From Candidatus Kaistella beijingensis (GTDB lineage Bacteria > Bacteroidota > Bacteroidia > Flavobacteriales > Weeksellaceae): 64,000 nt of DNA. The stretch lies in the NCBI RefSeq assembly GCF_020084865.1, contig NZ_CP071953.1, positions 2,480,001 to 2,544,000 of the forward strand. Reading direction: 5' to 3'. This document shows positions 1 to 64,000 of the stretch, piece after piece. Below the pieces are notes generated by a model. That model was not told the origin of the DNA. It saw only the letters and a list, made by a program, of their open reading frames with translations, and ran no database searches. The translations under genes and the position numbers were made by a program. Each line of letters opens with the position of its first letter. The first letter of the stretch is position 1.

Positions 1-90
1 GTGGCGAAAGCATCGGCAAAGGGTGAAGCCCTTTGAGAATGGTACAAAAACATTTAACGGAGCCACGAAGTGGCGACATCAATTCTTGAA
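1..90. repeat. Double-hairpin dispersed repeat (partial copy at window edge)
   Basis: Two short hairpins lie here: AAAGGGtgaaGCCCTTT near 18-35 and gCCACgaaGTGGc near 61-74, with a second GTGGCG half-site at position 1. The same two hairpins recur as two tandem units after gltX (36140-36260). This looks like a REP-like intergenic family. The copy is cut by the window edge, so its full length is unknown. Confidence 0.7.
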
Positions 91-245
91 ATTGTAAGTT
101 TTGGTTAAAACCGGTTTAAACGGTGTTTGAACCGTTCCTATTGACATTCTGTTGCAATTTATAAATTATTCTAATTAAGCAACTTCGAGACAATTGGGAA
201 CTTTGGCGAAGTTTTTTCCCTTCAAAAGAAAGTCCGCCTTTTTTT

Positions 246-336
246 GTAGCCCGGATTGAAACGTAAATCCCGCAGTATGCGTTGGACAAAGCTATGGAAC
301 GAGGAATTGCAGTGGAAAGCCGGTACGAACTTTTGG
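246..336 (+). other. Dispersed structured intergenic element, copy 1
   Basis: This non-coding stretch has recurring blocks: GATTGAAACG...ATCCC at about 254-271 and GCAGTGGAAAGCCGG at about 309-323. A related block pair (GATTGAAGCG...ATCC, then AGCGGAAAGCGCGA) lies on the minus strand at 40013-40147. Both copies sit just upstream of a promoter on their own strand, here that of the aminotransferase gene. It may be a small RNA or a repeat. The remainder of positions 90-246 shows no gene. Confidence 0.4.
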
Positions 337-349
337 AGAAGCGAAAATC

Positions 350-378
350 TTGTTGCTCCTAAAAATTTTGTAGTTTTG
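350..378 (+). promoter_or_regulatory. Bacteroidota-type promoter of the aminotransferase gene
   Basis: A -33-like TTG at 350-352 is followed after 18 nt by TAGTTTTG at 371-378, matching the phylum consensus TTTG-N19-TAnnTTTG. The start codon is at 406, giving a leader of about 20 nt. Confidence 0.6.
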
Positions 379-405
379 TCAGATTCAAATTTTTAAAAAA
401 ACCTC

Positions 406-1611
406 ATGCCGAAAATTTCTCAACGCGCGCAAAATATGCCTGCCTCACCTGTAAGAAAATTGGTTCCTTATGCGATTCAGGCGAAACAAAAAGGGATAAA
501 AGTATATCATCTGAATATTGGGCAACCCGATATTGAAACGCCGCAAACTGCTTTGGATGCAGTGAAAGAAAATCATTTGAAGATCTATGAATACGCGCTT
601 TCTGAAGGGAATTTGGAGTATCGGCAAGCGTTGCAGGATTATTACCACCGATTAGGATTTACAGATTTAACGACCAAGGATTTTATCGTGACCAATGGTG
701 GTTCCGAAGCGTTGAATTTTGCGATTTCCACGTTGTGTGATGATGGCGATGAAGTGATCATTCCGGAGCCGTACTATGCGAATTACAATGGTTTTACCAA
801 TACGTTTAATGTGAAAGTTGTTGCGGTTCCATCGACGATTGATACGGGATTCGCATTGCCGTCCATTGAAGAATTTGAGAAAAAAATTACCGATAAAACT
901 CGTGCAATTATTATTTGTAATCCTGGTAATCCCACCGGTTATCTTTATACGAGAGAGGAGTTGGAGAAACTTTCGCAGATCGCGTTGAAGCATGATATCG
1001 TGATTATTTCCGATGAGGTTTACCGCGAATATGTGTATGACGGAAAACAGCAACATTCAATGCTTGAGTTTAAGGAGTTGAAAGACCATTGTATCATTAT
1101 CGATTCAGAATCAAAGCGTTACTCCATGTGTGGAGCGAGAATTGGTTTTATGGTGACCCGCTCGAAAAAAATTCACGATGCGGCGATGCTTTTTGCACAG
1201 GCAAGGCTGAGTCCGGTTCTTTTGGGACAGATTGCTGCAACTGCCGCTCATCACAACGATACAGAATATATTTTAAAAGTTCGGGAAGAATATACAAAGC
1301 GAAGAAATCTTTTGGTGGATTTGCTGAACGGAATTCCCGGTGTGATTTGTCCGAAACCTAAAGGAGCATTTTATTGTGGTGTTGAATTGCCGATTGATGA
1401 TTCCGACAAGTTTGCGCAGTGGCTTTTGGAAAGTTATTCGCACAACAACGAGACGATAATGGTTGCTCCGATGACGGGATTTTACAGCAATCCGGAATTG
1501 GGGAAAAAGCAGGTGAGAATTGCGTATGTGTTGAAGGAGGAAGATTTGCGGCGAAGCGTGGAGTTGCTGAATGATGCGCTGCAAAAGTATAAGATTGAGT
1601 TTGGTTTGTAA
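406..1611 (+). CDS. Pyridoxal-phosphate aminotransferase, class I/II (aspartate aminotransferase-like)
   Basis: This 401-aa cytosolic enzyme belongs to fold-type I PLP aminotransferases, which swap amino groups between an amino acid (probably Asp or an aromatic one) and a 2-oxo acid. The substrate-carboxylate/PLP motif NPGNPTG is at about residues 172-178. The Schiff-base lysine is probably K237 in SKRYSMCGARIG. The N-terminal NIGQPDIETP is typical of this subgroup. Length matches the family. It is a single gene with its own promoter and a hairpin terminator downstream. The substrate cannot be fixed from sequence alone; aspartate is the default call. Confidence 0.85.
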   Translation: MPKISQRAQNMPASPVRKLVPYAIQAKQKGIKVYHLNIGQPDIETPQTALDAVKENHLKIYEYALSEGNLEYRQALQDYYHRLGFTDLTTKDFIVTNGGSEALNFAISTLCDDGDEVIIPEPYYANYNGFTNTFNVKVVAVPSTIDTGFALPSIEEFEKKITDKTRAIIICNPGNPTGYLYTREELEKLSQIALKHDIVIISDEVYREYVYDGKQQHSMLEFKELKDHCIIIDSESKRYSMCGARIGFMVTRSKKIHDAAMLFAQARLSPVLLGQIAATAAHHNDTEYILKVREEYTKRRNLLVDLLNGIPGVICPKPKGAFYCGVELPIDDSDKFAQWLLESYSHNNETIMVAPMTGFYSNPELGKKQVRIAYVLKEEDLRRSVELLNDALQKYKIEFGL

Positions 1612-1656
1612 TTAAATTTCGAAGATTTTTCTTTGCACCAAAAATAGTATCAATTT

Positions 1657-1697
1657 GCCACGAATGCACGAATAATTAGTGAATTCGTGGCATTTTT
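1657..1697 (+). terminator. Rho-independent terminator after the aminotransferase gene
   Basis: GCCACGAAT (1657-1665) pairs perfectly with ATTCGTGGC (1683-1691), followed by ATTTTT. It sits 46 nt after the stop codon. Confidence 0.75.
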
Positions 1698-1714
1698 ACT
1701 ACTTATAAAATTAT

Positions 1715-1723
1715 TAAATTTGC
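1715..1723 (+). promoter_or_regulatory. -7 box of murB
   Basis: TAAATTTGC at 1715-1723 is an exact match to TAnnTTTGC. Transcription should begin near 1730, about 10 nt before the ATG at 1740, so the leader is very short. No clear -33 TTTG is visible. Confidence 0.6.
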
Positions 1724-1739
1724 GACTTATTACAATTTG

Positions 1740-2774
1740 ATGACCATCCAAGAAAACTTTTCTTTAAAAAATCACAATACATTCGGAGTTGATGTTTCCG
1801 CAAAATATTTTGCAGAAGTTCATTCTGTAGGAGAACTAATTGAAGTTTTAAAACAAAACCCAACTCACGCACTCACCAACACACCCACTCAACAACTCTT
1901 TTTAGGTGGTGGAAGCAATATCCTTTTCACAAAAAATTTCGATGGTTTGGTCATTCAATTGGACTTGAAAGGGGTTTCCGAACAAATCATAAATGAAAAC
2001 GAAGTTTTGGTTACCGCAAAATCGGGTGAAAATTGGCACGAGTTCGTTCAGTTTTGTTTGAATAAAAATTATGGTGGATTAGAGAATTTGTCTTTAATTC
2101 CAGGAAATGTGGGAACTTCGCCGATGCAGAATATCGGTGCGTATGGAACGGAGATTAAAGATGTTTTCGTTTCGTGCAAAGTGTTGAACTTGGAAACTCT
2201 GGAAATCGAAGAATTTGATAATGAAAAATGCAGATTTGGTTATCGGGATTCTATTTTCAAGCAGGAAGGAAAAGGAAAGTATGTGATTTTGGAGGTGACT
2301 TTCAAACTGACCACAAAAAATCATTTAATTAAAACAGAATACGGCGCGATTAAAGGTGAACTTGAAAAAATGAGCGTTGACAATCCCACCATTCAAGATG
2401 TTTCAAAAGCCGTGATACATATTCGTCAAAGCAAATTGCCCGACCCGAAAGTGATAGGAAACGCGGGAAGCTTTTTTAAAAATCCAACCATTTCTAAGGA
2501 ACGGTTTCAGGAAGTTCAAATAAAATATCCTGAAATTCCTCATTATCCAAGTGGAGATTTGGTGAAAGTTCCTGCAGGTTGGCTCATTGAACAATGCGGC
2601 TGGAAAGGAAAACAAATTGGAAATGTGGCCTGTCACAATTTACAGGCACTCGTTATTGTTAACGCCACAGGAAACGCTTCCGGAAGAGAAATTTTTGATT
2701 TTTCGTCATTAATAATTGATTCAGTGAAAGAGAAATTCGGAATTGAGCTTGAAAGGGAAGTGAATATTATTTAA
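1740..2774 (+). CDS. murB: UDP-N-acetylenolpyruvoylglucosamine reductase MurB (type I)
   Basis: MurB reduces UDP-GlcNAc-enolpyruvate to UDP-MurNAc with FAD and NADPH in cytosolic peptidoglycan precursor synthesis. FAD-binding signatures are visible: FLGGGSNILFT near residue 60 and GNVGTSPMQNIGAYGTE near residue 120. The catalytic serine lies in NAGSFFKNP near residue 242. At 344 aa it matches the type I enzymes (E. coli 342 aa). I chose the ATG at 1740 over an adjacent upstream in-frame TTG at 1737. It stands alone between a terminator and proC, which follows after about 75 nt of repeat-like spacer. Confidence 0.95.
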   Translation: MTIQENFSLKNHNTFGVDVSAKYFAEVHSVGELIEVLKQNPTHALTNTPTQQLFLGGGSNILFTKNFDGLVIQLDLKGVSEQIINENEVLVTAKSGENWHEFVQFCLNKNYGGLENLSLIPGNVGTSPMQNIGAYGTEIKDVFVSCKVLNLETLEIEEFDNEKCRFGYRDSIFKQEGKGKYVILEVTFKLTTKNHLIKTEYGAIKGELEKMSVDNPTIQDVSKAVIHIRQSKLPDPKVIGNAGSFFKNPTISKERFQEVQIKYPEIPHYPSGDLVKVPAGWLIEQCGWKGKQIGNVACHNLQALVIVNATGNASGREIFDFSSLIIDSVKEKFGIELEREVNII

Positions 2775-2810
2775 TGCTTTCGGCATCTGCAATCAGCTTT
2801 CGGCGGTTTG

Positions 2811-2850
2811 CAACTATCATTTATCAACTATCATTTATCATTTATCACTC
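2811..2850 (+). repeat. Degenerate micro-repeat (TATCATTTATCA units)
   Basis: The murB-proC spacer ends in overlapping copies of aactatcatttatca and atttatcac. This is one of about nine such intergenic patches in the window (see findings). It runs directly into the proC start codon. Confidence 0.6.
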
Positions 2851-3654
2851 ATGAAAATAGCTGTTCTCGGTGCAGGAAAAATGGGCATTTCATTTTCAAA
2901 ATCTTTTTTGAAATACGAACTCATCAAACCTGAAAACCTACATCTAATTACAAGAAAGAAAGAAAAAATTCAAAAAATATCGGAGGAATTTCCGGGTTCA
3001 AAAGTTTCTGTTTTTGATGAAATTTCGGATATTGATGCAGATTTGATCATCATTGCCGTGAAACCTCAAGATTTTCAGTTCGTGGCGGAAAATCTTTCTT
3101 TTAGATTTAAGGAAAATCAGATGATGCTTTCGATCATGGCAGGAATTAAAATTGAGAAAATTCAACAATTACTCCACCATAAAAAAGTAGTTCGTTCCAT
3201 GCCAAATTCTCCGACTCTTCTCGGGATGGGAATTACAGGTTATACTGCCGCAGATGGAATTTCTTTCAACGATTTGATGAATATCGATAAATTGCTGAAT
3301 TCTACAGGACGCTCCGTTTATCTGGAAGACGAAAACCTTTTGGATGGCGTAACCGCACTTTCCGGAAGCGGACCGGCTTACTTTTATTATATCGTGGATG
3401 CGATGATTAAGGCGGGAACGGAAATGGGAATCGATGAAAATCTTTCGAAACTGTTTGTGAAACAGACGATGTTGGGAGCGTATCATCTCATCAATAATTC
3501 AGAGAAAAATTTGGAAGAATTAATTAAAGATGTAGCTTCAAAAGGCGGAACAACGGAAGCGGCACTGAAAACTTTCGACGAAAACGAACTGAAAATCACA
3601 TTAAAAAAAGGAATTTTAGCGGCGGAAAACCGTTCGAGGGAATTGAGTAAATGA
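2851..3654 (+). CDS. proC: Pyrroline-5-carboxylate reductase
   Basis: This 267-aa enzyme catalyses the last step of proline synthesis, reducing 1-pyrroline-5-carboxylate with NAD(P)H. The N-terminal Rossmann loop is GAGKMG (residues 7-12). The dimer/active-site segment TALSGSGPAYFYYIVDAM lies near residue 170, and the C-terminal signature SKGGTTEAAL near 230. Length is usual for ProC. It is preceded by a micro-repeat rather than a recognisable promoter, so co-transcription with murB is possible. Cytosolic. Confidence 0.95.
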   Translation: MKIAVLGAGKMGISFSKSFLKYELIKPENLHLITRKKEKIQKISEEFPGSKVSVFDEISDIDADLIIIAVKPQDFQFVAENLSFRFKENQMMLSIMAGIKIEKIQQLLHHKKVVRSMPNSPTLLGMGITGYTAADGISFNDLMNIDKLLNSTGRSVYLEDENLLDGVTALSGSGPAYFYYIVDAMIKAGTEMGIDENLSKLFVKQTMLGAYHLINNSEKNLEELIKDVASKGGTTEAALKTFDENELKITLKKGILAAENRSRELSK

Positions 3655-3744
3655 GATATTTTCTCACTTACAAACCCGAACTTACTTCCAATAAAAGGCT
3701 CACCAATATTTTGTAAAAATTTCTAAATAATTAATTTATAAATA

Positions 3745-3777
3745 TTTGTCTATGTGAAAATTTCTTCGTTATTTTGC
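3745..3777 (+). promoter_or_regulatory. Promoter of the rpmB-rpmG-DUF4295 operon
   Basis: TTTG at 3745-3748 is followed after 21 nt by TATTTTGC at 3770-3777, one T short of TAnnTTTGC. The leader to the rpmB ATG (3817) would be about 35 nt. Confidence 0.5.
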
Positions 3778-3816
3778 AACCTCAAACATTATAGTAGTAA
3801 TAAAGAACATCGAGAT

Positions 3817-4053
3817 ATGTCAAGAATTTGCCAAATAACAGGAAAGCGTGCGATGGTAGGAAACAATGTTTCTCACGCTAATAACAAGACGAAGCGTCGT
3901 TTTGAAATTAACTTATTGGAGAAGAAATTTTACCTTCCGGAGCAAGAAAAATCTGTAACTTTAAAAGTTTCTGCACACGGATTGAGAATCATCAATAGAA
4001 TTGGGATTGAGGAAGCATTAGAGAGAGCAACTAGAAACGGATTTATTAAATAA
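3817..4053 (+). CDS. rpmB: 50S ribosomal protein bL28
   Basis: This 78-aa basic protein is a structural part of the large ribosomal subunit. The N-terminal [20 protein letters not shown] is diagnostic, and the C-terminus reads [20 protein letters not shown] longer reading from a GTG at 3754 exists, but the ATG at 3817 gives the family start and lies downstream of the predicted promoter. It is first in the operon with rpmG (6-nt gap) and a DUF4295 gene, a standard Bacteroidota arrangement. Confidence 0.96.
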
Positions 4054-4059
4054 GAAATC

Positions 4060-4242
4060 ATGGCAAAAAAAGGTAACAGAGTTCAGGTAATTTTGGAGTG
4101 CACAGAGCACAAAGAAACTGGTGTAGCAGGAATGTCAAGATACATCACTACAAAAAATAAAAAGAACACCACAGAAAGATTGGAATTGAAAAAATACAAT
4201 CCTGTTCTTAAAAAATACACCGTTCACAAAGAAATCAAGTAA
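4060..4242 (+). CDS. rpmG: 50S ribosomal protein bL33
   Basis: This 60-aa large-subunit protein begins [18 protein letters not shown] and ends [10 protein letters not shown], the classic bL33 pattern. It carries only one cysteine, so it is the zinc-free (C-minus) form that lacks the paired CxxC motifs. It lies between rpmB and the DUF4295 gene and is presumably co-transcribed. The zinc-free form suggests it stays functional under zinc shortage (inference from other bacteria). Confidence 0.95.
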
Positions 4243-4261
4243 TTTTTTAAAAAAATAAAAA

Positions 4262-4417
4262 ATGGCAAAGAAAGTAGTAGCAACGCTTCAAGGTGGTGCA
4301 GGTTCTAAAAAAATGACCAAAGTAATCAAAATGGTAAAATCGCCAAAAAGCGGTGCTTACGTTTTTGAAGAAAAAGTAATGAACGCAGACGAAGTTGACA
4401 ATTTCTTGAAAAAGTAA
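4262..4417 (+). CDS. DUF4295 family small basic protein
   Basis: This 51-aa lysine-rich protein starts MAKKVVATLQGGAGSKKM and ends ADEVDNFLKK. DUF4295 proteins occur in Bacteroidota directly after rpmG and before ftsY, so a role on or near the ribosome is likely. This is an inference from position and composition; no catalytic motif is visible. It begins 19 nt after rpmG and is followed by a clear terminator. In this genome a toxin-antitoxin module separates it from ftsY. Confidence 0.88.
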   Translation: MAKKVVATLQGGAGSKKMTKVIKMVKSPKSGAYVFEEKVMNADEVDNFLKK

Positions 4418-4439
4418 TCGCAACGCTCGAGTAAATATA

Positions 4440-4470
4440 AAACTATCCTTTTGGGTAGTTTTTTTTTTGG
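4440..4470 (+). terminator. Terminator of the rpmB operon
   Basis: AACTATCC and GGGTAGTT form a hairpin with a TTTT loop, followed by a run of about nine T. It lies 23 nt after the DUF4295 stop codon and isolates the ribosomal operon from the toxin-antitoxin module. Confidence 0.8.
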
Positions 4471-4482
4471 AAAGAATTTAGC

Positions 4483-4531
4483 ACGTGTGATTGTGATGTA
4501 TTTTACACGTATTAAGAATTGATTATCTTTG
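4483..4531 (+). promoter_or_regulatory. Promoter and possible operator of the toxin-antitoxin module
   Basis: The -7 box TATCTTTG is at 4524-4531, 17 nt before the antitoxin ATG. Upstream, ACGTGT (4483-4488) and ACACGT (4505-4510) form an inverted repeat over the expected -33 region. Toxin-antitoxin complexes usually repress their own promoter at such palindromes; binding here is inference. Confidence 0.45.
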
Positions 4532-4547
4532 AATAAAATTGTGAGTG

Positions 4548-4829
4548 ATGGACACAAAACTAACTTAAATTATTGACCACCATGTAAAAGAAGATGCCAA
4601 AAAATACGCCAAAGAAATGGGAAGCAGCCTTTCTAAATTGGTGGAAAATTATTTGAAACTCTTGACGGCAAAAAGAAAAGAAACTGAAAATGAAATTCCG
4701 TTAAGTCCGTTCATAGAATCGATGAGAAAAAAAGCAGTAAAAGTTCCTGCAGATTTTGATTATAAGAAAGAATTGGAAGATGCAATCTGGGAAAAACATA
4801 GGAAAGGATATGAAAAGAATTTTGATTGA
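4548..4829 (+). pseudogene. Antitoxin of a PIN module (DUF6364-like), in-frame stop at codon 7
   Basis: From the ATG at 4548 the frame reads MDTKLT, then TAA (4566-4568), then IIDHHVKEDAKKYAKEMG and on without a break to 4829, overlapping the toxin start by 20 nt. The start and the SLSKLVENYL segment resemble DUF6364-type antitoxins, where codon 7 is normally leucine, so a TTA-to-TAA change is the simplest explanation. An internal ATG at 4617 could still give 70 residues with the C-terminal toxin-binding part but without the N-terminal DNA-binding strand. A sequencing error or readthrough cannot be excluded. Confidence 0.7.
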
Positions 4830-5229
4830 TTCTGACGTAATCCTCGATTTTGTCTTTGAGAGGGAACCATTTGTAGAATATTCTGCAAAAATTCTAAATC
4901 TTTGCTATTTGGAAAAAGTTTCTGGGTTTATTACGCCAATTATCTTTAGCAATATTAATGACATGATTCAGAAGGAAAAATCCAGAAAAGATTTGAAAAG
5001 TATTTTGAGTGATCTGATTCAAATAACAGATGTGGTGAATTTTAGTAAGAATTCGATAAGAGAAGCTTTAAATTCAGACTTTAACGATTTCGAAGACGCC
5101 CTCCAAAATTTTTCTGCAGAACAAAATAAAATCGATATTATTGTGACAAGAAATATTAAAGATTACAAACACAGCAATGTTCCCGTAATGGACCCCGAAA
5201 ATTTTCTAAAAACTTTTAACAGCATATAA
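4810..5229 (+). CDS. PIN-domain toxin (ribonuclease-type)
   Basis: This 139-aa protein has the PIN fold signature of VapC-type toxins, which cleave RNA with a metal held by acidic residues. Visible candidates are D7 in ILIDSDV, E95/D96 in NDFEDAL, and D118 in IIVTRNIKDY; the segment VTRN-x-KDY is typical of Bacteroidota PIN toxins. I chose the ATG at 4810, which overlaps the antitoxin frame by 20 nt, as usual for these pairs. The frame is intact although its antitoxin carries a stop codon. ftsY starts 2 nt after it, so toxin transcription probably reads into ftsY. Confidence 0.8.
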   Translation: MKRILIDSDVILDFVFEREPFVEYSAKILNLCYLEKVSGFITPIIFSNINDMIQKEKSRKDLKSILSDLIQITDVVNFSKNSIREALNSDFNDFEDALQNFSAEQNKIDIIVTRNIKDYKHSNVPVMDPENFLKTFNSI

Positions 5230-5231
5230 AA

Positions 5232-6185
5232 ATGAGTTGGTATAAAAATATATTTAAAAAAGAGGAAAAAGAGACTTTAGACAAAGGTTTGGAAAAATCC
5301 AACCAAGGTTTTTTCGAAAAAATGACGAAAGCAGTGGTCGGAAAATCAAAAGTTGATGATGAGGTTTTGGATGATTTGGAAGAAGTCCTCATCGCTTCAG
5401 ATGTGGGTGCTTCAACTACGATTAAGATTATCGAAAGAATCGAAAACCGCGTCGCAAAAGATAAATTTGTTGGAACCGATGAACTCGATAAAATCCTTCG
5501 TGAAGAAATTTCAGGACTTTTATTGGAAAATCCACACGCAGGAACAGGAAATATCGATGAGAGCAAAAAACCTTACGTCATCATGGTTGTAGGGGTGAAT
5601 GGAGTTGGGAAAACCACTACTATTGGAAAACTCGCTCATCAATTTAAATTTGAAGGAAAATCAGTTGTTCTCGGTGCTGCAGATACTTTTCGAGCAGCTG
5701 CAGTTGACCAATTGGTGATTTGGAGTCAGAGAGTCGGAGTTCCGATTGTAAAACAAAATATGGGAAGCGATCCTGCTTCAGTCGCTTTCGATACCGTTCA
5801 AAGTGCGGTTGCCAATAATGCAGATGTGGTTATCATCGACACTGCGGGAAGATTGCACAATAAAATAAATTTAATGAACGAGCTTACTAAAATTAAAAGA
5901 GTGATGCAGAAAGTAATTCCTGATGCTCCACACGAAATTTTATTGGTTCTCGATGGAAGTACAGGTCAAAATGCTTTTGAACAGGCGAAACAGTTTACCG
6001 CAGCAACAGAAGTAAATGCTTTAGCGGTGACTAAATTAGATGGAACAGCGAAAGGCGGAGTAGTGATTGGGATTTCTGACCAGTTTCAGATTCCGGTAAA
6101 ATATATAGGAGTGGGAGAGAAGATGACGGATCTCCAACTCTTCAACGGAACCGAGTTTGTGGATTCCTTCTTTAAAAGGAGATAA
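5232..6185 (+). CDS. ftsY: Signal recognition particle receptor FtsY
   Basis: FtsY is the SRP receptor GTPase that docks ribosome-nascent chain complexes at the inner membrane. The 317-aa protein has a short charged N-terminal region, the helical N domain, and the G domain with GVNGVGKTTTIGKLA (P loop), DTAGR and TKLDGTAKGG. The long acidic A domain of E. coli FtsY is absent, as in most bacteria. It normally follows DUF4295; here a toxin-antitoxin pair lies between, and no separate promoter is visible right before the ATG. Confidence 0.96.
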   Translation: MSWYKNIFKKEEKETLDKGLEKSNQGFFEKMTKAVVGKSKVDDEVLDDLEEVLIASDVGASTTIKIIERIENRVAKDKFVGTDELDKILREEISGLLLENPHAGTGNIDESKKPYVIMVVGVNGVGKTTTIGKLAHQFKFEGKSVVLGAADTFRAAAVDQLVIWSQRVGVPIVKQNMGSDPASVAFDTVQSAVANNADVVIIDTAGRLHNKINLMNELTKIKRVMQKVIPDAPHEILLVLDGSTGQNAFEQAKQFTAATEVNALAVTKLDGTAKGGVVIGISDQFQIPVKYIGVGEKMTDLQLFNGTEFVDSFFKRR

Positions 6186-6238
6186 GCTTGTTGAAAACGT
6201 AGTGATATAAGTTTTAGCTGAAAAGAAAATTAATTTTA

Positions 6239-6272
6239 TTTGCGGTGATATCAATTTTTGGTCTTAATTTTG
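6239..6272 (+). promoter_or_regulatory. Promoter of the GlsB-like gene
   Basis: TTTG at 6239-6242 and TAATTTTG at 6265-6272 are separated by 22 nt, close to the phylum consensus. The leader to the ATG at 6329 is about 50 nt. Confidence 0.5.
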
Positions 6273-6328
6273 ATAAAACTATAAAGGAAAATAATTTCAT
6301 TAAATATTAACATTAAAATTTTAAAACT

Positions 6329-6583
6329 ATGGGAATTTTAACTTGGATCATTTTTGGTCTTATTGCAGGTGCAATCGCTAAGTTCATTATGCCTGGAAAT
6401 CAGGGAATGGGTTGGCTATTAACAATTATTCTTGGTATTGTGGGAGCTTATGTTGGAGCTTTTATCGGTCAACTTCTTGGCTTGGGTGACGTTACAGGAT
6501 TCAACATCGGAAGTATGTTTCTTGCTGTTGCAGGTGCATTAATAGTCCTCTGGATTTACGGAATGGCGACGAAGCGAGGATAA
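6329..6583 (+). CDS. GlsB/YeaQ/YmgE family stress-response membrane protein
   Basis: This 84-aa protein consists almost entirely of three hydrophobic helices rich in glycine: WIIFGLIAGAIAKFIMPG, a middle ILGIVGAYVGAFIGQLLG, and LAVAGALIVLWIYG. This is the transglycosylase-associated/GlsB family, small inner-membrane proteins induced by general stress in several bacteria; their biochemical role is unknown. It is monocistronic, with its own promoter and a strong terminator facing sppA. Confidence 0.85.
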   Translation: MGILTWIIFGLIAGAIAKFIMPGNQGMGWLLTIILGIVGAYVGAFIGQLLGLGDVTGFNIGSMFLAVAGALIVLWIYGMATKRG

Positions 6584-6606
6584 TCTTTTTACAAAAAAAA
6601 TTAAAA

Positions 6607-6637
6607 ATCCCGGTTTGATTTTTCAAACCGGGGTTTT
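6607..6637. terminator. Bidirectional terminator between the GlsB-like gene and sppA
   Basis: CCCGGTTTGA and TCAAACCGGG form a 10-bp stem. It is flanked by A-rich sequence on the left and TTTTTT on the right, so it can end transcripts from both converging genes. Confidence 0.8.
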
Positions 6638-6648
6638 TTATGGGGAAA

Positions 6649-8409
6649 TTAGTCGAATTTGATTTGATAAGGCATTTCCATCATTACGCCTCCCTGAAGT
6701 TTTGGATTGGTGATTTGTTCAAAAACTTTGTAGTTTTCTTTTCCTATTTTGTTTTTAATAAGACGTGCAGAAAGTTCGTCTTCTTCCATGTTTTTAAAGA
6801 ATTGCTCGAAAGGACTTACTTTTTTCGGGTAAGCCGCAACGTTGTACTCTTTCATTTTTGCTTTTTGGGCTGCGTAATTAATAGCATCGTTTAAACTTCC
6901 CAATTCGTCAACAAGTCCGAGTTGTTTTGCGCGGGTTCCGCTCCAAACTCTTCCGCCGCCGATTTCGTCAATTTGTTCGAAAGATTTTTTACGGTTTTGT
7001 GTCACGAAATAAACGAATCTTTTGTAAGTCTGTTCCACACTTCTCGTCATCATCGAAATTCCACCAGAAGTAACTCCGTTGATTGGGGAATACATGTTGG
7101 AATTGGCATTTGTTGTTACGGCATGTGAACTTAGACCATTTTTATTTGCAATTTCTTTAAAGTTGGGAATCATACCGAAAACTCCGATCGATCCGGTTAA
7201 AGTATTGGGTTCGGAGTAAATTTTATCAGCACCCATTGCGATGTAATAACCTCCGGAAGCGGCGTAGTCGCCGAAGGAAACAATCAAAGGTTTTTTCTTT
7301 TTCAGTTGTTGAAGCTCGAAAAGGATTTCATCCGAAGCATTTGCACTTCCGCCCGGAGAATTAATTCGGAAAACGACCGCTTTTACTTTATCGTTTTCAG
7401 TTAGTTTTTTAATTTCTTTCACAAAGTTTTCGGAATAAACAGCATCATAACCTTCACCATTGTAAATTGCTCCTGATGCGTATAAAACCGCAACCTGGTT
7501 GTCTTTTTTAACATTGTCTTCGCTGTAAGAACTGATGTATTTGATGAAAGAAATTTTGTTGAGCTTATCCTTTTCTTTAAGATTAAGTTTTGTTCTTATT
7601 AGATTGTCATATTCGGTTTTTTGAATCAGTTGATCGGCTAATTTGTGTTGCAAACTTAAATCTGGGATCATTCCATAAAGACTGTCAACAACAGTTCTAA
7701 ACTGTGCAGTATCGATTTTTCTTGAAGCAGCCATTTTTTCTGAAGTTCCTGACCATAAATCTTTAAGCATGGTTGAAATCTGCTCCTTGTTTTCAGGCGA
7801 CATGTCATCTCTTAAGAAAGGCTCCACTGCAGATTTATACTTTCCGTGACGGATGATCTGCATTCCGATCCCGTATTTGTTGATAAAGTTTTTCATGTAG
7901 AGAATCTCTGTGGATAGACCTTTCAATTCAATTCCACCTGCAGGATTCAGGAAATATTTATCGGCAACAGACCCTAGATAATAAGCAGGTTGAGAAACGT
8001 TATTTCCATACGCATACACAAATTTACCGCTCTTTTTGAAATCTTGTAAAGCAGCGCGAATATCGTCCAATTGTGTCATTCCGGCTCTCAAACCATCTGT
8101 TTCAATACTAATTCCTTTAATTTTATCATCTGATTTTGCTTTCTTAATAGCTTCAATCATATCGAAAATCAGAACGTTTTTTTCTTTTTCTGCGTTGAAT
8201 GAAAACATTTCCGGGCTGTCTTCGGAAGGACTGTCGATAATATTAGTATTAAAGTCTAAAGTGAGTACAGAATTATTCTTAACGTGAGCTTTTTCGCTGC
8301 CACTTAAAGCGCTGGCTGCAATCATCATCAACAATGCCAAAATGCCAATTGCGATCACAATCATAATTGCGACTATATTTGCAATAACATTTTTAAAAAA
8401 ACTTTTCAT
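6649..8409 (-). CDS. sppA: Signal peptide peptidase SppA, 67K type
   Basis: SppA is an inner-membrane serine protease that degrades signal peptides left after export. The 586-aa protein has one N-terminal membrane helix (about residues 8-33) and two tandem SppA domains. The expected catalytic dyad is present: lysine K192 in YKSAVEPFLRDDMS and serine S385 in DYAASGGYYIAMGAD. Length matches the long E. coli-type enzyme. It is divergent from folK with only 20 nt between start codons, so their promoters must overlap the coding regions or each other. Confidence 0.94.
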   Translation of the reverse strand: MKSFFKNVIANIVAIMIVIAIGILALLMMIAASALSGSEKAHVKNNSVLTLDFNTNIIDSPSEDSPEMFSFNAEKEKNVLIFDMIEAIKKAKSDDKIKGISIETDGLRAGMTQLDDIRAALQDFKKSGKFVYAYGNNVSQPAYYLGSVADKYFLNPAGGIELKGLSTEILYMKNFINKYGIGMQIIRHGKYKSAVEPFLRDDMSPENKEQISTMLKDLWSGTSEKMAASRKIDTAQFRTVVDSLYGMIPDLSLQHKLADQLIQKTEYDNLIRTKLNLKEKDKLNKISFIKYISSYSEDNVKKDNQVAVLYASGAIYNGEGYDAVYSENFVKEIKKLTENDKVKAVVFRINSPGGSANASDEILFELQQLKKKKPLIVSFGDYAASGGYYIAMGADKIYSEPNTLTGSIGVFGMIPNFKEIANKNGLSSHAVTTNANSNMYSPINGVTSGGISMMTRSVEQTYKRFVYFVTQNRKKSFEQIDEIGGGRVWSGTRAKQLGLVDELGSLNDAINYAAQKAKMKEYNVAAYPKKVSPFEQFFKNMEEDELSARLIKNKIGKENYKVFEQITNPKLQGGVMMEMPYQIKFD

Positions 8410-8429
8410 AAATTTTATAATTTGGGGAT

Positions 8430-8852
8430 ATGTCGCAACATTTGGTCACTTTGTTACTTGGCAGTAATTTGGGAGATAGAGAAAAAAATATTGAAACTGC
8501 ATTAAAACGGATAGAAAGCAGCGTTGGTGAAATTATAGAAAAAACTGAAATTTTGTACACAGCGCCCGTAGAATTTGTCAGTAATAATATTTTTTGTAAT
8601 ATTGCATTACTTTTAAAAACACAATTTTCGCCTATACATATTTTGAATTCTATAAAGAAAATCGAGTATGATATGGGGAGAACAAAAGATACATTGATTT
8701 CAAATTCATATTCAGACAGGAGTATCGATATAGATATTGTTCTGTTTGGAGGCGTGCATTTTGTCTCAGAAAGGCTACAAATACCGCATTTTAAGCATTT
8801 GTATAATCGAGAATTTTCTAGAAAGTTGTTAGATCAACTAACAAAACATTAA
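8430..8852 (+). CDS. folK: 2-amino-4-hydroxy-6-hydroxymethyldihydropteridine pyrophosphokinase
   Basis: FolK transfers pyrophosphate from ATP to 6-hydroxymethyl-7,8-dihydropterin in folate synthesis. The 140-aa protein has the start motif LLLGSNLGDREKNI, the signature SDRSIDIDIVLFGG with the metal-binding DxD (near residues 100-102), and IPH near residue 118. It is slightly shorter than E. coli HPPK (159 aa) but retains the core. It is followed 10 nt later by an OmpA-family gene, with which it could be co-transcribed. Confidence 0.92.
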   Translation: MSQHLVTLLLGSNLGDREKNIETALKRIESSVGEIIEKTEILYTAPVEFVSNNIFCNIALLLKTQFSPIHILNSIKKIEYDMGRTKDTLISNSYSDRSIDIDIVLFGGVHFVSERLQIPHFKHLYNREFSRKLLDQLTKH

Positions 8853-8862
8853 AAACAATAAT

Positions 8863-10350
8863 ATGAAATTAAATTTATTATTAACACTGGCTTTGCCGAT
8901 TGTATTCTATGCCCAAAGCAACACATCTGCTGGGAATACGAGCGATTATCCAAATGCCTACTCTAGTGGTTCTGCAAATGTGCATCCTTTTAACAATTCT
9001 TCAAGGATGTTTCGTGACTGGTCGGTTTCTGTTGGAGGTGGTGGAGCATTTCTACAATCTGCAGATGTTAATTCTTTCTACGACGGCAAAGTTAATTTTG
9101 GATGGAATGGATATGTAAGCTTGGACAAGCAGATTTCCCATACTTTCGGAATGAGCCTACAGTACATGATGGGTAAAACCAATCAAAAAGCGATGTTACC
9201 CGGAGCTCTAGGAGTTGCGGCAGGTGTTGCAACTGCGTGGACAAAATTCCACCAAGTTTCTATTTTGGGGGATGTTAATTTTTCAAACTTACTTCGAAGA
9301 GTAGACAATCACTCACCTTACAGATGGGCGCTACATGGTTATGGTGGTGTTGGTTTTGTAGGGTATAATACGCTATTGCTGGATAACGATATGTCTAGAT
9401 GGAATAATTCCCCTAGAAGGATTCCCATTGAAATTGACCAGAAGTTAGGTCTTGATACCTTTTTCTACCAAGTAGGAACAGGGGTTAAGTACAATGCATC
9501 TAAACTGATCGACGTAGAGTTACGAGCGATGTATTACATCACTGGAGATGACTCTTTCGACGGCGGTGGTTGGACACCGGTAGCTATACCTCCGTATAAT
9601 GCTATTACAGCAGGACGTTCTGATAACTATTTTACAGTTAATTTAGGTCTTACCTTTAAATTAGGAAAACATGATACGCATTTGTCATGGTATGACCCAT
9701 TGCAAGATGTTTACGGAAGAACAAATGCCTTGGAGAGTACACCAAATGAATTTGTAGTATGTGAAAAAGGCGATAACGATAATGATGGCGTTTGTGACGA
9801 TTGGGATAGACAACTTGATACTCCTGCAGGTGCAAGAGTTGACGGTGCAGGTGTTGCTTTGGATATGGACTTGGACGGTGTTATCGATCTTTACGATAAA
9901 TGCGTCACAGTTCCAGGACCAGTTGAAAATAATGGTTGCCCAACAACAAGCTCACCGGTGGTAACGCAAAACTCAACGTCAGCAATTGATGAAGTAAATA
10001 AGTTTTTTGAGGGAATTGAATTTGAACTTAATAGTGATAAAATCAGAACGAAATCTTTTGATAAACTAAATCAAGCGGCTGAAGTCATCAAATCTTTAGA
10101 TGCAAACAGCAAATTTTTGGTCATTGGTGCAACTGATACCAGAGGCTCTGCCGATCTAAACCAAAAATTATCACAAAGAAGAGCCGATGCGGTAGTTAAT
10201 TACTTAGTTGGCAAAGGAGTTAACTCATCTGTATTGACCGCGGAAGGAAGAGGCAAAACTGACCTTAAGTATCCTGAATGCGATCCTGCTACAAAATGTC
10301 CTGAATGGAAAAACGAGGCAAACAGAAGAGTATATTTCGCTCAAAAATAA
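8863..10350 (+). CDS. OmpA-family outer membrane protein with TSP3 repeats (paralogue 1)
   Basis: This 495-aa protein has a signal peptide (about residues 1-17, ending FYAQ), an N-terminal beta-barrel-like region to about residue 270, a linker with calcium-type thrombospondin-3 repeats (DNDNDGVCDDWD, DMDLDGVIDLYDKC), and a C-terminal OmpA peptidoglycan-binding domain with GATDTRGSADLNQKLSQRRA. It should sit in the outer membrane and tether it to peptidoglycan. The next gene is a close paralogue. The linker and C-terminal tail are much more similar between the two than the barrels. Confidence 0.9.
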   Translation: MKLNLLLTLALPIVFYAQSNTSAGNTSDYPNAYSSGSANVHPFNNSSRMFRDWSVSVGGGGAFLQSADVNSFYDGKVNFGWNGYVSLDKQISHTFGMSLQYMMGKTNQKAMLPGALGVAAGVATAWTKFHQVSILGDVNFSNLLRRVDNHSPYRWALHGYGGVGFVGYNTLLLDNDMSRWNNSPRRIPIEIDQKLGLDTFFYQVGTGVKYNASKLIDVELRAMYYITGDDSFDGGGWTPVAIPPYNAITAGRSDNYFTVNLGLTFKLGKHDTHLSWYDPLQDVYGRTNALESTPNEFVVCEKGDNDNDGVCDDWDRQLDTPAGARVDGAGVALDMDLDGVIDLYDKCVTVPGPVENNGCPTTSSPVVTQNSTSAIDEVNKFFEGIEFELNSDKIRTKSFDKLNQAAEVIKSLDANSKFLVIGATDTRGSADLNQKLSQRRADAVVNYLVGKGVNSSVLTAEGRGKTDLKYPECDPATKCPEWKNEANRRVYFAQK

Positions 10351-10384
10351 TAACATCATTTTTAAACTTAAAAACAAAAATTTT

Positions 10385-11830
10385 ATGAAACTAAATTTAA
10401 CAAGCGTTGCATTGGCTCTAGTTTTACCTACAGCTGTTTTTGCACAAGATTCTGTTGCGGTTTCAACTGGAAATTATCCAAATGCATATACTTCTGGTTC
10501 TGCAAACGTATCTCCTTTTACACAAGCTTCGAAGAGATTTAACGATTGGGCAATCTCTGCAGGAGCAGGTATTCCGTTGATGCAGTCATCAGATTTAACT
10601 TCAATCAAGGGATTTGGAGCAGGTAAGAATTTATACGGGTGGTCTGCTTATTTAAGCGTTGATAAAGCTATTACTCATGCTTTCGGATTAAAATTGCAGT
10701 ATGATAAAGGTGAATCAAGACAAGGGTTTGTAAATACAAAAGATCATGTTGCATCTCCAACAGGTGATGGGGCAAGAACTCAATATGATGCAATCTCATT
10801 ATTAGGAGATATCAATTTTTCTAACCTTTTGAGAAGAGTAGATAATCACTCTCCATTTAGATGGGCTCTTCACGGTTATGCCGGAGTAGGTTCATTATCA
10901 TATAGGGCATATAGACAAGATGCAGGTGCAGCTTATAATCAGCAACTAATTACAGAAGTAAAACCATTTAAATTGGGAAGTCTTTTCGCACAAGCTGGTG
11001 CCGGTCTGAAGTATAGAGCTACAAAATCTATTGACTTAGAAGGAAGAATGATGTACATTGTTACAGGAGATGAAGATTTTGATGGTGCAGGTGGAAGGTC
11101 TTACAATGGAATCGTCAACGACAACCCATCGGATAACTTAATCAACGTTACCTTGGGAGCTACCTTAAATTTAGGAAAACACGAATCACACCTTTTCTGG
11201 CATGACCCGCTACAGGAAATCTATTACAAGTTAGATGTCTTGGCTGACAAAAACCAGGATGTTGAAGTTTGTAAAAAAGGAGATGCTGATAACGACGGCG
11301 TTTGTGATGATTGGGATAGACAACTTGATACTCCAGCAGGTGCAAGAGTTGATGGTGCAGGTGTAGCTCTAGATACAGACTTAGATGGCGTAATCGATCT
11401 TTATGATAAATGTACTACCGTTCCAGGACCAGTTGAAAATAACGGTTGTCCTACAACTTCTTCTTCAACAGTTTCTGATAACACAAGAACTTTGGAAGGA
11501 ATTGAGTTTGACTTGAATTCAGACAAAATTCTTCCATCAAATACTCCTATCTTAAATAACGCTGTAAATTATATTAACTCTTCAAGTGGTTCTTACAACG
11601 TAATTGGCGCAACAGATACAAGAGCTTCTGACGCTTATAACCAAAAATTGTCCGAAAGAAGAGCAAACAATGTAAAAAGTTATTTAATCCAGAATGGTGT
11701 AGAAGCAGGTAAATTAAACGCAATTGGTAGAGGTGAAAAAGACCTTAAATATCCAGAGTGTGAACCAGCTACAAAATGTCCTGAATGGAAAAACAGAGCA
11801 AACAGAAGAGTTTACTTTGAAGCAAAATAA
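10385..11830 (+). CDS. OmpA-family outer membrane protein with TSP3 repeats (paralogue 2)
   Basis: At 481 aa it has the same architecture as the preceding gene: signal peptide ending VFAQD, a barrel with the shared segment LLRRVDNHSPFRWALHGYAG, TSP3 repeats (DADNDGVCDDWD, DTDLDGVIDLYDKC) and a C-terminal OmpA domain ending CPEWKNRANRRVYFEAK. The 34-nt gap has no terminator, so the two probably form one transcript closed by the hairpin at 11855-11880. It probably arose by tandem duplication. A structural porin/anchor role is inferred from the family. Confidence 0.9.
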   Translation: MKLNLTSVALALVLPTAVFAQDSVAVSTGNYPNAYTSGSANVSPFTQASKRFNDWAISAGAGIPLMQSSDLTSIKGFGAGKNLYGWSAYLSVDKAITHAFGLKLQYDKGESRQGFVNTKDHVASPTGDGARTQYDAISLLGDINFSNLLRRVDNHSPFRWALHGYAGVGSLSYRAYRQDAGAAYNQQLITEVKPFKLGSLFAQAGAGLKYRATKSIDLEGRMMYIVTGDEDFDGAGGRSYNGIVNDNPSDNLINVTLGATLNLGKHESHLFWHDPLQEIYYKLDVLADKNQDVEVCKKGDADNDGVCDDWDRQLDTPAGARVDGAGVALDTDLDGVIDLYDKCTTVPGPVENNGCPTTSSSTVSDNTRTLEGIEFDLNSDKILPSNTPILNNAVNYINSSSGSYNVIGATDTRASDAYNQKLSERRANNVKSYLIQNGVEAGKLNAIGRGEKDLKYPECEPATKCPEWKNRANRRVYFEAK

Positions 11831-11854
11831 TTTTTAAAAATTATTGATAAATAA

Positions 11855-11880
11855 AAGTCACGCACTGCGTGGCTTTTTTT
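11855..11880 (+). terminator. Terminator of the OmpA pair
   Basis: AAGTCACGC and GCGTGGCTT pair with one G-T wobble around a short ACT loop, followed by seven T. Confidence 0.8.
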
Positions 11881-11901
11881 GTTTGGTGGATTTAGATTCA
11901 G

Positions 11902-11910
11902 TAATTTTAC
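11902..11910 (+). promoter_or_regulatory. Start-proximal -7-like box of recQ
   Basis: TAATTTTAC ends only 3 nt before the ATG at 11914. A TTTG at 11878-11881 lies 20 nt upstream of it. If used, the transcript would begin at or near the start codon. The same arrangement precedes ribE, the HIT gene and the TlpA-like gene. Confidence 0.45.
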
Positions 11911-11913
11911 GAA

Positions 11914-13815
11914 ATGATTTCCCAGCAAGATTTTCAAAAGCTGAAGTTCGACACCCTAAAGCATTTTTGGGGATACGACTCTTTCCGTGATTCACAAGAG
12001 GAAATCATCAACTCAATTATTTCGGGAAAAGATGCTTTGGCTCTGCTTCCGACTGGTGGCGGAAAGTCTTTGTGTTACCAACTTCCAGCCCTCATTTTAA
12101 CAGGAACTTGTTTAGTGATTTCTCCTCTTTTGGCTTTAATGAAAGATCAGGTTTATCAACTCAAAAATAATGGAATTGAAGCAGAATATCTCTCTTCCGA
12201 ACTGGATAACTTTGATGCAGAAGTTATTTTTAACCGCTGCAAAGACGGACTTACAAAGCTTCTATACATCTCTCCGGAAAGATTAAAGAACCGGATCTTT
12301 CTTCAGAATTTGGAAGAAATTCAAATTTCTTTTATTGCGGTGGATGAGGCACATTGTATTTCTGAATGGGGACAAGATTTTAGACCGAGTTATCAAAATA
12401 TTAAAAACTTTAGAGCAAATTTTCAACATATCCCATGTTTGGCTTTAACGGCAACCGCTACTCTGAAAGTTCTCAACGAAATTCAATCAAAACTCAACCT
12501 AAGAAATCCTGAAATTTTTAAGCAAAGTTTCCGCAGAACAAACATTCATATTGTTGCTGACCAGATTTCTGATAAATATGAAAGGGTACTGAATTTGATG
12601 AAATACAACCGAAACTCTGGAATTATTTATGTACGGACAAGAAAAGAGTCCGAAGAATTGGTTCAATTTCTGCACCGAAATAAAATTGAAAATGTAGATT
12701 TTTTTCATGCAGGATTACCCGTAAAGGAAAAAAATCTGAAACAAAAACATTGGATTGAAAACGATAATCAGGTATTGGTTTCAACAAATGCTTTCGGAAT
12801 GGGAATCGATAAGGACAATGTTCGTCTTGTCGTACATTTTTCTCCGTCACAGTCCATAGAAAACTATTACCAGGAAATTGGGAGGGCAGGAAGAGACGGT
12901 GGCGAATCTTACACTTTTCTTCTTTGGAATAAACAGGAACTTGAAAATTTGGATCGAATTCTTAATAATCAAATTCCGTCAAAAACGGAGTTTAAAAATA
13001 TAGTTTCATATCTGTATTCTACCTTTCAGATTGCGGAAAACGATTTGCCGGAAGATGTTTTTCAACTCCATATCCAAAAAATTCAGAATTTCACAAAAAC
13101 TTCTTTGGCGAAAATCAGGAATGTGCTGACCTTTCTTCATAATCAGGAAATTATTTTTTTCAACAGTAATAAGTCGCTTTCATCATTGGAATTAAAAATT
13201 TCTCCGGAAGAGTTGGATTTGCTTTCCAAAAAAGATTCTTATTTTGTTGAAACTTTATTTCGGAACTTTCCAGGACTTACTTCTCACAAGATCATGTTCA
13301 GCGAGCAGACCTTAAGCAATAAAATCAATGTGGATCAACATGTGATCAAGGAGCGAATTAAAGAATTGCAGCAGAATAATTATTTGGAATATATTGATGG
13401 AGCACTTTCCAGCGTAAAGTTTCTGAAACATCGGGACGAGCGTTCAATTAATGGGAAATATTGGAGTCTTTTTGAACAGATTCAAAAAAATAAATTACGA
13501 AAGTGGGAAGAAATGAAGTTTTTCGTAGAAAATTCAGAGTTCTGCAAAATGAAGTTGATCCTTTCCTATTTCGGTGAAAAGAAGGTGAAAAGCTGCGGTA
13601 AATGCTCGGTTTGTGAGAAACAGAAAGAGAGCGTTTTTGGAAGAGATATCTCCGAAGAAATTCTTCAGGTTTTACGAAACAAACCTTCAAATGTTGAGGA
13701 AATATCCATCCGACTAAATTATTATGAGAAGGAAAATATCCTCGAAAACCTTATTTATCTTTTAGATGAAGGAAAAGTGAAAATGCTTAATTTCAGAACC
13801 TATACTGTTGCATGA
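11914..13815 (+). CDS. recQ: ATP-dependent DNA helicase RecQ family
   Basis: This 3'-5' superfamily 2 helicase acts in recombination and replication-fork repair. The 633-aa protein has Walker A LPTGGGKSLCYQLPA (K51), a DEAH box at residues 144-147 in VDEAHCISEWGQDFRPS, helicase motif VI QEIGRAGRDG, and a zinc-binding cluster near the C-terminus (SCGKCSVCEKQ). A final segment of about 60 residues may be a winged-helix/HRDC-like tail. Bacteroidota carry more than one RecQ, so the exact paralogue is uncertain. It is a single gene. Confidence 0.93.
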   Translation: MISQQDFQKLKFDTLKHFWGYDSFRDSQEEIINSIISGKDALALLPTGGGKSLCYQLPALILTGTCLVISPLLALMKDQVYQLKNNGIEAEYLSSELDNFDAEVIFNRCKDGLTKLLYISPERLKNRIFLQNLEEIQISFIAVDEAHCISEWGQDFRPSYQNIKNFRANFQHIPCLALTATATLKVLNEIQSKLNLRNPEIFKQSFRRTNIHIVADQISDKYERVLNLMKYNRNSGIIYVRTRKESEELVQFLHRNKIENVDFFHAGLPVKEKNLKQKHWIENDNQVLVSTNAFGMGIDKDNVRLVVHFSPSQSIENYYQEIGRAGRDGGESYTFLLWNKQELENLDRILNNQIPSKTEFKNIVSYLYSTFQIAENDLPEDVFQLHIQKIQNFTKTSLAKIRNVLTFLHNQEIIFFNSNKSLSSLELKISPEELDLLSKKDSYFVETLFRNFPGLTSHKIMFSEQTLSNKINVDQHVIKERIKELQQNNYLEYIDGALSSVKFLKHRDERSINGKYWSLFEQIQKNKLRKWEEMKFFVENSEFCKMKLILSYFGEKKVKSCGKCSVCEKQKESVFGRDISEEILQVLRNKPSNVEEISIRLNYYEKENILENLIYLLDEGKVKMLNFRTYTVA

Positions 13816-13867
13816 GTAATGAGCTATAAGCAACAAACAGTAAATTATCAATCATCAATTATAATTA
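13816..13867 (+). repeat. Degenerate micro-repeat between recQ and fmt
   Basis: The 52-nt spacer is built from gtaatgagctataagcaac- and atcaatcatcaatt-like units. It belongs to the micro-repeat family listed in the findings. Confidence 0.5.
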
Positions 13868-14821
13868 ATGAAGTCATTAAAAGTTGTGTTTTTCGGGACA
13901 CCAGAATTTGCTAAAACCTCGCTAGAAGCTATTCATCAATCACAACATCAAATTGTTGGTGTGGTAACCGTTGCAGATAAAGCAAGCGGTCGCGGACAGA
14001 GAATTCATGAATCCCCAGTAAAAACTTTTGCCGTAAAAAATAATCTTACCGTTTTTCAACCCGAAAAATTGAGAAATCCAGAGTTTTTGGATCAAGTCAA
14101 AAGTTTAAATGCAGACGTTTTTGTCGTAGTCGCTTTCCGGATGATGCCAAAAGTCTTATTTGAGATGCCAGAATTTGGAACTTTCAATCTTCATGCCTCA
14201 TTACTTCCAGACTATCGTGGTGCGGCTCCGATTAACTATGCGGTAATTAATGGCGAGACTAAAACTGGTGCAACAACATTCTTCATCAATGAAAAAATCG
14301 ACGAGGGAAATATTCTACTTCAGGAAGAAATTGAAATTTTACCAGATGAAAACGCGGGAGAACTTCACGACCGACTGATGCAAATGGGTGCGAAACTCGT
14401 GGTGAAAACTTTAGACGGACTTGCTGAAAACGCTATTCGGGAAAAACCGCAACCAATGGTTGAACATCCTAAAAATGCCTTTAAAATTTTTAAAAACGAC
14501 ACTAAAATCAACTGGAATCGTAATTCAGAAACCATTCACAATTTTATTCGCGGAATGTCGCCATATCCTTGTGCATTCACCATTTTAACAATAGGGAACG
14601 AGAAAAAATCGCTGAAAATCTACAGTGGGAAATTCGAGATTTCAAATCCTCAAAAATCACCGGGAACTTTAGAAATCGATAAAAATCATTTCAAAATTTT
14701 TACAAAAGATGGCTTTTACGAGCCGCAAGAACTGCAATTGGAAGGAAAAAAGAGAATGAATGTAAAAGATTTTTTAAATGGCTTTCGCAATTTTGATAAT
14801 ATTTCGATGGCCGAAAATTAA
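13868..14821 (+). CDS. fmt: Methionyl-tRNA formyltransferase
   Basis: Fmt formylates initiator Met-tRNA using 10-formyl-tetrahydrofolate. The 317-aa protein begins with VVFFGTPEFAKTSLE. The catalytic region holds NLHASLLPDYRGAAPINYAV (Asn, His and downstream Asp expected) near residue 110 and GATTFFINEKIDEG near residue 137; the C-terminal tRNA-binding domain follows. Its last 4 nt overlap the end of the converging T9SS cargo gene. Cytosolic. Confidence 0.95.
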   Translation: MKSLKVVFFGTPEFAKTSLEAIHQSQHQIVGVVTVADKASGRGQRIHESPVKTFAVKNNLTVFQPEKLRNPEFLDQVKSLNADVFVVVAFRMMPKVLFEMPEFGTFNLHASLLPDYRGAAPINYAVINGETKTGATTFFINEKIDEGNILLQEEIEILPDENAGELHDRLMQMGAKLVVKTLDGLAENAIREKPQPMVEHPKNAFKIFKNDTKINWNRNSETIHNFIRGMSPYPCAFTILTIGNEKKSLKIYSGKFEISNPQKSPGTLEIDKNHFKIFTKDGFYEPQELQLEGKKRMNVKDFLNGFRNFDNISMAEN

Positions 14822-17178
14822 TTTCGGTTCTTTATCAGAATCCATCCTTGATAAGAAACTGGAAGATTGGAGTCAGGCTCAGTCCAATTTAAAAGGTACC
14901 AGTACGTTCCGGTTGGTAAAATTCTGCCATTAAGCTTTCCATCCCAAATATAGTGGTCAGAAGCTTTAAAAACCTTGTTACCAAATCGGTCAAAAATCTC
15001 CATTTTCACATCTTTCTTCATTTTTAGGTCGGAGTAATTCAGAACATCATTGATTCCGTCGCCGTTTGGAGTAATGGTGTTGATCAGGTTTAAGATTAAG
15101 AACTGTTTCTGTCCATATCCACAATTTTCGGAATCTTTAACATAAGCGGTATGAACTCCACGCGGAACATTAAAAAAAACATTGGAAGTTTGAAAATTGG
15201 TGCCATCAATTGAATATTCGTACTGGTAAGGAGCGTTTCCACCAGTTGCGAAAATAGTGACTGTATTTCCCACCACATCTACATGAGTGATCACCGGAAT
15301 TTCAGCGGCGGTTACTTTTACCGTTTGCCGATAGACACACTGATCGAAGAATAAGTCCACAAAATATTCGCCAATTCCAGCGGTGATCGTCTGCGAAGTA
15401 GTTCCGTCGCTCCATAGATAGTGATCAAATCCTGATCCTGCATCCAACACAACAGTTGAATTACCGCAAATCTTTTTATCCTGCAGAACGGTAGACTTTT
15501 TTGGAGATTTGATGTTGACAGTTAATGAGGCAACATTTGGGCAGTCCGTTGCGTTTTCCAAGCGAATACCAAAAGTTTTTGTATCATTTAAATTTTGATT
15601 AGGATTAATTGAAGTTCCTGCGATTGCTGCTTTTGCTTCATTCAACGAATTATAGAAAATCACATTCACTGTAGGATCAGTAGTGAACTGACTGTTATAA
15701 TTGGAAAGATTTACACTTACGCCCTGAAAGTTGTCGTTACAAATACCGGGTGTTGAGTATGTGTTTTTGATTAAATTTACCTTGTTGCCAATGGTTAAAG
15801 TGATTTCACCGATAACAGGAGTGCAATTATAAATACTTTCTATTCGAACATAGAGTTTTGTATTCGCTGTTAAAAGCCAACCATTCACCAATGGGGTTCC
15901 TGTGCCATTTTGAGCCTGTGTTTTATCCAAATAATATTTTGGGATAAATGTCGTGTTATAATTAGAGATGATCTGCGGATTCAGCTCATCAAAATTGATC
16001 GGCACACTTCCGGAAAGTGTTTTGTCACAAACAGAAAAAGTTCCGAGCGGGGCGATTGCTTTTTCGCCGATTTCTATAATCACTGAACCTCTTAAAATAC
16101 AACCCGACAAATTAATCTCGACTTCATATTTACCAGCGGAAGCAGGAATACCCGGAACCGAAAGCGTAGGGTTGGTTTGCCCAATTAATTCAACACCATC
16201 TTTAAACCATTTATAAGAGGAGGCTCCTGCTGTGGTGGCGTCAATAATTTTATCGCTGCTTCCTTCGCACAGGGGATTATTGGTCGAAATTAATAAATCT
16301 GGTCCCAAATCTTTTTTTCCAACAAAACTTCCTGCTTTTAAAAAAACGGCGGAATCATATTGAGTGTTCGCATTGGAGCCGTGATCTGCGATTACCAATT
16401 TGATGTGATACTTTTTGCCAGGAATGATATTGTCTTTCTTGGCGGTAAGGACTTTGGTTTGGCCATCGAAAGTTGTTGGCGAAAGATTTCGTGGTAATGA
16501 AGGTGGAATATTGTATCTCCCAAAATACTCCTCGTTTCGTGGTTGACAAAAAGTATTATCTCTAACCGACGTGGACGAAACCGGATCAAGATTCCCTGTT
16601 TTTAAATTCAAAACAGTGGCAATGTTTTCATAATTGCTTGAACCCACTTCTTTGATTAGAAATGCAAATGCGTCGGAATAGTTACAGCCACTTGTTCCGT
16701 GATATTCTTCAGAAAGAAACATGTAGTCAAAGCTTATTCCAGTAATGTTGTTTGCCACAAAATCAAACTCTAAAGAAGTTGCATTCATGAATTTTCCGGA
16801 AATACCCAGGATCGAAAGATCTGGATCGCCTACCCAATCGCTTCCAGCGCCGTCGCTTACAATTGTAGTGTTATTTGGGCCGGCTGCGTTTGCTGCAGCA
16901 CCTGTACTTAAAATGATTCCTTTCTCAATATCAAAAGGTAGAGTTCCTTTCTCAAAATATCCATAACTAAAAGGGTAGTTCCCATAATCCTGCCATCCGT
17001 TAACTGAAATGTTGGATACCGAAATACAGCTCGCATTTTGTGGCCCAATGAAAACGTCTTTCACTAATTCATCAGCGGTTTTAGAACTTACCGTAATGTA
17101 CTGCTGCGCTTTCCCAAGATTTAGAGAAATGAAAAAAATCAGCGAGAAAAGATTTTTAAGAAAGCTATTTTTGACCAT
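14818..17178 (-). CDS. Large T9SS cargo protein with choice-of-anchor L domain and type B C-terminal signal
   Basis: This 786-aa secreted protein has a signal peptide (residues 1-24, ending GKAQQ). An N-terminal choice-of-anchor L-like domain covers about residues 35-270. Ig-like and SprB-like beta modules occupy the middle, e.g. ATGGNAPYQYEYSIDG near residue 650. The C-terminal gliding-motility-type domain starts NTITPNGDGINDVLNY and ends GWILIKNRN. That domain directs export through the type IX system and surface attachment (family knowledge). The binding target is unknown; adhesion is a reasonable guess. It converges on fmt with a 4-bp overlap. Confidence 0.85.
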   Translation of the reverse strand: MVKNSFLKNLFSLIFFISLNLGKAQQYITVSSKTADELVKDVFIGPQNASCISVSNISVNGWQDYGNYPFSYGYFEKGTLPFDIEKGIILSTGAAANAAGPNNTTIVSDGAGSDWVGDPDLSILGISGKFMNATSLEFDFVANNITGISFDYMFLSEEYHGTSGCNYSDAFAFLIKEVGSSNYENIATVLNLKTGNLDPVSSTSVRDNTFCQPRNEEYFGRYNIPPSLPRNLSPTTFDGQTKVLTAKKDNIIPGKKYHIKLVIADHGSNANTQYDSAVFLKAGSFVGKKDLGPDLLISTNNPLCEGSSDKIIDATTAGASSYKWFKDGVELIGQTNPTLSVPGIPASAGKYEVEINLSGCILRGSVIIEIGEKAIAPLGTFSVCDKTLSGSVPINFDELNPQIISNYNTTFIPKYYLDKTQAQNGTGTPLVNGWLLTANTKLYVRIESIYNCTPVIGEITLTIGNKVNLIKNTYSTPGICNDNFQGVSVNLSNYNSQFTTDPTVNVIFYNSLNEAKAAIAGTSINPNQNLNDTKTFGIRLENATDCPNVASLTVNIKSPKKSTVLQDKKICGNSTVVLDAGSGFDHYLWSDGTTSQTITAGIGEYFVDLFFDQCVYRQTVKVTAAEIPVITHVDVVGNTVTIFATGGNAPYQYEYSIDGTNFQTSNVFFNVPRGVHTAYVKDSENCGYGQKQFLILNLINTITPNGDGINDVLNYSDLKMKKDVKMEIFDRFGNKVFKASDHYIWDGKLNGRILPTGTYWYLLNWTEPDSNLPVSYQGWILIKNRN

Positions 17179-17221
17179 GTGAAATTTGCGGGCTACAAAT
17201 TTACTTTAAAAAGCAGAAAGA

Positions 17222-17253
17222 AAAAATCTCTCCCATAAAACGGAAGAGATTTA
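17222..17253 (-). terminator. Terminator of tsf
   Basis: On the minus strand AAATCTCTTCC and GGGAGAGATTT form a hairpin followed by a T run. It lies 28 nt after the tsf stop codon. Confidence 0.75.
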
Positions 17254-17280
17254 ATCATATCTTAAGATTAAAACTTATAA

Positions 17281-18105
17281 TTAAGCAAGGCTTACTCTTA
17301 CAAAACCTAGCACTTTCAAGTCACCGTTTACCGATTTTACGTAATCAGCAACAGACATTCCACCGTCCTTGATGAAAGCTTGGTGTACCAAAGTGTTGTC
17401 TTTGTAGAATTTCTGCATTTTACCTTTCAGGATATTTTCGATGATGTTTGCAGGTTTTCCTTCCTTAGTCAACAATTCTCTTTCGATCTCCAATTCTTTG
17501 TCGATGGTTTCCTGGGATACCAAAGTTTCGTCCAAAGCGATTGGATTCATTGCAGCAACCTGCATTGCCACAGATTTTGCAGCTTCTGCAGCTCCGTCTA
17601 CGTTTGCAGAAAGTGAAGCGATGGAAGCAATTTTGTTTCCAGCGTGGATGTAAGCTCCCAAATAAGGGCCTTCAATTCTTTCGAAAGAACCGATCTCGAT
17701 TTTTTCTCCGATTACTCCCGTTTGCTCGATTAATTTTTCCGCAACGCTCATTCCGTTAAAATCAGAAGCTAGGAATTCTTCTTTAGTTGCATACATCATC
17801 GCCTGTTCAGCAAGTTCGTGTGCCAATTGTACGAAGTTGTCATTTTTTGCAACGAAATCAGTTTCACAGTTCAAAGCAATGATTCCACCAATCGTGTTAT
17901 CTTCGTTTACTTTAGCGATTACAGCACCTTCAGTAGATTCTCTGTCTGCTCTGTTTGCAGCAACTTTTTGTCCTTTTTTTCTAAGGATTTCAATGGCTTT
18001 GTCGAAGTCTCCTTCAGCTTCTACTAATGCTTTTTTGCAGTCCATCATTCCTGCGCCTGTAATGTTTCTTAGTTTAGCTACATCTGCAGCAACCGGTGTA
18101 TACAT
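17281..18105 (-). CDS. tsf: Elongation factor Ts
   Basis: EF-Ts exchanges GDP for GTP on EF-Tu. The 274-aa protein shows the N-terminal UBA-type helix with VAKLRNITGAGMMDCKKAL, then the two core subdomains (GGIIALNCETDFVAKN near residue 76). Length is normal. It has its own perfect -7 box and terminator, so it is transcribed alone. The usual upstream neighbour rpsB is not adjacent: a divergent gene lies there instead. Confidence 0.96.
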   Translation of the reverse strand: MYTPVAADVAKLRNITGAGMMDCKKALVEAEGDFDKAIEILRKKGQKVAANRADRESTEGAVIAKVNEDNTIGGIIALNCETDFVAKNDNFVQLAHELAEQAMMYATKEEFLASDFNGMSVAEKLIEQTGVIGEKIEIGSFERIEGPYLGAYIHAGNKIASIASLSANVDGAAEAAKSVAMQVAAMNPIALDETLVSQETIDKELEIERELLTKEGKPANIIENILKGKMQKFYKDNTLVHQAFIKDGGMSVADYVKSVNGDLKVLGFVRVSLA

Positions 18106-18158
18106 ATTGTTATTTTTATATTAAAAAATTGATTATTTTAGCCTTGTTTTTAAGCGTT

Positions 18159-18167
18159 GCAAAGATA
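18159..18167 (-). promoter_or_regulatory. -7 box of tsf
   Basis: The minus strand reads TATCTTTGC, an exact match to the consensus, 54 nt upstream of the ATG. Confidence 0.65.
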
Positions 18168-18242
18168 ATAAATTTCGGGCAAACTAAAAAGAAGATTTCT
18201 TCGTTATTATTAAAATTTAAAACTCTATAAATCACGGCATTG

Positions 18243-18821
18243 ATGAAAAAAATCCTTTATATATTTATTTTTTTGACTTCATTTTTTGCGTTCTCACAGT
18301 CCAAATATACAGAGGCACAAGTAGAGAAGAGCAGTGATCCGCAGGTAATTGCAAATTTTATTAAATTCAATCCGAACCATCCAAGAACTCCAGAGTTTAA
18401 GAGAAAGCTGTTCGCCGTGATGAACAACAATAAAGCTCCTGCGGCAAAAGCTGCGGTTGCAAAACCAACGGTGGCTCCAATAAGTACCAAAAAGCTGGAA
18501 ACCGCCATTAAGAAAGATGTTGCTAAAGATGGAAGCAACGACAAACACAAGAGAACTGCGGATTTGTTAAATCATCTTTTCAACAGCGACCCTTCAAGTA
18601 AGACCGCTTATGTACAGATTGTCAACAAATCAAAATGTAATTTGATTGTGAAAATTAACGGAAAAAGATTTTACAATTTGGATGTTCCGGCAAACAACCA
18701 AAACTTTATTTTGATTGATAAAGGAAGTTATACCTTGACCACGATGGTTTGTGACGCCAAATATACTTCCGCAAAAAATATCAGCAAAGATATTGTGGTG
18801 ACGCTGAATGCGCCGAAATAA
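18243..18821 (+). CDS. Small secreted protein of unknown function (possibly DUF6759)
   Basis: This 192-aa protein has a clear signal peptide (KKILYIFIFLTSFFAFSQS). A lysine/alanine-rich middle (AAKAAVAKPTVAPISTKKLE, about residues 62-85) follows, then a C-terminal beta-rich domain with AYVQIVNKSKCNLIVKING and ILIDKGSYTLTTMVCDAKY. I associate this layout with DUF6759 of Flavobacteriia but cannot confirm it. The C-terminal part resembles small adhesin/carboxypeptidase-like sandwich domains. I chose the ATG at 18243 over a TTG just upstream. It is divergent from tsf. Confidence 0.7.
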   Translation: MKKILYIFIFLTSFFAFSQSKYTEAQVEKSSDPQVIANFIKFNPNHPRTPEFKRKLFAVMNNNKAPAAKAAVAKPTVAPISTKKLETAIKKDVAKDGSNDKHKRTADLLNHLFNSDPSSKTAYVQIVNKSKCNLIVKINGKRFYNLDVPANNQNFILIDKGSYTLTTMVCDAKYTSAKNISKDIVVTLNAPK

Positions 18822-18856
18822 CTGATAAGTAATGAGCGATAAGCAATGAGTAATAT
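18822..18856. repeat. Degenerate micro-repeat (AAGTAATGAGCGATAAGCAATGAG)
   Basis: The whole gap between two converging genes consists of ataagTAATGAG-like units. It is one of the clearest members of the micro-repeat family. Confidence 0.65.
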
Positions 18857-19558
18857 TTAATGCTCTGTTTTAAAGACGTGAAAATCTTTTGTCAGCTCCA
18901 AATATTCACCGGTGTATTTTCTTGGAGATTTTTCAATGGTGAATTCAGATTGAATAGCCTTTTTTTCCTTAAAACCAAATTCTAGAATAACTCTTTTCGG
19001 GTTTGAATTCTGAATACCTAAAACCACAATTTTTCGATGAAGAGAAAGGTTATTTTTACTGCAGATTTTTTCGAAATGTTCTGAACTTTCAAAGGGAATG
19101 ATAACCGAAAAGATTCCGTTTTCGGATAAGTTTTCGGATGCTTTTTCAACTAAATCTTCGAATTTGAGTTCTTTTCTTTGTCTTGCAACCACATCTTTTT
19201 CTGATAAATTTTCCTCAAAATAAGGAGGGTTTGAAACAATGAAATCAAACTTTTCTTCTCCACTAAAATTTTTAAAATCTTTATTTAAAACATTTAATCT
19301 TCCAGAGAAAATAGTATTTGTAAAATTTTCCTCCGCAAGTTTAACTGCATTTTCATCAATGTCAATCGCTAAAATATTTGCTTTCGGATTTCTCTGGGCA
19401 ATCATCAGTGAAATCAAACCTGTTCCTGTACCGACTTCAAGAATATTTGTTGCGTTTTCCACCGAACACATTGCGCCCAACAAAACTCCGTCTGTTCCAA
19501 CTCGGAAAACATCTTTGCTTTGGTTGATGGAAAATTTTTTGAAGTGGAAAGGTTTCAA
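18857..19558 (-). CDS. trmN6: tRNA1(Val) adenine-37 N6-methyltransferase (YfiC/TrmN6-like)
   Basis: This 233-aa SAM-dependent methyltransferase has the SAM-binding LEVGTGTGLISLMIAQR near residues 41-57 and the amino-methylating motif NPPYF near residue 110, typical of N6-adenine enzymes. The start FHFKKFSINQSKDVFRVGTDG is the TrmN6 signature. The best start is a TTG at 19558; no in-frame ATG lies upstream and the gap is filled with micro-repeat. In other bacteria it modifies A37 of tRNA1(Val). Cytosolic. Confidence 0.85.
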   Translation of the reverse strand: MKPFHFKKFSINQSKDVFRVGTDGVLLGAMCSVENATNILEVGTGTGLISLMIAQRNPKANILAIDIDENAVKLAEENFTNTIFSGRLNVLNKDFKNFSGEEKFDFIVSNPPYFEENLSEKDVVARQRKELKFEDLVEKASENLSENGIFSVIIPFESSEHFEKICSKNNLSLHRKIVVLGIQNSNPKRVILEFGFKEKKAIQSEFTIEKSPRKYTGEYLELTKDFHVFKTEH

Positions 19559-19625
19559 GTTTAATGAGTAATAAATAATAAGTAATGAGCAATAAGTAAT
19601 AATTCTGAATACTGAAAAATACTGA
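19559..19625. repeat. Degenerate micro-repeat upstream of trmN6
   Basis: TAATGAGTAATAAATAATAAG- and AATAAGTAAT-type units are followed by two copies of aatactgaa. It abuts the TTG start of trmN6. Confidence 0.65.
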
Positions 19626-19724
19626 ATGGTGAATTCGTTTCGCCGTGAAATCGAAGATTCGACGAAGGCAATGATCAGTTTTTTTTATCAAACTCAACTA
19701 CTCACCAACACACCAACAATTCTG

Positions 19725-21179
19725 TCAGACGTTATTCGGCAAAGAAATCGTAAATGTAGAACCTTTTCCAACTTCGGACTGTACGGTGATTTCTCCTTTA
19801 TAGTCTTCCACCATTTTGCGAACCATCGTTAAACCAAGTCCGGTTCCGCCACTTTTGGAAGTAAAGTTGGGCTCGAAAATCCGGTCGAACAGATCTTCGG
19901 GAATTCCTTTTCCGTTGTCGGTTACGGTGATGAAAATTCTTTTTTGCCTTTGTTCTACATCCAAATTGATAATATTTTCTCGGTCATCGTGCTTTGCCTG
20001 AATTGCGTTCGCAACGAGATTGGTGATGATTCTTGAGAGATAAATCTTGTCCATTTCCACCATAATTTCATCTTTGTTGGAGTGGAAATAAATTTTCTCG
20101 TCGCTGAAAACATTCATGATGGTTCTAATCTCCTTATTCAAATCAAAAATTTCGTTGTGTTTTTCAGGTAACTGTGCGAATTGTGAGAAAGCACTTGCAA
20201 CAGTCGCCACCAAATCAATTTGATCGACCATCGTTTTGCTCAAGTTTTTCACTTTTTCATGAATATTGGGATCATTCGGATCGAACTTTCGCTCAAAATT
20301 TTGAATGGTCAGTTTCATCGGGGTTAAAGGATTTTTCACCTCGTGTGCAACTTGTTTCGCCATTTCACGCCATGCTTCTTCTTTTTCTTTGAAGCTGAGT
20401 CTTTCCTTTTGCTCCTTGATTTGAAGAATCATCGTGTTGTAGGCTTTCACTAATTGATTCAATTCATCGTTCTGATAATACCTAATCGGTTTCGGATCAC
20501 TGTCGAAAAGCGTCACCTTATTGATCATATCAGAAAATTTGGTCACTGCTCTTGTTAAATTATTTGAAATAATCCAGCTCAACCAAACCCCGAAAATGAT
20601 GATTAAAAGATTAACGATAATAATGTAATTCACATATTTATTAAAAACACTGAAGTACGATCCATCATTATGATAAAATGGGAAATAAACGATTCCGATC
20701 GGTTCCAACATGTTGTTTTTCAGAATCATATAAGAAGAAGTTACATTGGCATCCGTTTTTTGATCATAACTGTTGAAGTCGAGTCTTTTGTCGCTGCTTA
20801 AAACCTGATTTGCAATTCCGAGCGGCAGCTTTTTCTGGGGAATAAGATTGATGTCCTTGTTAGAAATAAGAAAATTTCCCTTTAAGTCATAAATGATAAT
20901 ATCCTGATTGTTGATATCTGCAATCTCAAAAATATCGTTGGATAATATTTTGGGTAAATCGTCGGTTTGAGTTTGGGTATGAGAAACTGAGTAATCAAGC
21001 GCCGACATGAGCGATTCTGCTTTTTTCTGCAAGTCGGTTCGGCTTTGCTCCACCGCATTATTCTTCAAAATATAAAAGGAAAGAATCGTGGATCCTGCAA
21101 TGCTTAGAAAGCAAATCAGCAGGAAGCCCCAAAAGACTTTGTTTCGTAAACTGTATCCTTTATATTTAGATAGCGGCAT
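19725..21179 (-). CDS. Sensor histidine kinase (NtrY-like, HAMP-HisKA-HATPase)
   Basis: This 484-aa inner-membrane kinase has membrane helices at about residues 15-38 and 182-204 with a periplasmic sensor region between, and a HAMP region at about 205-255. The phospho-acceptor H279 lies in [16 protein letters not shown], and the ATPase domain has N, G1 ([11 protein letters not shown]) and G2 (GGTGLGL) boxes. The sequence HEVKNPLTP marks the NtrY-like group. No response regulator is adjacent. Its start overlaps the end of riboflavin synthase by 14 nt, so the pair is translationally coupled. The signal sensed is unknown. Confidence 0.9.
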
Positions 21180-21762
21180 TTTTTTTCAACAATTTTGTTA
21201 CATATTTGCCGATGATGTCGAATTCAAGGTTTACGGTGTCGCCAATTTTAAGGTTTTTCATATTGGTAAACTCCCAAGTGTAGGGAATTATCGCCACGGA
21301 AAATTTACCAAAACCACTTCCTGCAACGGTAAGAGAAATTCCGTTCACGGTGATCGAACCTTGCGGAACGGTAACAAATTCATCAGTTTCGTCGTAATGA
21401 ATGGTGATAAAAAAACTTCCGTCTTTGTCCTGAATATTTTCAACGGTACCGGTTTTATCAACATGACCTTGAACGATGTGACCATCGAGTCTGCCATCAA
21501 ACTTCAAACACCGTTCCAAATTTACTTCGGTCCCTATTTCCCATTTTCCGAGGTTGGTTTTTTCTAAAGTCTCGTTGATGGCGGTCACCTTATATTTGTC
21601 GTCATAGGTTTCAACTACGGTTAAACAACATCCGTTGTGTGCCAAACTTTGGTCTATTTTCAGTTCATGCGTGAATCCGCAAGACAAAACAAAGTCAATA
21701 TTAGATTCGTTTTTGATGATTTTTTCTACCGTTCCGGTTGCTTCGATTATTCCTGTAAACAT
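21166..21762 (-). CDS. ribE: Riboflavin synthase, alpha subunit
   Basis: The enzyme dismutates two 6,7-dimethyl-8-ribityllumazine molecules to riboflavin. The 198-aa protein shows the start MFTGIIEATGTVE and two lumazine-binding barrels, each with its own signature: SLAHNGCCLTVV near residue 40 and GSITVNGISLTV near residue 137, plus GHVDKTGTVE linking them. It begins a two-gene unit with the histidine kinase. A -7-like box TATCTTTAC ends 4 nt before its ATG, suggesting a leaderless transcript. Confidence 0.95.
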   Translation of the reverse strand: MFTGIIEATGTVEKIIKNESNIDFVLSCGFTHELKIDQSLAHNGCCLTVVETYDDKYKVTAINETLEKTNLGKWEIGTEVNLERCLKFDGRLDGHIVQGHVDKTGTVENIQDKDGSFFITIHYDETDEFVTVPQGSITVNGISLTVAGSGFGKFSVAIIPYTWEFTNMKNLKIGDTVNLEFDIIGKYVTKLLKKNAAI

Positions 21763-21766
21763 AGGG

Positions 21767-21775
21767 GTAAAGATA
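21767..21775 (-). promoter_or_regulatory. Start-proximal -7-like box of ribE
   Basis: The minus strand reads TATCTTTAC-CCCT-ATG. It is the same variant (TTTAC rather than TTTGC) at the same spacing as in recQ, the HIT gene and the TlpA-like gene. Confidence 0.45.
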
Positions 21776-21946
21776 CGGGAAACAACTAAAAGAAAGCAAG
21801 AGATTTTAATTTCACAAGCGATTTTTTGTTAATCCTAAGGAAATTTGATCTTCATTCGCCTTTAAACCACGATTTCTATTATTATTAAAATTATTGATCA
21901 ATCGTAATAGTTCAAAAATATTCAAAATAACTAAATTCTATTTTCC

Positions 21947-21955
21947 TAAATTTGT
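21947..21955 (+). promoter_or_regulatory. -7 box of pdxA
   Basis: TAAATTTGT at 21947-21955 matches TAnnTTTG, 30 nt before the ATG. The rest of the ribE-pdxA gap (about 220 nt) is AT-rich with no other recognised feature. Confidence 0.55.
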
Positions 21956-21985
21956 AAAATTCTAATAATTCTCAAAGTCAAGAAA

Positions 21986-23077
21986 ATGAGTGCAAAACAA
22001 CATAAAATAAAAGTCGGAATTTCAGTAGGCGATTTCAATGGAATAGGTCCCGAAATCATTATGAAATCCCTACAAGATAAAAACATCACCGATTTTTTTA
22101 CACCCATTATTTTTGCTTCGGGAAAACTATTTACTTACCAAAAGAATATTTTCAAGCTGCAGCAAACCTATCATTATATCACAGAAGTTTCTCAAGCGCA
22201 GCATGATAAAATCAATATGGTGAATCTTTGGAAAGATAATGTAAATGTTGATTTAGGAAAACCAACCGAAGAATCCACCAAAATGGCAATCGATTCTTTG
22301 GAAGCCGCAACAACAGCTTTAATGAATGGCGAAATCGATGTTTTAGTAACCGCTCCTATTAATAAGGACGAAATGTTAAAACAAGGTTTCAAACATGCAG
22401 GTCACACTGGATTTCTTGAAGAAAAATTCGGAAAAAAAGGCTTGATGTTTTTGGTAACCGATGATTTAAAGGTGGCTGTTTCTACCCATCACATTCCGGT
22501 TTCGCAGGTTGCGGAAAATATTTCTAAAGAAAAGATCAAAAAACAGATTAAATTATTGAATCAATGTTTAATTGAAGATTTCTGCATTGAAAGACCAAAG
22601 ATTGCAGTTCTCGGTTTAAATCCACACGCAGGAGACGGCGGCGCAATAGGAAAAGAAGAAATTGAAATCATTGAACCTGCAATCAGAGAATTGTTTGATA
22701 ACGGTGTCTTAGCTTTCGGTCCGTTTCCGGCGGATAGTTTTTTCCAACCCAACAAGTACAGAAATTACGACGCGGTTTTAGCCATGTACCACGATCAAGG
22801 TTTGGCGCCGTTCAAGACTTTGGCGTATGAAGAGGGCGTGAATTATACGGCTGGACTTCCTTTTATCCGAACTTCACCCGATCACGGAGTTGCGTATGAC
22901 ATTGCGGGACAAAATCTTGCAGATGAACAAAGTTTCACGGAAGCAATTTTCATGGCTATTAAAATCTTTAAAAACCGACAGGAATATAACGATTTAATGA
23001 CGAATCGTATGAAACCAAGAAGAGCAGCAGTCGGAAACGGAGTTGATGAGGATTTACCGGACGAAGCGGAACATTGA
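21986..23077 (+). CDS. pdxA: 4-hydroxythreonine-4-phosphate dehydrogenase
   Basis: PdxA oxidises 4-phosphohydroxy-threonine in the DXP-dependent route to pyridoxal phosphate. The 363-aa protein shows GISVGDFNGIGPEIIMKSL at the start and metal-ligand histidines in FKHAGHTGFLEE (near residue 138) and AMYHDQGLAPFK (near 271). NPHAGDGG and FIRTSPDHGVAYDIAG complete the family pattern. Length is slightly above E. coli (329 aa) because of a C-terminal tail rich in acidic residues. It has its own promoter. The GxxExxY inverted-repeat unit begins 8 nt after its stop codon. Confidence 0.95.
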   Translation: MSAKQHKIKVGISVGDFNGIGPEIIMKSLQDKNITDFFTPIIFASGKLFTYQKNIFKLQQTYHYITEVSQAQHDKINMVNLWKDNVNVDLGKPTEESTKMAIDSLEAATTALMNGEIDVLVTAPINKDEMLKQGFKHAGHTGFLEEKFGKKGLMFLVTDDLKVAVSTHHIPVSQVAENISKEKIKKQIKLLNQCLIEDFCIERPKIAVLGLNPHAGDGGAIGKEEIEIIEPAIRELFDNGVLAFGPFPADSFFQPNKYRNYDAVLAMYHDQGLAPFKTLAYEEGVNYTAGLPFIRTSPDHGVAYDIAGQNLADEQSFTEAIFMAIKIFKNRQEYNDLMTNRMKPRRAAVGNGVDEDLPDEAEH

Positions 23078-23085
23078 TTTTTGGT

Positions 23086-23658
23086 AACAACATAGTCACA
23101 TAGTTTTTTGTGAATTATATTAGTAAAAATAGAAATATATGTATTTATCAAGATTATTCTATGTTACTGTGTGGTTTAAATATAAAAAACAATGATAACA
23201 CAATCTTACATCGAGAAATTAACTTACAATATTATTGGAGCCTGCATTGAGGTGCATAAAATCGTAGGTCCGGGTTTGTTGGAAAGTGTTTATCAGAAAT
23301 GTTTAGAAGAAGAATTGAGAATTCAAAACATTAATTTTATTTCTGAATTGCAGATTCCTATTGATTATAAAGGAAAAATTGTTCATTCCGATTTCAGATG
23401 TGATTTTTTAATTGCCGATTGCATAATCCTTGAGATAAAATCCGTGAAAGATATCGATGACATTCACAAAGCGCAAGTTTTAAATTATATGAATCTTTTG
23501 AAAGTTCCTAAAGGTATTTTGGTTAACTTTAATGTAACAAACATTTTCCATGAAGGACAAAAAACATTTGTTAATAAATATTTTCAGCAATTGAGTTAAC
23601 TTAGCGGCAATAATCTATTTTCACTAAAGAAATAAAAAAACTATGTGACTATGTGGTT
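23086..23658. mobile_element. Candidate inverted-repeat unit carrying a GxxExxY gene
   Basis: The 24-nt sequence at 23086-23109 (aacaacatagtcacatagtt plus tttt) is the reverse complement of 23635-23658 with one mismatch. A third, weaker arm (ctatgttactgtgtggttt) lies at 23159-23177, so 23086-23180 alone resembles the gene-less 122-bp element at 55446-55567. The unit holds exactly one gene. No target-site duplication or transposase is visible, so mobility is inference; it could instead be a regulatory palindrome pair. Confidence 0.6.
23192..23599 (+). CDS. GxxExxY family protein (PD-(D/E)XK nuclease-like)
   Basis: This 135-aa protein has the naming motif at G28-E31-Y34 (GLLESVY) and a PD-(D/E)XK-type core: D71 or D76, then E81 and K83 in DFLIADCIILEIKSV. 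The family is common in Bacteroidota and predicted to be nuclease-fold; no activity or partner is established to my knowledge. All core acidic and lysine positions are present, so it may be active. It lies inside a pair of 24-nt inverted repeats and has no obvious promoter of its own. Confidence 0.85.
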   Translation: MITQSYIEKLTYNIIGACIEVHKIVGPGLLESVYQKCLEEELRIQNINFISELQIPIDYKGKIVHSDFRCDFLIADCIILEIKSVKDIDDIHKAQVLNYMNLLKVPKGILVNFNVTNIFHEGQKTFVNKYFQQLS

Positions 23659-23698
23659 AAAACAAATTCAGCTATTCAAAATTTCTTTTTAAAAATTA

Positions 23699-23730
23699 TT
23701 TGTAATATTAAAAAAATTGCATATTTTTGC
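23699..23730 (+). promoter_or_regulatory. Consensus promoter of DUF177-rpmF
   Basis: TTTG at 23699-23702, a 19-nt spacer, and TATTTTTGC at 23722-23730 are an exact consensus match. The leader to the ATG at 23742 is about 6 nt. Confidence 0.75.
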
Positions 23731-23741
23731 ACACTCATTTT

Positions 23742-24263
23742 ATGGACAAGTTAAGAAACTACGATATCGTGTTTTCGGGACTGAAAAACGGGAAGCATGA
23801 GTTCAGATTTGAGATAGATAAAGCGTTCTTTCAACTTTTCGATACTGAACAGGAATTTACAGAACCCCAAATTGTTGCGGATATCTTGATGGATAAACAC
23901 ACCACTTTTTTGGAGTTCGAGATAAAAACCACAGGAACTGTAAATCTGGTTTGCGATATATCGAATGAAAATTTTGATTATCCCATTGAAAACGAAATCA
24001 AAGTTTTGGTAAAATTCGGGGAAGAATATGACGACAGTGAAGAAGATGTAATTACGATTCCGTCCACTGATCACGCCTTCAATGTAGTTCAACTGATTTA
24101 CGAAGATGTGATGCTTTCCATCCCGATGAAAAAAGTTTCGCCTAATCTTTCAGAGGAAGATTTGCATGTTTTGGAAAAGTTCGGTCCGAAAGAAGAAGTG
24201 GAAGAAGAGAAAGAAGTGGACCCAAGATGGGAAGTTTTGAAAAAATTAAAAGACAAAAATTAA
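23742..24263 (+). CDS. DUF177 (YceD-like) protein
   Basis: This 173-aa acidic protein lies immediately upstream of rpmF, its conserved position across bacteria. YceD homologues are linked to 23S rRNA accumulation or ribosome assembly. Here the family is recognised from location and the pattern TGTVNLVCDISNENFDYPI; the usual CxxC motifs are not retained. The C-terminus is highly charged (EEVEEEKEVDPRWEVLKKLK). I chose the ATG at 23742 because a TTG at 23727 falls inside the promoter's -7 box. Confidence 0.85.
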   Translation: MDKLRNYDIVFSGLKNGKHEFRFEIDKAFFQLFDTEQEFTEPQIVADILMDKHTTFLEFEIKTTGTVNLVCDISNENFDYPIENEIKVLVKFGEEYDDSEEDVITIPSTDHAFNVVQLIYEDVMLSIPMKKVSPNLSEEDLHVLEKFGPKEEVEEEKEVDPRWEVLKKLKDKN

Positions 24264-24331
24264 CATAATTTAAAATGATGAGAATTGAGCAATCAAAAAC
24301 TCATCGCTCATCAAATTAAAAGTATAAGAAA

Positions 24332-24535
24332 ATGGCACATCCAAAAAGAAGACAATCGTCAACAAGAAGAGATAAGAGAAGAACGCACTACAAAGCAGAA
24401 GTTCCTCAATTGGCAAAAGATGCAACTTCAGGAGAAATGCACCTTTATCACAGAGCGCACTGGAGCGACGGAAAATTGTACTACAGAGGTAAAGTAGTAA
24501 TGGAAAAAGCAGTAGAAACTACAGAAGAAAACTAA
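24332..24535 (+). CDS. rpmF: 50S ribosomal protein bL32
   Basis: This 67-aa large-subunit protein has the invariant start [20 protein letters not shown]. The zinc-binding cysteines seen in many bL32 proteins are absent, so it is a zinc-free form, like bL33 in this window. It lies 68 nt after the DUF177 gene and is followed by a strong terminator. It is probably transcribed from the promoter at 23699-23730. Confidence 0.96.
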
Positions 24536-24570
24536 ACCCGAAAGTTTAGAAAAACTTCATTTTCATACCA

Positions 24571-24607
24571 AAACCACTCGATTTTTTCAATTTCGAGTGG
24601 TTTTTTG
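24571..24607 (+). terminator. Terminator of rpmF
   Basis: AACCACTCGA and TCGAGTGGTT form a perfect 10-bp stem followed by TTTTTT. Confidence 0.85.
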
Positions 24608-24628
24608 TTGTTTTTTGTTGAAATTTAG

Positions 24629-24637
24629 TATCTTTGG
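24629..24637 (+). promoter_or_regulatory. -7 box of accB-accC
   Basis: TATCTTTGG matches TAnnTTTG, with TTG-rich sequence 21-22 nt upstream. The leader is about 20 nt. Confidence 0.6.
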
Positions 24638-24661
24638 CATATAAAATAAACACCCAAAATA

Positions 24662-25141
24662 ATGGACATTAAAGACATTCAAAACCTAATTAAATTTGTG
24701 TCTAAAGCAGAAGTTTCTGAAGTTAAATACAAAACGAAAGATTTCGAAATCACCATCAAAACTCCACTTGCAGGAAGCGAGGTGAGTTATATTTCGCAAC
24801 CGCAGATGTATCACGCTGCACCACAACAAGTTCCTGCAGCGGTTCCTGCTTCTGCACCTGCAGCAGCTCCTGCCGCAGAGTCTGCTTCCGATGACAGCAA
24901 ATTCGTAACCATCAAATCTCCAATGATTGGGACTTTCTACAGAAAACCTGCACCAGACAAAGATGTTTTTGTAAACGTAGGTGATGAAGTTTCTGCCGGA
25001 AAAGTGGTTTGCGTAATTGAAGCTATGAAACTTTTCAACCAAATTGAATCTGAAATCTCCGGAAAAATCGTTAAAATTTTGGTGGACGATGCAACTCCGG
25101 TGGAATATGATCAACCATTATTCTTGGTAGATCCATCTTAA
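24662..25141 (+). CDS. accB: Acetyl-CoA carboxylase biotin carboxyl carrier protein
   Basis: AccB carries the biotin that shuttles CO2 between AccC and the carboxyltransferase in the first step of fatty acid synthesis. The 159-aa protein has an N-terminal helical domain, an Ala/Pro-rich flexible linker at about residues 56-75, and the C-terminal biotinyl domain with EAMKLFNQIESE, biotin attached at K123. It is followed by accC after an 82-nt repeat-rich spacer. accA lies elsewhere in the window (36451); accD is not seen. Confidence 0.96.
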   Translation: MDIKDIQNLIKFVSKAEVSEVKYKTKDFEITIKTPLAGSEVSYISQPQMYHAAPQQVPAAVPASAPAAAPAAESASDDSKFVTIKSPMIGTFYRKPAPDKDVFVNVGDEVSAGKVVCVIEAMKLFNQIESEISGKIVKILVDDATPVEYDQPLFLVDPS

Positions 25142-25223
25142 TTATAATTGATAAATGATGATTGGTCATAATTAAACGGTCATCAATTTCAAATCGTAAA
25201 TTTCAAATTTCAAATTAATTAAG
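25142..25223 (+). repeat. Micro-repeat in the accB-accC spacer
   Basis: The spacer begins with attgataaatgatgattggtc-like units and ends with three copies of caaatt (tcaaatcgtaaatttcaaatttcaaatt). It lacks a terminator, so accB and accC are probably co-transcribed. Confidence 0.5.
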
Positions 25224-26576
25224 ATGTTCAAAAAAATATTGATAGCCAACCGTGGCGAAATTGCGATGCGTATTCTTCGTACTTGCAAAGAAATGGGAAT
25301 CAAAACGGTGGCGGTTTATTCCACTGCGGACAAAGACAGTCTCCATGTGCGTTTCGCGGATGAGGCAGTTTGTATCGGTCCTGCAATGAGCAAAGATTCC
25401 TATCTGAAAATTCCAAACATTATTTCTGCTGCAGAAATTACCAATGCAGATGCCATTCATCCGGGTTATGGATTCTTGTCGGAAAATTCTAATTTCTCCA
25501 GAATCTGCCAAAAAAACGGAATCAAATTCATCGGTGCAACTCCTGAACAGATCGACAGAATGGGAGATAAAGCCAACGCGAAAGCAACCATGAAAGAAGC
25601 GGGAGTGCCGTGTGTTCCAGGTTCCGATGGTTTGATTGATTCTTATGATGAAGCGGTAAAAATTGCCAAAGAAATCGGTTATCCGGTGATGATCAAGGCA
25701 ACTGCAGGTGGCGGTGGAAAAGGTATGCGTGCCGTTTGGAAAGAAGAAGATTTAAAAGACCATTGGGAATCTGCCATTCAGGAAGCAGTTGCTGCGTTCG
25801 GAAACGGCGGAATGTATATGGAAAAATTAATCGAAGAACCGCGACATATCGAAATTCAGATTGCGGGTGATCAATACGGAAAAGCGTGTCACCTTTCTGA
25901 AAGAGACTGTTCTGTTCAGAGAAGAAACCAAAAATTGACGGAAGAAACGCCATCACCTTTTATGACCGACGAACTTCGTCAAAAAATGGGAGAAGCTGCT
26001 GTGAAAGCCGCAGAATATATCGGTTACGAAGGAGTTGGAACGATTGAATTCTTAGTAGATAAACACCGCAACTTCTATTTCATGGAAATGAACACGAGAA
26101 TTCAGGTGGAACATCCAATTACAGAACAGGTGATTGATTACGACTTGATTCGTGAGCAGATTTTATTGGCATCCGGAGTTCCAATTTCGGGAGCAAATCA
26201 TTTCCCTAAACTTCATTCCATCGAATGTAGAATTAATGCGGAAGATCCTTTTAACGAATTCCGTCCAAGTCCTGGTAAAATTACTGAACTGAATATTCCG
26301 GGGGGACATGGAATCCGTGTTGATACCCATGTTTATTCAGGTTACACGATTCCTTCCAATTATGATTCCATGATTGCAAAGTTGATTACAACGGCTCAAA
26401 CCCGCGAAGAAGCTATCGCAAAAATGAAACGTGCTTTGGAAGAGTTCTATATTGAAGGAATAAAAACTACCATTCCATTCCACAGACAATTAATGGAAGA
26501 CGAGAATTACCTTGCCGGAAATTATACCACGAAGTTTATGGAAGATTTCAAAATAGATAAGAAATACGAGAATTAA
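25224..26576 (+). CDS. accC: Acetyl-CoA carboxylase biotin carboxylase subunit
   Basis: AccC carboxylates the biotin on AccB using ATP and bicarbonate. The 450-aa ATP-grasp enzyme shows [18 protein letters not shown] at the start, the glycine-rich nucleotide loop [14 protein letters not shown] near residue 160, [14 protein letters not shown] near 232 and [13 protein letters not shown] near 287. Length equals E. coli AccC (449 aa). It is terminated by a hairpin at 26596-26628. Confidence 0.97.
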
Positions 26577-26595
26577 TTTTCGTTAACGATATTTA

Positions 26596-26628
26596 AACCT
26601 GACAAACACAATCTGTCAGGTTTTTTTA
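26596..26628 (+). terminator. Terminator of accC
   Basis: AAACCTGACA and TGTCAGGTTT pair around an AACACAATC loop, followed by a T run. Confidence 0.85.
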
Positions 26629-26656
26629 TGCTCATTTAAATTCCAATTATTATCAT

Positions 26657-26665
26657 TAATTTTGT
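26657..26665 (+). promoter_or_regulatory. -7 box of the ornithine aminotransferase gene
   Basis: TAATTTTGT matches TAnnTTTG, 21 nt before the ATG. Confidence 0.5.
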
Positions 26666-26685
26666 AAAAAAGTAAAATCAAAAAT

Positions 26686-27936
26686 ATGTCAACAGCAACC
26701 CACCAAAAGAATTCACAATATTTTATAGAACTTGAGAATGAGCACGGCGCACACAATTATCATCCGCTTCCTGTGGTTTTGGATAAAGGTGAAGGTGTTT
26801 ATGTTTGGGATGTGGAAGGCAAGAGATATTTCGATTTTCTTTCGGCTTACTCTGCGGTGAATCAAGGGCATTCTCATCCAAAAATTGTAGATGCTTTGAT
26901 TGAACAAGCACAAAAATTGACGTTGACTTCACGTGCTTTTTACAATTCAAAATTGGGGGAGTACGAAAAGAAAATCACCAAACTTTTCGGTTTCGATAAA
27001 GTGTTGCCAATGAATTCCGGAGCGGAAGCGGTCGAAACAGCTTTAAAAATTGCAAGAAAATGGAGTTATGAAGTAAAGGGAATCAAAGGAAATTCAGCAA
27101 AAATTATTGTTTGTGAAAACAACTTCCACGGAAGAACAACCACGATTGTTTCTTTCTCCAACGATCCCGATGCACACAATAACTACGGACCTTTTACACC
27201 GGGATTTATCAAAATTCCTTACAATGATTTAGCGGCTTTAGAAACTGTTCTTAAAGAAGATGCTGAAAATATCGCCGCATTTTTGGTAGAACCCATTCAA
27301 GGTGAAGCGGGAGTTTATGTTCCTGACGAAGGTTTCTTGAAAGGTGCTTCCGAATTATGTAAAAAACACAACGTTCTTTTTATTGCAGATGAAGTTCAAA
27401 CCGGAATTGCAAGAACCGGAAAACTCATCGCGTGTCATCATGAAGAAGTTCAGCCCGATATTTTGATTTTAGGAAAAGCACTTTCCGGAGGAATGTATCC
27501 TGTTTCTGCGGTTTTGGCAAATAACAATATCATGAACGTAATTCATCCCGGACAACACGGTTCTACTTTCGGTGGAAATCCTTTAGCTTGCGCCGTTGCG
27601 ATGGCGGCTTTAGATGTTGTGGAGGACGAAAATCTTTCTGAAAGGGCCGAAAAATTAGGTCAGATTTTCAGAAATGAAATGAGAATGTTGATTGAGAAAA
27701 CCGACTTAATTGCAAACGTTCGCGGAAAAGGTTTATTAAATGCGATTATCATTAATGACTCCCAACATTCGCCAACAGCATGGAATCTTTGCCTAGATTT
27801 AAAAGAAAACGGATTGCTTGCAAAACCAACTCACGGAAACATCATCCGTCTTGCACCACCATTGGTTATTTCTGAGGAGCAATTGATGGAGTGCGTTTCG
27901 ATTATCGAGAAAACATTTTTGGAGTTTAAGAAATGA
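26686..27936 (+). CDS. rocD: Ornithine--oxo-acid aminotransferase
   Basis: This 416-aa class III PLP enzyme converts ornithine and 2-oxoglutarate to glutamate semialdehyde and glutamate, linking arginine and proline metabolism. The N-terminal block [20 protein letters not shown] is characteristic of ornithine aminotransferase. [41 protein letters not shown] and the Schiff-base lysine in [15 protein letters not shown] follow in the expected order. It has its own promoter; the glycosyltransferase cluster follows without a terminator. Confidence 0.93.
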
Positions 27937-27943
27937 TAAAATT

Positions 27944-28708
27944 TTGGAACTGAAAGAAAAAATCAGCGGCGCCATCATTACTTTTAATGAAGAAAAAAAC
28001 ATTCAGGAAGTTCTTGAGTGTTTTGATTTTTGTGATGAGATTGTAGTTGTTGATTCTTTCAGTACCGATCAAACGTTAGAAATAGCCAAAAAAAATCCCA
28101 AAGTAAAAATTATTCAAAATAAATTTGAGGATTTTACCAAGCAACGTAATCTCGCAATTGATTCTGTAAAAAACGACTGGATCCTCTTTTTGGATGGTGA
28201 TGAGCGAATTACCCCCAAACTTCGGCAAGAAATTATTGATGAGCTGAAAAAACCACAGAAGAAAGACGCTTATTATTTTTACAGAAAATTTTATTTTGCT
28301 GGAAAACCAATAAATTTTTCAGGTACGCAAACCGACAAAAATTTCCGCCTTTTTAGAAAAAGTAAATGCAGATATGTTGCAGAAAAAAAAGTGCACGAAA
28401 CTTTAGAGGTGAATGGAACAGTGGGAGTACTGGAAAATAAACTTCTTCACTATTCTGTTGCTGATTACGATTCTTACCGTGAAAAAATGATTCATTATGG
28501 TCAACTGAAGGGAAAGGAACTTTTTGCTAAGGGAAAAAAATACAACAGAATAACTCAATATTCCAAAACGGCATTTAAATTTTTCAAAACCTATTTTATC
28601 AGGTTAGGCTTTTTGGATGGTAAGGAAGGGTTTCAGCTTGCAGAATTGCAAACGTTAAGTGTTTTCGAAACTTACAATTCTTTACAGACACTCGAAAAAA
28701 AACAGTAA
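27944..28708 (+). CDS. Glycosyltransferase family 2 (WaaE/KdtX-like)
   Basis: This 254-aa GT-A fold enzyme begins ISGAIITFNEEKNIQEVLE. It has VVVDSFSTDQT near residue 37 and the metal-binding FLDGDE near residue 88, a pattern shared with WaaE/KdtX-type enzymes that add glucose to the inner core of lipopolysaccharide. The start is probably the TTG at 27944, because no in-frame ATG lies nearby. It is first in a four-gene block of glycan genes with tight spacing, probably cytoplasmic and membrane-associated. The sugar donor is unknown. Confidence 0.85.
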   Translation: MELKEKISGAIITFNEEKNIQEVLECFDFCDEIVVVDSFSTDQTLEIAKKNPKVKIIQNKFEDFTKQRNLAIDSVKNDWILFLDGDERITPKLRQEIIDELKKPQKKDAYYFYRKFYFAGKPINFSGTQTDKNFRLFRKSKCRYVAEKKVHETLEVNGTVGVLENKLLHYSVADYDSYREKMIHYGQLKGKELFAKGKKYNRITQYSKTAFKFFKTYFIRLGFLDGKEGFQLAELQTLSVFETYNSLQTLEKKQ

Positions 28709-28717
28709 TTTGGCTCA

Positions 28718-29671
28718 ATGAAAATCTGCGTAATTAGTTTTGATTTCTGGAATTATGATTCACATATCGTGGATGAATTGCGGAATCAGGGCATTGACGC
28801 ACATCATATCAATATTGGCGCTTATCAGCATAAAAACTTCTTTGCAAAGATTAAAAATGCCTTTTCTAAAGTAGTTTTCGGGCGTAATTTGAAAACTGAA
28901 AAAAGGCAAAAAATGATCCTGGATCGTTTGAATAAACTTGGAAAACAAGACCAGATTTTGGTGATTAATCCGGAACTCATTCAACGCGAGTTTCATCTTG
29001 AAATCAAAAAAAGCACGAACCGGTACAAAGCCTATCTTTATGACAGTTTGTCGCGCTGTCCTGCAGAACATCTTTTGGATCTTTTCGACGAAGTTTTTAG
29101 TTTTGACAAAGCTGATGCGGAAAAACATGGTTTTCAGCTGATTACAAATTACAATTATTTGCCTGAAAATCAAATGGATCAAACTCCCAAGTTTGATCTA
29201 GTTTATTTGGCATCTTTTGACAAAAGATTAGTAGATCTTTATGAAATTATTAAAAAATTAGAGAAATCGGGATTGTCGGTTTACGCCAAAATTGTTGGAA
29301 AAAAATCATGGAAAAAAAGACTTTTCACAAGCAAAAATTCTTCTGTAAGTTATGGTGTGAAGAGAATAAGACACGAAGAAATTCCTGGTTATTACAAAAA
29401 AGGGAAAGTTTTGCTCGATCTTATTCGTGATAAGCAAACCGGATTAAGCTTCCGGATTTTCGAGGCAATGGCTTTAAAGAAAAAAATAATTACCAACAAC
29501 CACACGATTAAAGATTACGATTTTTATAACGAAAACAATATTTTGGTGTTGAATGAGGATTTTTCAAATCTTCAAAAATCTTTTTTCGAGACGGACTATC
29601 AGGAATTGAACCCTGAAATTTACAGAAAATACACCCTTGAAAACTGGGTGAAAATTGTGTTTGATTTATGA
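28718..29671 (+). CDS. Putative glycosyltransferase (RfaS/CgeB-like)
   Basis: This 317-aa protein has a GT-B-like layout: an N-terminal domain with YLYDSLSRCPAEHLLDLFDE near residue 107, and a C-terminal nucleotide-sugar domain with VLLDLIRDKQTGLSFRIFEA and MALKKKIITNN near residue 240. The pattern GLSFRIFEAMALKK matches the donor-binding helix of family-1-type transferases. I recall similar proteins annotated as lipopolysaccharide core RfaS but cannot confirm this. It is 9 nt after the previous gene and overlaps the next start by 4 nt. Confidence 0.65.
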   Translation: MKICVISFDFWNYDSHIVDELRNQGIDAHHINIGAYQHKNFFAKIKNAFSKVVFGRNLKTEKRQKMILDRLNKLGKQDQILVINPELIQREFHLEIKKSTNRYKAYLYDSLSRCPAEHLLDLFDEVFSFDKADAEKHGFQLITNYNYLPENQMDQTPKFDLVYLASFDKRLVDLYEIIKKLEKSGLSVYAKIVGKKSWKKRLFTSKNSSVSYGVKRIRHEEIPGYYKKGKVLLDLIRDKQTGLSFRIFEAMALKKKIITNNHTIKDYDFYNENNILVLNEDFSNLQKSFFETDYQELNPEIYRKYTLENWVKIVFDL

Positions 29672-30600
29672 CCACTTCAGTTGCATTGTGTACTTTTAAT
29701 GGTGAAAAATTTCTCCGCCAACAAATTGATTCAATCTTGAACCAATCGATAAAAGTTGATGAAATTGTAGTCTGTGATGACCGTTCTACCGATTCGACCT
29801 TGAAAATTTTGGAAGAATATCAACAAAATTTTCCAAATGTTTTCAAGATACATCAAAATGAAAACAATCTTGGAAGTGTTAAAAATTTTGAAAAAGCAAT
29901 TCGACTTTGCGAAAACGAGATTATTTTTTTGAGCGATCAGGATGATGAATGGTTGCCCGAAAAAGTTAATGACTACTGTAAATTTTTTAGCGATGTAGAA
30001 GATGTTTCTGTACTCTGCTCAACTGGTTTTGCGATGGATGAAGAGGGCAAAATTTTAGATAAGTTAAGTGTTTGGGACGCTCCCGAAATTATTTCTGAAA
30101 ACGGCTCACAAATTAATTTCTTTGAATCGATCGCATTTATAAGAAATATTGCGACCGGTGCTTCAATGGCGATCCGCAAAAGTTTTCTCCCGGAAATTCT
30201 ACCAGTTCCACAAACTGAAAACATTCATCATGATGAATGGATTGCTTTGGTAGCTTCTTATTATAACAAATTTCACTTTCTGCAGCGCAAATATTTTAAA
30301 TACAGATTTCACCAAAATCAGCTGGTTGGTGGTGTCTTCTTTGATAACACAGAGGTTTGGAAATCCTATTTAAAAAAATTCTATTCAGGGTCAAACCAAA
30401 TAAGAGATTTCAAAATGTATCGCAAGCATTTACGAAGCCTGAAAAATTCAATGAAAAAATTTGCAATTTTAGCGGAGAAATCACAAATTCAAAATCAAAT
30501 GTTGGAACAGTGTCTTTTGATGGCAAATGAACGATATTACAATTTGAAGATTCAAGTGAAGAAAGAATTTCCTATACAATCAATGTTCTTAAAAAAATGA
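29668..30600 (+). CDS. Glycosyltransferase family 2
   Basis: This 310-aa GT-A enzyme has the classic start VALCTFNGEKFLRQQIDSIL, then VVCDDRSTDSTLKILEEY and the metal-binding FLSDQDDEWLPEK near residue 90. This subgroup (RfbF/rhamnosyltransferase-like) often adds rhamnose or similar sugars to surface polysaccharide. It overlaps both neighbours by 4 nt (ATGA), so the block is translationally coupled. The acceptor and sugar are not predictable from sequence. Confidence 0.85.
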   Translation: MTTSVALCTFNGEKFLRQQIDSILNQSIKVDEIVVCDDRSTDSTLKILEEYQQNFPNVFKIHQNENNLGSVKNFEKAIRLCENEIIFLSDQDDEWLPEKVNDYCKFFSDVEDVSVLCSTGFAMDEEGKILDKLSVWDAPEIISENGSQINFFESIAFIRNIATGASMAIRKSFLPEILPVPQTENIHHDEWIALVASYYNKFHFLQRKYFKYRFHQNQLVGGVFFDNTEVWKSYLKKFYSGSNQIRDFKMYRKHLRSLKNSMKKFAILAEKSQIQNQMLEQCLLMANERYYNLKIQVKKEFPIQSMFLKK

Positions 30601-31886
30601 GTAATAATAATTTTGGCGTAAATATTTCCGGCTACATTAATAAACAATTTGGACTTGGTGAAGGGGTTCGTTCTAACATTCGAGCCATAAAAACTACGGA
30701 CGTTCCATATGTTCTCAACGATTTCAATATTGAATTGTCGAAATATGTGAAGGACGACCATTCGCAGGAAATCACTAAAGAAAATCCTTACAACATCAAT
30801 CTTATACAAATCAACATCGATCAGCTTTTGAAGGTGATTGAAAAAACGGACAAAAGTTATTTTCAGGACAAATATAACATCGGTTTTTGGGCATGGGAAC
30901 TTGAAAATTTCCCTGAAGAATCCAAAGTTTTTTTCGATCTTTTTAATGAAATTTGGGTGCCGAGTAATTTTTGCACCGAAGCAATTTCAAAAGTTTCTCC
31001 TGTTCCGGTGCTCAAATTTATGCATTCCATCGCCATTGAAGAACCTCTTTTTACTCGAAAAGATTTTGATCTTCCGGAAGATAAATTTGTGTTTTTTACC
31101 ATGTTCGATTATTACAGTTCAATTCATCGAAAAAATCCGATTGCGACAATTGACGCTTATGAAAAAGCTTTTGGAGTAAACAATTCCGAAGTTTTATTGG
31201 TTATAAAATCTTCTCTCAGCAACGAATTTCCTAAGGAGAAAAGTACGCTTATGGAAAGAATTGGCTCCAACAAAAGTATTGTGTTGATTGAAGAAATTCT
31301 GGAAAGAAATCAGCTGTTCAGTCTCATGAACTGTTGCAACTGTTTTGTTTCCTTACACCGTTCGGAAGGTTTTGGGCTCACGATGGCAGAAGCGATGTAT
31401 TTGGGAAAACCGGTAATTGCGACAGGATATTCCGCAAATACTGAATTTATGAATTTAAACAATTCTTTTTTGGTGAAGTATAGTTTGGTTAAAACCGGCA
31501 AACAGTATTATTTCAGTACAGATAAAGATTTTTGGGCAGATCCTGATTGTAATGATGCGGCGGAAAAAATGCTGTTCGTTTACGAAAATCCTGCCGAAGC
31601 AAAGAAAATCGCGAATCGTGGCGAAACTGATGTTAAACGATTTTTGAGCCCAAAACTTTTAGGCGAGAAAATTAAAAACAGACTTCAATTTATCAATGCA
31701 GAGATTTTTCCCAGGATGCATGATAAAGCGTCCTCAAAAGAATCATTGCTGTTGCTTGAAAATAAAATTCAGCAACAGAAAATAGAGAAATTAAGAAGTC
31801 TTTGGTATGTAAAGCTGAAAGAAAATTTTAAAAATTTCCAAAATAAAATTACCGGAAAAAAGAGAAAATATATGTGGGAATCTTAA
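30597..31886 (+). CDS. Glycosyltransferase family 4
   Basis: This 429-aa GT-B enzyme shows the N-terminal loop ISGYINKQFGLGEGVRSNIR, a central VFFTMFDYYSSIHRKNP, and the donor-binding block HRSEGFGLTMAEAMYLGKPV (EX7E-like acidic pair) near residue 260. The C-terminal 50 residues are lysine-rich and probably helical. It closes the plus-strand glycan block and overlaps the end of the converging methyltransferase gene by 4 nt. Confidence 0.85.
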   Translation: MSNNNFGVNISGYINKQFGLGEGVRSNIRAIKTTDVPYVLNDFNIELSKYVKDDHSQEITKENPYNINLIQINIDQLLKVIEKTDKSYFQDKYNIGFWAWELENFPEESKVFFDLFNEIWVPSNFCTEAISKVSPVPVLKFMHSIAIEEPLFTRKDFDLPEDKFVFFTMFDYYSSIHRKNPIATIDAYEKAFGVNNSEVLLVIKSSLSNEFPKEKSTLMERIGSNKSIVLIEEILERNQLFSLMNCCNCFVSLHRSEGFGLTMAEAMYLGKPVIATGYSANTEFMNLNNSFLVKYSLVKTGKQYYFSTDKDFWADPDCNDAAEKMLFVYENPAEAKKIANRGETDVKRFLSPKLLGEKIKNRLQFINAEIFPRMHDKASSKESLLLLENKIQQQKIEKLRSLWYVKLKENFKNFQNKITGKKRKYMWES

Positions 31887-32695
31887 GCGTTTCGTTTTAG
31901 TATTTCCTTAATTTTCAAGTAGTCTCGATGTTGATAACTTTCTCTTCGTATACTGAATTTCTTGTTTTTCTTTTTAATGGTACCCCAAAAGTCTTTTTTT
32001 AAATCGTTGTCATGAAACGCGTAATCTAGCTGTTCCTGCGTAAACGTTTTATTAGTGAATACATGGAGGTTTTTCTTTCTGTAATAATTTTTCCCGAAAT
32101 TTTCTGCTACAATTCTCAAGGATTTTTCGGTGTAAAATGCTATATGTTGTCCGGTTTCGTGGGCGATGTAAATCCAATCCTCAATTTTTTCGTCATCCGG
32201 AATGATGTCTGTTGAAAATATTATGTTTTCCGAGTAAGAAAGGATGTTTTCAATTTCAGGAAGCGGATTTTCAAGATGTTCAAAAACCTCAAAAGCAGTT
32301 ACTGCATCAAACTGTTTTGTAGCGGAATCTTCAAGATCAAAGTGATTGGCAAAAATATTTTCGCAGAAAAAATCCTGTCTGAAGAAATTGAATCCCAAAT
32401 CTCTCATCGAACGTACAAAAAGCCCGTAACCACCTGCAAAATCAAGAAAAATTTGACCTTCCGGAAAACAACTGTCAATAATTTTCGGTATTTCTCGCAG
32501 TAAGAATTTATTACGATCCAATATTCCGATATCAAGTGAGGTAATGGCAGAATTATAGGCTTCTTTAAGCCAAAACGGCTCTTCCGTTTGTATGAAACCA
32601 CAATTAGTACAGCGAAAATAATCTGCATCATACTTCAACAATATTTTTTTGCTGAATATTTTTTCGGTGGGATGTGTACAGATATTACAATTCAT
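31883..32695 (-). CDS. Class I SAM-dependent methyltransferase with N-terminal CxxC motifs
   Basis: This 270-aa protein starts with a probable zinc knuckle (C3/C6 in MNCNICTHP and CTNCGF near residue 29), followed by a SAM-binding fold with FLDFAGGYGLFVRSM near residue 84 and VTAFEVFEHLENPLPEI near 128. This group (methyltransf_23-like) often modifies sugars or small metabolites in glycan loci. It is last in a minus-strand operon and shares 11 nt with the membrane-protein gene upstream. The substrate is unknown. Confidence 0.8.
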   Translation of the reverse strand: MNCNICTHPTEKIFSKKILLKYDADYFRCTNCGFIQTEEPFWLKEAYNSAITSLDIGILDRNKFLLREIPKIIDSCFPEGQIFLDFAGGYGLFVRSMRDLGFNFFRQDFFCENIFANHFDLEDSATKQFDAVTAFEVFEHLENPLPEIENILSYSENIIFSTDIIPDDEKIEDWIYIAHETGQHIAFYTEKSLRIVAENFGKNYYRKKNLHVFTNKTFTQEQLDYAFHDNDLKKDFWGTIKKKNKKFSIRRESYQHRDYLKIKEILKRNA

Positions 32696-34085
32696 TTTGA
32701 TTTTTTAATGGTGTTAAGCTTTTGTCAAGTAAAAATACAACCAAAATTACCGAGAGCAAAATGATGTTGTAGTAATAGTTACCGAAAGATTGCTTTGCCA
32801 GCAAAAATACGGTGAAAAGCGTTATGGAAATATAACTTATAAGCTTTGTGATGCTGATTGTTTTGGCTTGATAAAAGAGATAATACATGACTAAAGCAAA
32901 TCCTAAGGTAAAAAGATTAAAAATTGTGGAAAAATCTTTTCCAAACTGATACAGATATCCAACAATAGAAAGAGCATCCATCCTCGGTTTACTGTTTGAA
33001 AAGTATTGAATAGAATATTGAATTGATTTAAAATCTGTAAGAACGAATGGCAAGAAGGAGATGAGAAAAGCAATGCAGCAAATCAATGTATATTTTAGCA
33101 AATCTTTTTTCGTGTTTTCCAGCCGTAGAAAATAAATCACGAGGAACGGGAATATCATTACGTAGTACAGTTTAAGTGCCATCAACATTCCCAAAAAAAT
33201 AAAACTGTAAAGGGATTTTCCGTTTTTTAGAGAAACGAAAATCAGGCATAAAAATGGAAAAGCAAGGGTGTCAATCCAGCCGTATTTGATCATGAAAAAT
33301 GTGTACGGGCAAGAAAAAGTCAAAGCTAAACTCCAAAACAAAACTTTTCGGCTATTCCCGAAGTTCCAAAACAGAATTAGACATCCCAAAAACAAATAAA
33401 ACAAATTTGCAAACCTCAAATCGCCAAAAAAAATTTGAAAAGGATAAAGTAGATAAACATTGAGTGGCCAATACACCAATTTTACGGGTTGTTTTTGATA
33501 GGCGTAATCGTACATTCCATTATAGATGTCAGGAAATGTACGTTGATAAGGATTTTGTAAAAAATTAAGATCGGTTATGGATTGCTTTAAAATCAGATAT
33601 AGATCAATGAATGGATCCGGAAATAAAATCGGTAGGACAAAACAAGTTGAAATTGAAAAAATCAATAAAGGAATTACAGCTTTCTTAAAATTTATTTTAA
33701 ACACATTAAAAACCGAAAGCATGCAAAACCCCAAATAAACCAGAATAATCGCTTTCCAGTTGATCCCCGTATGTTTTTTTAAAACATCAAAAAATTGACT
33801 TTCAACAGCGATTTTTCCAGTGAAAAAAAGAAAAAAATTCAGGATGACTACTATTGCCAGAAATCGCTCCAAACGCTGTACATTATAACCAAAACTCTTA
33901 TCTTCTTTACCAATCAAAAGGAAAATAAAATTGAGCGCAAGTAAAATTATGGGTAAGATTTGTTGCATTGGGTTGCCTAAAAAACTACAAATAATAATTT
34001 CCAGAAAAAGATATCCAAAAAGGAATGTAAACGAAATCTGAAAATTTTCCTTAAGATAGTTTAATGAATTTTTAACAACCTTCAT
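32685..34085 (-). CDS. Polytopic membrane protein, GT-C glycosyltransferase-like (DUF2029-type)
   Basis: This 466-aa protein has about 11-12 hydrophobic helices and a long loop near residues 180-210 (DIYNGMYDYAYQKQPVKLVY). The alternation of long helices with an early extracytoplasmic loop resembles GT87/DUF2029 mannosyl- or arabinosyltransferases that use polyprenyl-phosphate sugars. No acidic catalytic motif can be assigned with confidence. It lies between the cupin and methyltransferase genes, consistent with surface-glycan assembly. Confidence 0.6.
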   Translation of the reverse strand: MKVVKNSLNYLKENFQISFTFLFGYLFLEIIICSFLGNPMQQILPIILLALNFIFLLIGKEDKSFGYNVQRLERFLAIVVILNFFLFFTGKIAVESQFFDVLKKHTGINWKAIILVYLGFCMLSVFNVFKINFKKAVIPLLIFSISTCFVLPILFPDPFIDLYLILKQSITDLNFLQNPYQRTFPDIYNGMYDYAYQKQPVKLVYWPLNVYLLYPFQIFFGDLRFANLFYLFLGCLILFWNFGNSRKVLFWSLALTFSCPYTFFMIKYGWIDTLAFPFLCLIFVSLKNGKSLYSFIFLGMLMALKLYYVMIFPFLVIYFLRLENTKKDLLKYTLICCIAFLISFLPFVLTDFKSIQYSIQYFSNSKPRMDALSIVGYLYQFGKDFSTIFNLFTLGFALVMYYLFYQAKTISITKLISYISITLFTVFLLAKQSFGNYYYNIILLSVILVVFLLDKSLTPLKNQNEL

Positions 34086-34091
34086 GCGGAA

Positions 34092-34439
34092 TTATTTACT
34101 CCTGCCAAAATCGTCTTCAATTCTCACAATATCATCTTCCCCGAAATAACTCCCAGTTTGTACTTCCACAAAAACCAAAATTTCAGTCCCACGGTTTTCG
34201 ATTCGGTGTTTTGCGCCAAGTGGTATAAAGATGCTTTCACCATATTTTAAGACGTGTTCTACTTCATCCAAAACCACAACTGCTTCTCCTTCCACAATCG
34301 TCCAAAACTCCTGCCTGTGATGATGGTACTGATAAGAAAGTCTGTGTCCTGGATTTACCTCGATTCTTTTCAATTTATAGTTGGGCTCATCTTCCAAAAC
34401 AAAATATTTTCCCCACGGTCTTTCGCCGATTTCTAACAT
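34092..34439 (-). CDS. Cupin protein, mannose-6-phosphate isomerase type II-like
   Basis: This 115-aa single-cupin protein begins MLEIGERPWGKYFVLEDEPN. It carries the metal-binding cluster HRLSYQYHHHRQEFW near residues 33-47 and GAKHRIENRG near 78. This is the C-terminal isomerase domain of bifunctional GMP/PMI enzymes occurring alone, so it may interconvert mannose-6-P and fructose-6-P for GDP-mannose supply. I chose the ATG at 34439; an upstream extension lacks homology. It leads the minus-strand glycan operon. Confidence 0.85.
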   Translation of the reverse strand: MLEIGERPWGKYFVLEDEPNYKLKRIEVNPGHRLSYQYHHHRQEFWTIVEGEAVVVLDEVEHVLKYGESIFIPLGAKHRIENRGTEILVFVEVQTGSYFGEDDIVRIEDDFGRSK

Positions 34440-34576
34440 AAAATTCTTATTTAATTGCAAAACTAAATAAAAAAATTTCAATGCAACTATGTGCCAAATT
34501 ATCAATGCGGAACTTTAGCATTTTATCAATTCAATCAATTGCAATCTTATGAAATACAATTTGCAACTATTGCGTC

Positions 34577-34607
34577 TTGCACCTTGCACCAAATTGAGTA
34601 AATTTGC
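34577..34607 (+). promoter_or_regulatory. Consensus promoter of gltX
   Basis: TTG at 34577-34579, a 19-nt spacer and TAAATTTGC at 34599-34607 match the consensus exactly. The leader is about 15 nt. Confidence 0.75.
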
Positions 34608-34627
34608 ATCTTAAAATTTACAGAGAA

Positions 34628-36139
34628 ATGAGCAAAGTAAGAGTGCGTTTTGCACCGAGTCCAACTGGACCATTGCATTTGGGAGGAGTTAGAACCGCGT
34701 TGTACGATTACCTTTTTGCCAAAAATCAAGGCGGCGATTTCGTTTTGAGAATTGAAGATACCGATACAGCGAGATATGTGGAAGGTGCGGAAGATTACAT
34801 CATGGAAGCGTTGGAATGGTGCGGAATTATTCCCGACGAAAGCCCAAAACACGGCGGAAAATTTGCTCCATATCGTCAATCTGAAAGAAGAGAAATCTAC
34901 GATAAATATTTAGCGCAAATCCTAAAAACCGATTACGCATACATCGCATTCGACACACCCGAAGAATTGGACGAAATCAGAAAAGAGTTTGAACAAAATG
35001 GTGAAGTCTTCGCTTACGACAATATGACGAGAAACCGCCTTAAAAATTCTTTGACTTTATCTAAAGAAGAAGTTCAGAAATTAATCGACGAAAAAGTTCC
35101 TTATGTCGTTCGCTTCAAAATGCCCGTTGACAGAATTTTGAATTTGGAAGACATCATCCGTGGAAAATTTTCAGTAAATACCAATACTTTAGATGACAAA
35201 GTTCTGGTAAAAAACGACGGAATGCCGACTTATCATTTCGCCAACATCATCGATGACCACGAAATGGAGATTTCTCACGTTATTCGTGGCGAAGAATGGC
35301 TTCCTTCACTTGGACTTCACTATTTACTATATGAAGCAATGGGTTGGGAAAGACCTGAGTTTGCGCATTTGTCATTAATTCTAAAACCCGAAGGAAAAGG
35401 AAAACTTTCAAAAAGAGACGGTGACAAGTTTGGCTTCCCTGTTTTCCCATTAAATTTTAAAGATCCGGAAACGGGAAATATTTCTAAAGGTTATCGTGAA
35501 GAAGGTTATCTGCCAGATGCGTTTATTAATATGGTCGCTCTTCTTGGGTGGAGTCCTGCTGATGACAAGGAAATTTTGACTTTGGATGAAATGGCGAAGG
35601 AATTTGATTTGCATAAAGTTCATAAAGCCGGTGCAAGATTCAGCAAAGAAAAAGCGGAATGGTTCAATAGCGAATATTTGAAATCAAAATCGGACGAAGA
35701 AGTTTTGGCATTATTAAAAAATGTGGAAGGAATCAACCTTGAAAATTCAAGCGACGAAAAATTATTGAAAGTGATTTCATTAATGAAAGAACGGGCAACT
35801 TTTGTAAAAGATATATATAACGATGGAAAATTCTTCTTCGAAGCTCCAACTTACTACGATGAAAAGGCGGTAAAAAAAGCCTGGAATGAAGAAACTGCAA
35901 CTATTTTGAATGAACTTTCCACCCAACTTGAAAATTGGGACATGAAACCTGAAATCATCAAACAAAAAATTCACGATTTTGCCGAATCCAAATCACTTGG
36001 AATTGGAAAAGTGATGATGCCTTTAAGACTGAGTCTAGTTGGTGAATTGAAAGGTCCCGATGTTCCAGATATTTTAGAAATCCTCGGAAAAGAGGAAAGT
36101 GTCGCAAGAATAAAAAATGCTGTTCATCAAATCAAGTGA
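34628..36139 (+). CDS. gltX: Glutamyl-tRNA synthetase
   Basis: This class I synthetase charges tRNA(Glu) (and possibly tRNA(Gln)) with glutamate. The 503-aa protein has the HIGH-type motif in FAPSPTGPLHLGGVRTALY and the KMSKS-type motif in KLSKRDGDKFG near residue 255, followed by an anticodon-binding helical domain. The ATG at 34628 gives the family start MSKVRVRFAPSPTG and lies downstream of the promoter; an upstream ATG at 34604 overlaps the -7 box. A tandem hairpin repeat follows the stop codon. Confidence 0.96.
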   Translation: MSKVRVRFAPSPTGPLHLGGVRTALYDYLFAKNQGGDFVLRIEDTDTARYVEGAEDYIMEALEWCGIIPDESPKHGGKFAPYRQSERREIYDKYLAQILKTDYAYIAFDTPEELDEIRKEFEQNGEVFAYDNMTRNRLKNSLTLSKEEVQKLIDEKVPYVVRFKMPVDRILNLEDIIRGKFSVNTNTLDDKVLVKNDGMPTYHFANIIDDHEMEISHVIRGEEWLPSLGLHYLLYEAMGWERPEFAHLSLILKPEGKGKLSKRDGDKFGFPVFPLNFKDPETGNISKGYREEGYLPDAFINMVALLGWSPADDKEILTLDEMAKEFDLHKVHKAGARFSKEKAEWFNSEYLKSKSDEEVLALLKNVEGINLENSSDEKLLKVISLMKERATFVKDIYNDGKFFFEAPTYYDEKAVKKAWNEETATILNELSTQLENWDMKPEIIKQKIHDFAESKSLGIGKVMMPLRLSLVGELKGPDVPDILEILGKEESVARIKNAVHQIK

Positions 36140-36260
36140 TTCAACAAAGCCACGAAGTGGCGAAATCAACAGCAAAGGGTGAAGCCCTTTGTTCATAAAG
36201 AGCCGTTCAACAAAGCCACGAAGTGGCGGAATAATTAAGCAAAAGGTGAAACCCTTTGGA
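36140..36260. repeat. Tandem double-hairpin repeat, two units
   Basis: Unit 1 (36140-36191) and unit 2 (36207-36260) both read ttcaacaaaGCCACgaaGTGGCg followed by gcaAAGGGtgaaGCCCTTTg, with small changes in unit 2. A further copy is at 1-90. Two small stems per unit recall BIME/REP elements; here they may also help end gltX transcripts. The rest of the gap to 36450 is AT-rich and holds only the accA promoter. Confidence 0.75.
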
Positions 36261-36394
36261 GAAGTGGAGAAATAATATTTTTAAATCCCCGATTTTCAAT
36301 TCTGTAAACTTGTTCTGAACAATATTTGATACAAAATATTCCCCTTTTACTTTTGTGACTTTTATGGTTTGAAAAGTAAGTTATTTGTGATTTT

Positions 36395-36428
36395 TTGTTA
36401 TGCTTCACAGTTATTTTTACTAAATTTG
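36395..36428 (+). promoter_or_regulatory. Promoter of accA
   Basis: TAAATTTG at 36421-36428 is an exact -7 box. A TTG at 36395-36397 lies 23 nt upstream, slightly farther than the usual 19. The ATG is at 36451. Confidence 0.5.
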
Positions 36429-36450
36429 AAAGATTATTTTAAAGAAGAAA

Positions 36451-37407
36451 ATGGAATACTTAAATTTTGAACTTCCGATAAAAGAATTGATGGATCAGTA
36501 TCAAACCTGTTCATTGGTCGGTGAAGAAAGTGGAGTAGACGTGAAACTTGCCTGTTCGCAAATCGAAGATAAAATTATAGAAAAGAAAAAAGAAATCTAC
36601 GGAAATCTTACACCGTGGCAAAGAGTTCAACTTTCTCGTCATCCAGATCGTCCTTATACATTGGATTTTATTAAAGGAATCGTTGATAAAGACAGTTTTC
36701 TGGAACTTCACGGTGACCGAAATTTTGCTGACGATCCCGCAATGATTGGCGGACTTGCAAAAATTGACGGAAAATCGGTGATGATTATTGGAACTCAAAA
36801 AGGGAGAACCACTAAAGAAAGGCAGCTTCGCAGATTCGGAATGAGCAATCCTGAAGGTTACCGAAAAGCATTGCGTTTGATGAAACTGGCGGAAAAATTT
36901 CACATTCCCGTAATTTCTTTAATCGATACACCGGGAGCTTATCCAGGTTTAGAAGCCGAAGAAAGAGGACAAGGTGAAGCCATCGCAAGAAATATCTACG
37001 AAATGACCATGCTTAAAACTCCGATTTTTGTTTACATCATCGGTGAGGGAGCAAGTGGTGGAGCTTTAGGAATAGGCGTCGGAAATAAAGTGTACATGCT
37101 TGAAAATACATGGTACACCGTAATTGCACCAGAAAGTTGTTCGTCAATTCTATGGAGAAACTGGGATCACAAAGAAGATGCAGCAAATGCTTTAAAATTA
37201 ACTCCACATGATGCACTAAAAGAAAAATTCATCGATGGAATTATCGAGGAACCACTTGGTGGAGCACATTACGAACCGCAAGTTGCGTATGATCATTTGA
37301 AAGCTTCGATTCTTCAAAACATCAAAGCGTTTTCAAAATTCACAGGAAAAGAATTGGAAACCCAAAGACAGGACAAATTCATCGCAATGGGTCAGTTTAA
37401 GGGATAA
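36451..37407 (+). CDS. accA: Acetyl-CoA carboxylase carboxyltransferase subunit alpha
   Basis: AccA, with AccD, transfers the carboxyl group from biotin-AccB to acetyl-CoA to give malonyl-CoA. The 318-aa protein has the crotonase-like core with [19 protein letters not shown] near residue 88, [19 protein letters not shown] near 156 and [17 protein letters not shown] near 198 (oxyanion-hole glycines). Length equals E. coli AccA (319 aa). It is monocistronic with its own terminator. Confidence 0.97.
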
Positions 37408-37429
37408 TTTTCAAAACAATAGAAATTCA

Positions 37430-37466
37430 AATCCTCACATTCTATTTGAATGTGAGGATTTTTTAT
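37430..37466 (+). terminator. Terminator of accA
   Basis: AAATCCTCACATTC and GAATGTGAGGATTT form a near-perfect 14-bp stem followed by TTTT. Confidence 0.9.
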
Positions 37467-37525
37467 TTGTATTTTAACGCGAATCACTTTAACTTTATAG
37501 GATAAATTTTGCTAAAAAAGTTGAT

Positions 37526-38449
37526 ATGAAAATTCAATCCCAAAACGTGCTCGATGGCGTAAATCACAATACCGTTTTTATGGTGTGGAACTTTAAAGAA
37601 AATGTTGAAATTAAAGAAGCCTTCAAAAACGTTTGTAAATTAGTCATCAATCTCAATCATTCTGCAAATACACGTTTTCCCGAAACCAAAGCAAGTGTGG
37701 TGATGGGAATTGGTTTTCATGCGTGGAATTTATTGGATTTGAAAAAACCACTCCCGAAAGAATTTGAGGAATTTCAAGAAATCGTAGGTTCAAAACATAC
37801 CGCAGTTTCTACAAAGGGCGATTTGCATTTCCATATTCGCGGGAATTATAAAAGTTTCTGTATGGATACTGCAACTGCAATTACAGATGCTTTACGAGAA
37901 GTTGCCGACTGTGTGGAAGAAATTCACGGATTCAAATATTGGGACGGAAGAAGCATCATCGGTTTTGTGGATGGAACTGAAAATCCTTACGGAGAAGACC
38001 GTGCCTATTTCGGAATAATCGGCGACGAAGACTTAGAATATAAAGGTTGCAGTTATCTTTTCGTACAGAAGTATATGCATGATTTACACGCCTGGAGAAA
38101 CTTGCCTGTTTACGAGCAAGAAAAAGTAATCGGTCGCTCAAAATATGAAGACATCGAAATGTCGGACGAGGTAAAACCGACCAACTCCCATTCTGCATTG
38201 GCAAATGTTGGTGACGATGCGAAAATTGTGCGTGACAATATGCCTTTTGGAAATATTTCTACCAATGATATGGGAACTTATTTCATCTGTTATGCAAGTA
38301 AATTCTCAACGGTGAAAAAAATGTTGACTAGGATGTTTGTGGGCGAACCGAAAGGAAATTACGACCGATTGCTTGATTTTAGTTTTCCAAAAACAGGGAC
38401 TTTGTTTTTCGTTCCGACTTTTGATATTTTGGATGAGTTTTCTGGATAA
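37526..38449 (+). CDS. Dyp-type haem peroxidase
   Basis: This 307-aa protein is a dye-decolourising peroxidase (ferredoxin-like fold). The catalytic motif GxxDG is present as GFVDGTENP near residue 150, and the proximal haem histidine lies in NSHSALANVGDD near residue 225. No Tat or Sec signal is visible, so it is probably cytoplasmic, like the YfeX group (EfeB-type enzymes are exported). The physiological substrate is unknown. It has a stretch of GC-rich hairpin repeat after it. Confidence 0.9.
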   Translation: MKIQSQNVLDGVNHNTVFMVWNFKENVEIKEAFKNVCKLVINLNHSANTRFPETKASVVMGIGFHAWNLLDLKKPLPKEFEEFQEIVGSKHTAVSTKGDLHFHIRGNYKSFCMDTATAITDALREVADCVEEIHGFKYWDGRSIIGFVDGTENPYGEDRAYFGIIGDEDLEYKGCSYLFVQKYMHDLHAWRNLPVYEQEKVIGRSKYEDIEMSDEVKPTNSHSALANVGDDAKIVRDNMPFGNISTNDMGTYFICYASKFSTVKKMLTRMFVGEPKGNYDRLLDFSFPKTGTLFFVPTFDILDEFSG

Positions 38450-38763
38450 AATTGAAATTTGTTCGAAAGGTTCTAATTCTAAAGATTTCTCATTGTCTTC
38501 GTCAATTCGAAAAGACCTCAAGAAGTGGGTGGAACTGAGGGGATTTGGCGCGGCGGCTTTGCCGCCGCGCCAAAAAAACCTGTATCATAAGAAGGAGCGG
38601 TCACTTCGAACGAAGTGAGAAATCTTCTAAAAATAATTATATCTATACGTTCGTGGCAAAAATCCTCACAAAAAAATCCCACAATCGAAATTACAGGATT
38701 CTACTTTTTTTTTTTCACACAGAAAAAATCTGCACAATCCGCCAAGTCTGCGATAGAAAAAAA
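38450..38763. repeat. Intergenic repeat region with a GC-rich perfect palindrome
   Basis: The 314-nt gap between converging genes holds a perfect 11-bp palindrome GGCGCGGCGGC-ttt-GCCGCCGCGCC at 38547-38571, extended by AAA/TTT pairs to 38544-38574. Flanking it are a degenerate agatttctc...tcaattcg block (38482-38515) and, on the other strand, gatttctcacttcgttcgaa (38601-38627) whose centre TCACTTCG-aa-CGAAGTGA is itself a perfect palindrome. A similar arrangement occurs at 60368-60452. No gene is seen; it could terminate both neighbours. Confidence 0.65.
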
Positions 38764-39474
38764 TTACTCAAAAAGCTCCGCCGTATCCAAAACCGTCACT
38801 TTGCCGTCTTCACAACGAATCGCTTCTCCCGGAAAATTATGAATCATGTGGTAATCGTGCGTCGCCATCACCACTGCTGAATTATTTTCAAAAGCAACCT
38901 GTTTCAACAACGTCATAATTTCGTTTGAAGTTTCAGGATCTAAATTTCCTGTAGGTTCGTCTGCCAAAATAAGTTCAGGATGATTTAATAAAGCTCTTGC
39001 AATGGCAATTCTTTGCTGTTCGCCACCAGAAAGTTCGTGCGGCATTTTATGTTTTTTAGACTTCATTCCCACACTACCCAAAACCTCATTGATGCGGTCT
39101 TCCATTTTCTTTCTGTCATCCCAACCTGTCGCTTCCAAAACGAAGCGAAGATTTTTTTCAACAGTTCTGTCTGTCAACAACTGAAAATCCTGAAATACGA
39201 TTCCCAATTTTCTTCTTAGGTTTGGAATGTCGGAAGTTCTTAATTTTTCCAACTCAAAACCGGCAACACTTCCATGTCCGGAACCAAGTGGGATATGTCC
39301 GTATAGTGTCTTTAACAAAGAGCTTTTTCCGGAACCGGTTTTTCCGATGAGGTAACAAAACCTTCCTTGTTTTATGTTCAGATTAACGTCATTAAGAACG
39401 GTAAAATTTTTCTGTGCAATTTTCGCGTTTTTTAAATGAATTACGTCGTGACCTTCTAGTGTTGAATGTGGCAT
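38764..39474 (-). CDS. ftsE: Cell division ATP-binding protein FtsE
   Basis: This ABC ATPase, with the membrane protein FtsX, controls peptidoglycan hydrolases during division. The 236-aa protein has Walker A IGKTGSGKSSLLKTL, the signature LSGGEQQRIAIAR, Walker B LILADEPTGNLDPET and the switch histidine in VVMATHDYHMI. FtsX is not adjacent, as seems common in Flavobacteriia. It lacks a clear promoter; the upstream gap carries a micro-repeat and the end of rpmH on the same strand. Confidence 0.9.
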   Translation of the reverse strand: MPHSTLEGHDVIHLKNAKIAQKNFTVLNDVNLNIKQGRFCYLIGKTGSGKSSLLKTLYGHIPLGSGHGSVAGFELEKLRTSDIPNLRRKLGIVFQDFQLLTDRTVEKNLRFVLEATGWDDRKKMEDRINEVLGSVGMKSKKHKMPHELSGGEQQRIAIARALLNHPELILADEPTGNLDPETSNEIMTLLKQVAFENNSAVVMATHDYHMIHNFPGEAIRCEDGKVTVLDTAELFE

Positions 39475-39477
39475 ATT

Positions 39478-39520
39478 TATGATTGATAAATAATGATTGA
39501 TAAGTGATAATTAAATTAAT
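39478..39520 (-). repeat. Micro-repeat upstream of ftsE
   Basis: Three overlapping units of the form attgataaataatgattgataag occupy the region just before the ftsE start. They belong to the family described in the findings. From 39520 to 39733 nothing else is recognised beyond a weak hairpin with a T run after rpmH. Confidence 0.5.
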
Positions 39521-39733
39521 TGCAAAACGAAAATTCCTTCAAAAATAAAGCAAAATCACACCCTTTAAGGATTGGGGAAATTAAATTTGTTCAATTTTTG
39601 TAAACTGATATTTCGCTCAAACCAAAAATAGGTAAAACTTTCTTTTGCAGCGAATTTTTAGCAAATTTTAACAACAAAAAATGCCTGAAAATTTACTTTC
39701 CAAGCATAATTTTGTATCTGATAATTCCAGAGA

Positions 39734-39892
39734 TTATCTCTTAGCGCGTGCTGCACTTACAGTTAAACTCTTTCTGCCTTTTGCTCTTCTTGCAGCCAAA
39801 ACTCTTCTACCGTTCGGCGTAGACATTCTTTCACGGAAACCGTGTTTGTTTCTTCTCTTTCTTTCTGATGGCTGGAATGTTCTCTTGCTCAT
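39734..39892 (-). CDS. rpmH: 50S ribosomal protein bL34
   Basis: This 52-aa very basic protein reads [20 protein letters not shown] and ends [14 protein letters not shown], an unmistakable bL34. It is short and easily missed, and lies antisense to a spurious 87-codon frame. It has an exact consensus promoter on its own strand (39935-39966). The usual neighbour rnpA is not next to it here. It is part of the large subunit, at its outer surface. Confidence 0.97.
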
Positions 39893-39934
39893 TGCTAATA
39901 TTTTTAGTAAAAACTATATCTTATTTTTCAGACT

Positions 39935-39966
39935 GCAAAGATAGTAAAGTTTTTATTTTCTGCAAA
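39935..39966 (-). promoter_or_regulatory. Consensus promoter of rpmH
   Basis: On the minus strand TTTG (39966-39963), a 19-nt spacer and TATCTTTGC (39943-39935) match the consensus exactly. The start codon lies about 40 nt downstream. Confidence 0.8.
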
Positions 39967-40012
39967 TTAAATTTTAAAATTTTCCCCGAAATAAAATTCA
40001 ATTGGGCGTATC

Positions 40013-40147
40013 CCTCTCCGACGCTTACTAACGAGATTCTCTAAACTTTCCCATAACTCGGGTCGCGCTTTCCGCTATATCTTTTTTGTTTTTGCCGCAG
40101 CTTTTCCATCGGAAAAAGAAAAAAGGATGCCGCTTCAATCGCTTACG
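40013..40147 (-). other. Dispersed structured intergenic element, copy 2
   Basis: The minus strand carries GATTGAAGCGGCATCC, a variable arm with GCTGCGGCAAAAAC, and ATAGCGGAAAGCGCGACCCG. Blocks at both ends match copy 1 (246-336). It lies upstream of the rpmH promoter on the same strand and does not follow any same-strand gene closely, so it is not simply a 3' UTR. From 40147 to 40255 there is also one gattcctcacttcgtt block (40207-40225), related to repeats at 38601 and 60368. Confidence 0.45.
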
Positions 40148-40254
40148 TGAGGAACGTCATTTTCAGAAGATTTGTTACAGGAATCAAGTGTTGGTTTTGT
40201 TTTTAAGATTCCTCACTTCGTTACCTCCATCACCCAACATCCATCCAAATAATC

Positions 40255-40263
40255 TATATTTGC
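40255..40263 (+). promoter_or_regulatory. -7 box of nrnA
   Basis: TATATTTGC is an exact match, 21 nt before the ATG at 40285. No clear -33 box is seen. Confidence 0.6.
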
Positions 40264-40284
40264 AAATTACAATAATTCAGAAAA

Positions 40285-41292
40285 ATGTTCACTCCTTCAG
40301 AAATTTTAGACATCAACCAACTCTTAAAACCCGAAAACAAAATCGCAATCATCACGCATTACAATCCTGATGGAGACGCAATCGGCTCAAGTTTAGGTCT
40401 GAAACATTTTCTGAAACAAAAGGGTCTGCAAGCCGACGTTATCGTTCCCAACGATTTCCCGAAATTCCTGAAATGGATGCCGGAAGCGAAAAAAATCATC
40501 ATCGCCGATTACAAAAGAAAACAGGCGGGAGAAGCAATTTACAACGCCGATGTTATTTTCATCCTCGATTTCAACGCCTCTCACCGTTCAGGAAATTTAG
40601 TCGGTCCATGGATTGAAAAAGCAAGGGCCACTAAAATCCTCATCGACCATCATCAACAACCAGAAGATTTTGATTTCGTGTATTCCGACACTACCATTCC
40701 TGCAACATCGCAAATGGTGTATCATTTTATTGAAGCTTTGGATGAAGAAAAATTAGTGAACCAAGATATTGCAGATTGTCTTTACACGGGAATTATGACT
40801 GACACAGGTGGATTCCGTTTTCGGTCCACATCTGCTACAACGCACAGAATTATTGCTAATTTAATAGAAAAAGGAGCAGACCCTGCAATGATTACTTCCA
40901 ACACTTGGGACACGAATACAGTCTCAAGACTGCATTTGTTGTCATTAATCTTAAGCAGAATAGAAGTGGTAAAAGACGGGAAAGTTGCCATTCTTTGGCT
41001 TAAACGTGATGAACTTAAAGAATTTGGTTTCCAAAAGGGGGATACGGAAGGTTTTGTGAATTATGGTTTATCGATTATGGGAACTCAGGTTTCCGCATTT
41101 TTTATGGAAGATTTATATGAGGATTTTATCAAAATTTCTTTCCGCTCCAAAGAAGATGTGGATGTGAACCAATTCTCAAGAAAATATTTCAACGGCGGTG
41201 GTCACATCAATGCAGCAGGCGGAAAATATTTTAAATCTATTGAAGATACGATTGAAGATTTTAAGGAAAAAATTGAAGGCGAGGATTTGTAA
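40285..41292 (+). CDS. nrnA: Bifunctional oligoribonuclease/PAP phosphatase NrnA-like (DHH family)
   Basis: This 335-aa DHH/DHHA1 phosphoesterase degrades nano-RNAs and 3'-phosphoadenosine 5'-phosphate. Metal-binding motifs occur in order: THYNPDGDAIGSS (D29, D31), ILDFNASHRSG (near 95), the DHH triad at residues 121-123, and in the C-terminal DHHA1 domain NGGGHINAAGG. Length and motif order match NrnA. It is cytosolic and monocistronic. Confidence 0.93.
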   Translation: MFTPSEILDINQLLKPENKIAIITHYNPDGDAIGSSLGLKHFLKQKGLQADVIVPNDFPKFLKWMPEAKKIIIADYKRKQAGEAIYNADVIFILDFNASHRSGNLVGPWIEKARATKILIDHHQQPEDFDFVYSDTTIPATSQMVYHFIEALDEEKLVNQDIADCLYTGIMTDTGGFRFRSTSATTHRIIANLIEKGADPAMITSNTWDTNTVSRLHLLSLILSRIEVVKDGKVAILWLKRDELKEFGFQKGDTEGFVNYGLSIMGTQVSAFFMEDLYEDFIKISFRSKEDVDVNQFSRKYFNGGGHINAAGGKYFKSIEDTIEDFKEKIEGEDL

Positions 41293-41325
41293 TTTTGAAG
41301 TTCGAAAATAGGATAGGAAATATTT

Positions 41326-41691
41326 CTAACGTAACAAAAGAAAAATCAACGCCAAAATAGCCGGAACCGCCTGAACAAAAAATATTTTTCTGGAAGCGGA
41401 AATCGCACCATAGATTCCTGCAACAATCACACATCCAAGTAAAAACATTGCGATATTAGTAGACCAAATCACATCAGAAATCAGCAAAGACCAAATTAAT
41501 CCCGCTGCAAGAAATCCGTTGTAAAGTCCTTGGTTTGCAGCCAATCCTTTTGTAGGAGTGAAAAGTTCGTCTTTCAGTGCACCTTTGAAAGACTTTCTTC
41601 CCAACGTTTCCCACGCAAACATTTCCATATAGAGGATGTAAAGATGTTCGATGGCGACAAGTGTGATTAAAATTTTTGAAACAATTTCCAT
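41326..41691 (-). CDS. DUF1304 membrane protein
   Basis: This 121-aa protein has four predicted membrane helices (ILITLVAIEHLYILYMEMF; NGFLAAGLIWSLLIS; IAMFLLGCVIVAGIYG; FFVQAVPAILALIFLLL). The pattern HLYILYMEMFAWET and TKGLAANQGLYNGFLA is characteristic of DUF1304, whose function is unknown. It follows the alpha/beta hydrolase gene on the same strand with a 56-nt gap. Confidence 0.85.
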   Translation of the reverse strand: MEIVSKILITLVAIEHLYILYMEMFAWETLGRKSFKGALKDELFTPTKGLAANQGLYNGFLAAGLIWSLLISDVIWSTNIAMFLLGCVIVAGIYGAISASRKIFFVQAVPAILALIFLLLR

Positions 41692-41747
41692 GGTTTTTGG
41701 TTTTAATTTTTTTAAACGTTATAGTTTTGCGAAACCTGTAAGGTTTC

Positions 41748-42530
41748 CTAAAATACCAATTTTTTCGGCAAATTATGCAGCAATTCCGTGTTGATGATTT
41801 CTGCACAAATCGCAGGTTTTTCCCAATGTCCGTTATGTCCGCAATCCAGGAGATATGATTTGATGTTCGTTTTTTCTGGGAGATTTTTTAGCATCACATC
41901 AGTTTTCACTGCGTTGTCGTATTTACCGGCGATGACTAAAATTTTTCCCTCAAATTTTTCCATCACTGATTTTTTATCGGTTCTTTCCATCATTCCTTTT
42001 ACTGCTGCCAAAACTCCGTCGGGTTTCGTGGAAAGTGCGATTTCTTTGGCCAAGTCAATTTTTCCCTCTAAAATGTCTTTTTCGTTTTCATTGAAGAGAT
42101 TTGGGATCCCCGCATTTACATAAGTTCGGAATGCTTCTTTAATAATTCTGAAACTTTTTCTGCGTTGTTCTTTTTTCTCTTCGTCATCGGCAATGTAAGT
42201 AGAAAAGAATAAAGTTAAGGATTTTAAATCATCCGGAAACTTTTCTGCAAAAGCGAGCGAAATATAACCTCCCATGGAATGTCCCAACAAATGAAATTTC
42301 CCCAACTTCAGCTGGTCGGTTACTTTCTTCACTTCTTCAGCATTCAATTCCATTGAGTGAACGTCGCTATAAATTTTGGAGAGACCGTGTCCCGGCAAAT
42401 CGATTTTAATTAAGGTGAAATCTTGGGAAAGTTTTTCTTCCAGTTCTTCCCAAATCAAAAGATTCTCCATAAAACCGTGGAGCAGGACAAGGTTTTCTTT
42501 ACCGTTTCCAGATATTTCGTAATTCAGCAT
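41748..42530 (-). CDS. Alpha/beta hydrolase
   Basis: This 260-aa enzyme has the oxyanion-hole segment VLLHGFMENLLIWEEL, the nucleophile elbow GHSMGGYISLAFAEKFP (serine near residue 87) and the catalytic histidine in CGHNGHWEKP near the C-terminus. It resembles the MhpC/BioH-like carboxylesterase group; the substrate is unknown. No signal peptide is visible. I chose the ATG at 42530, two codons inside a TTG-started reading. Confidence 0.88.
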   Translation of the reverse strand: MLNYEISGNGKENLVLLHGFMENLLIWEELEEKLSQDFTLIKIDLPGHGLSKIYSDVHSMELNAEEVKKVTDQLKLGKFHLLGHSMGGYISLAFAEKFPDDLKSLTLFFSTYIADDEEKKEQRRKSFRIIKEAFRTYVNAGIPNLFNENEKDILEGKIDLAKEIALSTKPDGVLAAVKGMMERTDKKSVMEKFEGKILVIAGKYDNAVKTDVMLKNLPEKTNIKSYLLDCGHNGHWEKPAICAEIINTELLHNLPKKLVF

Positions 42531-42564
42531 GTTCAAATTTAATTAAAAAAAAATCCAGTTGAGT

Positions 42565-43125
42565 TTAAAAATAAATATCAATGTAATCAGTACCAATACC
42601 GTCGCAATTCTGCATTTCCTGCATACGCCAATATTTTCGGTTTTGGGTAGAAAGGAACGTTTGGGGGCCTTTTTTTACACATTCTTTTCCGTTTCCGTTG
42701 ACAATCGTGCTGTGCCTAATTGTTCCATCGAAACTTAATTCTTTGTCGGAAACTTGGGAGATTTCACCGTCAATTTTTAAATATTGTTTTCCAATAATTT
42801 GACTTCCGGAAACTTTATATAGATTTTTGCCAATCGGTTTGAAAGTAATTGTTCCCGGTTTGTCCCAGGAAATCCACTGTAAAGTGAGCGAGTGTTTTCC
42901 GGCTAAACTTTTTTCATTTGAAGTTTGAACATCAACGGAATTGCCCGTGTTTTCTTCTTCAGCATCATTATTCTTTGGAGTGATTTCTTCATTTACAATT
43001 TGGGTTTCGAGAGGTTTTTCAATATAAACTGTTTCTTTTAGAACGCTTGGAGTTTTAATCGTTTCTGTTTTCTTAGAGCATGAAAAAAGAAGAATGGTTC
43101 CTGTAAGTACAAGATATTTTTGCAT
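42565..43125 (-). CDS. Hypothetical lipoprotein (paralogue A)
   Basis: This 186-aa protein has a lipoprotein signal (LVLTGTILLFSCSKK, lipid-attached C16). An acidic, disordered linker follows (about residues 40-75), then a compact C-terminal domain with HSLTLQWISWDKPGTITF, KVSGSQIIGKQYLKIDGEI and the ending TDYIDIYF. The neighbour at 43207-43707 has the same plan and the same end (VDYIDIYH), so they are probably duplicates. I recognise no known domain. It probably faces the periplasm or cell surface. Confidence 0.75.
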   Translation of the reverse strand: MQKYLVLTGTILLFSCSKKTETIKTPSVLKETVYIEKPLETQIVNEEITPKNNDAEEENTGNSVDVQTSNEKSLAGKHSLTLQWISWDKPGTITFKPIGKNLYKVSGSQIIGKQYLKIDGEISQVSDKELSFDGTIRHSTIVNGNGKECVKKGPQTFLSTQNRKYWRMQEMQNCDGIGTDYIDIYF

Positions 43126-43206
43126 AATTATAAATGTGGTGATTATTAAAAACTTTACAAATACTATGCAGAAAAGGACATCCGTGGAAAACGCTCTTTA
43201 TTTACT

Positions 43207-43707
43207 TTAGTGATAAATGTCGATGTAATCTACAAAACCGTCGTTATTAACCTTGTCTTGGAGTCTCCAAAAATTTCCCTTTCCTTCATTCAGAAATGTG
43301 CTTCGGCGAGTTCGTGTATATTTTTTTCTGTTAATGATTTGTGAAATTCTGCCTTCGAAATTCAAGTGTTTCTCCGAAACTCTTTTTATATTTCCGGCGA
43401 CTGCAATTTTGTTTCCGTTTGCTGTGGCTCTTCCATTTACTTGATATTCATCGCGACCGATTTTTATAAAATTAATTTTGCCGGAAAGTGTTGCGTCATC
43501 ATTTTCAAATTTCAATGGATGATTTCCAGACAAATCACCGAAATTATTTTTCTGGTTGAGCGTTTTAATGCTGTCATTATATTTTGTTCGAGCGACATTA
43601 ATGGATTCAATAATCTTGGTACTGTCGGATTTAGCTGGAATCTTGTTTCCGTTTTTATTGCAGGAAAGAAGTAAATAGGCTAAAACGATGATAAAAATTT
43701 TCTTCAT
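43207..43707 (-). CDS. Hypothetical lipoprotein (paralogue B)
   Basis: This 166-aa lipoprotein has signal FIIVLAYLLLSCNKNGNK. Its core runs in parallel with paralogue A: NHPLKFENDDATLSGKINFI, YQVNGRATANGNKIAVAGNI, LNFEGRISQI and DGFVDYIDIYH. It lacks the long acidic linker. I chose the ATG at 43707 because it begins the lipoprotein signal directly. The function is unknown. Confidence 0.75.
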   Translation of the reverse strand: MKKIFIIVLAYLLLSCNKNGNKIPAKSDSTKIIESINVARTKYNDSIKTLNQKNNFGDLSGNHPLKFENDDATLSGKINFIKIGRDEYQVNGRATANGNKIAVAGNIKRVSEKHLNFEGRISQIINRKKYTRTRRSTFLNEGKGNFWRLQDKVNNDGFVDYIDIYH

Positions 43708-43748
43708 GATTAAAAATGAAATCTTCAGATTCAAATTTAGAAAAAATT

Positions 43749-43792
43749 ACTTGTACCTCATTACTTATTACACATTACTCATTGCCCATGTT
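43749..43792 (-). repeat. Micro-repeat downstream of dtd
   Basis: On the plus strand it reads ctcattacttattacacattactcattgc, the reverse complement of the TAATGAG/ATAAG units seen at 18822 and 19559. It fills the gap between dtd and paralogue B. Confidence 0.6.
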
Positions 43793-44242
43793 TCACTGCT
43801 TCGTTTTTGAGTCCATAACAATCGTTACAGGTCCGTCGTTTAGAAGTGAAACTTTCATGTCTGCACCGAAAATTCCGCTTTCTGTTTTCAATCCAGATTT
43901 TGAGATTTCGGTTTTAAAATATTCAAAAAGTGGAATTGCTTTTTCGGGTTTTGCAGCTTTAATAAAAGATGGTCGATTTCCTTTTTTGTAATCCGCAATC
44001 AAAGTGAATTGACTGATGCAAAGAATTCCACCCGAAATATCCATTACCGAACGATTTAATTTGCCTTCGTCATCGCCAAAAATTCGGAGGCTTAAAATTT
44101 TTTGAACAAGCCAGTCCGCATCGTTTTTTTCATCTTCTTCATCAATTCCGATCAAAAGGAGTAGACCTTTTGAGATTTCACCCACAATTTTGCCATCAAC
44201 TTTTACATTGGCTTCGGAAACACGCTGTATTACTGCTTTCAT
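43793..44242 (-). CDS. dtd: D-aminoacyl-tRNA deacylase
   Basis: Dtd hydrolyses D-amino acids (and glycine mischarged on tRNA-Ala) from tRNA. The 149-aa protein has the start MKAVIQRVSEANVKVDG, the SQFTL motif within ILCISQFTLIADYKKGNRPS and the cross-subunit GP motif in LNDGPVTIVMDS. Length matches E. coli DTD (145 aa). Cytosolic homodimer. Confidence 0.96.
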   Translation of the reverse strand: MKAVIQRVSEANVKVDGKIVGEISKGLLLLIGIDEEDEKNDADWLVQKILSLRIFGDDEGKLNRSVMDISGGILCISQFTLIADYKKGNRPSFIKAAKPEKAIPLFEYFKTEISKSGLKTESGIFGADMKVSLLNDGPVTIVMDSKTKQ

Positions 44243-44260
44243 GCAATAAATTTAAACAAA

Positions 44261-44710
44261 TTAATAGAAAATAGAGAGAATTCCTGTCGTGGAATCAAAA
44301 TTATAGCGATACGTTTTTGGCGGAATTTGTGCAATTTTTGTCGGTTCACCAGTAATCAAAATCCATTCTGCACCGTCTTTCGGGCAAACTACTTTGATAT
44401 TGTTTTCTACATTCAACGTGGTATTGTTGTCGGGACAAACATGTGGTGCGTTTCGGTCGTAAACTTTGAAGCCGTTTGTGGTGCGAACTACAATTAAACC
44501 TCTCGTTCCACATTCTTGCTCGTTCACGTAAATCCAGCCACCAACATTTTGCAAAACGTAGTATGCGGGAAGATTTAAATTTAAAACTACATTAATTGGC
44601 ACGTTTGGAAAACAATTAACCGTTTCTTCTCTTTCCTTGCAAGAAGTGATATTCAATAAACTGAAAATGAGAATGATTGATGAAAAAATTGCGAGAAAAA
44701 TTCTTTTCAT
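44261..44710 (-). CDS. Lipoprotein with degenerate Rieske-like domain
   Basis: This 149-aa lipoprotein (signal ending SLLNITSC, C24) contains a Rieske-type fold pattern: GLIVVRTTNGFKVYDRNAPH, then VCPDNN and VVCPKDGAEW. In real Rieske proteins two CxH/CxxH pairs hold a 2Fe-2S cluster; here only scattered cysteines and one His remain, so it probably does not bind iron-sulphur. It may be a structural relic of the family. It starts 18 nt before dtd on the same strand and diverges from greA. Confidence 0.6.
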   Translation of the reverse strand: MKRIFLAIFSSIILIFSLLNITSCKEREETVNCFPNVPINVVLNLNLPAYYVLQNVGGWIYVNEQECGTRGLIVVRTTNGFKVYDRNAPHVCPDNNTTLNVENNIKVVCPKDGAEWILITGEPTKIAQIPPKTYRYNFDSTTGILSIFY

Positions 44711-44723
44711 TAAAATAAATTTA

Positions 44724-44784
44724 TATATTTGTGAAACGAATTCACAACGAAAACATTGTCCGACAAATGTCGGATTATTTTTTT
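44724..44784 (+). promoter_or_regulatory. greA promoter and leader hairpin resembling an attenuator
   Basis: The -7 box TATATTTG (44724-44731) predicts a start near 44738. Within the 70-nt leader TCCGAC (44759-44764), an AAAT loop and GTCGGA (44769-44774) form a perfect hairpin followed by TTATTTTTTT, the shape of an intrinsic terminator placed before, not after, the gene. ACATT (44753-44757) could pair instead with AATGT (44766-44770), giving a competing fold. Confidence 0.55.
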
Positions 44785-44807
44785 ATACTAACGCTAAAGA
44801 AAAAATT

Positions 44808-45281
44808 ATGGCAACAAGTTACGTTACACAGGAAGGTTTAGATAAAATGAAAGTTGAACTGGAGCAACTAGAAACCATTGAAAGACCAAAAATCACCCAG
44901 CAAATAGCTGAAGCAAGAGATAAAGGCGACCTCTCTGAAAATGCAGAGTACGACGCTGCAAAGGAAGCACAAGGAATGTTGGAAATGAAGATTTCTAAAC
45001 TGAAAGATTTAATCGTAAACTCAAAAGTGATCAACGAAAATCTTTTGGATACTTCCAAAGTGTCAATTTTGACCACGGTTCGTCTTAAAAATAATGCTAC
45101 GAAACAGGAGCAAAAATTCACTTTGGTTCCCGACAATGAAAGCGATTTGAAAAGTGGAAAAATTTCTGTGAATACCCCTATTGCAAAAGGTTTATTGGGA
45201 AAAATCGTTGGCGAAACTGCTGATATTGTTTTACCGAACGGCAACAAACTTTCATTTGAGGTTTTGGAGATTTCACTTTAA
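44808..45281 (+). CDS. greA: Transcription elongation factor GreA
   Basis: GreA rescues stalled RNA polymerase by stimulating cleavage of the nascent RNA 3' end. The 157-aa protein has an N-terminal antiparallel coiled coil (residues 1-75, tip acidic pair in KGDLSENAEYDAAKE) and a C-terminal FKBP-like domain with NTPIAKGLLGKIVGETADI. I chose the ATG at 44808 (MATSYVTQEGLDKMK). The leader carries a terminator-like hairpin. Confidence 0.95.
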   Translation: MATSYVTQEGLDKMKVELEQLETIERPKITQQIAEARDKGDLSENAEYDAAKEAQGMLEMKISKLKDLIVNSKVINENLLDTSKVSILTTVRLKNNATKQEQKFTLVPDNESDLKSGKISVNTPIAKGLLGKIVGETADIVLPNGNKLSFEVLEISL

Positions 45282-45350
45282 AAATAATTCTTATCAAAAC
45301 GAGTCTCATGGACCTGTTTTTGATGATAATAAAAGAATCCATACTAACTT

Positions 45351-45359
45351 TAAATTTAC
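45351..45359 (+). promoter_or_regulatory. Start-proximal -7-like box of the HIT gene
   Basis: TAAATTTAC ends 3 nt before the ATG at 45363. See also recQ, ribE and the TlpA-like gene. Confidence 0.4.
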
Positions 45360-45362
45360 ATC

Positions 45363-45752
45363 ATGAGCTCTATTTTCACAAAAATCGTTCGAGGAGAAAT
45401 TCCGTGCTACAAAATTGCTGAAGACGAAAAACATTTGGCTTTCCTCGATGCAATGCCGTTGGTAAAAGGACACACTTTAGTTATCCCGAAACAGGAAACC
45501 GATTTGATTTTCGACATTGAAAATGAAGATTACAAAAACCTCTGGAGTTTCGCACAAGATGTTGCAAAGAAATTAGGGAAAACCTATCCCGACCAAAGAA
45601 TTGCCGTTGCCGTCGTAGGACTCGAGGTTCCACATGCTCACATTCACCTCATTCCAATCAATAAAATGGAGGACATGAATTTTAAAAATGTTCGCTTGAA
45701 ATTGTCGGATGAGGAATATCGGGAAGTTCAAAACAATATTAAAAATTCTTAA
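45363..45752 (+). CDS. HIT family protein (HinT-like)
   Basis: This 129-aa nucleotide-binding hydrolase has the start SSIFTKIVRGEIPCYKIAED and the histidine-triad motif HAHIHLIP near residue 96, followed by a C-terminal amphipathic end. HinT-type enzymes hydrolyse nucleoside phosphoramidates and adenylated amines; the physiological substrate is unclear. Length is normal. It is followed by a good terminator at 45764-45805. Confidence 0.93.
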   Translation: MSSIFTKIVRGEIPCYKIAEDEKHLAFLDAMPLVKGHTLVIPKQETDLIFDIENEDYKNLWSFAQDVAKKLGKTYPDQRIAVAVVGLEVPHAHIHLIPINKMEDMNFKNVRLKLSDEEYREVQNNIKNS

Positions 45753-45763
45753 AAAAGCTATCG

Positions 45764-45805
45764 TTTTGCCAAGGTTTCGTAACTTTGGCAAAATTTTTTA
45801 ATGGG
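45764..45805 (+). terminator. Terminator of the HIT gene
   Basis: TTTTGCCAA and TTGGCAAAA form a 9-bp stem with a GTTTCGTAAC-containing loop, followed by TTTTTT. A micro-repeat (attaactcattaatctttactcatt, 45812-45838) then leads directly to the clpX start. Confidence 0.8.
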
Positions 45806-45841
45806 TGTTTTTATTAACTCATTAATCTTTACTCATTATAT

Positions 45842-47023
45842 ATGAATTCAAATCAATGTTCATTTTGCGGAAGAAAAAGAAATGAAGTTCAGATGCTGAT
45901 TTCGGGAAACAATGGATTTATTTGTGAAAACTGTATTGAACAGGCTCATAATATTATTAAGGAAGGCGCTGCAAAAAAAGGGTTTTCTCCTGCTGATAAA
46001 ATCGAGGATTTGAAAAAACCAAAAGAAATTAAAGAATTTCTTGATCAATATGTCATTGGACAGGATCAGGCGAAGAAACAACTTTCCATCGCGGTTTACA
46101 ATCATTATAAAAGACTTCTTCACGCAAAAGATGAGAACCGTGAGGTAGAAATAGAGAAATCTAATATCATCATGATTGGTGAAACTGGAACGGGTAAAAC
46201 ACTTTTGGCAAAAACGATTGCAAAAGAATTGAACGTGCCGTTCTGTATTGTGGATGCAACGATTTTAACTGAAGCTGGTTATGTTGGAGAGGATGTGGAA
46301 AGTATTCTATCAAGACTTTTGATGGTGGCCGATTACGACGTTGAAAAAGCGGAAAAAGGAATTGTCTTTATTGATGAAATCGACAAAATTGCGAGAAAAT
46401 CTGACAATCCAAGTATAACACGTGATGTTTCTGGCGAAGGTGTTCAACAAGGACTTTTGAAGCTTCTAGAAGGAAGCATTGTAAACGTTCCACCACAGGG
46501 AGGAAGGAAGCATCCTGATCAAAAATATATCCAAGTCAATACGCAAAATATTCTGTTTATCGCAGGTGGAGCTTTTGATGGCATTAAGGAAATTATTGAA
46601 AGAAGACTTAATAAGCAAGCGATCGGTTTTAGTGCAGAGAAACTTAATAAAGTTGATGAAGATGACTATATCTTAAGTCAAATCAATGCGATTGATTTGC
46701 GAAAATTTGGTTTGATCCCAGAACTTTTGGGGCGTTTCCCAATTGTAACCTACTTGGATAAGCTTACCAAAGAAACCATGGTTCGCATTATGAAAGAGCC
46801 GAAAAACTCCATCATTAACCAGTTTGTAGAACTGTTTAAAATGGACGGAGTGAAGTTAAAGTTTAGTGACGAATCGATTGATAGAATTGTGGAAGAGACC
46901 ATGGAGAAAGGGCTTGGAGCAAGGGGTTTACGCGGTACCACAGAAAAAGTTCTAGAAGATTATATGTTCGATATCGCAGGTGAAAAAGAGATTTTATTAA
47001 CAAATGATAATATAAATTTATAA
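45842..47023 (+). CDS. clpX: ATP-dependent Clp protease ATP-binding subunit ClpX
   Basis: ClpX unfolds tagged proteins and feeds them to ClpP. The 393-aa AAA+ protein has an N-terminal zinc domain (C6, C9, C28, C31), Walker A GETGTGKTLLAK (K119), Walker B VFIDEIDKIAR, and the pore/IGF region expected of ClpX. Arginine-finger sequence LLGRFPIVTYL follows. Length is close to E. coli (424 aa). clpP is not adjacent. A micro-repeat lies between the HIT terminator and its ATG. Confidence 0.97.
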   Translation: MNSNQCSFCGRKRNEVQMLISGNNGFICENCIEQAHNIIKEGAAKKGFSPADKIEDLKKPKEIKEFLDQYVIGQDQAKKQLSIAVYNHYKRLLHAKDENREVEIEKSNIIMIGETGTGKTLLAKTIAKELNVPFCIVDATILTEAGYVGEDVESILSRLLMVADYDVEKAEKGIVFIDEIDKIARKSDNPSITRDVSGEGVQQGLLKLLEGSIVNVPPQGGRKHPDQKYIQVNTQNILFIAGGAFDGIKEIIERRLNKQAIGFSAEKLNKVDEDDYILSQINAIDLRKFGLIPELLGRFPIVTYLDKLTKETMVRIMKEPKNSIINQFVELFKMDGVKLKFSDESIDRIVEETMEKGLGARGLRGTTEKVLEDYMFDIAGEKEILLTNDNINL

Positions 47024-47039
47024 CTTTACGTAGATTTTC

Positions 47040-47070
47040 TTGTAAATAAAAAAAAAACTGATATCTTTGC
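47040..47070 (+). promoter_or_regulatory. Consensus promoter of the T9SS cargo gene
   Basis: TTG at 47040-47042, a 19-nt spacer and TATCTTTGC at 47062-47070 match the consensus. The leader is about 36 nt. Confidence 0.75.
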
Positions 47071-47112
47071 AGGTGAATCATTATTCAGAAAAAAACACAA
47101 AAACTTATTATA

Positions 47113-49161
47113 ATGAAAAGAAATCTATTAACTATAGGGCTTCTCGCCTTTAGTTTTTCAGCGAACTCTCAAGTTATATGTCATGTTGACCCAACTGGTT
47201 TATTCTATGTTGGCGAAAATGCATTGGTTTATAACGGTGGCGGTGTTCAGACTAAAGGAAGCGGCGTATACGACATTCACGGGAATGTGATGGTCGTGGG
47301 AGGAACTTCGGATGTTTTAAAAACCTTGGATGCCACTGATACCGATGGAACGAAGTTAAAAACAAGCGGTGGCAATTTCATTTTACGATTAAATGACTAT
47401 GCAAACTACAGTACCTCAACGTACGGTCAGTTATATATTAATGGTTTAACTCAGGGAAATCTTAGTGGTATTGTAGATAAGGAATACCGCGCTACAAAGA
47501 ATGGTTCGATGCAGCAGATGGCTCTTCCTTTTTACAAATTGCAACTTCCAGACTTGGCTACTTACTTAGGAGCGGGATCTTTCTCTAACGATCGTACTAC
47601 AAAAGCTGTTGGTTATTGGGATAATGGATCAAAACCGCTGATGCATAATCTTCCGGGCTATACCAGTACTTTAGATAAGGCAAGTGCAGACACTCAAACA
47701 ACCCAGTATAACAATGCGGCAAGATACTATGCTGTTGGAACAGCAAACTGGAACCCATCTACACCACCAGCTGCAGCTGATGCATATACCGTTAAAGGAA
47801 TGCCATTTAGTGATGCCACGCCAATTAATTTTGTTTTAAATGGCGCTGGTTGGAATGGCGCTACGCCTGTTCCTTATGGTGTTGGTACTGGAACTGTGAA
47901 CAATGGAGTGTATAATGAATTTTACAAGACTTACGTTCAAGATGGATTTGATTTATCCACACAGGGTTATTTCAACGCTACGATTGGCGCAGAAACAGGA
48001 ACTTTTGGTAGAAATATTTATCAGTTCGGAAATCCATTTTTCACCAATTTAGATTTAAGTACCCTTGGTTATGACGAAAGATCTACGGCTGGATCTGGAA
48101 GCGATGGTAATGCGATCTCAGCAATACAAGGAGTTAGATATGAATCAGTAGGAGTTACAACCAATAATACCGGTACCCATGCAACAAGTCATAAATTTAT
48201 AACTTTTGCCGCGAATGGAACACCAGTTGCCGATTATTCTGGTGCAATTGTTAAGCCTATGCAGGCTTTTGTTATCAAATTAAAAAATAATGCTACTCCT
48301 TCAGGATTAAACAGAACGCTTGCATTTAATACAATGCGAAGATTCGCTTATGTTACCCGTGCAGTTGATATCACAGGGCAAGCAACAAATCCTTATTCAG
48401 TAACTGGTTTAAGAAATGCAAACTCAAACACGGGAACCATCAAACAGTTAAGAGTGATTGGTTTGGACAGCAATGGCGTTGAAGTCATGAGAACGTATTA
48501 TGTAGTAGGGCCAGACCAATATACTGGACACAGCACGGAGGCAAAATTACAGGTTTCTGCCTCTAGCGATTACTTGAGTACAAGAGAAGAGCTTCCAACA
48601 GGTGGCGAAGATACTCAGTACAGTAATAAATATTGGCTCTATATCAATGAAGCGAACCAAAATGATTTCTTTGGAAAAAAAATCAGAATGGTTGCGGATC
48701 TTTCCAAAATTGCATCATATAAATTCGAAATCGCGGAAAATGCGAAAGAATTTGAAAACGGACAAAGTACATTCATTGATGGGAATGAGAGTTTTTATAT
48801 CGAACAGACCATAGGCAATGTAGTTCCGTTGTCTCACAATATGTTGATTTCTGCAACTTCAGGAGATGTTGGTTTGTACTATGGAAAACCTGCCGTAGTT
48901 TTAGGCAGCAACGACGTAATTAAGAAAGAGCAATTATTTGTAGCATTCGAAAAAACATCTGATACGCATCAGGTCATCTTCCCTAAATCTTGGAAGAAAG
49001 CAGATATTACAATATTTGATTTAGCAGGTAGAAACATCTTTACACAAGGAGATATTAATACTTCATCTAACTTTATCCTACCAGTAAAGGTAACAGGTGG
49101 TTATTTGGTACAGGTTACTTCAGAAGCAGGTGAGAAAATCGTTAAGAAAATAATCAAATAA
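47113..49161 (+). CDS. Secreted T9SS cargo protein (type A C-terminal signal), function unknown
   Basis: This 682-aa protein has a signal peptide (KRNLLTIGLLAFSFSANSQ) and a long beta-rich body with no enzyme motif I can identify. It begins DPTGLFYVGENALVYNGGG, a start common in Flavobacteriia surface proteins. It ends with a classic type A sorting domain: ADITIFDLAGRNIFTQGDI, then LPVKVTGGYLVQVTSEAGEK and KIVKKIIK. The product should be exported by the type IX system and anchored or released. It is followed 11 nt later by a small membrane-protein gene that may belong with it. Confidence 0.85.
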   Translation: MKRNLLTIGLLAFSFSANSQVICHVDPTGLFYVGENALVYNGGGVQTKGSGVYDIHGNVMVVGGTSDVLKTLDATDTDGTKLKTSGGNFILRLNDYANYSTSTYGQLYINGLTQGNLSGIVDKEYRATKNGSMQQMALPFYKLQLPDLATYLGAGSFSNDRTTKAVGYWDNGSKPLMHNLPGYTSTLDKASADTQTTQYNNAARYYAVGTANWNPSTPPAAADAYTVKGMPFSDATPINFVLNGAGWNGATPVPYGVGTGTVNNGVYNEFYKTYVQDGFDLSTQGYFNATIGAETGTFGRNIYQFGNPFFTNLDLSTLGYDERSTAGSGSDGNAISAIQGVRYESVGVTTNNTGTHATSHKFITFAANGTPVADYSGAIVKPMQAFVIKLKNNATPSGLNRTLAFNTMRRFAYVTRAVDITGQATNPYSVTGLRNANSNTGTIKQLRVIGLDSNGVEVMRTYYVVGPDQYTGHSTEAKLQVSASSDYLSTREELPTGGEDTQYSNKYWLYINEANQNDFFGKKIRMVADLSKIASYKFEIAENAKEFENGQSTFIDGNESFYIEQTIGNVVPLSHNMLISATSGDVGLYYGKPAVVLGSNDVIKKEQLFVAFEKTSDTHQVIFPKSWKKADITIFDLAGRNIFTQGDINTSSNFILPVKVTGGYLVQVTSEAGEKIVKKIIK

Positions 49162-49172
49162 AACACACAGAG

Positions 49173-49394
49173 ATGAAAAGAATATTATTGTTACCCTTAT
49201 TAATTTTAAGTATTTATCTTAAAGCGGAAAATCCCCCAGAACCTCAGAACGCTCCCGGTGACGGTGGTGCAGGTGGAGATGGTTTTGGGACTGTTACATC
49301 TCCCATTGATATGTATGTTTATATGCTTGCTATTATTGCCGTCTTTATGATATTTTTTTATGTAAAGAAATATTACAGAAATCAAACAGTTTAA
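49173..49394 (+). CDS. Small signal-peptide and single-helix membrane protein
   Basis: This 73-aa protein has a signal peptide (KRILLLPLLILSIYLKAEN), a short Pro/Gly-rich periplasmic stretch (PGDGGAGGDGFGTV), and one membrane helix (MYVYMLAIIAVFMIFFYV) with a basic cytoplasmic end. It has no known domain. Its position right after a T9SS cargo gene, with 11 nt between them, suggests co-transcription and a shared role at the envelope. It could assist export or be a remnant of a larger membrane protein. Confidence 0.75.
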   Translation: MKRILLLPLLILSIYLKAENPPEPQNAPGDGGAGGDGFGTVTSPIDMYVYMLAIIAVFMIFFYVKKYYRNQTV

Positions 49395-49412
49395 TATCTA
49401 CACATTTAATAA

Positions 49413-49443
49413 AAACTCACTGAATAATACAGTGAGTTTTTTT
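49413..49443 (+). terminator. Terminator after the T9SS cargo pair
   Basis: AAACTCACTG and CAGTGAGTTT form a 10-bp stem followed by TTTT. It ends where the -7-like box of the next gene begins. Confidence 0.85.
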
Positions 49444-49451
49444 ATATTTAC
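49443..49451 (+). promoter_or_regulatory. Start-proximal -7-like box of the TlpA-like gene
   Basis: TATATTTAC ends 3 nt before the ATG at 49455. It overlaps the T run of the upstream terminator. Confidence 0.4.
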
Positions 49452-49454
49452 CCT

Positions 49455-50738
49455 ATGAAAAAATTACTTTTTATTGGAGGTTTGATCGCGATAAACCATT
49501 TAGGCGCACAATTTAAAATTAATATTGAGGCACCTGCGAATTTTGAATCAAAAGAAGTGTATATCTATACGCTGGATGGTTCAAAAGACAAATTATACAG
49601 TAAGGAAACCCGTAAAGGAAATTCTTGGCAGATTAACTTTAATGAGCCGTATATGGGAATGTTAAAAGCTTATTTTCCGGAAGTTAATGCCTCAATGAAT
49701 TTTATTTCAGAAAACAAAGACGTGAAGATGGTTTTGAATACTGACAATAGAAAAATTGAAAATATAAATTATCTGGATGAAAGCAATAATTTGATGAACG
49801 GCTTGCAGGATACACAACAAAAGAAGGAATATATCCTCCCCGCACTTTATCAGATTAAAGACTATTACAAAGGTAAGTCAGCATTCGGATCTGCTTTAGA
49901 GGAGGAGATTTCAAGATTATCTAAAACTCAGGTCAGTCTAGATAAATATCCGTTCATAAACTTTTATAATCAAAATTATGGGAGGTTTATTGAAAAAAAT
50001 GCGTCTAAAAAACCACTTACTCATGATGAAATCAGCAATTTCTTGAGCCATTCATCAAACTTGTTAGAGTCTTCATCATTACTGCGTCCTATTTTAGTTG
50101 CTTATTTAAATATTGGTCCTAGTAACAATGTTTCGGCAGATGTTGACAAGTTAATTGCAGCAACGGGCACGAACACTTCTAGAGGACAAACAATACTGGC
50201 GGAGCTTATTGAAATTTTTGATATGTATTCAATGCAGGAGCTTAAGGAAAAATATCTTGCAACTGCTGAAAGTTTAAAAAAACCTGTTAATGAAAGACTT
50301 TTAGCGACAATCACAAAGAATAATGGGACTAAAGTTGGAGCAACATTTACAAATTATTTCTTTGTCAGACCTGCTAACACTACTGCAAAATCTATTTATG
50401 ACGTTAAAGCAGATAAAAAAGTAGTCGTTTTTTGGGCATCCACTTGCTCACACTGCGAAAGCGAATTGCCAGAAATCGCGAAACAATACAGCTTGTTAAA
50501 GAGTAAAGGTGTGGAAGTGATTGCTTTTTCACTTGATAATGAAAAAGACGCCTATGAAAAGAAGATAAAAGACTTTCCCTGGATAAATGACTCAGAACTA
50601 AAAGGTTGGTACAGTAGTACTGCAGACATCTATAATGTGCAGTCAACCCCAACATATTTTATTCTTGACAGCTCAAACAAGGTTATCGCTAAACCGGATC
50701 ACGCAGCCGATGTTTTGTCTTATTTTAAAGTGAATTAA
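49455..50738 (+). CDS. TlpA-like thioredoxin-fold protein
   Basis: This 427-aa exported protein has a signal peptide ending HLGAQF, an N-terminal beta domain (about residues 20-120) typical of DUF4369-like Bacteroidota TlpA proteins, a helical middle, and a C-terminal thioredoxin domain with active-site CSHC in VFWASTCSHCESELPEIAKQ. The fold's cis-proline is in QSTPTYFILDS. It probably reduces or isomerises disulphides in the periplasm. The CSHC dithiol differs from the more usual CxxC contents of oxidases; the partner is unknown. Confidence 0.88.
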   Translation: MKKLLFIGGLIAINHLGAQFKINIEAPANFESKEVYIYTLDGSKDKLYSKETRKGNSWQINFNEPYMGMLKAYFPEVNASMNFISENKDVKMVLNTDNRKIENINYLDESNNLMNGLQDTQQKKEYILPALYQIKDYYKGKSAFGSALEEEISRLSKTQVSLDKYPFINFYNQNYGRFIEKNASKKPLTHDEISNFLSHSSNLLESSSLLRPILVAYLNIGPSNNVSADVDKLIAATGTNTSRGQTILAELIEIFDMYSMQELKEKYLATAESLKKPVNERLLATITKNNGTKVGATFTNYFFVRPANTTAKSIYDVKADKKVVVFWASTCSHCESELPEIAKQYSLLKSKGVEVIAFSLDNEKDAYEKKIKDFPWINDSELKGWYSSTADIYNVQSTPTYFILDSSNKVIAKPDHAADVLSYFKVN

Positions 50739-50740
50739 TT

Positions 50741-50772
50741 TTTGCCACATTACAAAAAATTTTTATATTTGC
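50741..50772 (+). promoter_or_regulatory. Consensus promoter of tRNA-Met
   Basis: TTTG at 50741-50744, a 19-nt spacer and TATATTTGC at 50764-50772 match exactly. The predicted start lies a few bases before the mature tRNA 5' end at 50785. Confidence 0.8.
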
Positions 50773-50784
50773 ACCACCTTAATC

Positions 50785-50858
50785 GGCGAGGTAGCTCAGA
50801 TGGTTAGAGCGCAGGATTCATAACCCTGAGGTCACGGGTTCAATTCCCGTCTTCGCTA
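50785..50858 (+). tRNA. tRNA-Met (anticodon CAT)
   Basis: A 74-nt cloverleaf is visible: acceptor GGCGAGG paired with CTTCGCT (two G-T wobbles), D arm with GCTCAGATGGTTAGAGC, anticodon loop TTCATAA, and T arm ACGGG-TTCAATT-CCCGT. The CCA end is not encoded in full. CAT could also mark tRNA-Ile2 (lysidine); the overall sequence looks like elongator Met. It lacks the three G-C pairs in the anticodon stem expected of an initiator tRNA. Confidence 0.92.
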
Positions 50859-50862
50859 CAAA

Positions 50863-50892
50863 AACCCAACAAATTTGTTGGGTTTTTTTGTT
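50863..50892 (+). terminator. Terminator of tRNA-Met
   Basis: AACCCAACAAA and TTTGTTGGGTT are perfect complements followed by seven T. Confidence 0.9.
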
Positions 50893-51074
50893 CATTTACC
50901 TAAAAAATATGATAGAAAATCTAGTTTATGGGAAACAAAAAAAACATCCAATTGGAATTATTTTTTTTGGAATTTATTTTGATAATTGAAATATTAATAC
51001 TAATTTTAGAACGCTTTAATGATGACACTGGTCATTAATGAGGCAATAAATTTTTTTTCATCATTTGTGTTTTT

Positions 51075-51108
51075 AGAATCGTGTCGCAAGATGCGATTCT
51101 TTTTATTT
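51075..51108 (+). terminator. Hairpin with T run in the tRNA-DUF3810 gap
   Basis: AGAATCG and CGATTCT pair around TGTCGCAAGATG, followed by TTTTATTTT on the plus strand. The rest of the 220-nt gap (50893-51111) is AT-rich with no recognised gene. Confidence 0.55.
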
Positions 51109-51111
51109 TGT

Positions 51112-52176
51112 TCAAATCCCATCATTCTCGTATCGGATGAGTAGATCGACGAAATACGAATAGGTTACGCTGCCTTCTTGTTGATTGCTCTTTAAAAATA
51201 GATCGTTGGTGAAACCGAAAAAGACATCTAACAAACCTTCATGTCTTCTGATAAACATGTTCTCGGCGATACGGTCTTTCTTCATTGATGGGGAATAATG
51301 GTGAAGAACTCCTTTTACAAACTCAGGATTTTCTGAAGATAAAGAATTCAAAAGCGATTTCAGAACGAAATATTCGGTGCTGTATTTTAAATCGAAGTTT
51401 TCGGAATTTTTACCAATTAAATATGCGATGAAGTTTGCTTCCTGTTCTCGTGCGTAACCTAATTGATGGGCGCTTTCATGAGCTAATGTGAACGGAAGAT
51501 AACTCGAAGGTAATTCAGAATTGTACTGAGCTTCTGCTGTGAAAGGATTGTAATAACCCAAAATCCCAGAATAACTCATGATTCCCTTAAAAAGGCTTGG
51601 TTTTAATGAATTAATTTCCGTTCCTGCTTTGGTTTTGATGAAATCAGGAAGTTTTTTTTGATTGGATAAAATTTTAGTTTCAATCGATTTTAAATCATCG
51701 ATTTTGAACACTCCATTGCGGTCTTCTTTCACGAAATTGCGGGTTTGCTTGCAAAGATTAAGGTATTTCACGGTCAGTTCTTTGGTTAGCTGTATATCAA
51801 TCTCACCTTTTGGAAGCTTATTACTGATTGGCTTTTGAAAGTAAAGCATTCCCCAAAAAATTTGATACATAAAATATAGAACGTTCAAAAGCATTGCAAA
51901 TCTCAATAAAATATCGTTGCGCTTATTCTTATTAAAAATATTAATGAAGAAGTAGATCAACGAAATTCCTAATAAAATGTAAAACACATCACCAACTGAA
52001 AAAGGAATTGAAGAAAACATCCTTTGATGCACGCCTTTTTGCAACTCAAAAAAATCTTCAAAAGCTTTAACAACGAAATCTATCTTAGAGAATATAAAAA
52101 ACAAAAGAAATTGGGCAAGTAATAAACCCGCCCAAAATCTCTTTCTACTATATATTTTGTTATTTTTAATGACCAC
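51112..52176 (-). CDS. DUF3810 membrane protein with HExxH motif
   Basis: This 354-aa protein has three N-terminal membrane helices (FWAGLLLAQFLLFFIFSK; VGDVFYILLGISLIYFFI; FAMLLNVLYFMYQIFWGM). A large soluble domain follows with LAHESAHQLGYAREQEANF near residue 230. HExxH with a following glutamate is the zinc signature of gluzincin-type peptidases, so DUF3810 proteins may be membrane-bound metallopeptidases; activity is not established. Its start overlaps the transporter gene by 11 nt. Confidence 0.8.
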   Translation of the reverse strand: MVIKNNKIYSRKRFWAGLLLAQFLLFFIFSKIDFVVKAFEDFFELQKGVHQRMFSSIPFSVGDVFYILLGISLIYFFINIFNKNKRNDILLRFAMLLNVLYFMYQIFWGMLYFQKPISNKLPKGEIDIQLTKELTVKYLNLCKQTRNFVKEDRNGVFKIDDLKSIETKILSNQKKLPDFIKTKAGTEINSLKPSLFKGIMSYSGILGYYNPFTAEAQYNSELPSSYLPFTLAHESAHQLGYAREQEANFIAYLIGKNSENFDLKYSTEYFVLKSLLNSLSSENPEFVKGVLHHYSPSMKKDRIAENMFIRRHEGLLDVFFGFTNDLFLKSNQQEGSVTYSYFVDLLIRYENDGI

Positions 52177-53614
52177 CAGATTTTTGAACTTTTTCTAAAT
52201 CGATTCCTTGTGCCTTTAAAATTCTCGTCACACGAATTGCATAGAAAGCGAGGTACGCAAAACATAAAACTCCGACAATATAACTTGCATGTATATTGGT
52301 GAGATCCGCAATATAACCTTGTAATAAGCTGATAATTCCACCACCCATAATCATCATGATTAAATAACCGGAACCTTGATTGGTGTGTTTTCCTAAACCA
52401 TTAATCGCCAAAGCAAAAATACATGGCCAAAGTGTAGAACAGAATAATCCGACACTTGTAAAAGCATAAACCGAAGTCATCCCCGTAGTCATCATTCCAA
52501 TGATTAAGGCTAAAATACCCATTACTGAAAAAATCAAAAGCATTCTTGCAGGATTTCCCTTACTTAAGATATCACAAGCAATCATTACCAAAATAATTAC
52601 GCCGTAAATGTAAAAGTGTGACAAATCATGTTTGGCAATCGCGTTCACCAAAAGGAAAACGCCAAACGCCAAATAAGGCGCTAAAAAGCGAAGAATCTTC
52701 TTGAAGCCCGCACTAAAATCAAAAGCATCAACTGCTCCTGTCCATCTACCAATCATCAATGAAGCCCAATAAAGTGAAACATACGGCGCAATATCTTTAG
52801 TTTCAAATCCTAAAGATTTTTCCATGTATGCAGGCAAATTACTCGCCGTGGAAACTTCTACGCCCACATAAACGAAAATCGCAATCATTCCCAAAACCAA
52901 CTGCGGATATTTCAATGCAGAATCTCTGTGTTCACCAGGAATTGCATCATCGGTATTTTCCTCGATTGTTGGGGTAATTTGTGGAAGTGAAGAAAACTTT
53001 AGTAAAATCGCCACCAAAATAAACGCTGCACCCAAAACCAAATAAGGAATTTTTACAGACTCAATACTAGCCTCAGTATTTGAAGCGGTTGCAGAACCGA
53101 AAATAGCAAACGAAACAATCAAAGGTCCAATCGTGGTTCCGAAATTATTAATTCCTCCCGCCATTGTCAAACGTTGGGAGCCGGTTTCTGTTGGACCAAC
53201 CTCAATTGCAAGTGGATTTGCCACAATTTGTTGAAGCGAAAAACCAAGACCCACAATAAAAAGCCCCGAAATCATCAACATAAATGATCCCGTATTTGCA
53301 GCAGGATAGAATAAAAGCGTACCTGCAGCAGAAATGAGAAGTCCTAAAATTAATCCGTTTTTGTAACCAATTTTGTTCACCAAATCCTGTTTCAGCGTTT
53401 TAGAGACGAACATGTAAATAAGTGAACCAACAGTGTAAGCAATGTAGAATGCGAAAGAAACCAACTGGCTCTGACTTTGAGTCAAATTAAATGCTTTTTT
53501 GAAAACAGGAATCAAAATATCGTTGCTCGCCGCAACGAATCCCCAAAAGAAAAACACAGTTACCAAAGGCACGAACTGTCCCCAATTGGTTTGCTTAGAA
53601 TAATTTGTTGACAT
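52166..53614 (-). CDS. Major facilitator sugar transporter, FHS family (FucP/NagP-like)
   Basis: This 482-aa protein has 12 predicted membrane helices. The N-terminus VTVFFFWGFVAASNDILIPV and the segment NNFGTTIGPLI are typical of the fucose:H+ symporter (FHS) family, which imports fucose, glucose/galactose or N-acetylglucosamine in Bacteroidota. A central charged loop lies near residue 225. The substrate cannot be set from sequence. A -7 box TATATTTGT (minus, 53635-53643) precedes it. It forms an operon with the DUF3810 gene. Confidence 0.85.
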   Translation of the reverse strand: MSTNYSKQTNWGQFVPLVTVFFFWGFVAASNDILIPVFKKAFNLTQSQSQLVSFAFYIAYTVGSLIYMFVSKTLKQDLVNKIGYKNGLILGLLISAAGTLLFYPAANTGSFMLMISGLFIVGLGFSLQQIVANPLAIEVGPTETGSQRLTMAGGINNFGTTIGPLIVSFAIFGSATASNTEASIESVKIPYLVLGAAFILVAILLKFSSLPQITPTIEENTDDAIPGEHRDSALKYPQLVLGMIAIFVYVGVEVSTASNLPAYMEKSLGFETKDIAPYVSLYWASLMIGRWTGAVDAFDFSAGFKKILRFLAPYLAFGVFLLVNAIAKHDLSHFYIYGVIILVMIACDILSKGNPARMLLIFSVMGILALIIGMMTTGMTSVYAFTSVGLFCSTLWPCIFALAINGLGKHTNQGSGYLIMMIMGGGIISLLQGYIADLTNIHASYIVGVLCFAYLAFYAIRVTRILKAQGIDLEKVQKSGGH

Positions 53615-53634
53615 TTGTTAAAAATTTCTTAATA

Positions 53635-53643
53635 ACAAATATA
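53635..53643 (-). promoter_or_regulatory. -7 box of the sugar transporter gene
   Basis: The minus strand reads TATATTTGT, matching TAnnTTTG, about 21 nt before the ATG. Confidence 0.5.
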
Positions 53644-53658
53644 AACTATTTTATTATC

Positions 53659-54384
53659 TCAAATTGAGTTTTCTAAAACTTTTTTAATTTCGTTATAGGC
53701 GACCGCTTTTTCTTCATTAGCACTTTTTCCGGGCTCGAGAATTCCGTTGAAATAAACTTTCACTTTTCCGGGAAAACCTTTTGAATTGTCAAATGGGAAC
53801 ATCTTCTTTAATCCAACAAAGGTGAAAATCGCAATTGGGGCATTATGTTTTGAAGAAAGAATAAATGCGCCGTCCTTAAAATTGTCAAGAACAATGGATG
53901 TATCATCCGGAACGCCGCCTTCAGGAAAAATCACGATGCTTTGACCTTCCTCCATTCGTTCGGCGCATCTTCGGTAAACATCGGCGCGGCTTTTTGCGGA
54001 TTTTCGGTCAACCATTACACAAATTCTTTTATAAATCGTTCCAAAAATCGGGATTTTAACCAACTCTTTTTTTCCGACATAGCAAAGTGGATGATTCGGC
54101 ATTAAAAGACACGGCAACATTACATCCATAATCGAGGTGTGGTTTGAAATAAAGACGTATTGCCGATTTTTTTCAATTTTTTCCTTGGAAAGTTTAATAA
54201 GTTCGTAGCGAAATCCCATTCCGTAAAACATTCCGAAACACCATATTCTGATAAATTGGTAGGCATATTTGTAATGTTCTTTTCTGATAGAAAGAATCAA
54301 AACAGGAATTCCGAGAACAATCGTGAGAACCGCACCCAAAATTATCATCCAACCGCGCCAAATATAATTGAGAATTTTCGTCAT
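53659..54384 (-). CDS. 1-acyl-sn-glycerol-3-phosphate acyltransferase family (PlsC-like)
   Basis: This 241-aa enzyme has an N-terminal membrane helix and the acyltransferase motifs NHTSIMDVMLP (an HX4D catalytic motif in the form H-x-x-x-x-D), GTIYKRICVMVDRKSAKSR, and FPEGGVPDD. It should add the second acyl chain to lysophosphatidate in phospholipid synthesis, or transfer an acyl chain to a related lipid; ornithine-lipid enzymes share these motifs. It is inner-membrane associated. It is 44 nt beyond the transporter start on the same strand. Confidence 0.85.
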   Translation of the reverse strand: MTKILNYIWRGWMIILGAVLTIVLGIPVLILSIRKEHYKYAYQFIRIWCFGMFYGMGFRYELIKLSKEKIEKNRQYVFISNHTSIMDVMLPCLLMPNHPLCYVGKKELVKIPIFGTIYKRICVMVDRKSAKSRADVYRRCAERMEEGQSIVIFPEGGVPDDTSIVLDNFKDGAFILSSKHNAPIAIFTFVGLKKMFPFDNSKGFPGKVKVYFNGILEPGKSANEEKAVAYNEIKKVLENSI

Positions 54385-54437
54385 TTCGTTTCTAAAATTT
54401 CCTTTCGTAATTCAAACTTCGTAATTCGTACTTCAAC

Positions 54438-54896
54438 TCATCCATTAAATATCACCTTTTTCTTCACGGAATAATTCAAAATAGAGACCAACAGAATCGC
54501 TGAAATTTTGCTCAACATTTCCTGGCTGAACACAAAGAAACCTACATCCAAATGGTCTTTGAAGACCAACCTAAAGAAAACCTGGAAGAAAGTCAAACTT
54601 AAAATTGTAGATAGAAATGAAACAAACATGAAATAGGCAAACTCCTTTTTCTTTGAATGTTTGCCGCGTTCAAAAACGAACCAAATGCTTAAAAAATAAT
54701 TGGTGATGATTCCGCAAAAAGTTGAAAATATGTTACTTAAAGGAAAATGGATGCCGTGAAAATTGGTTTCCTCTGAAAAAAGTATCGGCAAATTCACACT
54801 GAAAAGTTTGAAGGAACCAATTTCTACAACAGCGCTCAAAGCTCCCGCAACAATGAAAAGCAAAACCTGTTTCTGTTTTAATAAAAGTTCTTTCAT
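54438..54896 (-). CDS. GtrA-like membrane protein
   Basis: This 152-aa protein has four membrane helices (QVLLFIVAGALSAVVEIGSF; NIFSTFCGIITNYFLSIWFV; YFMFVSFLSTILSLTFFQV; ISAILLVSILNYSVKKKVIF). GtrA proteins are thought to flip undecaprenyl-phosphate sugars or take part in cell-surface polysaccharide synthesis. A consensus -7 box TAAATTTGC lies on the minus strand at 54911-54919, so the leader is about 8 nt. Confidence 0.85.
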   Translation of the reverse strand: MKELLLKQKQVLLFIVAGALSAVVEIGSFKLFSVNLPILFSEETNFHGIHFPLSNIFSTFCGIITNYFLSIWFVFERGKHSKKKEFAYFMFVSFLSTILSLTFFQVFFRLVFKDHLDVGFFVFSQEMLSKISAILLVSILNYSVKKKVIFNG

Positions 54897-54910
54897 AAAA
54901 GTATTTCACC

Positions 54911-54919
54911 GCAAATTTA
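54911..54919 (-). promoter_or_regulatory. -7 box of the gtrA-like gene
   Basis: The minus strand reads TAAATTTGC, an exact match, 14 nt before the ATG. The rest of the gap to 55113 is AT-rich with no gene recognised. Confidence 0.6.
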
Positions 54920-55113
54920 AAATTTAATGTTAAACATTAAGAAAATCTGTTAAATTATTTTTTTTGTTCAAATTTATTTTTAATTTTAATCTTCGAAACG
55001 AGGAAGTATTACCTGATAAATTTTTCATTTTCAATAGTTTGTGGGATTGATTTTTTATCTTGAATGACTTATGAACAGCTGCATATTAGTTCAAATTCAC
55101 AAAACAAAAAACA

Positions 55114-55365
55114 ATGAATCCGCAAAGATCTTACCGAAAATTCAAACCCCAACAAGCAAAAATTGACGAACTTGAAAAAAGCAGTCCGCGCTTCAAAAGA
55201 ATTTATTCTGAGTACGAATTGATGTCGGATGAATTGTGGAATCTGGAAAACAGTGATATTTCTAACATTCCCGATGATTTTTTGAATGCCGTAAAACTTC
55301 AAACGGAATATCTTGAAGAGGAGATTGATGATTGGCTTTTAGACGAAAATAATACCTTGCAGTAA
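55114..55365 (+). CDS. Small acidic hypothetical protein
   Basis: This 83-aa protein has a basic N-terminus (MNPQRSYRKFKPQQAKIDEL), a predicted helical middle (RFKRIYSEYELMSDELWNLE), and an acidic C-terminal half with LQTEYLEEEIDDWLLDEN. It has no signal peptide or known domain. The coding frame is clean, with codon use like its neighbours. It is a single gene; the gene-less inverted-repeat element begins 80 nt after its stop codon. Confidence 0.7.
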   Translation: MNPQRSYRKFKPQQAKIDELEKSSPRFKRIYSEYELMSDELWNLENSDISNIPDDFLNAVKLQTEYLEEEIDDWLLDENNTLQ

Positions 55366-55445
55366 GACTTTTCCTAGAATAATTAAGAAAACCTGTAGAA
55401 ATATGGTTTTCTTTTTTGGTTATCTTTGCAAATCTTTAATTCAAT

Positions 55446-55567
55446 AAACCACATAGTCACATAGTTTTTCTTGAAAATAAAAACGTAGATAAAGTAAAAA
55501 TAGTGGTATTCTTCTATTTTACCTTTAAATCCTCATTAAGAATATTTTCTATGTGTCTATGTGGTTT
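55446..55567. repeat. Gene-less 122-bp inverted-repeat element (relative of the GxxExxY unit)
   Basis: Ends AAACCACATAGTCACATAG (55446-55464) and CTATGTGTCTATGTGGTTT (55549-55567) are inverted copies with one mismatch in 19. The same arm sequence bounds the GxxExxY unit at 23086-23658. The interior (about 84 nt) encodes nothing. It lies 32 nt before the CCA-adding enzyme start, so it may carry or alter that gene's promoter. The shape is like a MITE or a long hairpin. Confidence 0.7.
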
Positions 55568-55599
55568 AAAAAATATTTCTTTAGAAGTAAAATCAAAAA

Positions 55600-57021
55600 A
55601 TGCAGATTAACCTTAATCAAAATAGAAATCTCAAACTTTTCAAACTTATTTCCGAAGTCGCAGAAAAGAACAACCAATCCGTTTTCATCGTCGGCGGTTA
55701 TGTTCGTGATTTGTGGATGGGTCGAAAAGTTCCGACCGATATTGATTTTGTGACCGAAGGAAGCGGAATCGAATTGGCAAAATGTGTTGCGAAAGAAATC
55801 AATCCCAATTTGAAAGTTTCCATTTTCAAGACTTATGGAACGGCAATGTTTAAACACAACGGTTTGGATTTGGAATTTGTGGGCGCTCGAAAAGAAAGCT
55901 ATGCAGAAGACTCGCGAAAACCTTCCGTTGAAACAGGATCTTTGGAAGACGACCAAAAACGTAGAGATTTCACCATCAATGCATTGGCAATTTCTTTAAA
56001 CAAGAAAAATTTTGGTGAATTAATCGACCCTTTTGACGGCATTTTAGATATTCAAAATAAAATCATCAGAACGCCGCTTGAGCCGTCGCAAACCTATTCA
56101 GACGATCCGTTGAGAATGATGCGTGCAATTCGGTTTGCCTCAACTTTAAATTTTGAAATTGAGGAAAATTCTTTGGTGGCGATAAAAAAAGAAGCCGAAA
56201 GAATCAAAATCGTTTCCATGGAAAGAATTATGGTGGAATTCAATAAAATCATGCTTTCCGAGAAGCCATCAATTGGTTTAAAACTTTTGGAACAAACAGG
56301 ACTTTTGCTTTTAATTATTCCCGAACTCACCGCTTTAAAAGGAATCGAAGAAGTGGAAGGACAAACCCACAAAGACAATTTTTGGCACACTTTGGAAGTG
56401 GTTGACAATATTTCTAAAAATACCGAAAATCTTTGGCTTCGTTGGGCGGCATTGCTTCACGACATCGGAAAAGCACCGACAAAAAAGTTCGACAAAAAAA
56501 ATGGCTGGACTTTTCACGGGCATGAATTTTTGGGTTCAAAAATGGTAAAGAATCTTTTCTACCGTTTGAAACTTCCTCTTGGAAGCGACATGAAATATGT
56601 TCAAAAATTGGTGAAACTTTCGTCAAGACCCATCGCATTAATCGATGATGGAACTTCGGATTCTGCTTTGAGAAGATTACTTTTTGATTCGGGTGAAGAT
56701 TTGGAAGATTTGTTCACGCTTTGCAAAGCCGACATCACCACCAAAAATTCCTCGAAACAGGAAAAATTCAAAAAGAATTTCGAATACGTTGCCCAAAAAA
56801 TAAAGGAAGTTGAGGAAAAAGACAGCATCCGCAATTTTCAGCCCCCGATTTCGGGAGAAGAAATCATGGAAATGTTCAACCTGAAACCAAGCCGCGAAAT
56901 CGGTATTTTGAAGGAAAAAGTAAAGGAGGCAATTTTGGAAGGCGAAATTACCAACGATAAAGAAGAAGCGAGAAGTTTTGTGATTGAAGAAGCGAAACTT
57001 TTAGGCTTGAAAATAAACTAA
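55600..57021 (+). CDS. cca: CCA tRNA nucleotidyltransferase with HD domain
   Basis: This 473-aa class II enzyme adds CCA to tRNA 3' ends. The N-terminal nucleotidyltransferase domain has VGGYVRDLWMGRKVPTDIDF (GGxVRD and DxD) and KRRDFTINALAISLN; an RNA-binding region with SDDPLRMMRAIRFAS follows. An HD phosphohydrolase domain follows near residue 284 (RWAALLHDIGKAPT). In E. coli the HD domain adds phosphatase/phosphodiesterase activity. Two hairpins follow the stop. Cytosolic. Confidence 0.92.
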   Translation: MQINLNQNRNLKLFKLISEVAEKNNQSVFIVGGYVRDLWMGRKVPTDIDFVTEGSGIELAKCVAKEINPNLKVSIFKTYGTAMFKHNGLDLEFVGARKESYAEDSRKPSVETGSLEDDQKRRDFTINALAISLNKKNFGELIDPFDGILDIQNKIIRTPLEPSQTYSDDPLRMMRAIRFASTLNFEIEENSLVAIKKEAERIKIVSMERIMVEFNKIMLSEKPSIGLKLLEQTGLLLLIIPELTALKGIEEVEGQTHKDNFWHTLEVVDNISKNTENLWLRWAALLHDIGKAPTKKFDKKNGWTFHGHEFLGSKMVKNLFYRLKLPLGSDMKYVQKLVKLSSRPIALIDDGTSDSALRRLLFDSGEDLEDLFTLCKADITTKNSSKQEKFKKNFEYVAQKIKEVEEKDSIRNFQPPISGEEIMEMFNLKPSREIGILKEKVKEAILEGEITNDKEEARSFVIEEAKLLGLKIN

Positions 57022-57100
57022 ACCTAACAAGTTTTTAAAACTTGTTGGGTTTCCTTAAAATTGAAAACCCTTTCTAAAGCTATGTTAGAAAGGGTTTTCT
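57020..57100. terminator. Two tandem hairpins between cca and the B12 operon
   Basis: AACCTAACAAG/CTTGTTGGGTT (57020-57052) and AACCCTTTCT/AGAAAGGGTT (57065-57097) form two stems, each followed by short T tracts. They probably end transcripts from both converging genes. Confidence 0.75.
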
Positions 57101-57119
57101 GTTAAACATTAAATAAACC

Positions 57120-58169
57120 TTAATTCTTGTAAAAACCGTTGGTTCCGATTCCTGTCGTAATGGTTTTAAGAAGATTTCCCGTAAGATTGTAAATTCTTAC
57201 GTCATTATCTTTTGAAAAAGAAGGGTCGGAAACAAATACTTTGTCATCAATCACATTGAAACCGTAAACATTACTTGTCGTTACATCAAACATTGCAGTT
57301 GCAGCGGTTCCGTTATAGGAATACAATTTTTTTCCTGAAGTCAAGAAATATATTTTTCCGTTGTCAACAGCCAATTTTAGGGCACCTGAAACTCCTGCTA
57401 ATTTGGTTTGTGCAGCTGTTCCCGTTTTTGCATCAATTTTATAAATGTACGAATTGCTGTAATCCGAACTCAAAACATACACATTGGAATTATCTGCAAT
57501 CATATCACGAATAATGGTGTCGTCCGTTAAAGTGATGGTTTTATCCACATTGTTTGTGGCAGGATTAATTCTAGAAATCGTGTGGCCTGTAGGAAGCTCA
57601 TTATAATTCGCATCATAAGTTACACCGTCGGTTTGCACATAAACAAATCCATCAGCAGAAACGATTTTTTCTGCATAACGGTCAAAATTGATGCTCTTTA
57701 CAAAGGCATTGGAATTATCGTAAATATTCACTTTTCTTACATCAAAGAAGTTGTTGTTGGTAACATAAGTGTTGTTTCCTGAAAATGCGATATATCGTGC
57801 TTCGTTCAGGTTTGCCGTGATTGTTCCCGTTTTTTTGAAAGTGTATCTGTTAACAATTTCAATTTTATTAGGAACGTTTGTTACCAAAAAGGCATTATCA
57901 CCTTTAAATCCAACGGATTGAAACACATTTCCCAAAACAGCATTACTGTTGTTGGTGCTAAAAATATTGTTTTCCAATTTCGATAAATCGTTTGAGATAA
58001 AGCTTACCGAAGCTGTAGGAGTTAAAAATCCGCCCTCGTTCGCAATCAAAATTCCGTTTTCGTATGCACCTTTTGGAGTTGGAGCAGGAACTGGGTCGTC
58101 GTTTCTACAAGAAATGTTGAAGAGTAAGGTTCCCGCAAGAACAAGAGTTAAAATTTTTGAAATTTTCAT
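57120..58169 (-). CDS. Surface lipoprotein beta-propeller, BtuG-like (DUF5074-type)
   Basis: This 349-aa protein has a lipoprotein signal (ILTLVLAGTLLFNISCRND; lipid-attached C21) and a body of repeated YVTN-like blades, e.g. IFSTNNSNAVLGNVFQS, RYIAFSGNNTYVTNNNFFD and FVYVQTDGVTYDANYNE. It lies 10 nt after the BtuB-like receptor gene under a cobalamin riboswitch. In Bacteroides the BtuG lipoprotein is a beta-propeller that binds B12 on the cell surface and hands it to BtuB; the arrangement here suggests the same role. I chose the ATG at 58169 since upstream codons encode no signal peptide. Confidence 0.82.
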   Translation of the reverse strand: MKISKILTLVLAGTLLFNISCRNDDPVPAPTPKGAYENGILIANEGGFLTPTASVSFISNDLSKLENNIFSTNNSNAVLGNVFQSVGFKGDNAFLVTNVPNKIEIVNRYTFKKTGTITANLNEARYIAFSGNNTYVTNNNFFDVRKVNIYDNSNAFVKSINFDRYAEKIVSADGFVYVQTDGVTYDANYNELPTGHTISRINPATNNVDKTITLTDDTIIRDMIADNSNVYVLSSDYSNSYIYKIDAKTGTAAQTKLAGVSGALKLAVDNGKIYFLTSGKKLYSYNGTAATAMFDVTTSNVYGFNVIDDKVFVSDPSFSKDNDVRIYNLTGNLLKTITTGIGTNGFYKN

Positions 58170-58179
58170 TTTTATATAT

Positions 58180-60006
58180 TTAAAAGTTAATGAACAAGTT
58201 AGCGCTGTAATTTCTTTTTGGCAGAGGAAAATAAGCGGTTGTTTCGTAGATTTCGTCAAACACATTATTTACCTTAAAACCTAAACGATAGATTTTTAGA
58301 ACCGTGAAATTTAATCCTGCATTCATCACAAAATAGGGTTGAATAGCACTGCTCAATTTTTCATCGGAAGTGGTGAAAGTCAGTCCATTATACATTCCCT
58401 GTAAAAATATTTCCGCGAAATCATAACCGTAGGAAGAATTTCCAAAGATTTTATATTTCGGGACGTAAGTGAGAAATTGATGGGTTTCCAAATCTTTTGA
58501 ATGCGTGAAAACATATCCCGCTGAAATTTTTGCTTTGTTTTTTCCAAAACTTTTTTCAAAATCGAGTTGAGATTCTAAACCGTAACTTTCAACTTTGCTG
58601 GTGTTGATCGGTGACGCAATTCCCACCGAATTCGGTAACCAACGAATCATATTTTCAATCCTCATATAATAAGGAGTGAGGTTGAGCTTGAAACCTTTAT
58701 GTGCAAAATTATTTCCTAATTCTGCTTGATGCGAAACTTCAGATTTCAAGTTTAAATTTCCGCCCGGTTTCCAATACAAATCGTTGAAACTGGGATACCT
58801 GAAATTTTTAGAAAAGTTGAAAACAGCAGAATACCAATCAGTTGCTTTAAATTTTCCCGAAAAAGAATAAATAAACGGACTTTCAATTTTCTCCACAAAA
58901 TCTTTTTTTGCACCTATTTCAAAATAGAATTTTTGATTCGGAATCCAACGGAGCAAACCCGCAAACGAACCTGCATTTCTACTCACGTCTTTGATTCCCG
59001 ATTGGTAACCTTCCGCTTTGTTTAACTGATATTCAGCGATGAGGTTTAAGGCAATTTTGTCGTTGAATAAATAATTGAAATCATTTTTCGCAATGTAACT
59101 TTTTCCTGTTCCGCCGGTGCTTTTTGGTCGGTCAATGTAGGCAAAATACTGAAATTCTTCCTCAAGAAAAGCGAGCCGCAAAATGTTCTGCACTTTCATA
59201 GATTTAAAATCCCAACTCGCCAAACTCCTGAAATTGTTGGTTAAATATTTCGTTTTTGTGGCATATTCAGAAAAAATAGGGTAATGTTGAATTCCGCTGT
59301 ACAATTGCGTTTGCCAAGAAAAGGTGTTTTTCTGATTGATTTTGTAGCCGAAACCCAGGTTGAAAGTTTTGTTGCTGTATTGTCCGTTCAGATTGATGTA
59401 GTTTTTTTCGGGAACTTCATAGTCGTTTTCGCTTTCCACGTAATTTCCTGAAACTTTCACGCTGATTTTTTCGTCGCTGTAAGAGGATTTTAAAAATGTA
59501 TTTAAAGTTTTAAAGGAACCATATTCTGCAAATAAACTGTTATGAAAACCTTTATTAAAAGTCAACTCATTATTTAAGTGAATCGTTCCGCCGATTGCAG
59601 AGCTGCCGTAAATTACACTTCCGCCGCCTGATTTTACTTGCAGATTGTCATAACCAAGAAGGTTCAAATTATTAATATCGCCTTGTCCTAAAAATTGTGA
59701 ATTCACATTAATTCCGTTCCAAATAAATGCGGTTTGTTGCGCCGTAGTTCCACGGAAAGAAGGTGAGGAAACCATTCCACGACCGTTTTCTTTAATATAA
59801 ATCGGTGATTGAAAGCGCAGAACTTCTGAAAGATTCGTCGAATTTTTTAATAAATCTGCCTGCTCTAATTTTGATATTTTTTGAACTTTTTTGGAGCTAT
59901 TTAACTGATTGTCGAAAATGTAAACCGTGTCAATCGTTTTCTCTTGAGCAAAACCCCAAAAAGAAAAAAGCAGAAAGGCCGCCGAAAAAAGGTCAGTTTT
60001 AGTCAT
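58180..60006 (-). CDS. btuB: TonB-dependent receptor, BtuB-like (cobalamin)
   Basis: This 608-aa outer-membrane receptor has a signal peptide ending FWGFAQ, a plug domain (QADLLKNSTNLSEVLRFQSP; SSPSFRGTTAQQTAFIWNGI; GGGSVIYGSSAIGGTIHLN), and a beta barrel ending in a terminal phenylalanine (YSANLFINF). It imports vitamin B12 with energy from TonB-ExbBD. The specificity is inferred mainly from the cobalamin riboswitch upstream. The receptor lacks the N-terminal carboxypeptidase-like extension of SusC proteins. It is the first gene of a two-gene operon. Confidence 0.88.
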   Translation of the reverse strand: MTKTDLFSAAFLLFSFWGFAQEKTIDTVYIFDNQLNSSKKVQKISKLEQADLLKNSTNLSEVLRFQSPIYIKENGRGMVSSPSFRGTTAQQTAFIWNGINVNSQFLGQGDINNLNLLGYDNLQVKSGGGSVIYGSSAIGGTIHLNNELTFNKGFHNSLFAEYGSFKTLNTFLKSSYSDEKISVKVSGNYVESENDYEVPEKNYINLNGQYSNKTFNLGFGYKINQKNTFSWQTQLYSGIQHYPIFSEYATKTKYLTNNFRSLASWDFKSMKVQNILRLAFLEEEFQYFAYIDRPKSTGGTGKSYIAKNDFNYLFNDKIALNLIAEYQLNKAEGYQSGIKDVSRNAGSFAGLLRWIPNQKFYFEIGAKKDFVEKIESPFIYSFSGKFKATDWYSAVFNFSKNFRYPSFNDLYWKPGGNLNLKSEVSHQAELGNNFAHKGFKLNLTPYYMRIENMIRWLPNSVGIASPINTSKVESYGLESQLDFEKSFGKNKAKISAGYVFTHSKDLETHQFLTYVPKYKIFGNSSYGYDFAEIFLQGMYNGLTFTTSDEKLSSAIQPYFVMNAGLNFTVLKIYRLGFKVNNVFDEIYETTAYFPLPKRNYSANLFINF

Positions 60007-60043
60007 TGTCAGAACTTTTCCTCCGAAAGTTTTTTTAATTTAA

Positions 60044-60222
60044 AGTTAACTTTCAGCAAGGTCTCCTGACTTTCACTTTTCAACTCCTTCTCGCTTTTCG
60101 CAATGGATTGTTTGTTGAAAATTTTAATTCCGTCTTCGGTCTTCGGACTTCAGACTTCTCGTGATTTACAGTTGCGGGGACAGTTCGCGGATTTCACGCG
60201 ATTCCCTTTTCCGAAAGTGGTA
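60044..60222 (-). promoter_or_regulatory. Cobalamin riboswitch controlling btuB
   Basis: Reading the minus strand, conserved elements appear in order: AAAAGGGAA then GTGAAATCC (60188-60197), ACTGTCCCCGCAACTGTAA (60168-60186), and the B12 box AAGTCAGGAGACCTTGC (60057-60072). These are hallmarks of the adenosylcobalamin aptamer. A hairpin AACTTT-CGGAGGA-AAAGTT (60013-60031) lies just before the ATG. The riboswitch should shut off btuB and the BtuG-like gene when B12 is plentiful. Confidence 0.93.
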
Positions 60223-60230
60223 CAAAGATA
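60222..60230 (-). promoter_or_regulatory. -7 box of the btuB operon
   Basis: The minus strand reads TATCTTTGT, an exact -7 match. The transcript would begin near 60215, immediately ahead of the riboswitch. Confidence 0.65.
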
Positions 60231-60367
60231 GGATTTAAAGTACGAATTACGAAATGGAAATTACAAAAAGTGGTACGAGGTTCGAGATGCGAGTTTCGGC
60301 TTCTGAGATTTTGAAATACTTATTTAAAAAAAAGTTTTCTAGTTGCAGAAAGTGTTTTGTGATAAGA

Positions 60368-60452
60368 GATTCCTCGCTTTGCTCGGAATGACTTTTTTAT
60401 CAGTGTAGTGGGGAACCTGGAGCGGCGGCGAAGCCGCCGCTCCAAGTTCCCC
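60368..60452. repeat. GC-rich hairpin repeat between ppk1 and the B12 riboswitch
   Basis: A block gattcctcgctttgctcgga at 60368-60387 is followed by a 20-bp stem with one mismatch: ggggaacctGGAGCGGCGGC (60410-60429), GAA loop, GCCGCCGCTCC and aagttcccc (60433-60452). Its core matches the palindrome at 38547-38571 except at two bases. It lies 46 nt after the ppk1 stop codon, so it may end ppk1 transcripts. Between 60231 and 60367 only direct-repeat-like AT-rich text (gtacgaattacgaaatgg) is seen. Confidence 0.7.
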
Positions 60453-60498
60453 TAAAAAATCCCTCACTTCCAAAAATCTGCATGATGACCAATTGCAC

Positions 60499-62562
60499 CT
60501 ACGAACTTTTACTTTTCAAATAATGATACGTCTCAATCTGCGAACGGATGGGTTTTTTGCCCGTTTCCACGTATTCGTTCCTAAGTTTTTTGTCGAGAAT
60601 TCTCGCTTTCACATTGTCGCTTAACTGAATTTCTAAAATATCTTTGATTTCTTTTTTCAGATTTTTTTGGGTGATTTTTGCGGCAGCTTCAATTCGATAA
60701 TCGAGGTTTCTAGTCATCCAGTCGGCGGAAGAAATGTAAAGGTCTTCGCTTCCTTTGTTATAAAAATACATTACTCTTGCATGTTCCAAATACTCGTCAA
60801 CAATACTGATTGCCTGAATTTTCTCTTTAAATTCCTTCTGATTTACGGCACAATAAATTCCGCGGATAATCATTTTAATGACTACTCCTGCTTTTGCGGC
60901 CTCGTAAAGTTTGGTAATTAAATTCCTGTCACTCAATGAATTGGCTTTAATAATCATTTCCGCTTTTCTTCCTGCTTTTGCCTCTTCGATTTCTTTGTCG
61001 ATGTGGTGGATGATTTTTTCACGCATAAACTGTGGACAAACCAACAGATTTTTACAAGTTTTCAAGACCGGAATAATATCGTCTTTCGGTTTTCTCAACA
61101 CATTGAAAACTTTATTGATATCTGCCATAATTGCTCTGTCCGAAGTCATCAACAAATGGTCGCCGTAAATTTTCGCTGTCTTCTCATTGAAATTTCCCGT
61201 ACTTACAAATCCGTACTGAATCGTTTTGTTGTGAACTCTTTTCTTGATGACACACAATTTTGCATGAACTTTTTTGTTGGGAATTCCCATCAAAACTTTT
61301 ACGCCTTCCTGTTCCAAAATTTCTTTCCATTCCAAATTGCTTTCTTCATCGAATCTTGCACGCAATTCGAGCATCACCGTAACTTCTTTTCCGTTTCTTG
61401 CTGCGTTGATCAAAGCATTCACAATTTTGGAATTGCTTGCCAATCGATATGCTGTAATCTGAATGGATTTCACTTCGGGATCCATCGCTGCTTCACGCAT
61501 CAAATCGATAACGGGTGTATAAGTATGGTAAGGAAAAGTGAGCAGAACATCATGTTTCAGAATAACGTCGGTTATTCTTTTTCCCACAAATTCGGGATGG
61601 TCGAAAGAGGTTCGTTCTTCGGGTTTTTTATAGGCTTTAAAAACATCGGGAAAATCCATGAAATGGCGAAAATTATGAATTTTTCCACCAGGAATAATGC
61701 TGTCTTTTTTGGTTAAATTCAGTTTTCTAATGAGAAATTCTAAAAGCGCTTTATCCATTTCCTTATCGAAAACAAATCGTGTCGGTTTCCCTTTTCTTCG
61801 GGATTTGATGCCTTTTTCAATTTTTTCGGCAAGTGTGGTTTTGATGTCGTTATCTAAATCGAATTCTGCATCTTTAGTGACTTTAAAGCAATTTGCCTCG
61901 AAATCGTCGTAACCGAAATACGAAAAAATATGCGGAAGATTAAATGTAATTACATCTTCCAAAAGCATCACATTTTTTTCGTCTTTATCTTCGGAAGGAA
62001 GCAAAACGAATCTTCCGACAATTCGGGAAGGAATTTCAATAATTGCAAATTTACTTTCGTATTGCCATTTTTTTTTTCGCATTGCAATTCCGAGATAGAG
62101 CGATTTGTCCCTCAAATAAGGCATCGGAACATTTTCGTGGAGAAGGATAGGAATCACATTGCTTTCCACCACTTCGTCAAAATATTTTCGGACGAAAATT
62201 TTTTGTTCAGGAGTAAGGTTTTTGGAAGTTTTAATGAAAACCTTTTGTTCCGCCATTTCAATTTGGATTTTCCTCCAAGTCTTGTCGAAATTCTGCTGTT
62301 GTTTTATGACGATTTCATTAATATTCTGCAAAATCTTTGTCGGAGGCTGATAAAAAGATTCGGTAATAAATTTATCCTTAAAATCCATCGCACGCTTCAA
62401 ACCTGCAACACGAACTCGAAAAAACTCATCCAAATTATTGGAGAAAATTCCCAAAAAACGTATTCTCAAATGGAGCGGCACATTTTCGTCCATTGCTTCC
62501 TGTAAAACCCTCTCATTAAAGGCAAGCCACGTAATATCTCTCGGATTAAACTGATTCGGCAT
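60499..62562 (-). CDS. ppk1: Polyphosphate kinase 1
   Basis: PPK1 reversibly makes inorganic polyphosphate from ATP. The 687-aa protein has the N-terminal helical domain (NPRDITWLAFNERVLQEA), two phospholipase-D-like domains, and the phosphohistidine expected in KVHAKLCVIKKR near residue 436. QITAYRLASNSKIVNALI and ELRARFDEESNLEW carry substrate-contact residues. Length matches E. coli (688 aa). It is associated with the inner membrane. It has an exact promoter upstream (62585-62615). Confidence 0.95.
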   Translation of the reverse strand: MPNQFNPRDITWLAFNERVLQEAMDENVPLHLRIRFLGIFSNNLDEFFRVRVAGLKRAMDFKDKFITESFYQPPTKILQNINEIVIKQQQNFDKTWRKIQIEMAEQKVFIKTSKNLTPEQKIFVRKYFDEVVESNVIPILLHENVPMPYLRDKSLYLGIAMRKKKWQYESKFAIIEIPSRIVGRFVLLPSEDKDEKNVMLLEDVITFNLPHIFSYFGYDDFEANCFKVTKDAEFDLDNDIKTTLAEKIEKGIKSRRKGKPTRFVFDKEMDKALLEFLIRKLNLTKKDSIIPGGKIHNFRHFMDFPDVFKAYKKPEERTSFDHPEFVGKRITDVILKHDVLLTFPYHTYTPVIDLMREAAMDPEVKSIQITAYRLASNSKIVNALINAARNGKEVTVMLELRARFDEESNLEWKEILEQEGVKVLMGIPNKKVHAKLCVIKKRVHNKTIQYGFVSTGNFNEKTAKIYGDHLLMTSDRAIMADINKVFNVLRKPKDDIIPVLKTCKNLLVCPQFMREKIIHHIDKEIEEAKAGRKAEMIIKANSLSDRNLITKLYEAAKAGVVIKMIIRGIYCAVNQKEFKEKIQAISIVDEYLEHARVMYFYNKGSEDLYISSADWMTRNLDYRIEAAAKITQKNLKKEIKDILEIQLSDNVKARILDKKLRNEYVETGKKPIRSQIETYHYLKSKSS

Positions 62563-62584
62563 TTTCGATTTTTATTAGATTTCT

Positions 62585-62615
62585 CAAAAATAGAGAATTT
62601 GCCGACAAAGTCAAA
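62585..62615 (-). promoter_or_regulatory. Consensus promoter of ppk1
   Basis: On the minus strand TTTG (62615-62612), a 19-nt spacer and TATTTTTG (62592-62585) match exactly. The leader is about 15-20 nt. Confidence 0.8.
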
Positions 62616-62663
62616 CAGCCTCTGAAAAATTTAATATTGGTAAGAGTTGCGAGATACGAGTTT

Positions 62664-62700
62664 CAACTATTGCTCATTACTCATTGCTCATTTCTCCTCA
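62664..62700 (+). repeat. Micro-repeat upstream of the Crp/Fnr gene
   Basis: ttcaactattgctcattactcattgctcatttctcc is the reverse complement of the TAATGAGCAAT units seen elsewhere. It lies between the two divergent promoters. Confidence 0.6.
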
Positions 62701-62743
62701 AGAAAGTATGATTACAGTCATAGGCGCACATCTTAAATTTCGT

Positions 62744-62752
62744 TAACTTTGG
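62744..62752 (+). promoter_or_regulatory. -7 box of the Crp/Fnr gene
   Basis: TAACTTTGG matches TAnnTTTG, 13 nt before the ATG at 62766, giving a leader of only a few nt. Confidence 0.55.
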
Positions 62753-62765
62753 TGAAACTAAAAGT

Positions 62766-63362
62766 ATGTTTTCACGCGAAATTCTGTTGAAAAATAAGGT
62801 TGCTGTTTTGCACCTGAAAAAAAAGGACACCCTTTTCCGCGAGGATGAAAAGGCTGCGAATCTTTTTTACTTAGCAGAAGGTGAAATCAAAATCTACAAC
62901 ACCGATTCGGAGGGAAAGGAATTTTTGATTGAAAAAGTATCTTCTCATCATTTCCTCGGCGAACCGCCTTTTCTGTTGGGCGAAAGATATCCCGCAAACG
63001 CTGTAATTGCAAGTGATACTGCGGAGATTTTTAGATTTAGCGAAGAGAATTTTAAAAAATTCATGCTCGATAATCCAGAATCTTTGTTTGATTTTACGAA
63101 AGAAATTGCCAAAAAAGCCTACAACAAAACGATGAAGATGAAGTCCATCGTTCATCAAAATCCTAACGAACGAATCATCAATTTCCTTAAGCATTACAAG
63201 CGGAGTCTCGGTATCGAACCTTGTGAAAAAACCATGATCGATGTCACCCGAAAGGAGATGGCTAATTCTACAGGATTAGCGATAGAAACCGTGATTCGCA
63301 CAGTGAAAAAGATGGAACGCGAGGAAAAAATTGAACTTATCAATCATAAAATTTATTTTTAA
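62766..63362 (+). CDS. Crp/Fnr family transcriptional regulator
   Basis: This 198-aa DNA-binding regulator has an N-terminal cyclic-nucleotide-binding-like domain (LFREDEKAANLFYLAEGEIK; FLGEPPFLLGERYPANAVIA) and a C-terminal winged helix with EMANSTGLAIETVIRTVKKM as the recognition helix region. It lacks the N-terminal cysteine cluster of Fnr, so it probably does not sense oxygen through 4Fe-4S; the effector is unknown. It shares its last base with the start of the next gene (TAATG), so the two are translationally coupled. Confidence 0.9.
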   Translation: MFSREILLKNKVAVLHLKKKDTLFREDEKAANLFYLAEGEIKIYNTDSEGKEFLIEKVSSHHFLGEPPFLLGERYPANAVIASDTAEIFRFSEENFKKFMLDNPESLFDFTKEIAKKAYNKTMKMKSIVHQNPNERIINFLKHYKRSLGIEPCEKTMIDVTRKEMANSTGLAIETVIRTVKKMEREEKIELINHKIYF

Positions 63363-64000
63363 TGCAAAGAACCTTTTGGCTGAAATTTTCTATTTTTAAT
63401 TTCTTTTTGGTAGCGCTTCTCGGCGTTATTATGCGTTATAAAATCGCGTATTCATTTCCTTTTTTGGATCAGAAACATTTGCAGCAAGCACATTCGCATT
63501 TTGCGTTTTATGGTTGGATTACCAATGCAATTTATGTTTTGATCGCTTATTATTTAAGAAAAGTAAATCCTGAAATTAATTTGAAAAAATATGAAGCTTT
63601 AATTGTCGTCAATCTGCTTGCGTCTTTCGCTATGCTTGTAACTTTTATGTATGGAAGTTATTTTTGGGGATCGATCTTAGCGTCTGCCATTGCATTACTG
63701 GGCAGTTTTGTATTTTTCTTTTTCTTTATTCAGGATTCTAAAAAAATTCATGATGCATCAAAAATCTGGTTTTTGGGTGGATTGTTTTTTGCGGTGATTT
63801 CTTCAGTCGGCGTTATCAATTTGGGATACATGAAATCTACGAATAGCATGACAATGGACAAGTTTTTGGCTTCTGAATATTATTATCTTCATTACCAGTA
63901 CAACGGTTTCTTCATTTTTTCCTGCATCGGTTTGTTGTTGTTTTCTTTGAAGGAAGCAGGTTCTGGGATTTCCGAAAAGAAAAATAAACTGCTTTTTTGG
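63362..64000 (+). CDS. Polytopic membrane protein, cut by the window end
   Basis: The visible 213 residues start MQRTFWLKFSIFNFFLVALL and contain about six membrane helices. Two histidine-bearing stretches, QQAHSHFAFYGWITNAIYVL and HYQYNGFFIFSCIGLL, recall haem- or metal-linked membrane proteins such as NnrS or haem-copper oxidase subunits, but this is only a resemblance. It begins one nt inside the Crp/Fnr gene's stop codon, suggesting joint control. Function is unknown; the C-terminus lies outside the window. Confidence 0.7.
   Translation, partial: MQRTFWLKFSIFNFFLVALLGVIMRYKIAYSFPFLDQKHLQQAHSHFAFYGWITNAIYVLIAYYLRKVNPEINLKKYEALIVVNLLASFAMLVTFMYGSYFWGSILASAIALLGSFVFFFFFIQDSKKIHDASKIWFLGGLFFAVISSVGVINLGYMKSTNSMTMDKFLASEYYYLHYQYNGFFIFSCIGLLLFSLKEAGSGISEKKNKLLFW

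Follow-up and report, generated by a model that had tools for sequence, protein, structure and literature searches.

A GxxExxY nuclease-like gene bracketed by mirrored short-word arrays in Candidatus Kaistella beijingensis, a candidate small mobile element

The closest described systems to the locus reported here are the REP/RAYT pairs and the TIRtrons, the latter being RAYT-like genes flanked by terminal inverted repeats (accessible portion of PMC3733652). In these a chromosomal, single-copy-like enzyme gene is bracketed by inverted repeats and has gene-less relatives in the genome. The rRNA intervening sequences that carry S23/IVP genes (PF05635) place a small ORF inside mirrored ends, have gene-less forms and are patchy in occurrence (available part of PMC4990558). 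The TAACTGA-type heptamer repeats are tandem 7-nt words in the intergenic DNA of Cyanobacteria, Bacteroidetes and Beggiatoaceae; they are direct repeats with no gap, to which the sections of PMC4679880 accessible to us assign no gene, and the same source itself considers a repeat-binding protein as their mobile part.

We analysed a window of 64,000 nucleotides from Candidatus Kaistella beijingensis, by which we mean the whole stretch, in which a unit of approximately 575 bp lies between pdxA (PF04166) and yceD (PF02620) and consists of a hairpin, a GxxExxY gene and a closing arm (Table 1). A preliminary description had reported a single intact GxxExxY gene between arms that agree at 23 of 24 bases, and it was right on both counts; the outer arms agree at 24 of 25 bases, the ORF is confirmed by PF13366 and TIGR04256, and the ORF list contains no other frame of at least 60 aa inside the unit. 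The likeness it saw between the left end of the unit and a gene-less element some distance away is also borne out, since that left end is a hairpin of the same layout, and the ends of the gene-less element do match at 18 of 19 bases. In an inverted-repeat scan of the window the outer-arm pair of the unit ranks first among 25. The 19-nt arm, with up to three mismatches allowed, occurs five times in the window compared to 0.01 expected from shuffles.

Table 1. Positions of the GxxExxY unit and of related repeats in the window
Feature	Positions	Strand	Remarks
Left outer arm	23085..23109	+	Two CACATAG words in plus-strand reading; 24/25 bases mirror 23635-23659
Inner arm	23159..23177	-	Arm match with 2 mismatches; closes hairpin 23085-23177 with the left arm
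GxxExxY gene	23192..23599	+	135 aa; family membership and predicted fold indicate a PD-(D/E)XK nuclease
Right outer arm	23635..23659	-	Two CACATAG words in minus-strand reading
Gene-less hairpin, CACATAG word	55446..55567		Arms 55446-55464 and 55549-55567; lies 33 bp before a poly(A)-polymerase/CCA-type gene
37-bp hairpin, CACGAAT word	1656..1692		CACGAAT also brackets GxxExxY genes of two sister genomes (L269, L272)
Lone arm, CACAAAAG word	36350..36367	-	1 mismatch

The window protein matches TIGR04256 (1.9e-40, 137.8 bits with a curated cut-off of 35) and PF13366 (5e-39, 133.7 bits with a curated cut-off of 22). No Pfam domain other than PF13366 was found in it, and hence no known transposase, no PF01797 (Y1/HUH) and no PF05635. 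Six residues (G28, E31, Y34, D71, E81 and K83) are invariant in alignments of 30 and of 50 sequences, and the last three are the D/E-x-K core that the preliminary description had pointed out. The structure model has a pLDDT of 94.9 and a predicted Cas4/RecB-like fold, for which the best E-value in Foldseek is only 1.7e-3; a search for sequence matches in the PDB gave none. The best reading of family and predicted fold is that GxxExxY is a minimal, putatively Cas4/RecB-like PD-(D/E)XK nuclease, smaller than the Cas4/RecB-type enzymes themselves.

The arrangement described for REP/RAYT and TIRtrons is shared by the unit and, as with RAYT/REP, its genome has dispersed palindromes related to the unit ends; the hairpins built on the CACATAG word number 15 at 10 places, including the one that forms the left end of the unit with the gene. 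In contrast to REP/RAYT, the enzyme is of PD-(D/E)XK type (PF13366), not Y1/HUH, and the arms are arrays of short words whereas a REP is a structured hairpin. Because the enzyme is unrelated, we describe the unit as one that would work like RAYT/REP, not as a member. It has inverted terminal repeats in common with MITEs and insertion sequences but, unlike an insertion sequence, includes no known transposase. The features listed above for the rRNA intervening sequences recur here, but the unit is intergenic rather than within an rRNA gene and its protein is a predicted nuclease, not PF05635. The ungapped TAACTGA heptamers contrast with the GxxExxY words, which have spacers of 1-5 nt and are mirrored around a gene. 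In the accessible portions of the open-access literature we found no description of GxxExxY genes with such repeats, the mentions of GxxExxY there being unconcerned with repeats, and a search for the arm strings returned nothing relevant among the matches listed.

There are four GxxExxY genes in the genome (2.816 Mb), three of them bracketed by arms and one with an array on one side only. The gene at 2317077 has CACAAAAG pairs on both sides, and these repeat the layout of the window unit in that one flank carries a hairpin and the opposite flank a lone arm. The gene at 607149-607498, which is broken by a stop and lies between FecCD and ABC genes, has CGCAAAG pairs on both sides, and that at 2247906 adjoins, on one side only, a tandem array of CACATAG hairpins. 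The 19-nt arm, whose genome-wide count had been suggested in the preliminary description, has 24 copies at up to three mismatches as opposed to none for the reversed pattern. The arm is not, however, a single fixed 19-mer. It consists of tandem copies of a 7-8 nt word, and each gene may have a different word, for which reason two of the four genes would be overlooked if the 19-nt arm were the sole query. What stands of the proposed RAYT/REP-like pairing is that nuclease gene and repeat form a unit and that gene-less relatives exist. Neither of the two outcomes that the preliminary description had named as refuting was obtained, in that arms do accompany the other GxxExxY genes and orthologous sites lacking the unit were found. 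The sequence CCACATAGNCACATAG at up to one mismatch is present 31 times in this genome and four times in 35 sister genomes combined, a burst in this one lineage that speaks for a mobile element; these four matches, from three genomes, are all CACATAG/CACAAAG hybrids and equal in number the four matches of the reversed pattern over all 36 genomes. The genome also carries three Y1 transposase genes (PF01797; L423, L424 and L425), located elsewhere than the unit. Each of these is accompanied by a G+C-rich, REP-like inverted repeat that resembles neither the repeats of the other two nor the CACATAG arms.

The arm CCACATAGTCACATAG is CACATAG twice with one base between and, in general, the arms are tandem copies of a word of approximately 7 nt, mirrored around the gene. 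In most lineages seen the word has the core C-R-C-n-R-A-G. Aligned two-word arms of sufficient length were available at 55 of the 106 phylum and cross-phylum loci. There, a comparison of the left arm with the right gives differences at word positions 1 to 7 in 3, 18, 1, 56, 23, 1 and 1 of 146 words, respectively, and at 112 of 273 spacer positions. At 20 genus loci the contrast is weaker, with 2, 2, 0, 12, 4, 4 and 4 differences in 45 words and 60 in 184 spacer positions. The sparing of C1, C3, A6 and G7, together with variable spacers and a variable position 4, is as expected if the word is read by a protein; a stem kept for pairing would be indifferent to position. The spacers are mostly 2 or 3 nt (119/294 and 96/294), which gives a word every 9-10 bp or so, close to a full turn of the helix. 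Some arms match without a single difference, spacers too (33/33 bases at L116 and 27/27 at L193), and arms may begin as mirror copies that decay first where nothing reads them.

How widely is this organization found? We compared 199 GxxExxY loci; 93 from the genus, 30 from a sample of Bacteroidota and 76 from a cross-phylum set. The family is present in 33 of 36 genus genomes and the 93 loci derive from 31 of those 33, with five matches above 100 bits and short fragments left out, whilst in the Bacteroidota sample it is present in 60 of 118 genomes. The cross-phylum set is a non-random one, namely the best 80 of 573 confirmed loci with one genome per species, from which four with flanks below 150 bp (L136, L156, L163 and L196) were dropped. 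Ungapped inverted repeats were scored between 400-bp flanks, using as control the upstream flank of one locus with the downstream flank of another. For the first 33 genus loci a score of at least 15 is reached by 17/33 compared to 24/1056 swapped pairs, and at least 18 by 12/33 compared to 8/1056. The Bacteroidota loci give 18/30 against 37/870 at a score of at least 13 and 6/30 against 5/870 at 16 or above, and the cross-phylum loci (76 from the best 80 of 573) 32/76 against 36/1501 at a score of at least 15. The top genus swapped pairs listed mostly share a word, which makes the swap control conservative. A clear inverted repeat (score of at least 14) together with an intact ORF is found at 91 of the 199 loci, one or both being missing at 108. 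The titles in the cross-phylum set (best 80 of 573) cover Bacteroidetes, Ignavibacteria, Chlorobiaceae, Planctomycetota, Verrucomicrobia, Lentisphaerales, Chloroflexota, Cyanobacteria (Anabaena, Nostoc, Tolypothrix), Acidobacteria, alpha-, beta- and gammaproteobacteria, Mariprofundus, Nitrospinota, Sumerlaeota and Hydrogenedentota, with arms not at every locus. In Sphingomonas parapaucimobilis (NZ_CP155749.1, L427) a GxxExxY gene sits between fabD and fabG in a fatty-acid operon, a locus at which a clear inverted repeat was not found.

A word motif, consisting of a pair of C[AG]C[AGT][GA]A[GT] with a spacer of 1-5 nt, was drawn up when the arms were already known and its counts are descriptive; distance bins, PF05635 loci and YceD loci served as controls. 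Inward-facing pairs within 100 bp occur upstream on the plus strand at 66 and downstream on the minus strand at 73 of the 199 loci, compared to 1 to 5 of 199 per bin more than 400 bp out. Pairs in the opposite orientation are also present within 100 bp (24/199 and 26/199). Within 300 bp, inward words are found on at least one side at 62/76 and on both sides at 39/76 of the cross-phylum loci (from the best 80 of 573), with corresponding values of 24/30 and 13/30 for Bacteroidota, and 25/93 and 8/93 for the genus. The genus count is low because many arms there use other words (CACAAAAG, CATTAAG, AATCTGTG). At 30 loci of PF05635, another small intergenic family, the motif is on one side at 1/30 and on both sides at none, and 30 YceD loci gave three matches in 105,546 bases, both strands included.

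Several questions follow. Are the arms read by the protein that they enclose? Does the unit move, and if so by its own nuclease? Could the arms serve another purpose? On balance, and with moderate confidence, we consider that the GxxExxY gene and its mirrored word arrays belong together as a single genetic unit, and that this unit is a small mobile element of the chromosome driven by the nuclease. The arms, as predicted binding-site arrays, would be read by the GxxExxY protein of the element itself, which may then cut at the arms or at the target, after which host repair or replication would copy or lose the element. Gene-less hairpins would represent deletion derivatives; some would remain where they formed, others would owe their spread to a nuclease produced from another locus of the genome, and some would multiply in tandem.

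It is also conceivable, though unlikely in our judgement, that GxxExxY or a partner binds the word arrays as control sites, which regulate the gene itself or mark DNA for or against the nuclease, with the scattered arms being regulatory and movement incidental. The arms do hug the ORF, often only 0-20 bp away in the cross-phylum set (from the best 80 of 573), they are kept at orthologous sites, and the conserved word has the appearance of a putative binding site. Yet the gene is flanked by arms to its left and right that are mirror images, hairpins that share these ends but contain no gene lie far from any GxxExxY gene, and arms and gene are absent together at the site of the window unit in other genomes.

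Orthologous empty sites, a comparison proposed in the preliminary description, do exist and agree with a mobile element. The pdxA-yceD site could be read in 30 of the 36 genus genomes, and the unit is present in one of these, its own, the other 29 having neither arm nor gene. The 55446 element is likewise restricted to its own genome, one of 30 genus genomes read. The sister genomes are too diverged at the empty sites for a junction to be placed, and neither a target-site duplication nor an exact junction was found there; no newly landed copy was seen in the sites compared among the genus genomes. The 175-bp pdxA-yceD gap of one genome (G032, L074) holds a different palindrome-like insert that has no GxxExxY words.

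Two further sites display gene loss in place. The gap between a NifU-type gene and ferrochelatase was found in 30 of 36 genomes. The whole unit is present in G016, G003, G009, G031 and G008, the gene of G003 having a stop, whilst in G007 the two ends enclose a truncated gene and in G011 there is a bare hairpin, roughly 50 bp long. Other repeats occupy this gap in other species (L394-L417); as judged by eye, these are tandems of TTGATAG or TTAGATG as well as palindromes, for example AATGAGTAATGAGCG...CATTACTCATT. The L272 site was searched in five genomes. Of these, G005 and G007 carry the gene, like G016, and G030, G035 and G002 have approximately 95-115 bp between the flanks and no gene; the remnants in G030 and G035 begin with the same left arm and that in G002 has a decayed left arm. 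In G007 a 178-bp piece, comprising the 3' end of the gene and the right arm, is in tandem. Hairpins thus come about when the gene is lost from its site, and tandem arrays grow from arms. The gene-less relatives claimed for the unit are real, but some arose by such deletion and need not have moved separately. The remnant in G035 (L433, L437) is a hybrid, with the CACGAAT word in the left arm and the CACAAAAG word in the right.

Copy number also varies. Copies of CCACAAAAGNCACAAAAG number between 0 and 62 per genome, and 29 of the 36 genomes contain it. The seven genomes in which a gene bracketed by a CCACAAAAGNCACAAAAG arm was found hold more copies than the other 29 (p 0.003, with kinship uncorrected and gene classes assigned by the analyst from the arms). 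A contrary case is G005, which has 62 copies but no gene with such an arm among the loci read.

Might the units simply be old and vertically inherited, with every gene-less hairpin a decayed gene-bearing unit and nothing moved in trans? Gene loss at the two sites supports this, as does the finding that 65 of 78 arm-similar genus pairs share neighbours as opposed to 13 that do not; much of the likeness is therefore vertical and long vertical inheritance is common. In addition the loops of the hairpins in the genome are hardly alike, with p<=0.01 in 5 of 45 comparisons. We nevertheless hold this to be quite improbable as a full account, given 15 hairpins at 10 places against two genes with the CACATAG word, a word family confined to the one genome, and the absence of the 55446 element from 29 of the 30 genus genomes read.

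Returning to the mobile element, arm and protein vary together. Similarity of arm and of protein was compared (Mantel) for the 91 loci with a clear inverted repeat and intact ORF, with pairs that have any homologous neighbour removed. The correlation over all loci is 0.353 (0/5000 permutations), within the genus 0.412 (0/5000), in the cross-phylum set (from the best 80 of 573) 0.442 (0/5000) and, more weakly, 0.284 for phylum and cross-phylum loci together (5/5000). Such co-variation fits recognition of the arm by the protein, although it can also come from joint descent, from the unit travelling whole or from host lineage. The co-variation bears on the suggestion, in our opinion very unlikely, that an unrelated transposase mobilizes the arms as its ends, with GxxExxY carried along as cargo. 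Insertion sequences and MITEs are indeed well established to have mirrored ends and gene-less copies too, but the arm word follows the GxxExxY protein across phyla and, among transposases, the Y1 class was checked and its three genes in this genome have other inverted repeats and no matching arms. Highly improbable is a scheme in which the arms pair in the transcript and RNase III excises the unit from host mRNA, the insertion being tolerated as with rRNA intervening sequences, for in spite of a stem of 24/25 bases around the whole gene in the window unit, and of units placed inside an operon, for example between FecCD and its ABC partner, the arm mismatches show no sign of a G-U bias (47 versus 44) and the spacers differ freely when four word positions do not.

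The PF05635 family offers a parallel. At 30 of its loci in the Bacteroidota sample (L273-L302; 23S-IVP/four-helix-bundle) an inverted repeat with a score of at least 15 is present in 10/30 compared to 3/870 swaps, and lag-7 (period-7) repeats are found at 80% of loci compared to 28% of 60 control flanks. The mirrored arrays use words of their own, of the AGTATCA, TTAGTAN, GTACNAA and GAGTCNT types, that are different from the GxxExxY words, and a link between these period-7 arrays and the orphan TAACTGA heptamers is possible. The window, too, has short arrays with a period of 7 of the type found beside PF05635 genes, at 2822-2850, 34570-34590, 60128-60156 and 62669-62689. We raise, tentatively and with some doubt, the possibility that a class of small self-spreading elements exists across bacteria, with GxxExxY nucleases as its enzymes and with ends that are word arrays read by the enzyme, in which word and enzyme diversify together and each lineage has its own word, and that PF05635 (S23/IVP) genes with period-7 arrays constitute a second, parallel class, the latter being the bolder part of the proposal.

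If this is true then orphan intergenic heptamer repeats such as TAACTGA would gain their missing partner protein in PF05635, and the rRNA intervening sequences would be one special case of the PF05635 class. GxxExxY is a large named family, of at least 7216 proteins, with no assigned role. Given a fixed DNA partner, its function can be tested, and directly so because the DNA to offer each enzyme is readable from its own flanks; the natural co-variation of word and protein is furthermore a data set for reading out DNA specificity. Should the unit be mobile as we propose, nuclease-plus-palindrome elements would have arisen with an enzyme that has no relationship to RAYT, an owner could be named for many intergenic palindromes so far unexplained, and the GxxExxY units would represent an apparently overlooked kind of small mobile element.
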